From an uncultured Hyphomicrobiales bacterium (GTDB taxonomy: Bacteria > Pseudomonadota > Alphaproteobacteria > Rhizobiales > TMED25), in NCBI GenBank assembly GCA_905181735.1, contig CAJIYR010000003.1:1-64000 (forward strand): DNA of 64,000 bases, read 5' to 3'. Below are positions 1 to 64,000 of this stretch, piece after piece. The position numbers and the translations under genes are program-made. The notes under the pieces are model-generated. The model was not told the DNA's origin and did no database searches. It saw only the letters and a list, made by a program, of their open reading frames with translations. Position 1 is the first letter of the stretch, and each line of letters opens with the position of its first letter.

Positions 1-102
1 CCGGTGGCTGTAGCTGCGTAAGCAGTTTTAGCGCCGAAATTAAGTCCTTGTCTCTAGCAAGATAAGGCGGGGTTCGGGCGGCACCTGGCAACAGAACGCC
101 CC
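1..102 (+). ncRNA. ssrS: Probable 3' portion of alphaproteobacterial 6S RNA (5' part lies outside the window)
   Basis: Non-coding, GC-rich island in AT-rich surroundings ending ...GGTTCGGGCGGCACCTGGCAACAGAACGCCCC, which resembles the 3' closing-stem region of alphaproteobacterial 6S RNAs from memory. An Rfam/Infernal search was not possible. Confidence 0.5.
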
Positions 103-472
103 ATATAATGAAATATTTGCTCTATTAAGATACAGTTTCATATTAAATATTTGATACAGCTTAGAAAAAGAGTGCTTGCAACTTCTTAAGAAATACTAGA
201 AATACCTCTTCAATTATCGGGTCAAATTTATATGTGTTATCTTTTAATTTTATAACGCAAAGATAGTGATAAAAAAGAAAATAAATTTGGAAAAAACATT
301 TAAAAATAATTAAAAAAATAATTTTACTATCTAAAAACATGCCGAAGAAATAATGGAGTAAAAACTTATCCAATAATGATGGCTTGTTTTTATAAATTCT
401 ATTTTTAGAAAAGTCTATTTAATGCTATTTTTATTATAATTTTAAACTTTATAAAATAGCGTAATAAAAATC

Positions 473-961
473 ATGCAAAAAGATTTAATTGGATATGAAT
501 TACTTGGAAAAGAAGCTGCAATTAGCGTTATAAGAAGCGCGTTAATGAAAGTCTCTAGTGAGGGATTTCCTGGGGATCACCATTTCTATATCACTTTTTT
601 TACAAGCCAAAAAAATATTGTAATATCTGATGAGCTTTTAAAAAGATTTCCAAAAGAAATGACTATAGTCCTTCAACACCAATTTTTTAGCTTAGAAGTG
701 AAATTAGATAAATTTACGGTTGTTCTTCATTTTAATAATATTGCTGAGAAAATAACCATTCCATTTCTTGCTATAAAATCATTTGTTGATCCGGCTGTTA
801 ACTTTAAAATTGAACTAAATGATGCTAGTAATAATGAAGATATTAATATAGGCGAGGAAATATTATCTAAAGAACACTCTTATAACAAAAATAATGAAGT
901 AGAAGAGATAAAAGGTGCAGAAGTACTTTCAATTGATCAATTTCGCAAAGATAAAAAATAA
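473..961 (+). CDS. sspB: SspB-like ClpXP adaptor / stringent starvation protein B
   Basis: 162 aa; DLIGYELLGKEAAISVIRSAL...GFPGDHHFYITFFT pattern typical of alphaproteobacterial SspB; acidic C-terminal tail. Confidence 0.88.
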   Translation: MQKDLIGYELLGKEAAISVIRSALMKVSSEGFPGDHHFYITFFTSQKNIVISDELLKRFPKEMTIVLQHQFFSLEVKLDKFTVVLHFNNIAEKITIPFLAIKSFVDPAVNFKIELNDASNNEDINIGEEILSKEHSYNKNNEVEEIKGAEVLSIDQFRKDKK

Positions 962-980
962 TAAAAAAATAGGATAAATT

Positions 981-2369
981 ATGACAAAAAGAAAAGAAAG
1001 CGATACCTTCGGAATAATAGAAGTTGAATCAGACCGTTATTGGGGCGCTCAATCTCAAAGATCAATTGAAAATTTTAAAATTGGCTGGGAAAAACAACCT
1101 GCATCAATTATTAGATCCTTAGGAATCGTTAAAGCCGCTGCAGCAAAAGTAAATATGGACTTTGGGCTGTTGAATAAAGATATCGGCGATATGATTATTA
1201 AAGCCTCTCAAGAAGTAATTGATGGGAGCTTAAATGATCATTTTCCTCTCGTTGTCTGGCAGACAGGCTCTGGAACACAATCGAATATGAACGCAAATGA
1301 GGTTATATCAAATAGAGCTATAGAGATGATGGGCGGCGATATTGGATCAAAAAATCCTGTACATCCAAACGATCATTGCAATATGTCGCAATCTTCAAAC
1401 GATACTTACCCTACTGCAATGCATATTGCATGTGCTGAAGAAATTATAGATAATTTATTGCCAGCTTTGCATGCCATACACAACTCGCTTGATAAGAAAT
1501 CTGTAGAATGGGAGAATATTATAAAAATTGGAAGAACGCATACACAAGACGCCACACCAATAACTCTAGGACAAGAGTTTTCTGGCTACGTTTTTCAAAT
1601 TAAAAATGGAATTAAAAGAATTGAGGAATCCCTACCAAAACTCATGGAATTAGCACAAGGTGCAACTGCCGTTGGAACCGGTCTTAATGCTCCAAAAGGA
1701 TTTGGAGAGAAAATTGCAACTGAAATAAGCAAAATTACAAACAAACGCTTTACAACTTCACCTAATAAATTTGAATCGCTTGCCGCCCATGATGCTATGG
1801 TATTTACTCACGGTGCTATCAATACAGTTGCCGGTTCATTGTTTAAGATTGCTAACGACATTAGACTCCTGGGGAGCGGACCTAGAGCAGGTTTAGGTGA
1901 GTTATCTTTACCTGAAAATGAACCTGGATCATCAATTATGCCAGGTAAAGTCAATCCAACTCAATGCGAAGCAATGACGCAGGTTTGTATACAAATTTTT
2001 GGGAATAATACAGCAATGACCTTTGCCGGGAGTCAAGGTCATTTTGAGTTGAATGTCTACAACCCTTTGATGGCTTATAACTTTTTACAGTCTGTAAAAT
2101 TATTAAGTGATTGCGTGCTATCATTTGAAAAAAATTGTATCAGGGGTATTGAACCTAATATTGACAATATAAACAACAACCTAAATCGTTCACTAATGCT
2201 TGTTACTGCCCTGGCCCCGAAAATAGGTTATGACAAAGCGGCAAAAGTTGCAAAAGAGGCCCATAAAAATAATACTACATTAAAAGAAGAAGCGCTAAAA
2301 CTTGGCTATGTGACTGAAGAGGAATTTGATATAATAGTCGTTCCTAAAGATATGATTTCTTCTAAATAG
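981..2369 (+). CDS. fumC: Class II fumarate hydratase
   Basis: 462 aa; contains the fumarase/aspartase signature [11 protein letters not shown] and [14 protein letters not shown]. Confidence 0.97.
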
Positions 2370-2573
2370 ATGATTAAAAAATCTGTTGTAATATATAAAC
2401 ACAAAACAAGCGTAGCTCTCGAATATGAGTTTTGGGAAGCTTTAAAAAAAATATCTAAAAAAGATAAAATTAGTCTATCACAACTGATTGAGAAAGTTGA
2501 TGAGCTTAGAACAACAAAAAATTTATCTTCTGCCTTAAGGGTATACATTCTCCATTATTATAAAATAATATAA
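2370..2573 (+). CDS. Ribbon-helix-helix domain protein (RHH_4-like)
   Basis: 67 aa; HKTSVALEYEFWEALKKISKKDKISLSQLIEKVDELR..NLSSALRVYIL; start codon directly abuts the fumC stop. Confidence 0.8.
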   Translation: MIKKSVVIYKHKTSVALEYEFWEALKKISKKDKISLSQLIEKVDELRTTKNLSSALRVYILHYYKII

Positions 2574-2579
2574 AGATAT

Positions 2580-4205
2580 ATGAAACAGTTATTCAAAGAA
2601 ATATTACCTGAAATAAAAAAAAATTTGTACGGAAACTGGTGTAGTTACAGAGAGAGGAAAACACCTATCATATGGTTATTAGCTATATTAATTGGTGTAT
2701 TTGCTTCAATTGTATCTATTATATTTCGTTATTTAATAAATTGCATACAGTTTCTATGGATAGGCTCCAGTTCAGAGCAAAATATTGAAATCTTAAATAA
2801 CTCACAATTTTGGATTATAGCTTTAGGACCTATAGTTGGCGGGTTATTTGTAGGATTAATAATCCAATATATTTCTAAAATAGAAAGACCTTATAACATA
2901 GCGGATGTGATAGAAGCTAAGTCAATAAAAAATGGTTACATAAATCTAAAAGAAGCGTTAGGAAGCGCAATTGTATCGTTTATATCCTTAGGTTCCGGCG
3001 CAAGTGCCGGAAGAGAGGGTCCTATCGTTCATTTAGGTGCAGCTATTGGCTCATATGTATCGCGTAGGTTTAATTTATCAACAAGCTCTACAAGAACTCT
3101 ATTAGCCTGCGGAGTTGCTGCAGCAATATCAGCTTCATTTAACGCTCCTATTGCAGGAGTACTGTTTGCATTAGAGGTAATTCTAGGGCATTATGCCCTA
3201 ACCGCATTTGTTCCAATAGTAATTTCTAGTGTAATAGCCGCATTATTATCCCGACTACATTTTGGAGATTTTCCTGCTTTCATTATACCAGACTACACTA
3301 TTGTTTCCTTGTATGAATTTCCTGCTTTTGCATTACTTGGAATAATCTGCGCATTAATTGCAGTAATATTCCAAATTTCTATAATTACATCAATAAAGAT
3401 TTCTTCTTCATTAAATGTTAGATTGTGGCTTAGGCCAGTAATCGGAGGATTCTTAATAGGAACAATTGGTATATTTGTACCAGAAGTACTTGGTGTAGGA
3501 TACGCCTCAACGGATGACGCCTTAAGGCAACAGCTTAGCCTAGATATTTTAATAGTCCTAATAATTAGTAAGATTATTGCAACTGCGATCACCTTTGGTA
3601 GTCGCTTTGGTGGAGGAATATTTTCTCCATCCTTATTTATTGGTGCCATGACAGGTGCTGCTTTTGGAATTATCGCTGGTACAGTGTTTCCTGATCACTC
3701 ATCTGCAAACGGATTATATGCGTTAATTGGAATGGGTGGCGTTGCAGCTGCAGTGTTAGGGGCACCTATATCCACAATACTTATTGTATTCGAATTAACA
3801 GGTGGTTACGATATAGCACTCGCGTTAATATTAACAATTTCAATTTCAATTGGCTTATCACAAGCAATATTAAAGAAAAGCATCTTCCACCAACAATTGG
3901 AAACCAGAGGTATAAATATTAGTGAGGGAATACATGAAAACCTTTTATACACAATAAAGACAAAAGATTTCATTACAAATAATTCTTTAGGGAGTATTTC
4001 TAATAACATTCAAAGCATTCTATATTTATCAGAAGAAGATAATCTTGAAAAAATATTAAGCATGTTCAAAACATCAAAATTAACTGAATTACCTGTTGCA
4101 GATAAAAATAATAAAGATAAAATTCTAGGAGTATTATCTTACACAGACGTTTTACATTATTATAATGAAAAATTAATCGAGAATTCCAAAGAAGAGCATA
4201 GCTAA
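2580..4205 (+). CDS. ClC-family chloride channel/antiporter with C-terminal CBS region
   Basis: 541 aa; GSGASAGREGPIVHLGAAIGS and FGGGIFSPSLFIGAMTGAAFG motifs. Confidence 0.93.
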   Translation: MKQLFKEILPEIKKNLYGNWCSYRERKTPIIWLLAILIGVFASIVSIIFRYLINCIQFLWIGSSSEQNIEILNNSQFWIIALGPIVGGLFVGLIIQYISKIERPYNIADVIEAKSIKNGYINLKEALGSAIVSFISLGSGASAGREGPIVHLGAAIGSYVSRRFNLSTSSTRTLLACGVAAAISASFNAPIAGVLFALEVILGHYALTAFVPIVISSVIAALLSRLHFGDFPAFIIPDYTIVSLYEFPAFALLGIICALIAVIFQISIITSIKISSSLNVRLWLRPVIGGFLIGTIGIFVPEVLGVGYASTDDALRQQLSLDILIVLIISKIIATAITFGSRFGGGIFSPSLFIGAMTGAAFGIIAGTVFPDHSSANGLYALIGMGGVAAAVLGAPISTILIVFELTGGYDIALALILTISISIGLSQAILKKSIFHQQLETRGINISEGIHENLLYTIKTKDFITNNSLGSISNNIQSILYLSEEDNLEKILSMFKTSKLTELPVADKNNKDKILGVLSYTDVLHYYNEKLIENSKEEHS

Positions 4206-4211
4206 AAAATT

Positions 4212-6494
4212 ATGATAATTAGTAAATATTTAGATGGATTAAACAAATCACAAAAAGAAGCCGTTGAGAGCACAGAAGGTCCTTTGCTTGTGCTTGCTGG
4301 AGCTGGAACAGGAAAAACTAAAGTATTAACGTCTAAGATAGCACACCTAATATCCCTAAGAAAAGCAAGTCCTTCAAATATTCTTGCAGTTACATTTACA
4401 AACAAAGCAGCTCGAGAAATGAAATACAGGATAGGGCAAAGTCTAGGCTCTATGGTTGAAGGCATGCCTTGGTTAGGAACATTTCATTCAATTGGTGCTA
4501 AGATACTAAGAATTCATGCTGAGCTTGCCGGTTTAAAATCTGACTTTACAATACTAGATACAGACGACCAATTAAGGTTAATTAAACAAATAATAAAATC
4601 AGAGAACATAGACGAAAAACGATGGCCACCTAAGTTATTACTTGGTTATATAGATACATTTAAAAACAAAGGATTAATGCCTACTGAAATCACCTATAAC
4701 CAAGATTATCAATTTGCTAATAGAAAAGCTTCAGAACTATATGGGCTATATCAAAATAGATTGAGTATCCTTAATTCTGCGGATTTTGGTGACTTGCTAT
4801 TGCTATCCTTAAATTTACTTAAAAGAAATACCGATATACTAAACAAATATCAAAACATATTTTTATATATTTTAGTAGACGAGTATCAAGACACAAATGT
4901 TGCTCAATATTTATGGCTTAGGTTGTTATCACAAAAAAATTCTAATATCGCATGCGTTGGTGATGACGATCAATCCATCTATGGATGGAGGGGCGCAGAA
5001 GTAGATAATATATTAAGATTTGAAAGTGACTATCCAGGTGCAAAAATAGTAAAACTTGAAGAGAATTATAGATCAACAGAAAAAATACTGGGTGCAGCAT
5101 CGGGTCTAATCTCATACAATAAAGATCGTTTGGGAAAAACATTGATAGCGAATATTAAAGACGAAGGGGAAGAAGTCCACATACGGAGCGTTTGGGACGC
5201 CGAAAACGAGGCACGACTTGTTACAGATGAAATTGAAGCAAAGCAAAGCAAAGGCGCGAAGCTTGAAGATATAGCAATACTAGTTAGAGCAAGTTTCCAG
5301 ATGAGAGAATTTGAAGATAGGTTTATAATGTCAGGGATTCCGTATAGAGTGATTGGAGGTCCAAGATTTTATGAAAGACAAGAAATCAAAGATGCTATTA
5401 GTTATATACAAGTTGTATCTAACTCTAACAACGATTTAAAGCTTGAAAGAATCATAAACATTCCGAGAAGAGGGATCGGTAATTCTACACTACAGGCCTT
5501 AAACAAAATAGCGCGATCAAATAATATCTCTCTTTTTTTAGCAGCAAAACAAATAATAGAGACCGATGAAATAAGAGGTCAAACAAAAATTAAATTAGCT
5601 AATTTTATAAATTCTATTGAACTATGGAAAGATGCAAAATCTTCATCGCATCACACGGATTTGGTTAAGAGGATACTTGATGAATCTGGATATACAGAGA
5701 TGTGGCAAAATGACAAATCTCCAACCGCTTCTGGAAGACTTGAAAATTTAAAAGAATTGATTGGACAGATTGATGGATTTGATTCTATTGACGGTTTCTT
5801 GGACCATGTTTCGCTTGTTATGGAACTAGAATCAGACACCAGTGCAGAGAAGGTAAGTCTAATGACATTGCATTCAGCAAAAGGTCTTGAATTTGAAAAT
5901 ATTTTCCTTCCAGGATGGGAAGATGGACTATTTCCAAATCAACGGTCATTAGATGAGAAGGGAAACAGTGGCCTAGAGGAAGAAAGACGACTTGCTCATG
6001 TGGGTGTAACGAGAGCTAAGAAAAGTTTATGGATAACCTATGCCTTAAACAGGAGAGTCTATGGACTCTGGCAACAATCAATTCCATCTAGATTTATAGA
6101 TGAAATACCCGAAGAATACAAAGACTTTGATGCAGAGTATATAAATACAAATAACTATTATCAGCAAGAACGCCAGTCAAAATACAAAAACTTTGATGCA
6201 GGTTATACAAAAAATAACAACAACTACCAAAAAGAAAGCCAGTTCACAAGAGAGGCTACTGGGACAAAAATTCCTGCATGGAAAAGAATTAAAAAAAATA
6301 ATTCAGTAACAATTAATGCAGAATTTCAAGAAATTAACATTAAAAGAAAAACAAATTTCATTGAAGGTCAAAGAGTATTCCATGAAAAGTTTGGTTATGG
6401 TAAAATTATAGATATAAACCAGTTAAAACTTGAAATTGATTTTGAGAAATCAGGAATAAAAACGGTTCTAGAATCTTATGTAAAAATTCATTAA
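4212..6494 (+). CDS. uvrD: UvrD/PcrA-type DNA helicase
   Basis: 760 aa; Walker A LAGAGTGKTKVL, VDEYQDTN, GDDDQSIYGWRGA, VSLMTLHSAKGLEF. Confidence 0.95.
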   Translation: MIISKYLDGLNKSQKEAVESTEGPLLVLAGAGTGKTKVLTSKIAHLISLRKASPSNILAVTFTNKAAREMKYRIGQSLGSMVEGMPWLGTFHSIGAKILRIHAELAGLKSDFTILDTDDQLRLIKQIIKSENIDEKRWPPKLLLGYIDTFKNKGLMPTEITYNQDYQFANRKASELYGLYQNRLSILNSADFGDLLLLSLNLLKRNTDILNKYQNIFLYILVDEYQDTNVAQYLWLRLLSQKNSNIACVGDDDQSIYGWRGAEVDNILRFESDYPGAKIVKLEENYRSTEKILGAASGLISYNKDRLGKTLIANIKDEGEEVHIRSVWDAENEARLVTDEIEAKQSKGAKLEDIAILVRASFQMREFEDRFIMSGIPYRVIGGPRFYERQEIKDAISYIQVVSNSNNDLKLERIINIPRRGIGNSTLQALNKIARSNNISLFLAAKQIIETDEIRGQTKIKLANFINSIELWKDAKSSSHHTDLVKRILDESGYTEMWQNDKSPTASGRLENLKELIGQIDGFDSIDGFLDHVSLVMELESDTSAEKVSLMTLHSAKGLEFENIFLPGWEDGLFPNQRSLDEKGNSGLEEERRLAHVGVTRAKKSLWITYALNRRVYGLWQQSIPSRFIDEIPEEYKDFDAEYINTNNYYQQERQSKYKNFDAGYTKNNNNYQKESQFTREATGTKIPAWKRIKKNNSVTINAEFQEINIKRKTNFIEGQRVFHEKFGYGKIIDINQLKLEIDFEKSGIKTVLESYVKIH

Positions 6495-7375
6495 TGAAAA
6501 TATCAAAAAATAATAATCAAATAGTTAGGATACACTTTATAGAAAATGAAAAGAACACAGAGCTAATTGAAAATGAAATTTTAGATAAAAAATTAGATAT
6601 TTTATCGATTGCTAGATACGAAGAAATCAATACATGGAATATAGAGATATTAGTTAACAAAGATTTTAAACTAGAAGAATTGAATAAAATTTTAATAGAC
6701 GCTATTCATTACACACCAATAATAAATATTAATAATATAGAAAATATTGATTGGGTTAGTGAATCCTTAAAAAATTTAAAGCCACTTTCTATAGATAGAT
6801 TCTATATTTATAATTCATACTATAAGAATATAAATAAACCAGAAAAAATTAATATCAAGATAGATGCAAGCAACGCATTTGGTTCAGGACATCATTATTC
6901 AACAATCGGATGCCTTGAATCTATGGCTTTTCTTAAAAAATTTAAAAAATTTAAAAATATTCTAGATATTGGTACGGGAACCGGAATCTTAATAATAGCT
7001 GCAGCGAGATTGTGGAAATCAAAATGTCTTGCAACTGATATAGATCCTATAGCCAAAGACATATCAAAAAATAATATAAAAATAAACAATACTTCAAGCT
7101 TTACAAAAGTATTGGAAGCAAAACCCTTAAATCATCAAACAATCAGATCAAAAGGTCATTTTGATCTGATTGTAATAAATATTCTCGCTAATTCAATCAA
7201 TAAAATAGTTAATGAAGTAAATATTTTAACCGAAAGAAATAGTTACGTTATCTTATCGGGAATAAAAAAAACACAGCGTGCTAAAGTTATAGCTAAATGG
7301 AATAAATTTAACTTCTATCCATTAAAAATGTTTTCTTACGGTAATTGGATAACTTTAATTTTAAAAAAAAATTAA
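6494..7375 (+). CDS. prmA: Ribosomal protein L11 methyltransferase
   Basis: 293 aa; FGSGHHYSTIGCLE and ILDIGTGTGILIIAAARL; N-terminal half matches PrmA layout. Confidence 0.88.
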   Translation: MKISKNNNQIVRIHFIENEKNTELIENEILDKKLDILSIARYEEINTWNIEILVNKDFKLEELNKILIDAIHYTPIININNIENIDWVSESLKNLKPLSIDRFYIYNSYYKNINKPEKINIKIDASNAFGSGHHYSTIGCLESMAFLKKFKKFKNILDIGTGTGILIIAAARLWKSKCLATDIDPIAKDISKNNIKINNTSSFTKVLEAKPLNHQTIRSKGHFDLIVINILANSINKIVNEVNILTERNSYVILSGIKKTQRAKVIAKWNKFNFYPLKMFSYGNWITLILKKN

Positions 7376-7380
7376 TATAT

Positions 7381-7539
7381 TTACTTCCATATAACAAAAT
7401 GAATATCTTTTTTTTCAACACCTATGTCATTAAGCATTGAGTTTGATAAACTTTTAAGCTCTGTCTCTGCGTTTAAATTTTTTCTATAATCATTATAAGA
7501 ATAGAATAGTTCATGAATAAAATTTCTTGAAAATTTCAT
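7381..7539 (-). CDS. DUF1127 family small protein (YjiS-like)
   Basis: 52-aa ORF read by hand (below the track's size cut-off): MKFSRNFIHELFYSYNDYRKNLNAETELKSLSNSMLNDIGVEKKDIHFVIWK; the TEL.xLS...L.DIG(V/I)....I pattern is diagnostic of DUF1127. Confidence 0.75.
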   Translation of the reverse strand: MKFSRNFIHELFYSYNDYRKNLNAETELKSLSNSMLNDIGVEKKDIHFVIWK

Positions 7540-7752
7540 TTTTCTGCCTTTATAAAAAATTGTTAAAATAACTTAGCTTTATTATTGGTAATCAAAATAT
7601 ATCAATTTATCGCTTTGTTATTCTTTTAAATACTATATTGCAGGTAGTATGAGAAGCATAAATATTGTATAATAGGTATGCGTTTAATGCATAGGTTGCT
7701 ATATATTATAATTATAATATAATTCACAGATACAGAGTATTGGCTTATATAT

Positions 7753-9540
7753 ATGAAAAAACAATCTATAAATAAAATTGAAAAATTAAGAGAGTTATTA
7801 ATAAATAATAATCTTGATGCCTATCTAATTCCCCATTCCAATAAGCAACTAAATGATACTATTCTAGACCAAGACCATAGAATAAAATTCATGGTAGGTT
7901 TTACTGGTTCTGCAGGAAGCTTAATTGTATCAAAAAATAATGCAGTATTATTCATTGATGGAAGATATGAGATACAAGCAGAAAATGAAGTAGACAATGA
8001 TAATATAAGGATAATTAATATAACAAAATGCTCTATTAAAAATTGGCTAAGCCTAAATTTATCTAGAAATAATACTATTGGATACGATCCTAAATTATAC
8101 TCTATACATCAAATATCTATACTTGAAGAGCTATTAGAAACTCATGGAATAAAAATAGAACCGATAAAACAAAATCTCATTGATAAATTGTGGGAAGAAA
8201 AACCACAAAATTCAAAAAATATTATAACTCGACATTTGATTAAATATTCAGGTATTAGATCTTCAGAAAAACTATTAAATCTACGAAAACAATTACAAAT
8301 AGATAGCTGCGATGCTATCTTCATAACGAGTGGTAGTATTATATCCTGGCTCTATAACATACGTTCTCACACCATGGTTCATACACCAAATGTAGAAGCC
8401 TATGCTTATATATCTGAAAATAAATCAATAATATTCTGTAACGAACAATATGCAGATAGAAACTTAATTAGATGGTTAAAGCCAGAAACGGTTATTATAG
8501 ACTTTAAAGAGTTAAACAGAACCATGAAATCAGAGGGTCTAATAATTCAAAATATCCAGATTGATATGCACGGTGTTTCTAAGTATTTTGAAGGTTTATT
8601 TGAAAGCTTAAACATCAAAATAATTAAGAAAATAAATATCTGTATAGAAAAAATTTCAATAAAAAATACAACAGAAATAAATGGATCTAAGATGGCTCAT
8701 ATAAAAGATGGGGTAGCTCTTACTAGTTTCCTTTATTGGTTTTATAACAAATCATATTTAAAAGAAATTGACGAAATTGCTATTGATAAAAAATTATACG
8801 AGTACAGAACCAAGGATATAAACTTTATAGGTAACAGCTTTGATGTAATAGCAGGCTCTGCTTCTAATGGAGCAATAATACATTACAGGGCAAATTATAA
8901 AACAAATCAAAAAATAAAGAATAATAACATTCTGCTAATTGATTCTGGGGGGCAATATCTTAATGGTACAACAGATATAACAAGAACAATATCAGTTGGG
9001 AATCCAAGTAAAAAAATGATAGATTTATTTACCTTAGTGCTAAAGGGGCACATTGCACTCGCTACTACTAAGTTTAATAAGGATACCCCTTCCAAAGAAT
9101 TAGATCGGATTGCTAGGGAACCATTATTAGAATATGGCTATGATTACAATCATGGAACAGGCCATGGGGTAGGATCTTTTCTTGATGTACATGAAGGACC
9201 CCAGAATATATCTAAAAAAAATAATGTCTGTAGCTTAAAACCTGGCATGATTATTTCAAATGAGCCAGGAGTTTATCTGAAAGATGAATTTGGCATTAGA
9301 ATAGAGAACTTAATGTTAGTTAAAAAATCAAAAACTTCAAATAACACACAAGAGAAAATGCTAGAATTTGAAATACTCTCATTTGTTCCCTTGGACAGAA
9401 AACTGATAAATAAAGAAATGTTAACCGAAAAAGAAATAGTTTGGGTAAATGAATATCATCAAATAACAAGAAAAAAAATTGCCAATCGTTTGGATATGGA
9501 AACAAAAAAATGGTTTATCAGAATAACCTCTAACATTTAA
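7753..9540 (+). CDS. pepP: Xaa-Pro aminopeptidase (M24B)
   Basis: 595 aa; creatinase-type N-terminus plus LLIDSGGQYLNGTTDITRTI, HGTGHGVGSFLDVHEGPQ, EPGVYLKDEFGIRIEN. Confidence 0.92.
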   Translation: MKKQSINKIEKLRELLINNNLDAYLIPHSNKQLNDTILDQDHRIKFMVGFTGSAGSLIVSKNNAVLFIDGRYEIQAENEVDNDNIRIINITKCSIKNWLSLNLSRNNTIGYDPKLYSIHQISILEELLETHGIKIEPIKQNLIDKLWEEKPQNSKNIITRHLIKYSGIRSSEKLLNLRKQLQIDSCDAIFITSGSIISWLYNIRSHTMVHTPNVEAYAYISENKSIIFCNEQYADRNLIRWLKPETVIIDFKELNRTMKSEGLIIQNIQIDMHGVSKYFEGLFESLNIKIIKKINICIEKISIKNTTEINGSKMAHIKDGVALTSFLYWFYNKSYLKEIDEIAIDKKLYEYRTKDINFIGNSFDVIAGSASNGAIIHYRANYKTNQKIKNNNILLIDSGGQYLNGTTDITRTISVGNPSKKMIDLFTLVLKGHIALATTKFNKDTPSKELDRIAREPLLEYGYDYNHGTGHGVGSFLDVHEGPQNISKKNNVCSLKPGMIISNEPGVYLKDEFGIRIENLMLVKKSKTSNNTQEKMLEFEILSFVPLDRKLINKEMLTEKEIVWVNEYHQITRKKIANRLDMETKKWFIRITSNI

Positions 9541-9541
9541 G

Positions 9542-13392
<3,851 letters not shown>

Positions 13393-13397
13393 AATAT

Positions 13398-14243
13398 TTA
13401 TATCGGATTAACCGATCTCCATGTTTTACTAATCCAAGAATTAGTATCTTCTTTAGGCGACAATCCACCGCTTTGTAACAAATTATAAGAGTCTTTATAC
13501 CATTCGCTACCAGGATAATTATAACCCAATATAGCAGCGGCAGTCTGTGCCTCAGAAATTATTCCTAATGCCATATAAGATTCTACGAGTCTTGCTAAAG
13601 CCTCTTCTATATGTATCGTTGTTTGATATCCTGTAACCACAGCTTTAAATCTATTAATAGCGGCGATGAATAGATCTTTCTTAAGATAGTATCTGCCTAT
13701 CTCCATTTCCTCACCAGCTAAATGGTCGTAAGTCAAATCCATTTTTAACTTTGCGTCATTTACATACTCTGAATTTGGATATCTTTTTATTAAGATCTGA
13801 AATTGTTCCAAAGATTTCATGGAAAATTCTTGATCCCTTCCAATATTAGGTATCAAAAGGTAATAAGATAATCCAATTAAATAGCTTGCGTAAGCTGCAT
13901 TTGGAGAATTCGGATATAAGGATATATATCTCTCGCATTGTATTATCGTTTGATTATGATCGTTCATTTTGAAATATGAATATGCAGCCATCATAATTGA
14001 TTTTTCTGCCCATTCTGAATATGGATATTGTCGTTCAACTTCAAGAAATTCTGTAGCCGCTTCTATATATTCTTCTTTTTCAAGATAAGACATAGCGATT
14101 TCATATATATGTCCTATAGGTCTTTCTTTGTAAACATCAACACCTTCCTGATTAGCGCAACCAACGAGAGTGGACATAACAACTAAAAAAATAAAATTAA
14201 TGTAGTAACGCATCATTTTAATACTTTTGAATCTAATAGACAT
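13398..14243 (-). CDS. bamD: Outer membrane assembly lipoprotein BamD
   Basis: 281 aa; signal peptide with lipobox LVGC; TPR-like repeats (EFLEVERQYPYSEWAEKS); conserved position lpxC-bamD-recN. Confidence 0.92.
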   Translation of the reverse strand: MSIRFKSIKMMRYYINFIFLVVMSTLVGCANQEGVDVYKERPIGHIYEIAMSYLEKEEYIEAATEFLEVERQYPYSEWAEKSIMMAAYSYFKMNDHNQTIIQCERYISLYPNSPNAAYASYLIGLSYYLLIPNIGRDQEFSMKSLEQFQILIKRYPNSEYVNDAKLKMDLTYDHLAGEEMEIGRYYLKKDLFIAAINRFKAVVTGYQTTIHIEEALARLVESYMALGIISEAQTAAAILGYNYPGSEWYKDSYNLLQSGGLSPKEDTNSWISKTWRSVNPI

Positions 14244-14300
14244 TTAAAAATAAATAAATTTTAAGATTTATTATAATCACAAAAATATATTAATCTAGCT

Positions 14301-15248
14301 TTAGAGACTCGAAACCTTAATATTGCTGCTTAATTTTTTTGTTTCTATATTAAGAAAACTATCAATATCTTCTACAATTTCCCAAGAATCCGCTGCCTTA
14401 AACAATGAAGTTAAAGCTTTGTGATTTAGACAGTGACCTCCGCGAATTGATTGGTATTTACCAATAATATTATAACCAGAAAGCATTAAATCACCACAAA
14501 TATCAAGTGCTTTATGCCTTACAAATTCATCTTTGTAATTTAAACCTTCATAATTCATAATAGCTTTCTCAGTTAACACTATCGTGTTTGAAAGATTAAC
14601 ACCAAGGCCATACCCAACAGAATTTAATTTTTCAGCTTGAGACAAAAAACCAAATGTACGAGCTGATGCAATTTCATCTCTAAAGAACTGTGGTGTAAAC
14701 TCAAAAGCTATATTCTGATTACCTATTTTACTATGGTTAAAATTAATTTCAGTTTCAATCATAGATTTATCATTAGGAACAAAACGCGCAATTGATTGAC
14801 CTTTCACTATCTCTATTGGTTTTAATATTCTAATAAATTTTGAATTTTTATCTAACTTTACTATACCTGATTTATCTATTAACTTTATAAACTCAATTGA
14901 ACTTCCGTCCATAATAGGGATTTCATTTCCATTTATGTGTATTTCAATATTATCAATCCTGGCACCCGCAAATGCAGCCATTAAATGTTCAACTGTTAAT
15001 ACAGAGACGCCATCTGAGTTTGTTAATTCAGTACAGAAATAAGTTGAACTAACGTTGGATGATATTGCCTCTATACGATTTTTTTTTTTACTATTATTTA
15101 GATCACTGCGAATAAAAACGATACCAGTATCTGGTCCAGCAGGCGTTAATGTAACGTTAGATAGAATACCAGTATGAATACCATTACCTGTAAAATTTAT
15201 TTCATTAGCAATAGTGGTTTGAAAATTGTTTAGCATTACTCTAACCAT
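14301..15248 (-). CDS. lpxC: UDP-3-O-acyl-N-acetylglucosamine deacetylase
   Basis: 315 aa; GNGIHTG, VEHLMAAFAGARIDN, DEFVRHKALDICGDL, RGGHCLNHK. Confidence 0.96.
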   Translation of the reverse strand: MVRVMLNNFQTTIANEINFTGNGIHTGILSNVTLTPAGPDTGIVFIRSDLNNSKKKNRIEAISSNVSSTYFCTELTNSDGVSVLTVEHLMAAFAGARIDNIEIHINGNEIPIMDGSSIEFIKLIDKSGIVKLDKNSKFIRILKPIEIVKGQSIARFVPNDKSMIETEINFNHSKIGNQNIAFEFTPQFFRDEIASARTFGFLSQAEKLNSVGYGLGVNLSNTIVLTEKAIMNYEGLNYKDEFVRHKALDICGDLMLSGYNIIGKYQSIRGGHCLNHKALTSLFKAADSWEIVEDIDSFLNIETKKLSSNIKVSSL

Positions 15249-15353
15249 ATAAAAATAGCTTATTAAAATATATTAGGATTTAGAAATATTTAATCACAAC
15301 CCTGTTTAAATTATATATATTTGTATAAAACAATATAAAGATTAATTATAGTA

Positions 15354-17120
15354 TTAATTAGCTTGCCTGCGAAGAAAAGCTGGTATTTCCAAGTTGTCGT
15401 CATCTTTTTCAGCAATACTCTCGTCAAACTGACCATCTTCCATTTCTTTATAGTCAATTATCTCATCTGCGGCCTGAGTATCTTTATCTTCCAATTCAAA
15501 TCCATGTAAATCATAATTGAATTTATCGTCATTTAATTCGTTGTCCAAAGGATTGTTATCGTCAAAAGATTCATTTGGAATCATATTACCACTTATAGCT
15601 TCATTCTCATATTTAACGAAATCAGTTTCAACAAAGTTTGGTTCATTAACATGACTCTGACTAACTTTCTTTTTTGAACCAACGTTTATTAGTCTTTCAA
15701 AAAGACTTTTCTTTCCTTTTTTATCTTCGTATTTATCTATAAAATCACTTTGCATGCCAACAGTAACATTATCATCTTTCATTGAAAAAAAGCTATTGAC
15801 TTTAGGTATATCCTCTTTGCCAACATCAGGAATAATAGATGCTTTGGGTGTAAAAGATTTATTTAAATTTATATTTTTATCTTCTGAAATAACAGGCCTT
15901 GATTGTGAGTTATAAAAACTATGATTTGAATCAATCTTTCTAAAAGTCACATCACTTTGTTCCTCTTTATTGGTTGTTTTAACAATATCATCCTTGGAAT
16001 CAGAATTTTTATCGGTTGAATATTTTTCAGATACATTATTATCTTTACTTAGAGTCTTTCCAAAATTGAAATTACTGAATGACGTCCCAACCTTATTTGA
16101 TTTCCTGTAATCAATGTTATCAACTGTAGTATTGTAAGAGCCAGCATTTACTTCTGATTGTATTCCAGTAGCTACAACAGACACTTTGATCGAACCTTCC
16201 ATGCTTGGATCAAATGTAGCGCCTAAAATAATATTAGCATCTTTATCAACTTCATTTCTAATTCTTGATGCAGCCTCATCGACTTCGTATAACGTTAAGT
16301 CTTCACCGCCAGTAATTGATATTAATAATCCTTGGGCACCTTTCATAGAAACTTCATCTAAAAGCGGGTTTGCAATAGCTGCTTCAGCAGCCTCAATTGC
16401 TCTTTTCTCACCCGAAGCTTCCCCTGTTCCCATCATCGCCTTACCCATACCTTGCATTATTGATTTTACATCCGCAAAATCTAAATTAATGAGACCTTCT
16501 TTAACCATAAGGTCAGTAATGCCTTGCACTCCTGATAACAAGACTTGATCTGCCATCGCAAATGCATCGGAAAAAGTAGTCCTCTCGTTTGCAATTCTAA
16601 ACAAGTTTTGGTTTGGTATAACTATTAATGTGTCGACGTGTTTCATTAACTCAGAAATTCCGTCTTCAGCTATCTGCATTCTCCTCGCTCCCTCAAACTG
16701 AAAAGGCTTGGTTACAACAGCAACTGTTAGTATATTTTGTTCGCGGCATAATTGGGCAATAACAGGAGCTGCTCCTGTACCAGTACCACCACCCATACCG
16801 GCTGTAATAAATACCATATGTGCACCTGAAGCGTAATCTAAAATTTCTGCTTGAGCTTCTTGCGCTGATGCAGCACCAATTGTAGGTTGTGAACCAGCTC
16901 CTAGTCCCTCAGTAATTGCCGTACCCATTTGAATGCGACGATCTGCACTAGACATAGCAAGAGCTTGTGCATCTGTATTGGCAACAACGAATTCTACTCC
17001 ATCAAGTCCTTCTTGAATCATATTATTTACAGCATTTCCACCTGCACCACCGACACCAAACACTGTTATTCTTGGCTTTAATTCACTCATTGAATCTGGC
17101 ATTTTTAAATTAATAGTCAT
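15354..17120 (-). CDS. ftsZ: Cell division protein FtsZ
   Basis: 588 aa; [15 protein letters not shown] tubulin signature; long acidic linker; C-terminal [10 protein letters not shown]. Confidence 0.99.
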
Positions 17121-17227
17121 AATTACAATTCCTTCTCAAAAACTTATCTTGGAAACGCCACATCTCCGGATTTATAATAAATAATCTAATATAAAATAAT
17201 TAAACTTAAACTCACGATATGATTACT

Positions 17228-18538
17228 CTAGAAGCTATCTCTTAACCATTTACTAATATCTGATAAATATCCACTATTTTTAAAAACTTTTTTTTCTTTA
17301 GATAATTTTTCAATAATAAGATTATCATTTTGCGCAAATATTAACATTCCAACTGCAGTTGAAAAAATTGGGCTATTAACATTTATATCATTAGAAAAAT
17401 TTCTAGGTACAGCCCTTCTAACAGGTCCTCCAAAAATTTGCGCAGCCAATTCATCTACGCCAGTTAACTGGCTCATCCCCCCAGTCAATATTATTCTTTT
17501 ATCTTTGTGCAGTGAGTTGCTAATATTATTAAGACGTTCCTTAATTAATTCAAAAATTTCAGTTACTCTTGGCCTTACAATATCAGCAACTATTGGTTTT
17601 GGTACTTTTTGTATAAGATTTTGTTTTTCTCCCTCTCCAACAAGAGGGATGTTGATCAAATCTCCAGTTTCGTAGACATGAGATAAAACGCCGCCATATA
17701 ATACTTTTAATTTTTCTGCATCAATTATTGGGGTTGATAATTGCTTAGCAATATCTAATGTCACATCGCGGCCACCAATAGGTATGGCGTCTGCGTATTT
17801 TAACATACCATCAACAAATAAACAAAACGATGTACATCCAGCTCCCATATCAATACAGATTGTTCCTAAGTCAGCTTCATCTATGCTTAACGTTGCCACT
17901 GCACTTGCCAATGGAGATACAATCATCTTTGAAATTTTAGCATGAGCTCTTTCCACTACAAGATTAAGGTTTCGTAGTGGTCCTGTATCTGTTGTAATTA
18001 TGTGCATATTGATATTTAATCTCTGCCCATACATACCTATTGGATCCAAAATACCTTGTATGCCATCTATAGAAAATCCCAGTGGTATTGTGTGTATTTT
18101 TGTCTTATCATCCTTTAACTCCTGACCATAAGATGCATGAAGAGCTGTCTGAACATCTTTATTGTTAACCTGAGAATTATGAATAGGGACACCCACTTCG
18201 TAAACTGCCGATTCAATATTATTTGACGAAACATTAACTATTAATTGATCAATTGTAACGCCAGCCATACTTTCTGCTGCTTCTATGGCAGTTCTAATAG
18301 AATCTTCTACAGCATTTAAATCTACAATATTCCCTGCTCTTACGCCTTTTGATTGATTATGGCCTATGCCTATAATTTCTATTGTAGAATTTTTTTTAGA
18401 ATCATAGAAGTTGTGATTCTTTGCAATTATACATACAATTTTATCCGTACCTACATCTAATGCAGCGCTAATAGATTTATGATTATAGTTTTTATCTCTA
18501 ATTTGCCCTGACATTCTGTTAAATGACATTAAATGCAT
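17228..18538 (-). CDS. ftsA: Cell division protein FtsA
   Basis: 436 aa; actin-like ATPase motifs (ALDVGTDKIVC, CIDMGAGCTSF, ILTGGMSQLTG); between ftsQ and ftsZ. Confidence 0.97.
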   Translation of the reverse strand: MHLMSFNRMSGQIRDKNYNHKSISAALDVGTDKIVCIIAKNHNFYDSKKNSTIEIIGIGHNQSKGVRAGNIVDLNAVEDSIRTAIEAAESMAGVTIDQLIVNVSSNNIESAVYEVGVPIHNSQVNNKDVQTALHASYGQELKDDKTKIHTIPLGFSIDGIQGILDPIGMYGQRLNINMHIITTDTGPLRNLNLVVERAHAKISKMIVSPLASAVATLSIDEADLGTICIDMGAGCTSFCLFVDGMLKYADAIPIGGRDVTLDIAKQLSTPIIDAEKLKVLYGGVLSHVYETGDLINIPLVGEGEKQNLIQKVPKPIVADIVRPRVTEIFELIKERLNNISNSLHKDKRIILTGGMSQLTGVDELAAQIFGGPVRRAVPRNFSNDINVNSPIFSTAVGMLIFAQNDNLIIEKLSKEKKVFKNSGYLSDISKWLRDSF

Positions 18539-18549
18539 TTATTATTACC

Positions 18550-19371
18550 TTATATATCTTTTGGTGTGGTTATATTGTTAAATTTTGATGGCGTGATATC
18601 AATTCTTTTAGGCAATCTCATGTCGATAATTTTTATATATTTATTCAATATATCCTCTAGATCATTTAATTCTATCAATTCATCCAAAGAAGAAGAATAA
18701 TTATCTTCTGGTAAGTAAATTTCTATCCCATTATATAACCTTAATGTCCATCTCCTGTTCCCTACCCTTAGAATAGATTTTACCTTATTGCCAATTTTTG
18801 GCCTTGAGTTAAGTTGCTCTATAAGCCCTGGTGCTGCTAGTGCAGCATTATCTCCTACAATCATTTTTAAATTCAAAAAATTATCTGCATTTAAGCTATC
18901 TACAACCTGACCGTCTTCTCCAATTACATATTTTTCCTTCTCATAGAACCATATGGCTATAGGATTATATTCTGTTATATTAACATGAAGAGTTGAAGGG
19001 TATAATTTAATTAGATCAACCGATTTTATCCAATCTAGATTATTTAAATTTCTAATAGCTTTTTTTGAATCAAAAGAAAATATTGAATTATTATTATTAT
19101 TGAATGTTGCATCTATTATATCAGATTGCCGTGTATGTCTATTTCCATTTGTTGAAATATGCTTAATAGAAAAATCTAAATTATCGGACAAAAAAAAGGG
19201 AGGTAAATTAAATTCTTTAAAAGGCCTGTAGCCAACTTGGTTCAATAACAAAACAAATCCAAAAAATACAATTAGTAGTATTGTAAAATAAGAGAATATG
19301 GATTTAATTTTCCTTGTTCTGCTTTTTATTAAATTTCTTGAACCAGAGTTATTTAAATATAATTCATTCAT
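18550..19371 (-). CDS. ftsQ: Cell division protein FtsQ
   Basis: 273 aa; single TM segment, POTRA and FtsQ domains (GNRHTRQSDI...W.KSVDLIKLYPSTLHVNITEYNPIAIW). Confidence 0.94.
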   Translation of the reverse strand: MNELYLNNSGSRNLIKSRTRKIKSIFSYFTILLIVFFGFVLLLNQVGYRPFKEFNLPPFFLSDNLDFSIKHISTNGNRHTRQSDIIDATFNNNNNSIFSFDSKKAIRNLNNLDWIKSVDLIKLYPSTLHVNITEYNPIAIWFYEKEKYVIGEDGQVVDSLNADNFLNLKMIVGDNAALAAPGLIEQLNSRPKIGNKVKSILRVGNRRWTLRLYNGIEIYLPEDNYSSSLDELIELNDLEDILNKYIKIIDMRLPKRIDITPSKFNNITTPKDI

Positions 19372-19391
19372 CTAATGTATTCCAATTATCA

Positions 19392-20312
19392 TTATCTATT
19401 GCAAGACGCATCATTAAGAATCCAATAAACTAGTTCATCAAAGGATATTCCTGCGTGACTTGCAAGCTCTGGAACTAATGATCTCTCTGTCATTCCGGGT
19501 TGAGTATTAATCTCTAGGCAAACTAATCCTTCCATGCCCAATATGTCATTAAATCTAAAATCACAACGCGTTACACCCTTGCAATGCAAAGATTCGTGAG
19601 CTGCTAACGATAATTCTTGGATAGCTTGATATATATTTCTTTCAATATTTGCTGGGATTAAATGTACAGTTGAATCTGATTTATATTTTGATTCGTAATT
19701 ATAAAAATTACTATTTGGTATAATTTCAGTAACACCAAGAACTCTGTTTCCCATAACAGCGCAAGTTAAATCTTTTCCTAATATATATTCTTCAATCAAA
19801 TATGTATCAAAATCATTTAATTTATCTTCTCTTACTATCTTTTTTAAATCAATCTCTTCATCAAAAATAATCTCAACACCTATACTTGACCCCCCTGATA
19901 TAGGCTTAATAATATATGGGGGTTTCATAATATTTCCTACAATTAATTCTTTTTTATTAATAGTAAATCCTTCTGCTACTGGAATGCCAGCAGATTTAAA
20001 AATATTTTTTGCAATATTTTTATTAATTGCATTAGATGACGGTAAGACTCCTGAATGGGTATATGGTATCTGCAGATATTCAAGAATTGCTTGTACATTT
20101 CCATCCTCACCCCACTTGCCATGAAGAGCATTAAAAACTATGTCTGGTGAAATTTTATTTAAAACAGGTATTAGATTATGATCTGGATCAATCCTAATGA
20201 CATCGTAATTTAATTTAATGAGTGAGTTATAACAAGCGTCACCAGTTAAAAAACTAATCTCTCTTTCCGGAGATTCTCCTCCTAACAAAATAACAACTTT
20301 TTTATTCAACAT
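19392..20312 (-). CDS. ddlB: D-alanine--D-alanine ligase
   Basis: 306 aa; LLGGESPEREISFLTG, ALHGKWGEDGNVQ, CLEINTQPGMTERSLVP. Confidence 0.96.
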   Translation of the reverse strand: MLNKKVVILLGGESPEREISFLTGDACYNSLIKLNYDVIRIDPDHNLIPVLNKISPDIVFNALHGKWGEDGNVQAILEYLQIPYTHSGVLPSSNAINKNIAKNIFKSAGIPVAEGFTINKKELIVGNIMKPPYIIKPISGGSSIGVEIIFDEEIDLKKIVREDKLNDFDTYLIEEYILGKDLTCAVMGNRVLGVTEIIPNSNFYNYESKYKSDSTVHLIPANIERNIYQAIQELSLAAHESLHCKGVTRCDFRFNDILGMEGLVCLEINTQPGMTERSLVPELASHAGISFDELVYWILNDASCNR

Positions 20313-20327
20313 AACATTCCTTAAAGT

Positions 20328-21254
20328 TTAAATTTCGGGACCAGAACCTATACACTTTATCTCCCATTCAAGTTTTATACCTGTAACAGATTTAACTTTA
20401 CTAATAATTAACTTACCTAAAGATTCTACATCTCGTGCTGTTGCATTTCCATTATTAATAATAAAATTACAATGCTTCCTGGAAACAGAAGCGCCACCAA
20501 CGGACAAACCCCTGCAACCAGATAATTCTATTAGCTCCCAAGCCTTTTTATGTTTCGTATTCTTAAATGTTGATCCACCTGTTTTTTCTCTCAAAGGCTG
20601 AGAATTATTCCTTAAATTTTTTATAGATATCATTTCATCATATATCCTATGGTATTGAGAATGATATCCTTGATACAAAGCTGACAGACATAATGTTTCG
20701 TTAGCAATGTTAGAACTACGGTATTTAAAATCTAACAAACTATTCTTAACATTATATGTAATACCACTTCTATCAATAAGCGTTACCTCTATTAAGAGAT
20801 CTTTTGTTTCCTGACCAAACGCTCCCGCATTCATTTTAATAGCCCCACCAACAGATCCCGGAATACTATTGTAAAAGGAGAATCCGCCTATATTATTTTG
20901 GAGCGCAAAACTAGATAATTTCTTATCTAAAACAGAGCATCCCGATAATATTTTATCCCCATCAACTACTTCTATTTTTGAAAAAGCTTTTCCCAAAGAA
21001 ATTACAATTCCTGATATTCCATAATCTCTAATTAAAACATTAGACTTATTTCCCAACACACAGTAATTAATATCGTTTGGTAATTTTTCTAAAAATATAG
21101 CCAGATCATGTTCATCCTCTGGGAAAAACATGACTTCAGCTGCACCCCCAACTCGAAACCAAGAAGATGAAGCCAAGGGGTAATTAGGAATTAATCTACC
21201 ACTAGGTTTGTATAATTTATCCACCAATAAATCTGCATTAGGCCATAATTTCAT
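20328..21254 (-). CDS. murB: UDP-N-acetylenolpyruvoylglucosamine reductase
   Basis: 308 aa; SSWFRVGGAAEVMFFP, SIPGSVGGAIKMNAGAFG. Confidence 0.96.
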   Translation of the reverse strand: MKLWPNADLLVDKLYKPSGRLIPNYPLASSSWFRVGGAAEVMFFPEDEHDLAIFLEKLPNDINYCVLGNKSNVLIRDYGISGIVISLGKAFSKIEVVDGDKILSGCSVLDKKLSSFALQNNIGGFSFYNSIPGSVGGAIKMNAGAFGQETKDLLIEVTLIDRSGITYNVKNSLLDFKYRSSNIANETLCLSALYQGYHSQYHRIYDEMISIKNLRNNSQPLREKTGGSTFKNTKHKKAWELIELSGCRGLSVGGASVSRKHCNFIINNGNATARDVESLGKLIISKVKSVTGIKLEWEIKCIGSGPEI

Positions 21255-21279
21255 GAAATAAAATCTCTTGCTATTTTAA

Positions 21280-22659
21280 TTATATATTTTTAACAATTTC
21301 TCTTGCAATTGAGCTTATATCGCCAGCTCCAATAAAAATAACAATGTCACCATTTTTTACAATTGATTTTAACAATATTTTTAAATTTTCATTGCTCATA
21401 AAGTATTTTATACAATCTTTATCAATAAATTTAATATCATTTGCTATGGTTCTGTTGGTAATAGCTTTTGTAGCTAACTCACCTGCAGAATAAATAGGTG
21501 CGATCAGCAAATAATCCGTATCCTTAAATGAAGAGCAGAATCCATCGTATAACTCAATTATCCTGCTATATCTATGAGGCTGAAAAACGGTTACTATCTT
21601 ATTATGCTTGATTTTATTGGCTGCCGATAACACTGCCTGTATTTCCACTGGATGATGTGCATAATCATCAAAATATATCACCCCATCTTTATCTCCAATT
21701 TTTGTAAATCTTCTTTGAATACCTGGGAAATCTTTAAGTCTACTTTTTATTTTTTTGATATCTATGCTTAATATTTTTGCGACAATTATGGACGCAACTG
21801 CATTGTTAATATTATGATCACCATGCATTGGTATAAAAAATTCTTCATCAAAATATATATCGGGTAAATTACACTTTAGAGAAAAAATTGAACCTAAAGA
21901 TTCATTTCTGATAAATGAAACCTGGTAATTTGCTTTTTTAGAAAAACCATATGAAATTAATCTTTCTACCATAATATCACCTAATATTGATTGGACCCCA
22001 ATATCATCAATACATAAAATTAAATAACCGTTTTCTTGAGTTTTATTGGCATATTTAACAAAAGCATCCTTTAGTAATGTCATTGATTTGTAATAATCCA
22101 AATGGTCATTATCAATATTTGTTATAATTGATATCTCGGAAGGCAATATTAAAAAACTGCCATCTGATTCATCAGCCTCAACAATCATCCAATCTCCATT
22201 ACCAAATATAAGATTACTTTTATTGATATTCATTATACCACCGCTAACAACAGTTGGATCTATAGCTTCATCCTTTAATAATTGCCCTATTATAGAAGTA
22301 GTAGTCGTCTTCCCATGCGTACCAGATATCGTAATGGAGCGTTTATCTTTCATAACAATTGCCAGGAATTCTGCTCGGGAATACAAAGGTATACTCCTTG
22401 CATTTGCTTCAATAATTTCTGGATTACTTTTATCAATCGCAGATGAGTAAACAACCACTTCTGCTGTCTGTATATTTTTACCAACGTGGCCAATATTTAT
22501 AGAAATACCTTTTTTCTCAAGTCTAATAAGATTATTATTTTTTCTAATATCACTTCCTTGCACTACATAGCCTAATTCGTAAGCTAATTCTGCAATGGCA
22601 CTCATGCCAATACCACCGATACCAATAAAGTGAATTATTTTGAAACTACTAAAAAACAA
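21280..22659 (-). CDS. murC: UDP-N-acetylmuramate--L-alanine ligase
   Basis: 459 aa; HFIGIGGIGMSAIAEL, SGTHGKTTTTSI, YAHHPVEIQA. Confidence 0.97.
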   Translation of the reverse strand: MFFSSFKIIHFIGIGGIGMSAIAELAYELGYVVQGSDIRKNNNLIRLEKKGISINIGHVGKNIQTAEVVVYSSAIDKSNPEIIEANARSIPLYSRAEFLAIVMKDKRSITISGTHGKTTTTSIIGQLLKDEAIDPTVVSGGIMNINKSNLIFGNGDWMIVEADESDGSFLILPSEISIITNIDNDHLDYYKSMTLLKDAFVKYANKTQENGYLILCIDDIGVQSILGDIMVERLISYGFSKKANYQVSFIRNESLGSIFSLKCNLPDIYFDEEFFIPMHGDHNINNAVASIIVAKILSIDIKKIKSRLKDFPGIQRRFTKIGDKDGVIYFDDYAHHPVEIQAVLSAANKIKHNKIVTVFQPHRYSRIIELYDGFCSSFKDTDYLLIAPIYSAGELATKAITNRTIANDIKFIDKDCIKYFMSNENLKILLKSIVKNGDIVIFIGAGDISSIAREIVKNI

Positions 22660-22712
22660 TAATTATCCCCTTAATATATAGTCTTGTAACATAAAATTTC
22701 AAAAATGTTATT

Positions 22713-23819
22713 TTAATAATAAGTTAAAATTAAATTAGCGACATTCTTAGCTGCGCTAGTATTTCCAGTTGCATAGGCGGCTAAACTCATTTTAGTTAAA
22801 ACTTCTCTATTGTTATAAAAATAGTTAATTTGATTTGATAAAAATTTTTCATTCAAGTCTTTTTCCTCCACTAGAATACAAGCCCCATCATTTTCTAGTT
22901 TTTTAGCATTTATATACTGATCATTATCTATAGAATGACTTAATGGAATCAATATAGACGGCTTTCCAATAACCCTGAATTCATCGATTGATGTAGCTCC
23001 CGCTCTAGATATGATTATATCAGCTTCATGCATATATAATGGTAAATTATCAAAAAACGTTTCAATTTTAGCTGGAATGGAAAGCTCTTTATATTTTTCT
23101 TCTAGCAATGATAAGTCCTTTTTAACAACCTGTTGAACAATATTAATATTTGACCTTAACTCGCTTGGAAGTAACGACAAAGATAGAGGAATTAAATTTG
23201 AAAAAATACTGGCACCTTGACTGCCACCAAAAATAAGAATATTAAATTTATTTGTATGTTCATACAAGGGCGCGTGAGTACTTCTTAGTCTGCAAATCTC
23301 TTTTCTAATGGGATTACCAACTAACAAAGTCTTATTATAATGCTTTGGTAAAATATTTTTTGTATCCTTTTGAGAAATTAAAATTTTTTTTGCTAAATTT
23401 CCTAGAAATCTATTAGCCCTGCCCATTATTAAATTTTGCTCATGGATAATAATTGGAATTCGTAACAAATAAGCTATCATAATTGGTGGGAAGCTAGGAT
23501 AACCTCCAAAGCCAATAATTAATCTAGGTGAAAATTTCAATAAAATCCAAAAGGATAGAAGGAGACCTGGTATAATTTTGAATAAAAATAAAATCTTTTT
23601 TAAATTATTTTTTCCAAACGGAGTATCTGACTCTATGACACGGATAGTAATATTTGGGAACAGATTCTTATAATTTAAGCCTCTCTTATCAGTGATCATT
23701 AATATTTCAAAGGATGAATCAATAAGCTCATCTATAACTGCAATTGAAGGAAAAACATGTCCGCCAGAGCCACCGGCCACAATAATTATTTTTTTATTTT
23801 TACTTGAATAATTTTTCAA
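22713..23819 (-). CDS. murG: UDP-GlcNAc undecaprenyl-PP-MurNAc-pentapeptide transferase
   Basis: 368 aa; AGGSGGHVFPSIAV, IGFGGYPSFPP, ILIFGGSQGA. Confidence 0.96.
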   Translation of the reverse strand: MKNYSSKNKKIIIVAGGSGGHVFPSIAVIDELIDSSFEILMITDKRGLNYKNLFPNITIRVIESDTPFGKNNLKKILFLFKIIPGLLLSFWILLKFSPRLIIGFGGYPSFPPIMIAYLLRIPIIIHEQNLIMGRANRFLGNLAKKILISQKDTKNILPKHYNKTLLVGNPIRKEICRLRSTHAPLYEHTNKFNILIFGGSQGASIFSNLIPLSLSLLPSELRSNINIVQQVVKKDLSLLEEKYKELSIPAKIETFFDNLPLYMHEADIIISRAGATSIDEFRVIGKPSILIPLSHSIDNDQYINAKKLENDGACILVEEKDLNEKFLSNQINYFYNNREVLTKMSLAAYATGNTSAAKNVANLILTYY

Positions 23820-24961
23820 TTAAGTTCCCTGCTATGTTTATTTACAATTAATATCCTATTGCTTGCTTTTTTTCTTGAAAAAGCTAACATAAAACCGAAT
23901 GATATTGCAATTGATAGCATTGAAGAACCTCCGTATGAAATAAAAGGTAATGTCATACCTTTAGCGGGAATTATCCCTAAATTAACACCTATATTTATAC
24001 CAGATTGTATTCCAATCATTGATGATAATCCGGCAATAGATAGCCTCGAAAAAATATCTTGATTTAACATTGCTCGCTGAAAACCTCTTAACACTATGAA
24101 TGCAAAAAGCAAGACTATTAGCATACATATAAATATGCCGTATTCTTCTGCTGCAACCGCGAATATAAAATCTGTATGAGCATCTGGAAGTATATTTTTT
24201 ATCGTACCTTCGCCAGGACCTTTTCCTAGCCAACCTCCTTTTATGATTGCATTATGAGCGGTATCTACTTGAAAAGTATCTCCGGAAGATGGATTCAGAT
24301 AACTATTTAACCTTTGAGCAACATGGTCAACATTAAGATAGGCAGTGGTAAGTCCGATAATACCAATAGTTGATATTATTAAAATACCAATCCACGGCAT
24401 TCCTGAAATAAAATATATTATTGATGAAACTATTGTTATCAATAAAGTTTGCCCATAATCCGGTTGGAGAATTAGCAATGAAATTAGAATAATGTATAAA
24501 ATTAAAGAAATTAGCTTTCCAGGTTTATTTGATATTAGAGATTCTGAAAAAAACCAAGAAATTAAAACTATAAACACTGGTTTAGCAAATTCTGATGGCT
24601 GCAAAGATATAACCCCTAAATCTAACCATCTTGTAGCTCCTTTTATGGGGGTACCGAAAATATTCAAGTATACCATTATTAAAATACAAGATAAAAACGT
24701 TAACAAACAAATCCTTCTAATATTTTTTTGGTTAAGGAATGAACATAGAATCATTGTTGTGACTGAAGGCACTAAATAAATAAAATGTCGTTTAACAAAA
24801 TAATATTGATCGAGACCCAATCTATTAGCTACAGCAGGACTTGCAGCTAAATTTAAAATGACTCCACAAAATATTAGGATAAAAACTAAGGAAATTAGAA
24901 ATTTGTCAACAGTCCACCACCATTCAGATAGGACATTTTGATTAGTTCTTTTTAAGTTCAT
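23816..24961 (-). CDS. ftsW: SEDS glycosyltransferase FtsW
   Basis: 381 aa; polytopic; GATRWLDLGVISLQPSEFAK, LPDAHTDFIFAVAAEEYG, PFISYGGSS. Confidence 0.95.
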   Translation of the reverse strand: MNLKRTNQNVLSEWWWTVDKFLISLVFILIFCGVILNLAASPAVANRLGLDQYYFVKRHFIYLVPSVTTMILCSFLNQKNIRRICLLTFLSCILIMVYLNIFGTPIKGATRWLDLGVISLQPSEFAKPVFIVLISWFFSESLISNKPGKLISLILYIILISLLILQPDYGQTLLITIVSSIIYFISGMPWIGILIISTIGIIGLTTAYLNVDHVAQRLNSYLNPSSGDTFQVDTAHNAIIKGGWLGKGPGEGTIKNILPDAHTDFIFAVAAEEYGIFICMLIVLLFAFIVLRGFQRAMLNQDIFSRLSIAGLSSMIGIQSGINIGVNLGIIPAKGMTLPFISYGGSSMLSIAISFGFMLAFSRKKASNRILIVNKHSRELN

Positions 24962-24979
24962 AACAGCAATTACCTAAAT

Positions 24980-26365
24980 TTATTCAATATAGTCTTTTAT
25001 ATACCTATTAAAAACACTACCTCTTTGTTCGTAGTTTTTAAACTGGTCGTAAGAAGCGCAAGCAGGAGAAAATAATATCGTTGATTTAAATTTATTTTTG
25101 ACCGCGTCAAAGATTGAACTTTTAATAGCAATATCAAGAGTACTGCATATTTCATAATCAATGCTTTTTTCTAACAAGGTCTTTGAAAAAGACTTAATTG
25201 AACTTCCAATTAAATATGCTTTTTTAATATTTTTAAAAGAATTTTTTATTTGATTAATCCCATCGTCTTTTTCTAAACCACCCAGTATCCAATAAATATT
25301 ATCACAGCTAATAATTGCTTCTCTGGATGCTTCGGCATTTGTAGCCTTACTGTCGTTAACAAAACAAATATTCTTGTAATATCCAATAACTTCCATTCTA
25401 TACTTTAATCCTAAATAAGAATGAAATCCGGCCTCATAATCATCCAAACTATATCCGAGGCTTCTTAAAACCGCTATGCTTGCAACAATATTTTGAAGAT
25501 TATGCTCACCAGCAAGAGACTTTTTATGAGACAGTTTTCCCATTGTTAATTTCTTTTTATCTAAATTCGTTATAATTGATCCATCCAATCCCCAAATACC
25601 ATTTCTAACTTCTTTATTTTTTGAAATTCTAATCGTGTTAATTTCTTTTCTGATGCCATTAGATATTCTAATAGTATTCTTGTCGTCTGCCCCAATGATT
25701 GCCGTATCATCATTATCCTGTAATAAGAAAATCCTTGATTTTATCATAGAGTAATTTTTTATATCCCCATGCCTATCCAAATGATCTGGAGATATATTTA
25801 ATAGAACAGCGATATCAGGTTTCAATCTAGGGGTTAATTCAATCTGGAAGGATGAAATCTCAATAACATAAATACTATTTTTCTTAGGGTATTCTAATTC
25901 TAAAACTCCATTTATTCCTATATTACCACCTAACTGTACATCTTCTTTCATAAATTTTAAAAGATGATAAATGATTGATACAGTTGTTGATTTACCATTA
26001 GTACCTGTAACAAATATCATTTTTACAGGAACTTTAGATATTAAAATTTCGTCTAAAAATAATTGAATATCTCCTATAATACTCACTTTATTTTTATTTG
26101 CGATCTCAACAATCCAATGGGGATTAGGATAATTTAGTGGAATTCCAGGACTTAAAATTAAAGCATCTATATCACTAAAATCAATAGACCTTGGATCTTT
26201 TATAATTTTATCACCAAGATCAGAAGAAGCTCTCATCTCAGGAGAGTCATCCCATGCATAGACAGTTGCTTCGCCTTTCAACAAAGCGTTTACAGAACTA
26301 ATGCCAGATAAACCTAAGCCAAAAACAAAAATTTTCTGATCTTTTCTATGATGTAGTGCGATCAT
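24980..26365 (-). CDS. murD: UDP-N-acetylmuramoylalanine--D-glutamate ligase
   Basis: 461 aa; FVTGTNGKSTTVSII, NISPDHLDRHG, FVNDSKATNAEAS. Confidence 0.96.
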   Translation of the reverse strand: MIALHHRKDQKIFVFGLGLSGISSVNALLKGEATVYAWDDSPEMRASSDLGDKIIKDPRSIDFSDIDALILSPGIPLNYPNPHWIVEIANKNKVSIIGDIQLFLDEILISKVPVKMIFVTGTNGKSTTVSIIYHLLKFMKEDVQLGGNIGINGVLELEYPKKNSIYVIEISSFQIELTPRLKPDIAVLLNISPDHLDRHGDIKNYSMIKSRIFLLQDNDDTAIIGADDKNTIRISNGIRKEINTIRISKNKEVRNGIWGLDGSIITNLDKKKLTMGKLSHKKSLAGEHNLQNIVASIAVLRSLGYSLDDYEAGFHSYLGLKYRMEVIGYYKNICFVNDSKATNAEASREAIISCDNIYWILGGLEKDDGINQIKNSFKNIKKAYLIGSSIKSFSKTLLEKSIDYEICSTLDIAIKSSIFDAVKNKFKSTILFSPACASYDQFKNYEQRGSVFNRYIKDYIE

Positions 26366-26404
26366 GATTTTATCTTTAATTACATAATTAAATTTTGCAA
26401 ATAA

Positions 26405-27493
26405 TTATCTTAATTTTAACGTTAGCAAACCGATCATTGCTAGAATTAAGGAGATAATCCAAAATCTTATTACTATAGTTGATTCGCTCCAACCTTTTTC
26501 TTCAAAATGATGATGTAATGGTGCCATTCTAAATACACGCTTGCCCGTTGTCTTAAAGCTAATTACTTGCACAATGACCGATACGGCTTCTAATACAAAC
26601 AATCCTCCAATAATCAACAATACTAATTCATGTTTAGTTATCACTGCAATTGCACCTATTGCGGATCCTAAAGATAAAGACCCTGTATCACCCATAAAGA
26701 TCATCGCGGGCGGCGCATTATACCATAAGAATCCCAATCCAGCGCCTAATATCGCTCCACATATAATTGATAATTCAGCTGCACCATCTACAAAAATAAT
26801 ATTCAAATAATCTGAAAAAATAATATTACCAGTTATGTAAGCTATAAAACCAAAACTTGAGACTGCAATCATAACAGGAACTATAGCTAAACCATCTAGG
26901 CCGTCTGTTAAATTAACAGCGTTACCAGAACCAATGATCACCAAAGCTCCAAATGGCAGGGAATACCATCCCATATTTAATGTAAAATTCTTAAAAAATG
27001 GAAAATTGAGATTATCAAATAGTTCGAAACCTCCTGACAAAATGATTAAGTAAACACCTGCAACTGCAATTATTATCTCCAATATAATCTTCATTTTTGC
27101 TGAAAAACCATTTGATGATAAACTTTTTACCTTTAAGTAGTCGTCGTAGAAACCTATAGCACCAAATAAAATTGTAACACCAATAACAATCCAAACATAC
27201 TTATTAGTTAAATCAGCCCATAAAAAACTTGAAGAACATATTCCCAATAAAATAATCAAACCCCCCATTGTTGGAGTCCCTGCCTTATCAACAATATGTC
27301 TTTTAGGCCCATCTTTTCTAATTGGTTGACCAATTTCTTGCAAACCTCTCAAATAATTAATAATTAGAGGTCCAAATAAAAATACAATTAGCCCAGATGT
27401 ACAGGTAGCTGCAACCGTCCTTGTAGTTATGTATTTAAAAACATTTAAAAAAGAATATATTTCAATTAACTCATTTGATAACCAAAAAAACAT
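26405..27493 (-). CDS. mraY: Phospho-N-acetylmuramoyl-pentapeptide transferase
   Basis: 362 aa; [36 protein letters not shown]. Confidence 0.97.
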
Positions 27494-27513
27494 TAGTATT
27501 AACCTTCTTTTTT

Positions 27514-28944
27514 TTAGAATAATTCATAATTATTAATAAAGTCCTGTGTAATAATATTCATTTTCATTGCGTTAGAACCTTTCACTAAAATAACATCATC
27601 TTCACAGATATTATTTAAAAGCAACTTTGAAACTTCTTGAGAATCCAATGACCAATGAATTTTGATATTATTTGCTATTTTATTCAAATGTTTATGCATG
27701 CTCTCACCACAAGTGTATACAATATCTATATTAGATTCAGATACCTGTTTTATAAGATCGGAGTGATATGAAAATTCATATTCACCAAGATCTAACATAT
27801 CACCTAATACAGCTATCTTCCTTCCATTGCTCGGTATTTTTAGCGAATCAAATTGACTTACAGAAGAATTCATAGACATTGGGCTCGCATTATAACTGTC
27901 ATCAATTAACGTAAAGGAACCATTGCTTATCTTAAATTTAATTGTCTCCCATCTACTTTTTGAGACTGAATTGAAATTTATATTAGAAAATGTACTTTGA
28001 AGGTTTAGTTTTAAAATTTTAAAAATTGCTAATATTGGTAATGAATTATATGCCAAAAATTTATTATTAGTATTTAATTTATATCTATATTTTTTGTCAA
28101 AAACTTTAACTACAGTTGATATAACATTATCTAAAAAATTTAACTCCAATAGTTGGATGTCAGATTTAATAGCCTCACCGAAAGTAACTATATTTAATTT
28201 CTTCTTATTAGCTTTTTTTTCTAATAATTTATAACAATTGCTATCTCTATTTAATATCACATAACACCCTTCATTCATGCTATCCATAATTTCAGACTTT
28301 GCTTTACCAATATTCATGATTGTTTTAAGATTTCCAATATGTGCATTTTCTACGTTTGTTATTATTGATATATTCGGTCTTACAAGAGATGTGAGGTCTG
28401 ATATTTCACCAATATTATTCATCCCCAATTCAAATATCCCCACATCTGAATTAATTGGCATATTAGCTAAAGCTAGAGCGACACCCCATTTATTATTAAA
28501 TGATTTTGGAGAAGCGTGTGTATTTGCATAAGAGGAAATACATGAATATAAAATATCTTTTGTTGTTGTTTTCCCAACGCTACCAGTAACAGCAATAATT
28601 ACTCCACGATTTCTTTTTCTTGATGCTATAGCTAATTTTTTTAACGCTAAAAAAGTATCGTCAACAATTATATAATTATTATCCTTAGATCTATGTTGAT
28701 AATCCTTACTTACAATCGCGAGTGAGGCTCCTGTTTTAAAAGCATTGTTAACAAATTCATGCCCATCTAACCTGTCACCCTTAATTGCAAAAAATAGATC
28801 TCCAGCAAGGGCTATGCGGCTATCTATTATAACTCTATTTATATTTATATTTATATTTTCTCTACCCTGATAGGTTCCATCCAATTTATCGACAAGATCC
28901 TGTAAATACCATAATTTCTGATTACTTTTATTTTCTAATACCAT
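27514..28944 (-). CDS. murF: UDP-MurNAc-tripeptide--D-Ala-D-Ala ligase
   Basis: 476 aa; [37 protein letters not shown]. Confidence 0.95.
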
Positions 28945-28956
28945 AAATTATTTAAC

Positions 28957-30399
28957 CTAACTTAGAATTGAAAGAATAGCGGTATGATCAGAAAAAGGGT
29001 AAGTTTTATCATTCACGATCATTGTTTCCTCATGGCCTTTTCCACAAACTAATAAGTTATCTCCTTCTTCTAATTGATCTATAGCTGTTTTTATAGCTGC
29101 GTATCTATTTCCAATCTCAATAGCATTTTTTGTACTCATTAGAATATCAAGTCTAATTTTTAAAGGATCTTCGTTTCTTGGATTATCATCAGTAACTATT
29201 ATTACGTCTGAAAAATTTTCAGCTACCTGACCCATAAGATATCTTTTTCCAATATCACGATTTCCACCAGCTCCAAAAACTAAATATAATTTTTTTGCCG
29301 TATATTTTCGCATCTCTCTTAACACAAACTCCAACGCATCAGGTGTATGAGCGTAATCAACATAAATTCCTGCATCATATTTATTACTACCTATGAATTC
29401 TAGCCTACCTTTAACACCTTTTAGAGTTTCCAAAGTTTTTAGAGATTCTATAATACCGATGTGTTTATCAACCGTAACAGTAGCTGCGGCAATTAAAGCG
29501 TTATGAATCTGAAATTCTCCTATCAATGGTATTTTAATATCTATTTCCTGATTATTAACACGTAGTCGAAGAGCTGTATGCCTCCATAAATTATCTATTT
29601 GCAATATTTGCAAGTCACTTTCACTTCTTCCTATAGTAATAATATTGTGTTTATTGTTATCTGTGATTTGTTTTAAATATTTTTTTTCAATAGTATCGAT
29701 ACCTAAAACCACAAGTCCATCTTTCGGCAATATTTCCTTAAATAATCTAGCTTTTGCTTTAAAGTATTCTTCCATTGTTTTGTGATAATCCAAGTGATCT
29801 CTAGACATATTTGTAAATGCAGCTGCGCTTATATTAATATTATCAATTCTATATTGATCCAAACCATGGCTTGAAGCTTCAATCGCAACATTATCTACAC
29901 CTGCATCTTTTAATAAATTCAATTGAGCGTGCAAGGATATCGCATCTGGTGTGGTTAGGCTATTGTGTCCTGATAAAATTGAATTACCCAATGTTCCAAT
30001 AGAGGCTGATTTTCTAGAAAATTTTTTCCATATTTGATCTATAAAATTGACTACTGAGGTTTTACCATTTGTGCCTGTAACTGCTACAATAGTGTTTGGC
30101 TTATTAGTATAAAATCTAGAAGCAATACTTGAAAGCTCTAGCCTTATATTATCAACGCCTATCACTGGTATAGGATAATGAATATTTTCATTAATATTCT
30201 CATTTGATAATAACAAAGCGTTGGCTCCGTTATGAATTGCTTCACCAATATATTTAATTCCTGATTCTGTGTGACCATCAAGGGCAATGAATAAGTTATT
30301 TTTTTTAATCTTTCTGCTGTCTAAAGACAAACCAGATACATTCAATTCGGATAGATCATTATTCATATGTTCTGCTGAAAGTATATTCTTCAGTTTCAT
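28957..30399 (-). CDS. murE: UDP-MurNAc-L-Ala-D-Glu--2,6-diaminopimelate ligase
   Basis: VAVTGTNGKTSVVNFI, DYAHTPDALE, DNPRNEDP (meso-DAP specificity). The track ORF starts at 30426, but ATG at 30399 has AAGGGGAG just upstream and clears the ftsI stop. Confidence 0.94.
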   Translation of the reverse strand: MKLKNILSAEHMNNDLSELNVSGLSLDSRKIKKNNLFIALDGHTESGIKYIGEAIHNGANALLLSNENINENIHYPIPVIGVDNIRLELSSIASRFYTNKPNTIVAVTGTNGKTSVVNFIDQIWKKFSRKSASIGTLGNSILSGHNSLTTPDAISLHAQLNLLKDAGVDNVAIEASSHGLDQYRIDNINISAAAFTNMSRDHLDYHKTMEEYFKAKARLFKEILPKDGLVVLGIDTIEKKYLKQITDNNKHNIITIGRSESDLQILQIDNLWRHTALRLRVNNQEIDIKIPLIGEFQIHNALIAAATVTVDKHIGIIESLKTLETLKGVKGRLEFIGSNKYDAGIYVDYAHTPDALEFVLREMRKYTAKKLYLVFGAGGNRDIGKRYLMGQVAENFSDVIIVTDDNPRNEDPLKIRLDILMSTKNAIEIGNRYAAIKTAIDQLEEGDNLLVCGKGHEETMIVNDKTYPFSDHTAILSILS

Positions 30400-30412
30400 C
30401 GATAGACTCCCC

Positions 30413-32083
30413 TTAATTAACTGCACTAGCTACTGTTAATTCCTCATCAAACACGCTTGGTCCTATGCTTCTCTTTACACCTAGCATAGGAGCAATTCTA
30501 GACACTATATTTGAGAAAGTTGGCGCCGCATTCCAACCTGCGGTTCTTTGACCTCTAGTTTCTTCAATCCTTTTTGGTTCATCCAAAAGTAAAAATAAAA
30601 TATATTCTGGATCATCAATTGGGAACACTCCCATAAATGTTGTTAAAAGTTTATCTTTATTATACGTTCCATTCTCAACTTTTTCACCTGAACCAGTCTT
30701 ACCGCCTACATGATAACCTTCAACTTGCGCTCTTTTTGCCGTTCCATTTATTACATTTAAATACATCAATTTTCTTACTTTTTCGCTTGTCATAGAATCA
30801 ACAGTACGTCTCATTTCAATATTCGTATCACTGCTCCTTTTTAAAAAAGTTGGATTTATGTAAATACCACCGTTTAAAATGCTTGCTCCAGCTGCCGCTG
30901 CATGCAGTGGTGTAATGGCTATCCCATGACCAAAAGATGCTGTCGCTAATTGTATCTGACCCCATTTTGGTTTCAATAAAGTAGAAGATAATTCTGGTAA
31001 CTCAGTTTTTATTCTACCAACCATGCCAAGTTTTTTTAAAAATTGCGCAAAACGGTCATCTCCTATTTCAATAGCCATTCTAGAGGTTCCAATATTAGAC
31101 GAATAAGTGTAGACCTCCGTTAAACTTAGCATTCTACTTTGCGGGTGATCATCTCGGATTGTTCTTCTGCCTATTTGCAGAGGACTTCTCGCATCAAACA
31201 TTGTATCTAAATCTGCAATTCCTAAATCCATTGCCATCGCAACTGTAAAAGATTTAAATGTTGAACCAATTTCATACGCACCATTCGTTATTCTATTAAT
31301 GTAAGCAGGCTGTTGAGATATTTCTGGGACATGTGGATCAAAATCCGGTAAAGAGACGAGGCTTATTACCTCGCCGTTATTAATATCCATAAGTATACCT
31401 GCAGCTGCTATCGCTTTATATTTTTTTAACGACTTTATTAGCTCATCCCTCATTGCATGAGTTACCTTCAGATCAATTGATAGTTGGATATTTTTAGAAT
31501 CTTGATAAAAATTTGAATCCTTTAATAAATTAGAGTCAATGTGCCTTTCCATTCCCGCTTGCCCTATATTATCAATATTTGTATAGCCAATGATATGAGC
31601 TAAGGTATTTTTATAAGGATAATAACGACTAGTCTCATCCTCAAATCTAATTCCAGGAATGCCTAAAGCATGTATGCTAGCTTTTTGATGCGGTTCAATG
31701 CCTCTTTTTAACCAGACAAAGGAAGCTTTAGAACTTAATTTTTTTCTTAAAGTATCCCTGTTAAATCCACCAGGGATAGCAATCATAAGCCGATCAATCG
31801 TATCTTCTATATTAATTAATAATTTCGGGTTAACCGCCAATGAAGGGACTTCGATATCCTGAGCTAAAGTATAACCGTTTCTATCAATTATCATTGGTCT
31901 GGATAAATTATCAGTATTACTATAGGAAGATGATTTAATGGAGTTATCTGTAAATGAGGAAAGGTCAAATAATTTGCTAGCCAAAACTATATATCCCAAT
32001 ACAAATATAACAAATATATATTTCAATCTATTTCTAGTTGTGTATTGTTCGTGATTTTTAATATTTTTTTTATCTAAAATCAA
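30413..32083 (-). CDS. ftsI: Penicillin-binding protein 3 / FtsI transpeptidase
   Basis: 556 aa; YEIGSTFKSFTVA (SxxK), SSN (YSSNIGTSR), HVGGKTGSGEK (KTG). Confidence 0.95.
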   Translation of the reverse strand: MILDKKNIKNHEQYTTRNRLKYIFVIFVLGYIVLASKLFDLSSFTDNSIKSSSYSNTDNLSRPMIIDRNGYTLAQDIEVPSLAVNPKLLINIEDTIDRLMIAIPGGFNRDTLRKKLSSKASFVWLKRGIEPHQKASIHALGIPGIRFEDETSRYYPYKNTLAHIIGYTNIDNIGQAGMERHIDSNLLKDSNFYQDSKNIQLSIDLKVTHAMRDELIKSLKKYKAIAAAGILMDINNGEVISLVSLPDFDPHVPEISQQPAYINRITNGAYEIGSTFKSFTVAMAMDLGIADLDTMFDARSPLQIGRRTIRDDHPQSRMLSLTEVYTYSSNIGTSRMAIEIGDDRFAQFLKKLGMVGRIKTELPELSSTLLKPKWGQIQLATASFGHGIAITPLHAAAAGASILNGGIYINPTFLKRSSDTNIEMRRTVDSMTSEKVRKLMYLNVINGTAKRAQVEGYHVGGKTGSGEKVENGTYNKDKLLTTFMGVFPIDDPEYILFLLLDEPKRIEETRGQRTAGWNAAPTFSNIVSRIAPMLGVKRSIGPSVFDEELTVASAVN

Positions 32084-32135
32084 TTTTAACCTACAATATT
32101 ATTAATCGCTATAAAATTTAAGACAAAACGGATAT

Positions 32136-32486
32136 CTATTCCTTTTCCGTTTCAATCTCCGTAAGCCCGACTAACGATCTTTTTATCAAATCGTCCATAA
32201 TGTCATTTGCTGGTTTCAGGGGAATATCCTTTAGATCTTTTTGTTGAGAGATATTAATAGGACCTAGATTGAGATAAAGCTGTGATAATTTTTGAATTCT
32301 TTCTGGTTGGGTAAGTCTATAAAATTCTGCATTTAAAAGATTTATTCTCTTTTTTTCATCAATTATTTGACTTTTTAATGCAACTATTTGATTTGCAGTA
32401 TTAGTTGAGTCATATTTCAATATATATAAAGAAAGTGATGCTAGAACTGCTATGCATAGAAAAAAAATATAAACAAACCTAATCAT
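32136..32486 (-). CDS. ftsL: Cell division protein FtsL-like
   Basis: 116 aa; N-terminal TM helix followed by a coiled coil; located between rsmH and ftsI. Confidence 0.75.
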   Translation of the reverse strand: MIRFVYIFFLCIAVLASLSLYILKYDSTNTANQIVALKSQIIDEKKRINLLNAEFYRLTQPERIQKLSQLYLNLGPINISQQKDLKDIPLKPANDIMDDLIKRSLVGLTEIETEKE

Positions 32487-33526
32487 TATAATCTTTCCAA
32501 TAAATCTTTATAATCATAACTTTTACTATAAATATCTAAATTTTCTCTAAAGATCTCTCCTGTTCTTTCAGCAACTCGCATTCTTGCGGATCTTGATCTT
32601 GGATTTTTAGAAACTTCGTCATTACCGGTTTTTATTAGCTTAGACATCACATATTTAAAACTATTTTTCTCATCTAAATCACCTATAGGAAGATATCTTG
32701 ATACTGCTCTATTTTTACCAGTATGATAATTAAGAAACTCTTTTACAATTCTATCTTCTAGTGAATGAAATGAGACCACAACTAACCTACCTCCAGTTTC
32801 CAAAACTTTACCCGAGATGTGAAGAAGTTGCTTTAATTCATGCAACTCAGAATTCAAAAAAATTCTTATAGCCTGAAATGTTCTAGTAGCAGGATGAATT
32901 GTTTTTTTATCTACTTTCCTGTAAGACCAACCAATTGCTTGCGCTATAATCTCCCTTAATTCGAAAGTTGTTTTTATAGGGCAAACAGATCTCTCTCTAA
33001 CTATGGATCTTGCAACCATTCTCGCCAACTTTTCCTCACCCAATATTTTTATGATATTAGCCAATTCATCTTCTTCAAGATTATTGACAACGTCATATGC
33101 ACTAGGGCCATCGTTGCCCATCCTCATATCCAGAGGTCCATCTAATTGAAAAGAGAAACCTCTTGCGTTATCATCTAGCTGCATAGAAGAGACCCCTATA
33201 TCAACAACTATCCCACTTACTTTTTCTATATTAATATTTTCTAACACAGATTCAAGTTGGCTAAAGCGACTATTGATTAATTTTAATCTCGGAGTATAAA
33301 ATGTTTCTAGATATTTAGCATTATTTATTGCATGTATATCTCTATCCAACGAGATGACATTGCAATCAGCATATTCTAATATTTTCTTTGTATAACTGCC
33401 ACCTCCAAAAGTACCATCAACATAGACACAGCCTCCTCTGGGTGCCAGTGCTTCTAGTACTTCTGAAAGCATTACAGGTATATGATGGATAGGTCCGCCA
33501 GCAGTATTACCACTGCTATCCATCAT
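32486..33526 (-). CDS. rsmH: 16S rRNA (cytosine(1402)-N4)-methyltransferase
   Basis: 346 aa; HIPVMLSEVLEAL, YVDGTFGGGSYTKKIL, HPATRTFQAIRIFLNSEL, SFHSLEDRIVKEF. Confidence 0.97.
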   Translation of the reverse strand: MMDSSGNTAGGPIHHIPVMLSEVLEALAPRGGCVYVDGTFGGGSYTKKILEYADCNVISLDRDIHAINNAKYLETFYTPRLKLINSRFSQLESVLENINIEKVSGIVVDIGVSSMQLDDNARGFSFQLDGPLDMRMGNDGPSAYDVVNNLEEDELANIIKILGEEKLARMVARSIVRERSVCPIKTTFELREIIAQAIGWSYRKVDKKTIHPATRTFQAIRIFLNSELHELKQLLHISGKVLETGGRLVVVSFHSLEDRIVKEFLNYHTGKNRAVSRYLPIGDLDEKNSFKYVMSKLIKTGNDEVSKNPRSRSARMRVAERTGEIFRENLDIYSKSYDYKDLLERL

Positions 33527-33999
33527 TTTAAAACTCCCTCAACAATCCTCTTATTGTTAACTCTTAATAAATTTCTTTGTTTTTTTACTCTTTCTCTTGC
33601 TTCGGATAAATGGGCTTTAAAATTATTAGGCTCCCATATTTGAAATTTCTCACCAAGACCCACGAAAACAACTTCACTTTCTATATGAGCGTGATCTCTT
33701 AAAGAATCTGATAATATAACTCTACCATCAGTATCTATCTTTAACATTTCAGATAATCCAAATAATGCAGTTGATAGGTGGTCTCTCTCATCTGAATAAG
33801 GATCTAATTTATCTAATAAATCTGATATCTGATCTGCTAATTTCTCCCCTCCTGAGTCAATTGCCTCTGCATCAAGAGATGGGTAACAGAATAATTTATC
33901 AAAACCATCACAAGAAATGACCGACCTAAATTGCGCAGGTACAGAAACGCGTCCTTTGCTATCTATTTTATTGTGATAAGTTGATAAAAATTTTTCCAT
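33523..33999 (-). CDS. mraZ: Transcriptional regulator MraZ
   Basis: 158 aa; two SpoVT/AbrB-like halves (DSKGRVSVPAQFR and IDTDGRVILSDSLRDHA); first gene of the dcw cluster. Confidence 0.96.
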   Translation of the reverse strand: MEKFLSTYHNKIDSKGRVSVPAQFRSVISCDGFDKLFCYPSLDAEAIDSGGEKLADQISDLLDKLDPYSDERDHLSTALFGLSEMLKIDTDGRVILSDSLRDHAHIESEVVFVGLGEKFQIWEPNNFKAHLSEARERVKKQRNLLRVNNKRIVEGVLK

Positions 34000-34049
34000 A
34001 ACAATTTTCCCGTAAAAGATATTCCATAAATTTATTACAAATATAAATT

Positions 34050-34094
34050 TGGGATAATATGGGATACCATGGTATTATATGGTAGTCAATGGTT
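34050..34094. promoter_or_regulatory. Candidate MraZ-box array (five TGGNN units, 10-nt period)
   Basis: Plus strand reads TGGGA-taata-TGGGA-tacca-TGGTA-ttata-TGGTA-gtcaa-TGGTT, 51-95 nt upstream of the mraZ start. Confidence 0.75.
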
Positions 34095-34162
34095 TTAACG
34101 CTAAACAAGTCATTAAAACAACTTATTCACCGATAGTGCATTAATGAAAATTATAATTATTT

Positions 34163-34535
34163 TGCTAGACAGCCTATAAGCCGGGTTCTGTAAATAAGAT
34201 TACTCTTATCTGACGGCCATTCATCTAGGAATTATGTTACCACAATTCTCATGCAACCTACCCAGGCAACTAATGTGAAGAACATTTAACAATGTTACGT
34301 TACCTCTATTTGGTCTTGCTCCCAGTGGGGTTTACCCTGCCATTACTGTTACCAATAATGCGGTGCGCTCTTACCACACCATTTCACCCTTACCATAATA
34401 ATAAAATTATGGCGGTATATTTTCTGTGGCACTTTCCCTAAAGTTTCCTCCGCCGGACGTTATCCGGCACTGTTTCTCCATGGAGCCCGGACTTTCCTCT
34501 GTATTACATACAGCGACCATCCAGCTATCTAGCAA
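34163..34535 (-). ncRNA. rnpB: RNase P RNA (bacterial class A)
   Basis: Reverse complement begins TTGCTAGATAGCTGGATGGTCGC...GAGGAAAGTCCGGGCTCC...AGGGAAAGTGCCACAGAAA and ends ...CAGAACCCGGCTTATAGGCTGTCTAGCAA; the termini pair (GCTAGA/TCTAGC). Confidence 0.96.
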
Positions 34536-34561
34536 TTTTTAATATAATACAATTCATAAGC

Positions 34562-35305
34562 TTAGTCGAGATCAAGTTTTTTCATATATTTAAATTGGCT
34601 AAATACATCCTTTAATAAGACCTCTGTTTCTAAATCCAAGAAACCATCAGTTTTCTTGGGCCGCCAATGTCTCTGAAAAGCTTCTATGATTATTCTCGTT
34701 GCATTATCATATATAGAGTTGACGTTGATATTATATCCCATAGACTTTAAATGATTTTGCACTTCTTCTATTTTTTGAGATTTTTCTCCAATATTTACCA
34801 TACTTTTATTATTTGTAATCTTTTTATTTGACCATATACCTATGCCTTGCTCATGCAAATCAATCCACGGGAATGAATTACCAGGATCTTTTTTCCTTTC
34901 TGGAGCTACATCAGAATGACCTAGCACATTATGCCTAGAGATACCGTGCTTATCCATTAAATTTTTAATTAGCCTACATAAAGAAGATATCTGTTTTTCT
35001 GGAAAACAATCTCCTTCCCCTAAATTATGTATTTCAATACCAATTGATCTGGAATTAATATCTGAGCTGCCATCCCAAAAAGATACCCCTGCATGCCAGG
35101 CTCTGTGGTTATCGTCAATTAGAGAAAAAATTGTTCCGTCCCTATCTACAACATAGTGAGAACTAACATGAGATGTTTCATTACATAACCACTTACAAAC
35201 ATCTTCACAAGAACCGGCCATCGCAGTATAGTGAAGCACTAGCATATCAATTTTAGAATTCTCTCTCTGATTATAATTTGGTGAAGTAAATCTATTAATA
35301 AACAT
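34562..35305 (-). CDS. ampD: N-acetylmuramoyl-L-alanine amidase (AmpD/Amidase_2) with peptidoglycan-binding domain
   Basis: 247 aa; LVLHYTAM, SSHYVVDRDGTIFSLIDDNHRAWHAG, VLGHSDVAPERKKDPG; C-terminal PGB-like QNHLKSMGYNI...IIEAFQRHWRP. Confidence 0.9.
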   Translation of the reverse strand: MFINRFTSPNYNQRENSKIDMLVLHYTAMAGSCEDVCKWLCNETSHVSSHYVVDRDGTIFSLIDDNHRAWHAGVSFWDGSSDINSRSIGIEIHNLGEGDCFPEKQISSLCRLIKNLMDKHGISRHNVLGHSDVAPERKKDPGNSFPWIDLHEQGIGIWSNKKITNNKSMVNIGEKSQKIEEVQNHLKSMGYNINVNSIYDNATRIIIEAFQRHWRPKKTDGFLDLETEVLLKDVFSQFKYMKKLDLD

Positions 35306-35428
35306 GGTTTTTTAATTTTTTTCTAAAAAATAAAATAATGATTATTAGATTATAATTTTTTATATACAGTTTTCAAACTATAATTTACATAGACGGGAAT
35401 TATGTAGAATCAATAAATAGGAACGTAA

Positions 35429-38400
35429 ATGAAATCGGATAAAAGATTTTGGAATTTTTGGGTCGATAAAGGTGGTACATTTACAGATATAATCGCAATG
35501 TCTCCAAACAACAAAATTCATGTAAAAAAAATATTATCGTCAACTCTAGAAAACAGTGAAGATCCAATAATAACAGGTATAAAAAGCATATTACGTATTA
35601 AAAAAAATACAGACATTCCTATTGATATAATTAAAAGCATTAATATTGGGACAACAGTTGCTACAAATGCATTATTAGAAAACAAAGGAGACAATACTTT
35701 ATTGTTAACAACAGAAGGGTTCGGAGATTCGTTAGAAATTGGATACCAATCAAGACCTAAATTATTTGATTTAAATATCAGAAAAAATAAAATGCTGTAC
35801 ACAAAAGTTATAGAGGTTGAGGAACGGATTGATGTAAACGGAAATGTAATTAAAAAAATAGATTTAAAGAAAGAAAAGAAAAAAATACTAAAAATATTAA
35901 ATTCACAAAATTTAGATATAAAATCAGTAGCCATAAATTTAATGCATGCATGGAAACATCCTAAACATGAGATACAATTATTAGAACTCTTAAAAGAAAT
36001 TGGATTCAATGAAGCATCTTGTGGACATGACATTAGTCCAACAATAAAATTTATCAAAAGAGGAGATACCACCGTATTGAATGCTTATTTAAGCCCTACG
36101 GTTAGCAGGGATATAAACAACTTAAGACATGCCTTGTTTAGCAAAAAGGATAAAAAATTAGATAACGGAATATTAAAAATAAATTATATGCAGTCAAATG
36201 GCGGGCTATCTTCGTGGGACCGATACAGAGCAAAAGATTCAATATTATCCGGACCAGCAGGTGGAGTAATAGGTGCAATAACAACATCTCAAAAATCAGG
36301 TTTTAATAAAATAATATCCTTCGATATGGGAGGTACTTCTACAGACGTAGCTCATTTCAACAAAAAAGTAGAACGTTCATTCGAAAATAATATCAATGGT
36401 ATACAAATACAAATACCGATGCTAGAAATTAATACAATTGCATCTGGTGGAGGTTCTCTGCTTACCCACGAAATAGGTAGATTGGTAGTAAGCGAACAAT
36501 CAGCAGGATCCTTCCCTGGACCAACATGCTATAACCTGGGCGGACCCCTTACGGTTACTGATGCAAATTTAATATTAGGGAAAATATCAAACAAAAATTT
36601 TCCAAAGGTATTTGGCTGCAATGGAAAATCTTCGTTGAATAAAAAAATTACATTAAAAAAATTCCAAACATTAAAAGAAGAGCTAAATCTCAATATGAGT
36701 ATCGAAGAAATTGCTGATGGATATATTAACATAGCCATTGAAAAAATGACCCAAGCAATTAAAAAAATATCGGTTAATAAGGGGTATAATTTAGACGATT
36801 ACGCAATTGCATCTTTTGGAGGTGCAGGGGGGCAACATGCTTGTTTATTAGCAGAAAACTTAGGAATTAATAAAATACTTATCCACCCTTTAGGAAGCTT
36901 CTTATCAGCATATGGAATAGGATTTTCTAGCATAAAATACACAGAACAAAAATCTATCTTATGTGAATTGAATGATAATTCATACAAAGAATTGAGTAAT
37001 GAAATACGTGTATTGGAAGATAAAAATTTATTAAAAATCGGTAATAACGATTATAGATCTAATATATCTATATATATAAAATATCAAGATTCAGAAATGC
37101 CTATAAGCATAGAATATTCAAATATCGACATAATGAAGGATAACTTCTTAAGGTTACATAAAAAGCAATTTGGATTTCTATCAAATAAGAAAATCTTTAT
37201 TGACATGATAGAAGTTGAAACAGAATTAACGGAAAATAGAAAAATCCATTATCATAAAATTGGTGAAGGCTTGTCCAAAGTAGGTGAAACTAATATATTT
37301 ACCAAAGGCAATTGGCATAAAATAAACATCTACGATTTACAATCCATTTCGCTAAGAGATAAAATTTATGGGCCCGCGTTAATATCCGATAAAAATTCAA
37401 CTATTGTCATAGAACCAAATTGGGAAGCAAAAATCGACTCTACATGCAATCTTATTTTAATTAAAAATAAAAAAGAAGAAAAATATAAATACAACCCAAA
37501 AATTAAATCACCTGTTTTGCTAGAAATATTTAATAATCTTTTTATGTCTATTGCCGAACAAATGGGGATTACACTTCAAAAAACATCTATATCAGTAAAC
37601 ATTAAAGAGAGACTTGATTACTCTTGCGCAATATTTGATAAGGAAGGAGATCTAATTGCAAATGCTCCACACGTGCCCATCCACCTTGGATCAATGGATG
37701 ATTGTGTTAAAAATATTATAAAAAATAACAAGAAAATATATCCTGGTGACGTATTTTTAATTAACTCTCCGCAATCTGGAGGAACCCACTTACCTGACCT
37801 AACCATAATAACCCCCATATTCTCGGATAATAAAATTATTTTTTTTCTTGGTAGCCGAGGACATCATTCTGATATTGGAGGAATATATCCAGGGTCTATG
37901 TCTCCACTTGCTAAAACTTTAGATGAAGAGGGTGTGATTTTTAATAATTTTAAGATTATGACAAAAGGTAATTTTAATGAAAAGGAATTATTGGAAACAC
38001 TAACTTTAACTAAATACCCTGCAAGAAATCCTCTTCTAAATATTGAAGATATTAAAGCCCAAATAGCAGCAAATACAACCGGATCCATAGAACTTATCAA
38101 AGTCATAAAACACTATGGATTAACAACAGTGCAAGCTTATATGGAATATATCAAAGCTAACTCAGAAGAATCTGTGATTAAGAAAATTAAAGAAATTAAA
38201 GATGCAAGTTTTGAGGTTAGCACTGATCATGATTTTAAAATAAAAGTATCATTAAAAGTAATAGGACTAGAAAATAGAATAGTCATAGATTTTGACGGGA
38301 CGAGTAAACAACAAAACAATAGCTTCAATGCCCCATTGCCAATAACAAAGGCAGTTATTCTATATGTTTTTAGATGTTTAATAGATAAAGATATCCCTCT

Positions 38401-39037
38401 TAATTCTGGAATTTTAAGACCTATAACAATTTTAATACCAGAAAAAAGTATACTATCTCCAGATAAAAATGCTGCAGTATCAGCTGGAAATGTAGAAACA
38501 AGCCAGGTTATAGCGAACTGCCTTCTTGGAGCCTTGGGAATTAGTGCTGGGTCACAAGGAACTATGAACAATATTGTTTTTGGTGATGAGAATTCCCACT
38601 ATTACGAAACAATATGTGGCGGTTCCGGGGCTGGTAAATATTTTAACGGCACCAATGCAGTTCAATCAAATATGACGAATTCAAAATTAACAGATCCTGA
38701 GATTATAGAAAATCAATATCCTGTAGAAATATTTAATATTTATATAAATCGCAATACTGGCGGTGATGGACTTAAGAAAGGCGGAGATGGTATTGTAAAA
38801 ACTTTCCTATTCCAAAGACCAATGGAATGCTCAATTATATCAAACAATCGAATTACTTCTCCTTTTGGTTTACATGGAGGTAAAAATGGAACTATCGGCC
38901 AAAATTATCTAATCAGAGGAAATAAAAAGTATAAGTTAAGGAGCTGCGAGCAGTTAAAAATACAAAAAGGTGATAAAATTGAAATTACAACACCTTCGGG
39001 TGGAGGGTATGGTTTGATCAAGAATAACAAACTATAG
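35429..39037 (+). CDS. 5-oxoprolinase-type protein, hydantoinase A and B domains fused in one polypeptide
   Basis: 1202 aa; DKGGTFTD N-terminus (HyuA-like), [13 protein letters not shown], then HyuB half ([54 protein letters not shown]). Confidence 0.9.
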
Positions 39038-42000
39038 TTTGAAATCTAGAATTGATTTTAACCACTTATCCGCATCATCTTCAGACCAGCCCTTTCTCCT
39101 TGAATAATCGGTCGCTTGATCACGACCAATTTTACCAACACCAAAATATCTAGAATCTGGATGACCAAAGTACAAGCCAGAAATTGATGATGCAGGAAGC
39201 ATAGCACAAGATTCCGTTAACGATATTCCAATATTTTCTTCTGCATTTAAAAGTTTAAATATTGTTATTTTCTCAGTATGATCTGGCTGAGCTGGGTATC
39301 CTGGCGCAGGTCTAATTCCAATATAACCCTCTTTAATCAATTCCTCCTTACTTAAATTTTCATTTGGACTGTAACCCCATAATTCTTTCCTTACATGTTC
39401 GTGCAAGAATTCAGCACCAGCTTCAGCTATTCTATCTGTAATAGATTTAAACAATATGATATTATAATCATCATTATCCCTCTCAAAATTAAGCATTGGA
39501 TTGTTATTCCCTAAATCAGCAGTAACTGCAAAAGCGCCCAAATAATCAGTTTTCCCATATTTCTTAGGTTTAATGAAATCTGATAACGACAAATTATAAC
39601 GACCAGAATCTCTAGCCATCTGCTGTCTTATGGTATGAAAAGTAGCGAGCTCTAAATTTTGGTCATCATTTGAATACAACCTTATGTCATCTCCAACAGA
39701 TTGTGCGGACCAAAATCCAACACACGCTCTAAAATCAATCCAATTATTAACAATAGCTTCATTAATTAAATTTTTTGCATCATTAAATAACTGCGTTGCA
39801 GATTCTCCGTAATCCTTATTAGACAATATTTCAGGGTAAGAACCTCTTAATTCCCAAGTCTGAAAGAATGGCGTCCAGTCTATATATTTTACGAGATCAT
39901 TTAAATTAATGTCATCTATTTTTTTTACACCCAAGAAACTAGGTTTTTTAGGATTATAAGAATCCCAATCAATTTCAAGCTTATTATCTCTTGCAGTATT
40001 TATTGAAATACGGTTATTGGCATTTGTTCTGTTTTTATAAGATTCTATAATTTTAGAATATTCAACCCTAGTTTTGTTAATTATCTCATCTTTTCTATCC
40101 TTTGACATAAGATCAGAAACTACACCAACAGCTCTACTTGCATCTGTAACATATAAGACTTGCCCCTTATTATAATTGGGAGATATCTTAACTGCCGTAT
40201 GGACTTTGCTTGTGGTCGCTCCACCAATTAATACCGGGATATTTATATCCCTTTTATTCAATTCAGCTGCAACTGTACACATTTCATCTAGACTTGGAGT
40301 GATGAGTCCCGACAAACCAATAATATCAACATTCTCACTTATAGCAGTTTCTATAATTTTATTAGTTGGGACCATAACCCCAAGGTCGATAATCTCATAG
40401 TTATTGCATTGCAAAACTACAGCAACAATATTTTTTCCAATATCGTGAACATCACCTTTTACTGTAGCGAGAAGAATTTTTCCCGAATATGAAATCTTAT
40501 TTTTGTCTTCAGTTTCTTCATCATTCTCCATATACGGCAATAAATAGCTAACAGCCTGTTTCATAACACGAGCACTCTTGACAACTTGAGGCAGAAACAT
40601 TTTCCCTGAACCAAATAAATCACCTACACGATTCATTCCATCCATTAAAGGGCCTTCGATTACATCCAAAGCTAACTTTGAAGAAAGTCTTGACTCCTCA
40701 GTATCCTGTTCAATAAACTCATTAATCCCTTTCACAAGAGAGTGAGCCAATCTTTTGTTTACTTCTAGATTTCTCCACTCTAGATCCGCAGCTCTAACTT
40801 CACTTCTGCCAATATTAAATTTTTCAGCTTCATTTAATAATGCTTCCGTGGCATCTGGTGATTTATTCAATATCACATCTTCACACAACAATCTAAGATC
40901 GCGATCAATATCATCGTAAATTGTAAGCTGTCCTGCATTAACTATACCCATATCCATTCCAGCTTTTATTGCGTGATATAAAAAAACTGAATGCATTGAT
41001 TCCCTTACAATTTGATTACCACGAAATGAAAATGATAAGTTCGATACCCCTCCAGAGATAGAAGTTAGTGGCATTTCTTCTTTTATTAATTTGCAAGAAT
41101 TTATATAATCAATTCCGTAATTATTATGCTCCTCCATACCCGTCGCAACAGCAAAAATATTAGGATCAAAGATAATATCCTCTGGCAAAACTCCTACTGT
41201 CTCAGTTAAAATTTTATAAGCTCGTTTGCAAATATCAATTTTTCTTTTCTCTGTATCCGCTTGACCTAATTCATCAAATGCCATCACAACCATTGCAGCG
41301 CCATATAATTTTATTTTTCTTGCCACTTCAATGAAGTTTTTCTCACCCTCCTTTAAGCTTATTGAATTAACAATTGATTTTCCTTGAACGCATTTTAATC
41401 CAGCCTCAATAACAGTCCATTTAGAGCTATCTATCATTATAGGTACTCTGGCAATGTCAGGTTCGGAAGAAATTAAGTTAAGAAATTTCTGCATAGCATA
41501 TTCAGAGTCCAATAAACCTTCGTCCATATTTACATCAATAATTTGCGCCCCATTATCAACTTGATCTTTAGCTACTTGCAAAGCTTCCTCATATTGATTA
41601 TTTAAAATTAATTTTTTAAATTTAGCAGACCCTGTAATATTCGTACGTTCGCCAATATTTATAAAATTACTATCTATACTCTTATTGAAAGGTTCAAGAC
41701 CAGAAAGCGATAGAGTTGGCTGATTGGGCCTAGGTTTGCGCGGTGCTATGTTAGCTACAGCATCAGCAATATGATGAATATGATCAGGAGAAGTTCCACA
41801 ACAACCTCCAACAATATTAACTAACCCTTCTAATGCAAATTCCTTAAGAATTGAAGCTGTTTGACAAGGCTTTTCATCGTATTCACCGAATTCATTAGGC
41901 AAACCTGCATTAGGATACGCTGATATGAGTGTGTCAGAAACTTTTGATAAGTCAAATATATGTTGTTTCATTTCTGCAGCACCTAGAGCACAATTTAATC

Positions 42001-42736
42001 CAACAGAGAATGGTGTTGAATGTTTTACTGAATGCCAAAATGCTTCAGTAGTCTGGCCGGATAAAGTTCGACCAGATAGATCTGTTATGGTACCAGAAAC
42101 CATAATAGGCATTGTTTTATTAAGTTTTATAAATACACTTTGGATTGCGTATATTGCTGCTTTAGCGTTTAAAGTATCAAATATAGTCTCAATTAATATT
42201 ATATCAACTCCACCATCAATCAACCCATTTGCTGCCTCAGAATAAGATTTTACGAGATCATCAAATTTTACAGCCCTATAACTTGGGTCCTCAACGTCCG
42301 GGGACATTGATGCCGTCTTATTAGTTGGTCCGATTGCACCAGCAATATAAACTCTCTTATTGTTTTTCTTATAGAATTCCAATGCAACTTCTTTGGCAAT
42401 TTTTGCTGAATTTTTATTTAACTCATAAGCAATATTTTGCAAACCGTAATCTGCTTGAGCTATTGAAGTTGAAGAGAAGGTATTTGTTTCAATTATATCA
42501 ACGCCGGCATCACAATAGGATCTGTGTATTTTTTTAACTAAATCAGGTTGTGTTATCGAGAGAAGATCATTGTTACCTTTCAAATCTTGCGGGTATTCAC
42601 GAAATCTCTCTCCCCTAAAATCTGACTCACTTAATTTAAATTTCTGTATTTCAGTCCCAGCTGCACCATCGATAATCAAAATTTTATTTTGTGCTAAATT
42701 TTTAAGTTCGTTATTACAGTTATTATATTTTATCAT
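39032..42736 (-). CDS. metH: Cobalamin-dependent methionine synthase
   Basis: 1234 aa; Hcy-binding ([12 protein letters not shown]), pterin-binding ([14 protein letters not shown]), cobalamin ([10 protein letters not shown]), AdoMet activation ([15 protein letters not shown]). Confidence 0.97.
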
Positions 42737-42753
42737 TCTATTGGCCTAATATA

Positions 42754-43659
42754 TTACGAATTCTGATTGAGAATATCATCCCAAATACTTGCGATAAGCT
42801 GAATACGGTTTAAAGAATATAGGTGAAAATTATTTACACCTTTATTAATTAAATCTGAGATTTGCTTGGTAATAATTTTTTTACATAAATTATAATTATT
42901 CATATCGGTCTCACTGCTATTAAGAAACTCATCGGCAATATTTTTTGGAATTGACGCACCACATTTATCAGAGAACCGCTTAATCTGGTTAAAATTTACG
43001 ATAGGTACAATTCCGGGAATAATGGGAATATTAATATTACGTTTTTTAAGTATTTTTACATAATCATAGTATAATTCATTATCGAAAAAAAATTGTGTTA
43101 CTATACTATGAGCTCCAGCTGTAACCTTTGATTCAAGTGTGTCTATATCTCTTTTTTTATCTAATGACTCCGGATGTTTTTCTGGGTATCCTGCTACATA
43201 AATATCAAAATCATTTACTTTTTTTATAGCCGTAACCAAATCAGCAGTACTATGAAACCCGTTCTTATAAGGCCTATAAGGAACATCCAAACCCTCAGGG
43301 GGATCTCCTCTTAAAGCTACAATTTTTTTAATACCTATTTTACTATACAGTTCTACTAAATGAATAACATCATCGATTGATGAATTAACACATGTTAGAT
43401 GAGCTGCAACAGCAATATCAGTCTCTATATGCAAACGTTTTACAAGATCTAACGTTGAATTTTGAGTTGAACCACCCGCACCATATGTTACTGAAATAAA
43501 ATCAGGCTTAGAATTCATAGACTTTAAATTTGCAATTAATCCATTGACTTCATTGACCGTCTTAGGTGGAAATATCTCTAACGAATACTTCAATCTTTTA
43601 TTGTTATTTTTTAGTTTAATCCCCATACCAAGTATCCATTTATCTAATTTTTTTTCCAA
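42754..43659 (-). CDS. metF: Methylenetetrahydrofolate reductase
   Basis: 301 aa; SLEIFPPKT, FISVTYGAGGST, ALRGDPP; start uncertain (an internal Met at 43626 is possible). Confidence 0.93.
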   Translation of the reverse strand: MEKKLDKWILGMGIKLKNNNKRLKYSLEIFPPKTVNEVNGLIANLKSMNSKPDFISVTYGAGGSTQNSTLDLVKRLHIETDIAVAAHLTCVNSSIDDVIHLVELYSKIGIKKIVALRGDPPEGLDVPYRPYKNGFHSTADLVTAIKKVNDFDIYVAGYPEKHPESLDKKRDIDTLESKVTAGAHSIVTQFFFDNELYYDYVKILKKRNINIPIIPGIVPIVNFNQIKRFSDKCGASIPKNIADEFLNSSETDMNNYNLCKKIITKQISDLINKGVNNFHLYSLNRIQLIASIWDDILNQNS

Positions 43660-44623
43660 GCCATAAAGTAACAGTCAGATTTTCATTAACAGAATCTTCG
43701 TTAATAGAATCTCTTTGCATTTTCAGCTCCCTAAAACCCAAAACTTCTATATTATTTTTTTCAAATAATTCATTCATCTGATCCGATGAAAATCCAAGTC
43801 TTCTATGGGAAAGCTTGCTCCTTAATAGCTCAATTGAATGTGAGGAAAAATCAACAATAAAAACCTCTCCATTGATTTTTAACAACCTAGACGCTTCTTT
43901 TATTACATCAGATGGATTATCAAAATAATGCAACACTTGATGAATTATTATTAAATCAACGCTATTACTGCTGAAAAGTGTTTTTGTAATATCGGAATAC
44001 CTAATCTCACATTTTTTTAACTCTAAAGCATCAATTCTTGATCTTGCTATAGATAACATATGGTGATTATTATCAATACCGACTGCCTCATTATAGTAGC
44101 CATCTAATATTTCAAGCATTCTTCCTGTGCCAGTTCCAAAATCAATTATTTTTTTATAATGATTTCTATCGCGCAATATATCTATTATATTTTTTTCTAT
44201 ATGATCTGAATTAACGTGTAATTTGCTTATCTGATCCCAGTCACGAGCAATACGATTAAAATAATCAATGGACTCTATCTGTCTTTGATCTTTTAATTCT
44301 TTTAATCTTAATAAATCTAATTGTATCTTTTCATCGCTAGTAAAAACTTTATTATCAATTAAATGAATTAATTTAATAAAATCTGTATTGTGGTTAAGTT
44401 TACAATACACCCAATTTCCTTCTCTTATTCGTCTAATCAAACCAGAGTCATCAAGGAGCTTAAGATGTCTAGAAATTCTTGGCTGACTTTGACCCAAAAT
44501 AACAGCTATATCTTGTACGTTTAATTCGCTATGCGCTAGCAAACTCATAATCCTAAGCCTTGTTTCCTCTCCCAAAGCTTTCATGGCTTGGATGGTATTT
44601 TCAAGTCGCATTTCTCTATCCAT
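43640..44623 (-). CDS. ArsR-family regulator fused to a class I SAM-dependent methyltransferase domain (SahR-like)
   Basis: N-terminal wHTH (MKALGEETRLRIMSLLAHSELNVQDIAVILGQSQPRISRHLKLL) plus MT domain (IIDFGTGTGRMLEIL). The track ORF begins at 44749, but homology starts at MDREMRLENT (ATG at 44623). Upstream of metF-metH. Confidence 0.88.
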   Translation of the reverse strand: MDREMRLENTIQAMKALGEETRLRIMSLLAHSELNVQDIAVILGQSQPRISRHLKLLDDSGLIRRIREGNWVYCKLNHNTDFIKLIHLIDNKVFTSDEKIQLDLLRLKELKDQRQIESIDYFNRIARDWDQISKLHVNSDHIEKNIIDILRDRNHYKKIIDFGTGTGRMLEILDGYYNEAVGIDNNHHMLSIARSRIDALELKKCEIRYSDITKTLFSSNSVDLIIIHQVLHYFDNPSDVIKEASRLLKINGEVFIVDFSSHSIELLRSKLSHRRLGFSSDQMNELFEKNNIEVLGFRELKMQRDSINEDSVNENLTVTLWLGKKIR

Positions 44624-44854
44624 AGTTATCAATTTAAAACAATCATAAAATCTATATAAAGATATACTTATATCCTTATAATAGTTATTGTAAAGATAAA
44701 TATACCTAATTAATAGATATTTACAAAGAGAGTAACTGTAAATTACCATTCAAATAAACTGTATAATTTGTTCATAAATTCATATTTATTTAATACAATT
44801 GGAATTATATATGCTATAAAGAATTACTTTTAAAAGTATTAAGTGTGAGATTTA

Positions 44855-45691
44855 ATGATTACAAAAAATATAAATTTATTTTTTAAATATTTTTTAACAT
44901 TATCGTTCTTTCTAATAATTGTTAGTGATTTTGCTATTGCCGATTCTTATGTTGATGAAACCGTTGATAATAATAAAGTTTACGCAGTTGTCGATAGTAA
45001 AAATATCCAATATATGAAAGATGAAGACCCTTTTGAAAATGTTAATAGAAAAGTATTTGCGTTTAATAACGCTCTAGATAATGCTATTGTTGAACCTGTA
45101 TCAAAAGTCTATAGGGCTCTGGTTCCTTCTGTTATCAGAATCTCTGCTAGAAACTTTCTCAGCAACTTAGAAACACCCGTAGTTCTTTTAAATGATCTGT
45201 TGCAAGGAAAATTTATTAGAGCTGAAACAACATTCAAAAGATTTCTGATAAATTCAACTGTTGGTTTTTTTGGGTTAACTGATCCTGCATCAGAGATGGG
45301 TCTTTTAAATCATAGTGAAGATTTTGCTCAAACATTAGCATTAAATGGTGTACCCGCTGGACCGTACCTTGTTTCACCTATTTTTGGCCCATCAACACCA
45401 AGACATATCTTTGGTCGTATAGTTGATTTTGCTTCGCATCCTCTAACTTGGTATTTAGCAGACCAACCATCAGAAGTTAGACTTTCCTATGGATTATTGG
45501 AAACCGTTATAGTCCGAGAAGAACTTATAGATATTTTAGATGAAACAGAAGCTACATCTACAGATTATTACATCGCTATTAGAAGTTTTTACAGGCAAAG
45601 AAGGATAAATGAAATTAACAATGGTAATGCTTCATATTCATCTGGAGAATATTCTATAGATACATCAAAAGATTTAAATCTACTGTTCTAA
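44855..45691 (+). CDS. mlaA: MlaA/VacJ-family phospholipid transport lipoprotein-like
   Basis: 278 aa; DPFENVNRKVFAFNNALDNAIVEPVSKVYRALVP, NLETPVVLLNDLLQGK, RFLINSTVGFFGLTDPASEMGL. Confidence 0.9.
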   Translation: MITKNINLFFKYFLTLSFFLIIVSDFAIADSYVDETVDNNKVYAVVDSKNIQYMKDEDPFENVNRKVFAFNNALDNAIVEPVSKVYRALVPSVIRISARNFLSNLETPVVLLNDLLQGKFIRAETTFKRFLINSTVGFFGLTDPASEMGLLNHSEDFAQTLALNGVPAGPYLVSPIFGPSTPRHIFGRIVDFASHPLTWYLADQPSEVRLSYGLLETVIVREELIDILDETEATSTDYYIAIRSFYRQRRINEINNGNASYSSGEYSIDTSKDLNLLF

Positions 45692-45725
45692 ATTAAATTA
45701 TTTCTTATCTAAATTAGGTTCTTTA

Positions 45726-46349
45726 ATGTATAAAAAAATTAAAATTATCCCGTTATTTTTCTTCTTATTTATATTGCTATATTCACAAAAATCTGTTGCG
45801 GAGTCTTGTGAAAATGCTATCACTTTTGTTAATAAAATTAGCGCCGAAGCTTCAGAAATTATAAGTTCTGATAAGTATACTAAAAACCAAAGAAAATTTT
45901 ATTTCAAAAAACTATTTATTGACAATGCTGATTTTGAAACTATGGGAAAAGTTGCTTTGGGAAAGTATGCAAGAAAACTTAAGCCAGAAATATCAGATGA
46001 ATACAATGAATTAATAAAAAAACTTGTTATACAGATGATATACAATAGGTTAGATAGTGAAGAGCAAAATAATTACATTATTGTAAATAATACATGCAAA
46101 CCTAAAGGTTCCAAAGGACTCGAATATCTCGTTGAAGGAGATATTTTAGATTCTGACGAGAGAAAAATAACCAGTATTACCTGGTGGATAATAGGTAAAA
46201 ATGATAGCAGCCTCAAGGTACTCGATGTTTCAATTGCAGGAATATCATTGGCTTTGCAAAAAAGAGAAGAATTCACTTCTTTTATTTCAAGGAACAATAA
46301 CAATATAAATGCACTGATTGATAATTTAAAAGACACATTAATAGAATAG
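45726..46349 (+). CDS. mlaC: MlaC/Ttg2D-family periplasmic phospholipid-binding protein
   Basis: 207 aa; signal peptide; IDNADFETMGKVALGKYARKLKPEISDEYNELIKKL; follows mlaA. Confidence 0.8.
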   Translation: MYKKIKIIPLFFFLFILLYSQKSVAESCENAITFVNKISAEASEIISSDKYTKNQRKFYFKKLFIDNADFETMGKVALGKYARKLKPEISDEYNELIKKLVIQMIYNRLDSEEQNNYIIVNNTCKPKGSKGLEYLVEGDILDSDERKITSITWWIIGKNDSSLKVLDVSIAGISLALQKREEFTSFISRNNNNINALIDNLKDTLIE

Positions 46350-46406
46350 TTTAACGGCAAGTGAGTAAAATATTTTCCTATTTTAATTCCATATTGGTAA
46401 CATTTC

Positions 46407-47471
46407 ATGCAAGATATACGAATAGCAGTTCTTGAGGGGGATGATGTTGGAAAGGAAATAATTCCAGCAACTTTATCCGTATTATATGCAGCATGTAAAT
46501 TAGTTAATCTTAATATTACATGGATAGACCTATTAATGGGTGTTGATGCTCATAATAAATATGGTGACACATTTCCAAAAGAAACAGAAGAAAAGTTAAA
46601 CAATGTTATTGGTATTATAGCAGGTCCAATAGGTCACAACACATACCCAAGAAACGACCCTTCGTGGAGAATTCCACCATTGAGAAAAAAATTTGAGATG
46701 TTTGCAAGTGTTAAACCTATTCATTCGTATAAAAATATCGAATCTTATAAAAAAGATATAGATATAATTTTTGTTAGAGAAGTTACCGAGGGGTTGCTAA
46801 GCTCAGAAACCATAGTAGCAGGTTCAGCGGAATATAGACCGAATGACGAGATTACGATATCATCAAGGGTAATTACCCGAAAAGGAGCAAATAGAGTTGC
46901 GAAAGAAGCTTTTAAAATTGCAAAATATTACGATAGAAAAAAAGTTACAGCGGCTCATAAAGAACCTGTTTATAGATTAAGCTGTGGCATGTTTATCGAA
47001 GAGTGTAGGAAGGTGTCCTTAGATTTTCCAAATATTATTTATGACGAAAAATTAATAGACACAACTGCAATGCATCTAGTTACATCTCCAGAAGACTTTG
47101 ATGTAGTTGTTACCACAAATCAATTCGGCGATATACTAACTGATTTAGGAGCAGGGCTTGTTGGTTCACTTGGACTAGCTCCTGGCCTATGTATTGGAGA
47201 AGATAAAGCAATGGCTCAAGCTACCCATGGTTCTGCTCCAGATATAGCTGGGCGGGACATTGCAAATCCATACGCCCTTATAGTTTCCTCTGCTATGTTA
47301 TTGGACTGGATTGGAAATAAATTTAATATCGACAAAGCTAATATTGTCGCTAAAAAAATTAAACAATCAGTTGATACTGTAATCGAATCCGGAATCAATA
47401 TAACAAAAGATATCGGTGGAACATCGGGAACAAAAGCAATGACAAAAGCTATTATTGATAACCTTAAATAA
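46407..47471 (+). CDS. Isocitrate/isopropylmalate dehydrogenase family protein, substrate unresolved
   Basis: 354 aa; VVTTNQFGDILTDLGAGLVGSLGLAPG and HGSAPDIAGRDIANPYAL. Confidence 0.88.
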   Translation: MQDIRIAVLEGDDVGKEIIPATLSVLYAACKLVNLNITWIDLLMGVDAHNKYGDTFPKETEEKLNNVIGIIAGPIGHNTYPRNDPSWRIPPLRKKFEMFASVKPIHSYKNIESYKKDIDIIFVREVTEGLLSSETIVAGSAEYRPNDEITISSRVITRKGANRVAKEAFKIAKYYDRKKVTAAHKEPVYRLSCGMFIEECRKVSLDFPNIIYDEKLIDTTAMHLVTSPEDFDVVVTTNQFGDILTDLGAGLVGSLGLAPGLCIGEDKAMAQATHGSAPDIAGRDIANPYALIVSSAMLLDWIGNKFNIDKANIVAKKIKQSVDTVIESGINITKDIGGTSGTKAMTKAIIDNLK

Positions 47472-47477
47472 AGGTAA

Positions 47478-48656
47478 TTATAATGTGACCTTCTTATCTT
47501 TTAGCTCTTGATAAACAAATCCTAATTCCGTTAAAATTTCATACGAATCCTGTCCTAGAAGTGGGGCACTATTTCTAATATCAGGACCATCTTTATTCAT
47601 GAGCACAGGGTTTCTAATAGCTTTTATTTTACCAAGAACATTGTGATCACTTTCAACCACTAGCCCCCTATCTACACTATGTTCACTATTAATTGCCTGT
47701 TCGTAGTTTCTGACATAACCACAAGGAACACCTTCTTTCATTAAAGCTTCTTCCAAATCACTTGCGTTCCATTTGGCTATACCTTCAGAGACAATTGGTA
47801 CAAGAATAATTTCATTCTCTTTACGGCTAGAGTAGGAAGAAAATGCTCTATTACTAATATGTTCTGCACATGATAATACTGTCATTAAACGTTGAAAATG
47901 AAGGTCATTTGGAGCACCTATAGCAATAAATTTTTTATCTTTAGTTTCAAACAATTGATAAGGAGCACTTGCACGGTGAGAATGCCCCATTTGCTCTGGT
48001 ATATTACCTGTAGACAGATATTCTGAAGTTTCCCAAACAGCTGAAGCAATTGAAGCTTCAACAAGAGACACATCTGAGAATCTTCCTTCACCGTGTTTTT
48101 CTTTTCCAACTATAGATGTCAATGTGGCGTAAGTTGCAAACAGAGCTCCAAACATATCAGCGGTTTGAATTCCTGGTCTTACAGGCATTTGTCCTTTTTC
48201 TCCCATTACAGATAATGTGCCAGCAAGGGCTTCTATAATTAAATTAACACCACCTCTATTCTTATGTGGACCCGTCTGACCAAAACCAGATACCGCTGTA
48301 TATACAATGTCAGGTTTAATCTCTTTAATTTTATCGTACCCCAACCCCAACCGATCCATCGCGCCGGGTCGATTATTTTCTAGGAAAACATCACTATTGC
48401 CAACTAACTTAAGAACAACCTCTTTACCTAAATCTGTTTTTAGATCAAGTGCTAAACTCTTTTTATTTCTATTGAGATTAATAAAAGCAGCGCTCTCTCC
48501 GTCTATTATAGGTGGTATAGCTCTAGACATATCACCACTAAGTGATTCTATCTTGATAACTTCAGCTCCCATATCCGCAAGTAACATACCACAAAAAGGT
48601 CCTGCAATAAAATTTGCAAATTCCAAGACTTTGATACCCTCTAGTGGCTTTGTCAT
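47478..48656 (-). CDS. CaiB/BaiF (type III) CoA-transferase family protein
   Basis: 392 aa; PLEGIKVLEFANFIAGPFCGMLLADMGAEVIKIE, FINLNRNKKSLALDLK, VSGFGQTGPHKNRGG. Confidence 0.93.
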   Translation of the reverse strand: MTKPLEGIKVLEFANFIAGPFCGMLLADMGAEVIKIESLSGDMSRAIPPIIDGESAAFINLNRNKKSLALDLKTDLGKEVVLKLVGNSDVFLENNRPGAMDRLGLGYDKIKEIKPDIVYTAVSGFGQTGPHKNRGGVNLIIEALAGTLSVMGEKGQMPVRPGIQTADMFGALFATYATLTSIVGKEKHGEGRFSDVSLVEASIASAVWETSEYLSTGNIPEQMGHSHRASAPYQLFETKDKKFIAIGAPNDLHFQRLMTVLSCAEHISNRAFSSYSSRKENEIILVPIVSEGIAKWNASDLEEALMKEGVPCGYVRNYEQAINSEHSVDRGLVVESDHNVLGKIKAIRNPVLMNKDGPDIRNSAPLLGQDSYEILTELGFVYQELKDKKVTL

Positions 48657-48766
48657 TGAGTATCCTTTTCTTAAAAGTTAATATGTATATTCGAAAAAAC
48701 GAAGATCTAGACTAGATCTGTATAAATTATAATTGGATTATAACACTAAAATTTATAATTTAAAGC

Positions 48767-49558
48767 TTATCCCTCTATTTCATCTCCAATAAGCTCTTCT
48801 GGAGCGATTAAAACCTTCATGTTATCAGTCACAAAAGTAACATCAATTCTCATACCAGCGTCTATAGCTCTCACTAAATCTGTTCCTTCTTCAAATTCAC
48901 GATCTGAAGGTGGAAGTGCAACCAGACGATCTAAATAACCTCTTCTCCAAGCATGTATTGGAACCAATTTATAAATATCGTCACTATCTAACTTTTTTAT
49001 ATCTCGCCTCACATCGATTAACGTGCCGACCTTGCTTCCTTCCAGAGGATAGACAATCCTATCTGAATTCCAGTCTACAATAGCTTTAACAACATCTAAA
49101 TCATCTTTATCACTTTCTAATAAAGGAGCTACCATTGTGGCGACACCAACATCAGAACTACAAAGAGCGTACATTAGCGCTTGCATGTGATAAGGTTTTA
49201 ATTCTGGCATATCATCAGGCACAGCAATAACTACATCATGCGTATAATACCTATCGAATCTATTAACAGTTGCGGCTATCCTTTCGGCTCCAGAATTTGA
49301 TCTATAATTATGGTCTTTTCCAAATTCAGACATATCTGTTTGAACAGTATAGGCACCATGACCTTTCATCTCAGAGGCTTGATCATCAGATATACTGTCA
49401 ACAATAACGCTTCCAATACCAGAATCATTAACCTGCTTAAAAGCATTAACGATAGAAGATTTTTTTTGTACGCCAGGATTGCTTATACCAAGTTCAGAAG
49501 CAACTATTATTAGCGGATTAAATATCATAGAACGATTTTTTTCAAATGCTGGAAACAC
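48767..49558 (-). CDS. KdsB-like (CMP-KDO synthetase fold) protein lacking canonical active-site motifs
   Basis: 263 aa; SGAERIAATVNRFDRYYTHDVVIAVPDDMPELKPYHMQALMYAL and HAWRRGYLDRLVALPPSDREFEEGTDLVRAIDAGMRIDVTFV correspond to KdsB, but the N-terminal PAR..S.RLPGK nucleotide-binding motif is absent. Confidence 0.7.
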   Translation of the reverse strand: MFPAFEKNRSMIFNPLIIVASELGISNPGVQKKSSIVNAFKQVNDSGIGSVIVDSISDDQASEMKGHGAYTVQTDMSEFGKDHNYRSNSGAERIAATVNRFDRYYTHDVVIAVPDDMPELKPYHMQALMYALCSSDVGVATMVAPLLESDKDDLDVVKAIVDWNSDRIVYPLEGSKVGTLIDVRRDIKKLDSDDIYKLVPIHAWRRGYLDRLVALPPSDREFEEGTDLVRAIDAGMRIDVTFVTDNMKVLIAPEELIGDEIEG

Positions 49559-49577
49559 GAACGGAGTTCCTTAAATA

Positions 49578-49623
49578 TTAAGGACATGAGAGCATAGGAT
49601 ATACTCTCATGTCCTTAAATATT
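49578..49623. repeat. Intercistronic perfect inverted repeat (15-bp stem, 11-nt loop)
   Basis: TTAAGGACATGAGAG (49578-49592) / CTCTCATGTCCTTAA (49604-49618), between the M24 stop and the KdsB-like start. Confidence 0.9.
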
Positions 49624-50965
49624 ATTTATTTGGATACCCAAATATCGTTTTATGATGGAATTCACCTGGTCTGTAATCAGCCACAGCTTCTTCCATGTGT
49701 TCCATTTTAGTAAAGACCGATGGACCATCTTTAGTAACAAGAACATTCTCTTCAAGTCTACATGTTTGAGGTAAACCTGCATGACCCGCAAATGTTTCAA
49801 TAGCGAAATACATATTTTCCTTTATTTCTGCAGGATATTTCATTGAATAAGCACGACTCATCCACATTCCTTCATACAATGTAAGGCCAATTGAATGCGC
49901 AAATTGTTGCAATGTAACAGTTCCATATTTATCATCGTCATATACAGGGAATTTTGATACAACATCAGCAGACGTTTTTCCTGGTCGTAAATTTTCAAGT
50001 GCCGCGTACATTGAATCGTATGTTTCGCGATATAAATCAATTTCTTGTTGGCTTAATTTTGCAGCGCATTTGAAAGTACGTACAAAATCAATAAAGTAAC
50101 CGCCTGGTCCGACAGCATTGATATCGATAATCAAAAGATCACCCTGTTGAATTAATTTATCAGTTGCCCATCGTCTATAAGGACTTGTGTTGCCACCAGA
50201 TGCTACAATAATGTCATAAATAATTTCACAACCCCTTGAAAGCATGAACTCATGCACCTTAGCTTCAATTTGTCTTTCTGTTATACCTGGTTTTAGCCAA
50301 TCGTTTTTTACATGCCACATAGCAGCATCACCGATTGAAGCAGACATTTTAAGTTGCTCTATTTCGTCTACCGTCTTAACCACACGAGCTCTAGACATTG
50401 CAGGCCAACCGTTTACTACATTTACTCCGGCTTTCTCCATTGCGTGTAATCCTGGCATATCCAAACCATCTATGCCTATTTTTTCTTTTTCTACGCCATT
50501 CTCTTTTAGAACTTCTAGAACTGAGTTTACCATTTTATCTGCCATTTCACCCACAGCACCTTCAGCCCACTGCCATGTCATAGCTGGACGTACGCGATCT
50601 TTCAACCATGGTAAATCTAACATAGCATTATGCATATCAGATCCAGCTGTTTCGAAAAGAACAGGTTCGCCACCTCTTGGTAAAACCGCATATCTAATAT
50701 TAATATTATATTTCCAGTTACCTTGATAAGAACCCGTAATATATCTAATATTTGCTCCTGCAAATAAAACTAACGCTCCAAGATCATCGGCTTCCATCTC
50801 TTGGCGAGCACGCTCAAGACGTTGACGTCTTAATCTTTCATGATCAACTCTATATTGCCAATCTGCACCGTTTTGACTGTACATACGACGTGGATTTGTG
50901 TGATGTTCTTGTTGAATAAAACCTGTGTCCAAGCCCCATCCTTGTGAAGGATCCATTGGTCCCAT
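49622..50965 (-). CDS. M24 (pita-bread fold) family protein, DddP/creatinase-like clade
   Basis: 447 aa; LLIIDINAVGPGGYFIDFVRTF, FAHSIGLTLYEG, YFAIETFAG, CRLEENVLVTKDG provide the D/D/H/E/E metal-ligand pattern. Confidence 0.85.
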   Translation of the reverse strand: MGPMDPSQGWGLDTGFIQQEHHTNPRRMYSQNGADWQYRVDHERLRRQRLERARQEMEADDLGALVLFAGANIRYITGSYQGNWKYNINIRYAVLPRGGEPVLFETAGSDMHNAMLDLPWLKDRVRPAMTWQWAEGAVGEMADKMVNSVLEVLKENGVEKEKIGIDGLDMPGLHAMEKAGVNVVNGWPAMSRARVVKTVDEIEQLKMSASIGDAAMWHVKNDWLKPGITERQIEAKVHEFMLSRGCEIIYDIIVASGGNTSPYRRWATDKLIQQGDLLIIDINAVGPGGYFIDFVRTFKCAAKLSQQEIDLYRETYDSMYAALENLRPGKTSADVVSKFPVYDDDKYGTVTLQQFAHSIGLTLYEGMWMSRAYSMKYPAEIKENMYFAIETFAGHAGLPQTCRLEENVLVTKDGPSVFTKMEHMEEAVADYRPGEFHHKTIFGYPNK

Positions 50966-51183
50966 TTGATACCTCTTTTAGTTGTTGTATAATTATATTA
51001 ATTTAAAAATTTATAACCTAAATTGTTATTTCCCATTTATTAAGCAATGTTCTAACACATATAACAATAACTTTGCAATCTGATTTGCAAAAATACCCTA
51101 TAAAAATATGAAATTATTTCAAATAACAATAAAACATAGGGTATATCTTCTTATTAATTAATCTTTTACTTAAATATTGACAG

Positions 51184-51260
51184 TGGTGGGCGATCCAGGA
51201 CTCGAACCTGGGACCACTCCGTTATGAGCGGAGGGCTCTAACCAACTGAGCTAATCGCCC
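51184..51260 (-). tRNA. tRNA with CAT anticodon (Ile2 with lysidine, or Met)
   Basis: GGGCGATTAGCTCAGTTGGTTAGAGCCCTCCGCTCATAACGGAGTGGTCCCAGGTTCGAGTCCTGGATCGCCCACCA folds as a complete cloverleaf; encoded CCA; anticodon loop CTCATAA. Confidence 0.95.
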
Positions 51261-51334
51261 AAAGTAAATAACTTATAGTACTTCAATCTTTTGATGTAAA
51301 TAACAATAAATACAAATACAGATATAATTATAAA

Positions 51335-53335
51335 TTAACTATCCAAAAAACTTCTTAATATTCTACTTCTTGATGGATGCTTGAGTTTTCTTAAGGCTTT
51401 AGCTTCAATCTGCCTTATTCTTTCTCTTGTTACAGAAAACTGCTGACCTACTTCTTCGAGAGTATGATCTGTATTCATACCTATCCCAAAACGCATTCTT
51501 AATACTCTCTCTTCACGAGGTGTTAGAGATGCGAGTACCCGTGTCGTGGTATCTCTTAAATTTGCATGTATAGCTGCATCTATAGGTAACACTACATTCT
51601 TATCTTCAATAAAATCACCCAGATGACTATCATCTTCATCACCAACTGGTGTTTCAAGAGAAATAGGTTCTTTCGCAATTTTCATAACCTTTCTAACTTT
51701 ATCTAAAGGCATAGAAAGCTTTTCTGCTAACTCTTCTGGTGTTGGTTCCCTTCCTATCTCATGCAACATTTGTCTTGAAGTCCTTACTATTTTATTGATC
51801 GTTTCAATCATATGAACTGGGATACGAATTGTTCTTGCTTGATCGGCTATTGATCTTGTGATTGCTTGTCTAATCCACCAAGTTGCATAAGTTGAAAACT
51901 TATAACCTCTTCTGTACTCAAATTTTTCAACAGCTTTCATCAGCCCTATATTACCTTCTTGTATAAGATCTAAAAACTGCAAACCGCGGTTAGTATATTT
52001 TTTTGCGATTGATATAACTAATCTCAAATTAGCTTCAACCATTTCTTTTTTTGCTGCGTGAGCTTCTCTCTCTCCTTTCTGCACCATTTGTGCAATTTTT
52101 CTAAATTCATTAATTTCTAGCCCAGCTTCATCAGCAAGATTATAAATCTCATCTCTTAGCTCTTTTATTTGGCTTCTTTCTTTTTGAACTAACTCTTTCC
52201 AGCCCTTACCGGTTAATCTACTTACTCTCCTAACCCAATTTGAATCTATTTCATTTCCTTGATATTGCTTGAGAAATTCATCTCTCTTTACACCGTAACT
52301 CTCACCCAATCGCAATAACTTGCCCTCAAATACCATTAACCGCTTATTTATACTGTATAGCTGGAAAACAAGAGCATCTATCCTGTTGTTATTTAGCGAT
52401 AATTCCTTAACTTCTTGGACCAAATTCGCTTTTAATCTAACAAATTTTCTTTGGTCCACTGATGATAATTTCTTATTATTTAATATATCGTCTTTGTGCT
52501 CAACCTGTAATTTTACTAATTTATTATATTCTTGGGCTATTTTATTAAATCTAGCGGTGACTTGATCAAATAGCTCGGCTTCCATTGCAGCTAAGGAAAC
52601 GTTATTATCAGCATCATCGTCATCTGCTTCCTCTTCATTATTACTCAATATCTTCTGATTTAATGATTCTTCAGTTTCCTCTTCTTCAAGAGGAGATTCA
52701 TCACTAGATTTTGTATCTATATTTTCTTTCTTGTCATCAGAAGCCAAGGCTAGCGATTCCTTTGAATCTGGACCAGTGTATGTAGCTTCTAAATCAATTA
52801 TATCACGTAATAAAATATCACCTTCATTTAACTCGTCTCTCCAAACAATTATAGCCTGAAATGTTAGAGGACTTTCACACAAACCTTGAATCATAGCCTC
52901 TCTTCCAGCCTCAATTCTTTTGGCTATTGCAATTTCACCTTCTCTTGACAATAACTCAACCGTACCCATTTCTCTTAAATACATTCTGACAGGATCATCA
53001 GTACGGTCTATTGATGTAGAGGCAGGTTTGTCTATAGCAACCGGAACACTAGAGGTGGTAGTTGAATCTGATGCAGCCGATTGCTCTTCGGCATCATCAC
53101 TTTCAATCAGATTAATACCCATGTCAGAAAACATAGACATTATATCTTCAATCTGCTCTGACGTAACCTCACTGGAAGGAAGAATTTCATTTAACTCATC
53201 ATATGTAACATAACCTCTTTTTTTACCTAACCTAATCCAACTTTTTACAGATTTATCAGTTAGATCAAGTACTGGTGAATCTTGTTTTTCTTCGTTTCCT
53301 GTTTTTTCTAGTAACTTTTTTTGCTTAACGGCCAT
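51335..53335 (-). CDS. rpoD: RNA polymerase primary sigma factor (sigma-70/RpoD)
   Basis: Region 2 ([42 protein letters not shown]) and 4.2 ([34 protein letters not shown]). The track start is 53350; MAVKQKK at 53335 is more likely. Confidence 0.97.
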
Positions 53336-53436
53336 AAGTATTCGCCTCAATTAACATGTTTTCTATAGTGTATTCAGAATATATGTAGTGCTTATTTTAT
53401 AAGATTTCTATACAGAATGGAATATAATTGAAATTT

Positions 53437-55365
53437 TTAAGGAAGTCGATCTTTATTGGCATCTAACCATTTATCAAGAGATTTATTTTCTCTTTTCGAA
53501 TTTGCACCTTTGGAATAACCTGTAATAAACGCCTCTCTCCCACTAGTGTTTTCCAGAGATAATCTTATGTTTTCTAACCTTATAGCATTGTCTTCTGATG
53601 GAGATTTACTAAATTCTATCTCAGCTTCTTTCAAATCTTTTTCTATTGTCTGCGTTCGTTTCTGTAAATCAATCACATGCTTCCAAGCTAATTCAGTTTC
53701 ATTTATATCAGATTTTATTGATACAAAGGAATCTAAAACCATAATCTTTGATTCATCAAGTTTTCTAAGCTCCTCTTGAAAACCCTGTTCTAATAATTTA
53801 TTTCTTACCTTGTCAGTAGTGATATCTTCATCTAAACAAACAATATCAATAATTCTTTCTCTCATTTTTTCAAATGATGGCCTTGTGAAATTAAAAGACA
53901 AGAATTTATCAGCATTCCTTTTAACAAGCAAAGGATGATTAATAGCTACTAATAAAATTAAATTTTCTCTCTTTTGAATTACACTTTTATCTCCTCTTGC
54001 AAGAGAGTTTTGCTGCAATTCTCTGCTAATTTTTTTTTGCTTTTTATTGTCAGAGCCATATAGCTTACGTGAATTAAAATAATTTTTTGAATTCCAAAAA
54101 CTATAAAGCCTTTTTTGAATTAATGATTTATAGTGTCTTTGAATACCCTTGTCGGTAATAGTTGCAATTAATTCATCAAAATCATTATCAACTTTTGCTC
54201 TTAGTTCCGGGCTATCTGTTGTTAAATCAGTGATTTTAGAATTCCAAAAAACGTCTATTAAAGGTTCTGTTTTAGCAATATATTTCTGTATAATATCAGC
54301 TCCTGAGTCACGAACCATATCATCAGGATCCTTTCCTGGGGGCAAGAATATATAACCCAAAGTAAAACCTGGCTTCAATTTTATAAAAGCAATAGCAATA
54401 GATCTCAAGGCAGCTTTGTATCCTGCTTCATCTCCGTCAAAACACAATATTGGATTTTTTGATATTTTCCATAAATTATCTAATTGCTCTTCTGAAAAAG
54501 AAGTTCCCATTGTTGAAACAGAAGATTTAAAGCCTACCTTGTCTAAAGCAACAACATCCATATATCCTTCAACTACTAATAAATTAGAATTTTGCTGAAT
54601 TTCTTTTCTAGCATTGTAGAAATTATAAATAATATTCTTCTTAATAAATAAATCAGTTTCAGGAGAATTTAAATATTTAGCTTGAGCTTTATCAGAAAGA
54701 TCTCTACCGCCAAATGCAATAACCTTATTTGATTGATCACAAATTGGGAAAACCAATCTATCACGGAATCTTTCGTAATATTCGTTCCTGTCTTCTGATT
54801 TTGCTACTAGTCCAGCGGAGGTAAGCTGCTGATAATTATACCCGATACCAATCAAGTGCTTCATCAGATCATTTTTTCCTGAAGCGTAACCTATTCTAAA
54901 TTTATTAACTTCGTTTTTAGATATTTCTCTTTTAAGAAGATATTGATATGCCCTGCTATTTTTATTAGAGGTTAATTCCCTTTGATAAAAGGTGCATGCT
55001 TTTTCCATTATATCATATATAATTTGTCTTTTTTTATCCTTTATAGGGTCAAAAGACCTACTCTTCGGCAACTCTATACCAGCAACAATCGAAAGTTTTT
55101 CTAGTGCCTCCGGAAAATTTAAACCATCCTTATCCATTATAAATTTATACACATCACCAGAAGCTTTACATCCAAAGCAATGATAAACCCCTTTTTCATT
55201 ATCTAACTTAAAAGAAGCTGTTTTTTCTGAATGAAAAGGACATGATGCCCAATATACACCCTTACTAGCTTGGGTCTTTCTTCTGTCCCATTGTATATAT
55301 TTACCTATTACATCTGATAGTTGTACTTTATTACGTATTTCATCAACTATCCTAGAATTATCCAT
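53437..55365 (-). CDS. dnaG: DNA primase
   Basis: 642 aa; CPFHSEKTASFKLDNEKGVYHCFGC zinc finger; TOPRIM VVEGYMDVVAL, CFDGDEAGYKAA. Confidence 0.96.
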   Translation of the reverse strand: MDNSRIVDEIRNKVQLSDVIGKYIQWDRRKTQASKGVYWASCPFHSEKTASFKLDNEKGVYHCFGCKASGDVYKFIMDKDGLNFPEALEKLSIVAGIELPKSRSFDPIKDKKRQIIYDIMEKACTFYQRELTSNKNSRAYQYLLKREISKNEVNKFRIGYASGKNDLMKHLIGIGYNYQQLTSAGLVAKSEDRNEYYERFRDRLVFPICDQSNKVIAFGGRDLSDKAQAKYLNSPETDLFIKKNIIYNFYNARKEIQQNSNLLVVEGYMDVVALDKVGFKSSVSTMGTSFSEEQLDNLWKISKNPILCFDGDEAGYKAALRSIAIAFIKLKPGFTLGYIFLPPGKDPDDMVRDSGADIIQKYIAKTEPLIDVFWNSKITDLTTDSPELRAKVDNDFDELIATITDKGIQRHYKSLIQKRLYSFWNSKNYFNSRKLYGSDNKKQKKISRELQQNSLARGDKSVIQKRENLILLVAINHPLLVKRNADKFLSFNFTRPSFEKMRERIIDIVCLDEDITTDKVRNKLLEQGFQEELRKLDESKIMVLDSFVSIKSDINETELAWKHVIDLQKRTQTIEKDLKEAEIEFSKSPSEDNAIRLENIRLSLENTSGREAFITGYSKGANSKRENKSLDKWLDANKDRLP

Positions 55366-55404
55366 CTAACCTAAACTCCTAAATCTTATATTTAAAAGAT
55401 TATT

Positions 55405-55863
55405 CTATATTAAAAGTTCTTTAAGCACCTTACCTGCTATAGAAAAATCTACTTGAGACGAATAGTTATTTTTAAGCTCACTCATGCACAAGCCCATATC
55501 TTTGATACTAGATGAATTTGTCTTTCTAACTATTTCCTGACAGATTCTACTTATTTCTTTTTCCGATAACTGCTCTGGAAGAAATTTAGAGATAATTACT
55601 ATCTCTTCGTCTTCCTGTTGAGAAAGATCCAACCTATTACTTTCTTTGTAAATCTCAGAAGATTCTTTTCTTTGTTTGATCATTTTTGATAAAATACCAA
55701 GTATTATGTCATCACCAACACCTTGGTCCTCCCCGCCCGTCCTTGCTTCAATATCTCTGTCTTTAATAGCAGCATTAATCAACCTTAAGGTTGATATATC
55801 TCTTTTTTTCTTCGCAAGCATTGCAGCTTTCAATTTATTATTAATTATTTCTCTTAACGACAT
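55405..55863 (-). CDS. GatB/YqeY domain protein
   Basis: 152 aa; LRLINAAIKDRDIEAR, LSKMIKQRKESSEIY, ISKFLPEQLSEKEI. Confidence 0.9.
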   Translation of the reverse strand: MSLREIINNKLKAAMLAKKKRDISTLRLINAAIKDRDIEARTGGEDQGVGDDIILGILSKMIKQRKESSEIYKESNRLDLSQQEDEEIVIISKFLPEQLSEKEISRICQEIVRKTNSSSIKDMGLCMSELKNNYSSQVDFSIAGKVLKELLI

Positions 55864-56035
55864 TTAGATACCTTTACATTTTGTGAAATAGATATATTTT
55901 CTTCTATTATAACAATTTTTATTACTTTTATAAAATTTATTTTGGAAAAGTATCATTCAGGTGATGAATTTGAATACTCTATCAAATAAATGATATATAC
56001 AATAATAAATGAAATATGAAATAAAATTTTAAACT

Positions 56036-57259
56036 ATGAAAAATACACGAGTAATACATTTAAAAAAAATTGACAAAGCAAGAAATTGGTCTTTGCCAGA
56101 TTCCAATGCTGTCATAGTATTGTCAGACGGAACAATATACAAGGGAATAGGTTGTGGAGCATACGGAACTGTTGCTGCAGAAATATGTTTCAATACGTCT
56201 ATTACTGGTTATCAAGAAATTCTCACCGATCCCTCATACTCAAATCAAATTATAACCTTTACATTTCCTCATATTGGTAATGTTGGCATAAACACAGAAG
56301 ATATTGAAACCGCTAATCCTAATAAAAAGTATAAAGCGGCCGGAGCCATAATACATAGTGCAATAACCACACCTTCAAATTACAGATCGGAAAAAAATCT
56401 TGGTGACTGGATGAAGTCATCTGGAATAATTGGTATCAGTGGGATTGATACCAGAGCTCTTACAAAGAAAATACGAGAAGAAGGTATGCTTAATGCTGTA
56501 ATTTCACATGATAAAGACTGTTTATTTGATTTTGAAAAATTACAGAAAATAGCAAAAGATTGGGATGGCATTGAAGGAAAAGATTTAGCAATTGATGCAA
56601 CTAGTAGCAGTTCTTACACTTGGAATCAAAAATTATGGGAGTGGGGGAATGGATATTATTCTAATAAAAAAATAATTCATAGGATTGCTGTAATCGACTA
56701 TGGTGTAAAGTCAAATATATTAAGAGAACTGTCTAATCTTGATTGTGAAGTTGTTACATTTCCTGCAAACACGAATATCGACAGCATTAACAATTACAAT
56801 CCAGATGGAATAATCTTATCGAACGGCCCTGGCGATCCTTCAGAAACAAGTAAATATAGTATAAATTTAATAAAAGATATTATTGAAAAAAATATTCCTA
56901 TATTAGGAATATGTCTAGGTCATCAATTATTAGCGTTAGCATTGGGTGCAAAAACAAAAAAAATGGTCTTCGGTCATCATGGGGCAAATCACCCTGTAAT
57001 AGATTGCTTAACTAGAAAAGTAGAGATCACATCAATGAACCATGGATTCACTGTAGATAATGATGTGTTGCCGGATAATGTTATAGAAACACATAAATCA
57101 TTATTTGATGGTACTAATTGTGGAATTGCCATTAAAGGTAAACCTATTTTTTCTGTACAATTTCACCCTGAAGCATCACCTGGCCCCCAAGACAGCCATT
57201 ATTTATTCGAAAAATTTATTAACAACATCAAAGAAAAAAAACAAAGAAAAAAAACTTAA
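56036..57259 (+). CDS. carA: Carbamoyl-phosphate synthase small subunit
   Basis: 407 aa; [52 protein letters not shown]. Confidence 0.97.
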
Positions 57260-57308
57260 CTTATATTATAAAAAGATAAATTATTTTCTTTTGCTGGATG
57301 ATCAAAAA

Positions 57309-60300
57309 ATGCCAAAAAGAACTGATATAAAATCTATATTAATTATTGGTGCTGGACCAATCGTAATAGGCCAAGCTTGTGAATTTGACTATTCAGGGAC
57401 ACAATCAATTAAGGCTCTAAAAGAAGAGGGGTATAGAGTAATTCTAGTAAACTCAAACCCAGCAACTATCATGACTGATCCGGATTTAGCTGACGCGACA
57501 TATATAGAGCCAATTACTCCTGAAATAGTTACAGAAATTATCAAAAAAGAGAGGCCAGACGCTATCCTTCCAACAATGGGTGGCCAAACCGCTTTGAATA
57601 CAACACTTTCCCTTCAAGAAAGTGGTGTACTGGATAAATATGGAGTTGAAATGATAGGAGCTTCCGCAGAAGCAATTAATATGGCTGAAGATAGAAAGTT
57701 ATTTAAAGAAGCTATGGCAGAGATCGGCCTAAAAACTCCAAAATCCATCTTAGCACATAATTTGTCTGAGGCATTAGATGCCCAAAAAATACTTGGCCTT
57801 CCTGTTATTATTAGACCTTCTTTTACACTAGGGGGCACTGGCGGAGGAATAGCCTACAACAAAGAAGAGTTTATAAAAATAATAGTAAGAGGCCTAGATG
57901 CATCTCCAACAAGCCAAGTTCTCATTGAAGAATCGGTTCTAGGTTGGAAAGAATATGAAATGGAGGTTGTTAGAGATAAGAATGACAATTGCATTATCAT
58001 TTGTTCGATAGAAAATATTGATGCTATGGGGATTCATACAGGTGATTCCATCACTGTGGCTCCTGCATTAACTCTAACGGATAAAGAATATCAAATTATG
58101 AGAAATGCATCTATAGCAGTGTTAAGGAAAATTGGAGTTGAAACAGGCGGATCTAATGTACAATTCGCAGTAAATCCAGAAAATGGTGAGTTAGTTGTAA
58201 TTGAAATGAACCCTAGGGTATCCAGGTCTTCTGCTTTGGCATCAAAGGCAACAGGGTTCCCTATTGCTAAAATAGCTACCAAATTAGCAGTTGGATACAC
58301 TTTAGATGAGCTAGCAAATGATATTACCGGTGGACAGACACCAGCATCATTCGAGCCAACAATAGATTATGTTGTAACTAAAATACCTCGATTTGCATTT
58401 GAAAAGTTTCCAGGTGCAGAACCACTACTTTCAACCTCAATGAAATCCGTTGGTGAAGCAATGGCAATTGGAAGAACTTTTAACGAAAGCTTCCAAAAAG
58501 CATTGCGGTCTCTTGAAACTGGTTTAAGTGGACTAGACCCAATTGAATTTGATGATATAGGTAACGATCAAGATAAAAATATCGTCAGGGCTGCACTTGG
58601 AGAACCGACTCCCGATAGGATCCTAAAAGTAGCACAAGCACTAAGACTAGGTGTTACTCACCAACAAATATATGAATCTTGTAAAATGGATCCGTGGTTT
58701 ATTGATAGATTACAGGAAATTATTGACGCTGAAGATAGAGTTAAAAAATTTGGATTGCCTGACGATAGATATAATATGCAGTCAATAAAAGCTATGGGAT
58801 TTTCTGACGCTAGGCTTGCCTCAATAATCAACGAGAGCGAAGAATACGTTAGAAATCATAGGAGTAATCTTTCAGTTTTCCCTGTTTATAAAAGGGTAGA
58901 TACTTGTGCTGCAGAATTCATGTCGCCAACAGCTTATATGTATTCAACATACGGAGCAAGTCTTCTAAATGATATGGATTGCGAATCAAAACCAACCAAT
59001 AAAGATAAGGTTATTATTTTAGGAGGCGGTCCAAATAGAATTGGACAAGGTATTGAATTTGATTACTGTTGTTGCCATGCATCTTTTGCTCTACGGGAAA
59101 TTAACATTGAAACAATTATGATAAATTGTAACCCGGAAACAGTATCAACTGACTACGATACATCAGATAGATTATATTTCGAACCACTAACCACTGAAGA
59201 TGTCTATGAGGTAATTCGTATTGAAAAAGACAAAGGAAACCTTCTTGGTGTCATTGTTCAATTTGGAGGACAGACCCCACTTGGATTGTCTAATTCCCTA
59301 TCAAATATGGGAATTAAAATTTTAGGTACTTCTCCTGATGCAATTGATCTAGCAGAGGACAGAGAACGTTTTCAAAAATTAATACAAGACCTTAAACTGA
59401 AACAACCAAAAAATAGTATTGCTAATGCAATTATTGATGCAGAAAGCATTATCAAAAAACTTGGCTTTCCAATTATAATACGTCCTTCATATGTATTGGG
59501 CGGGCGTGCAATGGCTATTCTAAGAAACGAAAATGATTACCGTGAATATATACAAAATACATTGCCTGAGTTAATACCGCGACATATAAAATCTAAGCAT
59601 CCAAATGATATAAAACTACAAATTGATCAATTACTGTTAACAAATCCGTTGTTATTTGATAGTTATTTATCAGAAGCCATAGAAGTAGATGTGGATGCCG
59701 TATCAGATGGGAAAAATGTTTTCATATGCGGTGTAATGGAGCATATTGAAGAAGCTGGAGTTCATTCTGGGGATAGCGCCTGCACATTGCCGCCCTATTC
59801 ATTAGACGATGAACTGATTAAAAAATTAGAAATACAAACTACAGCAATGGCCCTTGCGCTTAATATTATAGGGTGCATTAACATTCAATTTGCAATAAAA
59901 GGTAATGAAATATTTGTGATAGAAGTAAATCCTAGAGCAAGCAGAACAATACCCTTTGTAGCAAAGGTAATAGGAATACCAATAGCAAAAATAGCGTCAA
60001 AAGTAATATTAGGAATAAAATTATCAAAATTTAATTTACAAAAAACAAAATATAATCATATCGGTATTAAAGAAGCGGTTTTTCCATTTGCAAAATTTGA
60101 TGGTGTAGACGTGCTATTGGGACCAGAAATGCGTTCTACTGGCGAAGTGCTGGGTATAGCGTCTGATTTCGGAACCGCCTTCGCAAAAAGTCAACTAGCT
60201 AGCGGTACAAAAGTACCTAATAAAGGAACTGTATTTATATCAGTAAAAGATTCTGATAAACCTTTGATTTTAGAATCAATCAAAGAACTTAGAAGAATTG

Positions 60301-60617
60301 GATTTAATATAGTAGCTACTGGTGGGACGCAAACTTACTTAGAAAAAAATAAAATCAAAACAAGTAAAATTAATAAAGTACTTGAAGGAAGACCGCATAT
60401 AGTGGATGCAATGACCAATGGAGAGATTCAGTTAGTATTTAATACTACAGAAGGTTCAAAAGCTTTGTCGGATTCAAAGTCTCTAAGGCAAGCTGCTTTA
60501 ATGAACAGCATTCCATATTATACCACAATATCGGGTGCTGTAGCTGCAGTAAGAGGTATTAAGAAAACAAGCAATGGAATAACTGAAGTAAAATCCTTAC
60601 AAGATTACTTTAAATAA
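57309..60617 (+). CDS. carB: Carbamoyl-phosphate synthase large subunit
   Basis: [32 protein letters not shown] canonical N-terminus; two ATP-grasp halves; C-terminal MGS domain. The track ORF starts at 57105 inside carA; the canonical start is ATG 57309. Confidence 0.97.
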
Positions 60618-60688
60618 TTTATGTATGGACTTAAACTTTATATCAACATAAACTATACTGCATATTTTAAATTTACCGGAAGATATCA

Positions 60689-61159
60689 ATGGAAAAAGTA
60701 CCAATGACTGTACTAGGTTACGAAGACCTACAACAAGAAATAAAGAAATTAAAAACAATCGAAAGACCTTTAATTATTGAAGCGATTGCTGAAGCAAGAA
60801 AACATGGAGATTTGTCTGAAAATGCAGAGTATCATGCTGCAAAAGAACAGCAGTCACTAAACGAAGGACGGATTAGCGACTTAGAAGACAAATTATCTAG
60901 AGCAACTGTAATTGATATTTCAAAACTTTCTGGTGACACAATTAAATTTGGTGCAAAAATTAAGTTAATAGACGAGGATACAGAAGAAGAATCAAGCTAT
61001 CAAATAGTGGGTGAGTTTGAATCAGATGTATCAAAAGGGAAGCTATCCATAACCTCTCCTATAGCTAGAGCGCTAATGGGTAAAGCTAAAGGCGATAGTG
61101 TAGAAGTTGCAACACCAGGTGGTGGAAAAAGTTATGAAGTCCTTGCAGTTGATTATTAA
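60689..61159 (+). CDS. greA: Transcription elongation factor GreA
   Basis: 156 aa; [32 protein letters not shown]. Confidence 0.97.
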
Positions 61160-61206
61160 TTATAAATTTAAAGCTTATTACTTTTATAAAAAATTATTAT
61201 GAATAT

Positions 61207-62166
61207 ATGTCAAATTTAAAAGGATTAAAGTGCTGGTTAGTGCATTCTGGAAATGCAGGTGACGCAGTGCAGTGTGAGGGAATAGCAGAAAAACTTGGGT
61301 TAGATTATAAAACAATCAAAGTTACTGACAATACAATTATTAAAAATATTATTTCTTTTTTTAAGATTACCAAAACAATAGAAAAAGAAACTTTACCGAA
61401 AATTATAATAGCTTCTGGTCACAAAAGCATTGGGCTTGTAAAAAGAATTCTAAATATCGATAATAATATATATTCAATATATCTAAAAAATCCTGGATAT
61501 CATATTGGTCTATTTAATTTTGTCTGGGCTCCGTTGCATGATAATTTAAATAGAAGAAACGTGTTTTCAACATTAACATCCCCTAATAAAATTGAGAAAT
61601 ATAAAATAAATAACAAGTATCAAAATTTTATAAATAACTATAAAAAACCAATAATTGGAATTTTGGTTGGAGGTAAAAGTAAGCATTTTAATTTTGGGAT
61701 AAAAGAAGCAAATGAATTATGTACTTCTTTAACAAAAATTAAGAAAAAATACTCAGCAAACTTAATCATTACATGCTCAAGAAGAACAGACAATAAAACC
61801 AAAGACTTTATTCAGAATTATTTTAAAGATACAAATGATTGGGTTTGGAATGGACAAAATGATAATCCATACAATGATATATTAAATAATTCAGATTTCT
61901 TTATAGTAACATCAGATAGTATTAATATGATCAGTGAAGCTGCTACTACAGGAAAGCCTATATATGTTTATAAATTACCTAAAAAGAAACTAAGAATCAA
62001 AAGTGTACCAAGAAAATTAGTTATTTTTTTTAAAGAGCTTGAGAATAAAAGTATTATAAAATGGTTTAATGGCAACCTTGAGGAATGGACATATAAGGCA
62101 ATTAATCCTACACAAGAAATAGCAAATGAAATAATTATTGATTATAACAACCATATAAAAAAATAG
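61207..62166 (+). CDS. ELM1/GtrOC1-family protein (mitochondrial fission ELM1-like)
   Basis: 319 aa; HSGNAGDAVQCEGIAEKLG, IIASGHKSIGLVKRI, ILVGGKSKHFNFG, VTSDSINMISEAATTGKPIYVYKL. Confidence 0.85.
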   Translation: MSNLKGLKCWLVHSGNAGDAVQCEGIAEKLGLDYKTIKVTDNTIIKNIISFFKITKTIEKETLPKIIIASGHKSIGLVKRILNIDNNIYSIYLKNPGYHIGLFNFVWAPLHDNLNRRNVFSTLTSPNKIEKYKINNKYQNFINNYKKPIIGILVGGKSKHFNFGIKEANELCTSLTKIKKKYSANLIITCSRRTDNKTKDFIQNYFKDTNDWVWNGQNDNPYNDILNNSDFFIVTSDSINMISEAATTGKPIYVYKLPKKKLRIKSVPRKLVIFFKELENKSIIKWFNGNLEEWTYKAINPTQEIANEIIIDYNNHIKK

Positions 62167-62184
62167 TAGAAAGCTTAAAAAGTT

Positions 62185-63120
62185 ATGAAAAAATCTAAAG
62201 TAATAATAATTGGTTCTGGTCCCGCAGGATATACAGCTGCAATATATGCAGCTCGAGCTTTATTAGAACCTATTTTAATTGAAGGCATACAGCCAGGTGG
62301 TCAATTAACAATAACTACAGATGTTGAAAATTATCCAGGTTTTTCAGATGTAATACAAGGACCATGGCTAATGGAACAGATGCGTTTACAAGCAGAAAGT
62401 GTTGGCACGAATATCATCCAAGACCATATTAATTTAGCCAGCTTACATGAATATCCATTTAAATTAATCGGTGATTCTAATGAAGTATATCTAGCAGAGA
62501 GTCTGATTATCTGCACTGGAGCTCAAGCGAACTGGCTAGGCATAGAGTCAGAAGATAAATTTAAAGGCTATGGAGTTTCTGCCTGTGCAACTTGTGATGC
62601 TTTCTTTTATAAAGAGAAAAATGTTATTGTAATTGGAGGAGGAAATACTGCTGTAGAAGAAGCTTTATATTTAACAAATTTCGCAAGTTCTGTAACCCTT
62701 ATTCACAGAAGAGATACCTTAAAATGTGAAAAAATTCTTGAAAATCGTCTTATGTCTAATAAGAAAATTAATATCATTTGGGACTCGGTCCTAGAAGAAG
62801 TAATAGGTAGCTCTAATCCTTACAGTGTCACCGGCGCAAGAATTAGAAATATAAAAACTAATGAAAATTACCAGGTAAAAATAGATGGAATCTTTATTGC
62901 AATTGGACATAAACCTTCAACAGAGCTATTCGTTAACCAAATTGATATGAAGGAGAGCGGCTATATAATTACAGAACCTGATTCAACTGCGACTAATATA
63001 CCTGGAGTATATGCAGCTGGAGATGTTACAGATGATATTTATAGACAGGCAGTAACTGCAGCCGGAATGGGCTGTATGGCAGCACTTGAAGCTGAACATT
63101 ATTTATCAAATAAAAAATAG
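62185..63120 (+). CDS. trxB: Thioredoxin-disulfide reductase
   Basis: 311 aa; GSGPAGYTAAIYAARA, CATCDAFFYKEKNVIVIGGGNTAVEEALYL, GVYAAGDVTD. Confidence 0.96.
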   Translation: MKKSKVIIIGSGPAGYTAAIYAARALLEPILIEGIQPGGQLTITTDVENYPGFSDVIQGPWLMEQMRLQAESVGTNIIQDHINLASLHEYPFKLIGDSNEVYLAESLIICTGAQANWLGIESEDKFKGYGVSACATCDAFFYKEKNVIVIGGGNTAVEEALYLTNFASSVTLIHRRDTLKCEKILENRLMSNKKINIIWDSVLEEVIGSSNPYSVTGARIRNIKTNENYQVKIDGIFIAIGHKPSTELFVNQIDMKESGYIITEPDSTATNIPGVYAAGDVTDDIYRQAVTAAGMGCMAALEAEHYLSNKK

Positions 63121-63133
63121 AGAGTATTATAAA

Positions 63134-64000
63134 ATGGATTGGGAAAGGTTAAAAATTTTTCATATAGTAGCGGATGCAGGTAGCTTTACGCACGCAAGTG
63201 AAGAAATGAATTTGAGCCAATCAGCAGTTAGCAGACAAATTAGCTCACTTGAAAATGAAGTGGGCATAGAATTATTTCATCGCCATGCGAGGGGTTTGTT
63301 GCTTACAGAACAAGGGGAGCTGGTCTATAAAAATACAAGACAAATACTCAGTATTATAAAATCAACAGAAAACATTATTAATGATAGTAAAGACAAGCCT
63401 TCAGGCGATTTGAGGCTAACAACGACTGTAGGGCTTGGGGTCAATTGGTTAATACCAAGATTGAAAAAATTTACCGATGAATTTAATGAAATAAATCTTG
63501 AACTAGCTCTAACTGACGCTGAATTAGATTTAGGGATGAGAGAAGCTGATATAGCCATAAGATTCCATAAACCTTCACAGGGAGACCTTATACAGAGAAA
63601 ACTTTTTACTGTGCATTTCCATTTGTACGCATCAGCAAAATATTTAAATGAGCATGGTACACCAAATAGGATAGAGGATTTACCAGGACATAAAATTATA
63701 TCTTACGGTCAAGCGCCAGATTATTTAAAAGAAATCAATTGGCTAGAGAGTATTACTAAAGAATACAAAACAAAACCTATATTGAAAGTAGATAATATAA
63801 ATGGACTTTTATTAGCAGCGATAAGTCATATTGGAATTGTTTTACTGCCAGACTATCTTGTAAATAACTCAAATGCATTAGTTAGAATACCCTTTAATTC
63901 AAAACTTCCAGAAATAGATACTTACATGACTTACGCAGAAGAAAGAAAGAAATCAAAGAGAGTGGCTATCTTAAGAGAATTCTTGGTAGAAGAAGGTAGA
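63134..64000 (+). CDS. LysR-family transcriptional regulator (truncated by window end)
   Basis: Open frame from ATG 63134: MDWERLKIFHIVADAGSFTHASEEMNLSQSAVSRQISSLENEVGIELFHRHARGLLLTEQG; no stop before 64000, so absent from the ORF track. Confidence 0.92.
   Translation, partial: MDWERLKIFHIVADAGSFTHASEEMNLSQSAVSRQISSLENEVGIELFHRHARGLLLTEQGELVYKNTRQILSIIKSTENIINDSKDKPSGDLRLTTTVGLGVNWLIPRLKKFTDEFNEINLELALTDAELDLGMREADIAIRFHKPSQGDLIQRKLFTVHFHLYASAKYLNEHGTPNRIEDLPGHKIISYGQAPDYLKEINWLESITKEYKTKPILKVDNINGLLLAAISHIGIVLLPDYLVNNSNALVRIPFNSKLPEIDTYMTYAEERKKSKRVAILREFLVEEGR

Follow-up and report, generated by a model that had tools for sequence, protein, structure and literature searches.

The 64,000-nucleotide window (the whole stretch of DNA analysed here, from an uncultured Hyphomicrobiales bacterium) contains a gene for a protein descended from KdsB (CMP-KDO synthetase, which activates a sugar of lipopolysaccharide). 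According to the alignment, the protein has lost the loop that grips CTP and one of the two aspartates that serve as Mg ligands, and new residues (E22, P114-D115 and I251) are fixed at the lost sites. The gene strictly co-occurs with, and is adjacent to, a gene of one subfamily of M24 metalloenzymes, is under strong purifying selection, and is accompanied by a separate canonical kdsB. The biochemical role that we infer for it is that of a KdsB-fold protein which no longer transfers nucleotides and has been retained as a partner dedicated to the M24 metalloenzyme of the gene just upstream, a reading to which we assign a probability of about one half.

Homology and active site of the KdsB-like protein

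The KdsB-like ORF at positions 48767-49558 (minus strand) comprises 263 codons with a GTG start and zero internal stops, as expected from an earlier note that had placed an intact KdsB-like frame there. The start codon is preceded by AAGGA, and the start context is conserved among orthologues. The similarity to KdsB is far beyond chance, with the NCBIfam model NF003948 (KdsB) matching at E=2.3e-23, and every KdsB model stays below its threshold (82.7 bits for NF003948, less than one third of the cut-off of 281, and 47.6 bits for TIGR00466 with a cut-off of 155.2). The only recognisable relatives of the 263 aa protein are CMP-KDO synthetases, which account for all significant PDB matches by sequence or profile (KdsB chains at 7e-8); no better-fitting nucleotidyltransferase family was found in NCBIfam or the PDB, and a search of Pfam gave zero matches. 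Alignment of the family profile with a canonical-KdsB profile using hhalign covered residues 12-263 with a probability of 99.6% (E=6e-25), which supports the U-shaped two-domain fold of KdsB, an enzyme that dimerises through its C-terminal domain; an AlphaFold model based on the 15-sequence alignment was unreliable (pLDDT 37). A search of the open-access literature did not find a paper on a comparable KdsB-like paralogue.

Active-site positions were compared between the 14 full-length members of the KdsB-like family and 33 canonical KdsBs, using the numbering of Aquifex KdsB. In the Aquifex KdsB-CTP-Mg structure, the base and ribose are contacted by P8, R10, L70, P71, R76 and G94, the triphosphate is held by R10, T14, R15 and K19, and D95 and D219 are the ligands of Mg-A (PMC3149649). 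The CTP loop P8-x-R10...T14-R15...K19 is missing from the KdsB-like family, with P8 replaced by Ala and R10, present in 33/33 canonical sequences, replaced by an invariant Glu (14/14; E22, codon at 49493-49495, minus strand), and with the positions of T14 and R15 variable and that of K19 variable or absent. Residues 26-36 (49451-49483, minus strand) form a variable linker in place of Thr14-Arg15-Lys19, in which 0/11 positions are invariant among the full-length orthologues and the length differs by 6 residues. The strand before the linker (residues 5-25) is invariant at 19 of 21 positions (90%); the corresponding share is 71–79% in the SGAER and PDDMPEL regions. Further downstream, the canonical Q-G-D is replaced by P114-D115-D116 (49211-49219, minus strand), which puts an Asp at the position of G94 and keeps the Mg ligand Asp95 as D116 (ligand role from PMC3149649). 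The second ligand, Asp219, is conserved in 31/33 KdsBs and is Ile in 13/14 and Met in 1/14 of the family members (I251, codon at 48806-48808, minus strand). The Arg76 that contacts cytosine and ribose is retained as the invariant R93 of the S-G-x-D/E-R motif. The two remaining contact positions are uninformative, as P71 varies even in canonical KdsBs, and at L70 almost every canonical KdsB, like every member of the KdsB-like family, has His.

These comparisons agree with the earlier note on the replacement of the N-terminal KdsB motif (Arg10, Thr14, Arg15 and Lys19 are gone) and on the change in the C-terminal motif, where the second Mg ligand has given way to I251. Its wider statement that the nucleotide-binding signature had been lost holds for the CTP loop and for Asp219, but not for D116 and R93: in the described change from NVQGDEP to AVPDDMP the N, Q and G are lost and the metal-binding Asp stays, and the kept Arg had been passed over. 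As aligned, the CTP/Mg site is lost partly, not wholly, because one Asp and one Arg remain, and we infer that the net charge of the triphosphate site has shifted from positive to negative.

The partial retention of the site bears on whether the protein might still be an active nucleotidyltransferase with a rebuilt site, using another NTP or sugar-acid and employing D116, D115, E22 and R93 in catalysis. The invariance of the D95 and R76 equivalents would be compatible with this, as would the invariant new acidic residues E22 and D115 at what are cleft positions in the alignment, and the retention of K158 and of the KDO-domain arginines R184, R206 and R230. We nevertheless consider such an enzyme rather unlikely, since every residue that binds the triphosphate in KdsB is either missing or unconserved, the replacement loop varies even in length, the acidic shift would be unfavourable to NTP binding, and the Mg ligand Asp219 is Ile or Met.

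Distribution, selection and origin

Orthologues of the KdsB-like protein (63–93% identical) were found in 15 genomes: 13 belong to OCS116, a marine clade, and the remaining two are MAGs from elsewhere in the Hyphomicrobiales. No others were detected at E<1e-25 in a class-level sample of 387 genomes, and distant relatives may have escaped the scan of the whole collection, which relied on two peptide patterns. The gene is present in the genome of the window and in 12/13 sampled relatives of its family, with the sole exception being a 75% complete genome (G008) from which the M24 gene is missing too. An orthologue cut by a contig end was found in a MAG from a different family in the same order (G044, locus L046), and the nearest relatives of a further MAG with the gene (G798, locus L045) overlap those of the genome of the window.

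The reading frame is open in 15/15 loci, and the protein retains 63% identity to a different, GC-rich lineage. Using the Nei-Gojobori method, the dN/dS of the KdsB-like gene was 0.019–0.053, and 0.019–0.050 in close pairs, compared to 0.005–0.030 for the M24 gene and 0.09–0.15 for canonical kdsB in the better-resolved pairs; all values with dS above 1 are rough. The KdsB-like gene is thus under strong purifying selection, with a dN/dS below that of canonical kdsB. A pseudogenised kdsB copy, hitch-hiking beside the M24 gene as a decaying or selfish leftover, would be in line with the disappearance of the KdsB signature motifs, but has next to no probability in view of the open frames, the dN/dS of 0.02–0.05, the identity to the GC-rich lineage and the fixation of non-ancestral residues.

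A canonical kdsB is present in the same genome (G000:C6, L001), which contains the IPARMAATRLPGKPL, NLQGD and GVDT motifs and passes the NF003948 cut-off. Among the 12 other OCS116 genomes with the KdsB-like gene, a full-length canonical kdsB match was found in 11, with weak matches only in G007 (77% complete); the match was partial in G044 and full in G798. A plasmid origin of the KdsB-like gene was also considered, and plasmids gave weak canonical KdsB matches only. The possibility that the KdsB-like protein is a divergent but working CMP-KDO synthetase of the clade draws on the fact that KdsB models alone match it, but is very improbable, as the same genomes hold a canonical kdsB with all motifs, and catalytic residues have been lost from the KdsB-like protein. 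Even jointly, decay and a working KdsB have little claim to the explanation. The preference expressed in the earlier note for a repurposed paralogue over a decaying gene is therefore supported by the presence of a canonical kdsB, by the selection on the gene, by its recurring adjacency to the M24 gene, and by orthologues carrying the same substitutions, which show that it is no lone pseudogene.

In a maximum-likelihood tree, which carries a long-branch warning, the KdsB-like family and the canonical KdsBs were separated with full support by an internal branch of ~4 changes per site. NF003948 is the best model for both groups alike, which fits a possible origin of the family from that KdsB type, without proving it. 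The word paralogue is apt if taken to mean a second clade with the KdsB fold that is sister to the first; duplication within the lineage and transfer are both possible origins, and the great length of the branch prevents a choice between them. We also observed, in the sister genome G001, a second, very divergent cytidylyltransferase with an intact CTP loop (G001:C38, L072), possibly for another ulosonic acid.

The M24 partner and its genomic neighbourhood

The KdsB-like gene was located directly downstream of the M24 gene at 15/15 loci, always on the same strand and with a gap of 60–90 bp, so that the adjacency described for the window recurs throughout. The neighbours in the window are also as previously described, with the M24 gene at 49622-50965 and a family III CoA-transferase gene at 47478-48656, both on the minus strand. 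The CoA-transferase gene was present in all OCS116 loci long enough to show it and absent beside the pair in L045, and is an OCS116-only neighbour outside the core pair. The recurring order in OCS116 is rpoD, M24, KdsB-like and CoA-transferase, with one genus having an extra stretch before the CoA-transferase gene; an ORF with the appearance of an LVIVD-repeat or beta-propeller-like protein lies between the KdsB-like and CoA-transferase genes in one OCS116 genus (L038:8831-10111). The surroundings in L045 differ, as only the pair itself is common, plus a nearby metH-metF-arsR block. Such a metH-metF-ArsR/methyltransferase block is located near the pair in the window (39032-44749), L033, L034 and L045 (8707-14342), and is replaced by a homocysteine-methyltransferase-like ORF in L035 (12839-13765) and L038, with the pair kept. 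A link of the pair with methionine or methyl transfer, suggested by the block in both the window and L045, was considered and set aside, as most genus-2 OCS116 loci show no metH-metF block around the pair.

An intercistronic hairpin separates the M24 and KdsB-like genes in the window (49578-49618, minus strand; 19 bp stem, -28.3 kcal/mol, z -8.3), and hairpins of differing sequence were found at the same place in the 7 other loci folded, where the GC-rich hairpin of L045 was no stronger than its shuffles. The hairpin might act in termination, in attenuation or in stabilising the mRNA, and suggests that the M24 and KdsB-like proteins may be made in unequal amounts, which calls for caution in assuming a simple stoichiometric (1:1) complex.

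The 447 aa M24 (pita-bread) metallohydrolase-like protein belongs to its family, with a score of 106.5 bits against a cut-off of 23 for Pfam PF00557, and with all five common metal-ligand positions filled by D280, D292, H356, E389 and E405, which align with D295, D307, H371, E406 and E421 of DddP. This subfamily was found in 14/398 genomes of the order, each of which contains the KdsB-like gene. The M24 protein is 86–96% identical among genomes with the pair, and 89–90% even in the genome of another family, and is thus more conserved than the neighbouring RpoD (71–73% in the other OCS116 genus, for the greater part of the protein) and DnaG (37–42%). Synonymous sites are saturated between distant members, so this similarity is due to constraint and not to recent transfer. 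The closest distant relative is a 59% identical M24 protein encoded on a Haloarcula plasmid (CP050017.1:47290-48636, L052), where an SDR gene is its direct neighbour; the cluster contains SDRs together with hisD-like and xanthine-dehydrogenase-family genes, and lacks a KdsB-like gene. This indicates that an M24 enzyme of this type can work without the partner, and counts against the partner reading. The Haloarcula cluster is also a candidate for finding the M24 substrate.

Several further weak matches to the DddP profile were detected in the 1.39 Mb OCS116 genome, including G000:C2 (L101), C8 (L102) and C13 (L103). At the places read, M24 ORFs stand next to dehydrogenases, SDRs, a thiamine-dependent enzyme and a cyclase-like protein, and judged from the translations they apparently sit in catabolic clusters, which makes a catabolic role of the M24 partner plausible. 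Such an expansion of M24 creatinase/DddP-like proteins is unusual for a streamlined genome of this size.

Proposed role and comparison with known systems

The KdsB-like protein most probably serves a new function, because its CTP-gripping loop has been lost, selection on it is stronger than on the working copy, and its adjacency to the M24 gene is constant. As the triphosphate-binding Arg and Lys residues are now acidic or variable and the remaining cleft is largely invariant, the cleft would bind a ligand other than a nucleotide; candidates are a small metabolite that is cationic or bound to a metal, and the M24 protein itself. In a catabolic reaction headed by the M24 enzyme, the KdsB-like protein could then be a subunit for substrate binding, assembly or regulation, or alternatively a second-step enzyme which does not use CTP. 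The retention of D116 and R93 counts against the partner reading, as it makes some nucleotide or metal binding possible.

A third use of the altered site would be as a new metal- or cation-binding protein or enzyme, in which E22-D115-D116 binds a divalent metal or a quaternary-amine or sulfonium substrate, and which may carry out a non-nucleotidyl reaction on the M24 product. The charge reversal of the old CTP site, the invariance of the acidic residues, and the use of small zwitterions by M24 relatives of this sequence type (DMSP for DddP, and ectoine or creatine for others) would favour such a protein, but it is doubtful, as there is no solved relative with such a site and the positions come from alignment alone. 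The cleft geometry in all these proposals is that of the profile alignment, and the partner, rebuilt-nucleotidyltransferase and metal- or cation-binding readings overlap in part. Tentatively, the charge reversal of the triphosphate site (R to E, and G to D beside the kept Asp) might have given rise to a metal- or cation-binding subunit or enzyme, which together with an unusually constrained M24 metallohydrolase would make up an obligate two-component catabolic system in marine OCS116 bacteria.

Returning to the partner reading, a retired enzyme copy turned partner of an unrelated enzyme is rarely caught with so much evidence, in this case the same substitutions shared by all full-length orthologues, a strict pairing, and a constraint stronger than that on the working copy. 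Genomes of OCS116, the marine clade that has the pair, are very small, and few accessory genes survive in them. Since relatives of the M24 protein use abundant marine zwitterions such as DMSP, its substrate, once identified, could name an as yet unassigned step by which dissolved organic matter is turned over. The KdsB-like gene would probably be called KdsB by automatic annotation and so be hidden.

When compared with known systems, the protein resembles KdsB (NF003948, TIGR00466; PDB 1vh3, 3k8d and 8ees) in its whole-length homology and in the retention of the SGxER, VK and (P)DD-P motifs and several C-terminal arginines. It differs from KdsB in the absence of the CTP loop, the changes of Arg10 to Glu, QG to PD and Asp219 to Ile or Met, the replacement of His-Ile-Gly-x-Tyr by Leu-Val-Pro-Ile-His, a 9-residue insertion before SGxER, and in having an M24 gene as its genomic partner. 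The GalF/GalU pair of E. coli (PMC4643126) offers a parallel, in that a sugar nucleotidyltransferase is present twice, once as a working enzyme and once, at another place in the genome, as a copy whose catalysis is reduced or unclear. However, GalF is highly similar to GalU, whereas the KdsB-like protein shares about 20–30% identity with KdsB, and its ties are to an unrelated enzyme. The M24 partner is similar to DddP, which acts on the small zwitterion DMSP (PMC4108388), and to M24 creatinase/prolidase-like enzymes in its M24 fold and five MetAP-type metal ligands. DddP is its best NCBIfam model, but a function as DddP DMSP lyase was rejected, as the score of 122 bits is far under the cut-off of 600, and the DddP residues Asp297, Tyr366 and Asp377, with roles described in PMC4108388, are replaced by Asn282, Leu351 and Leu362 in an alignment to 4s01.
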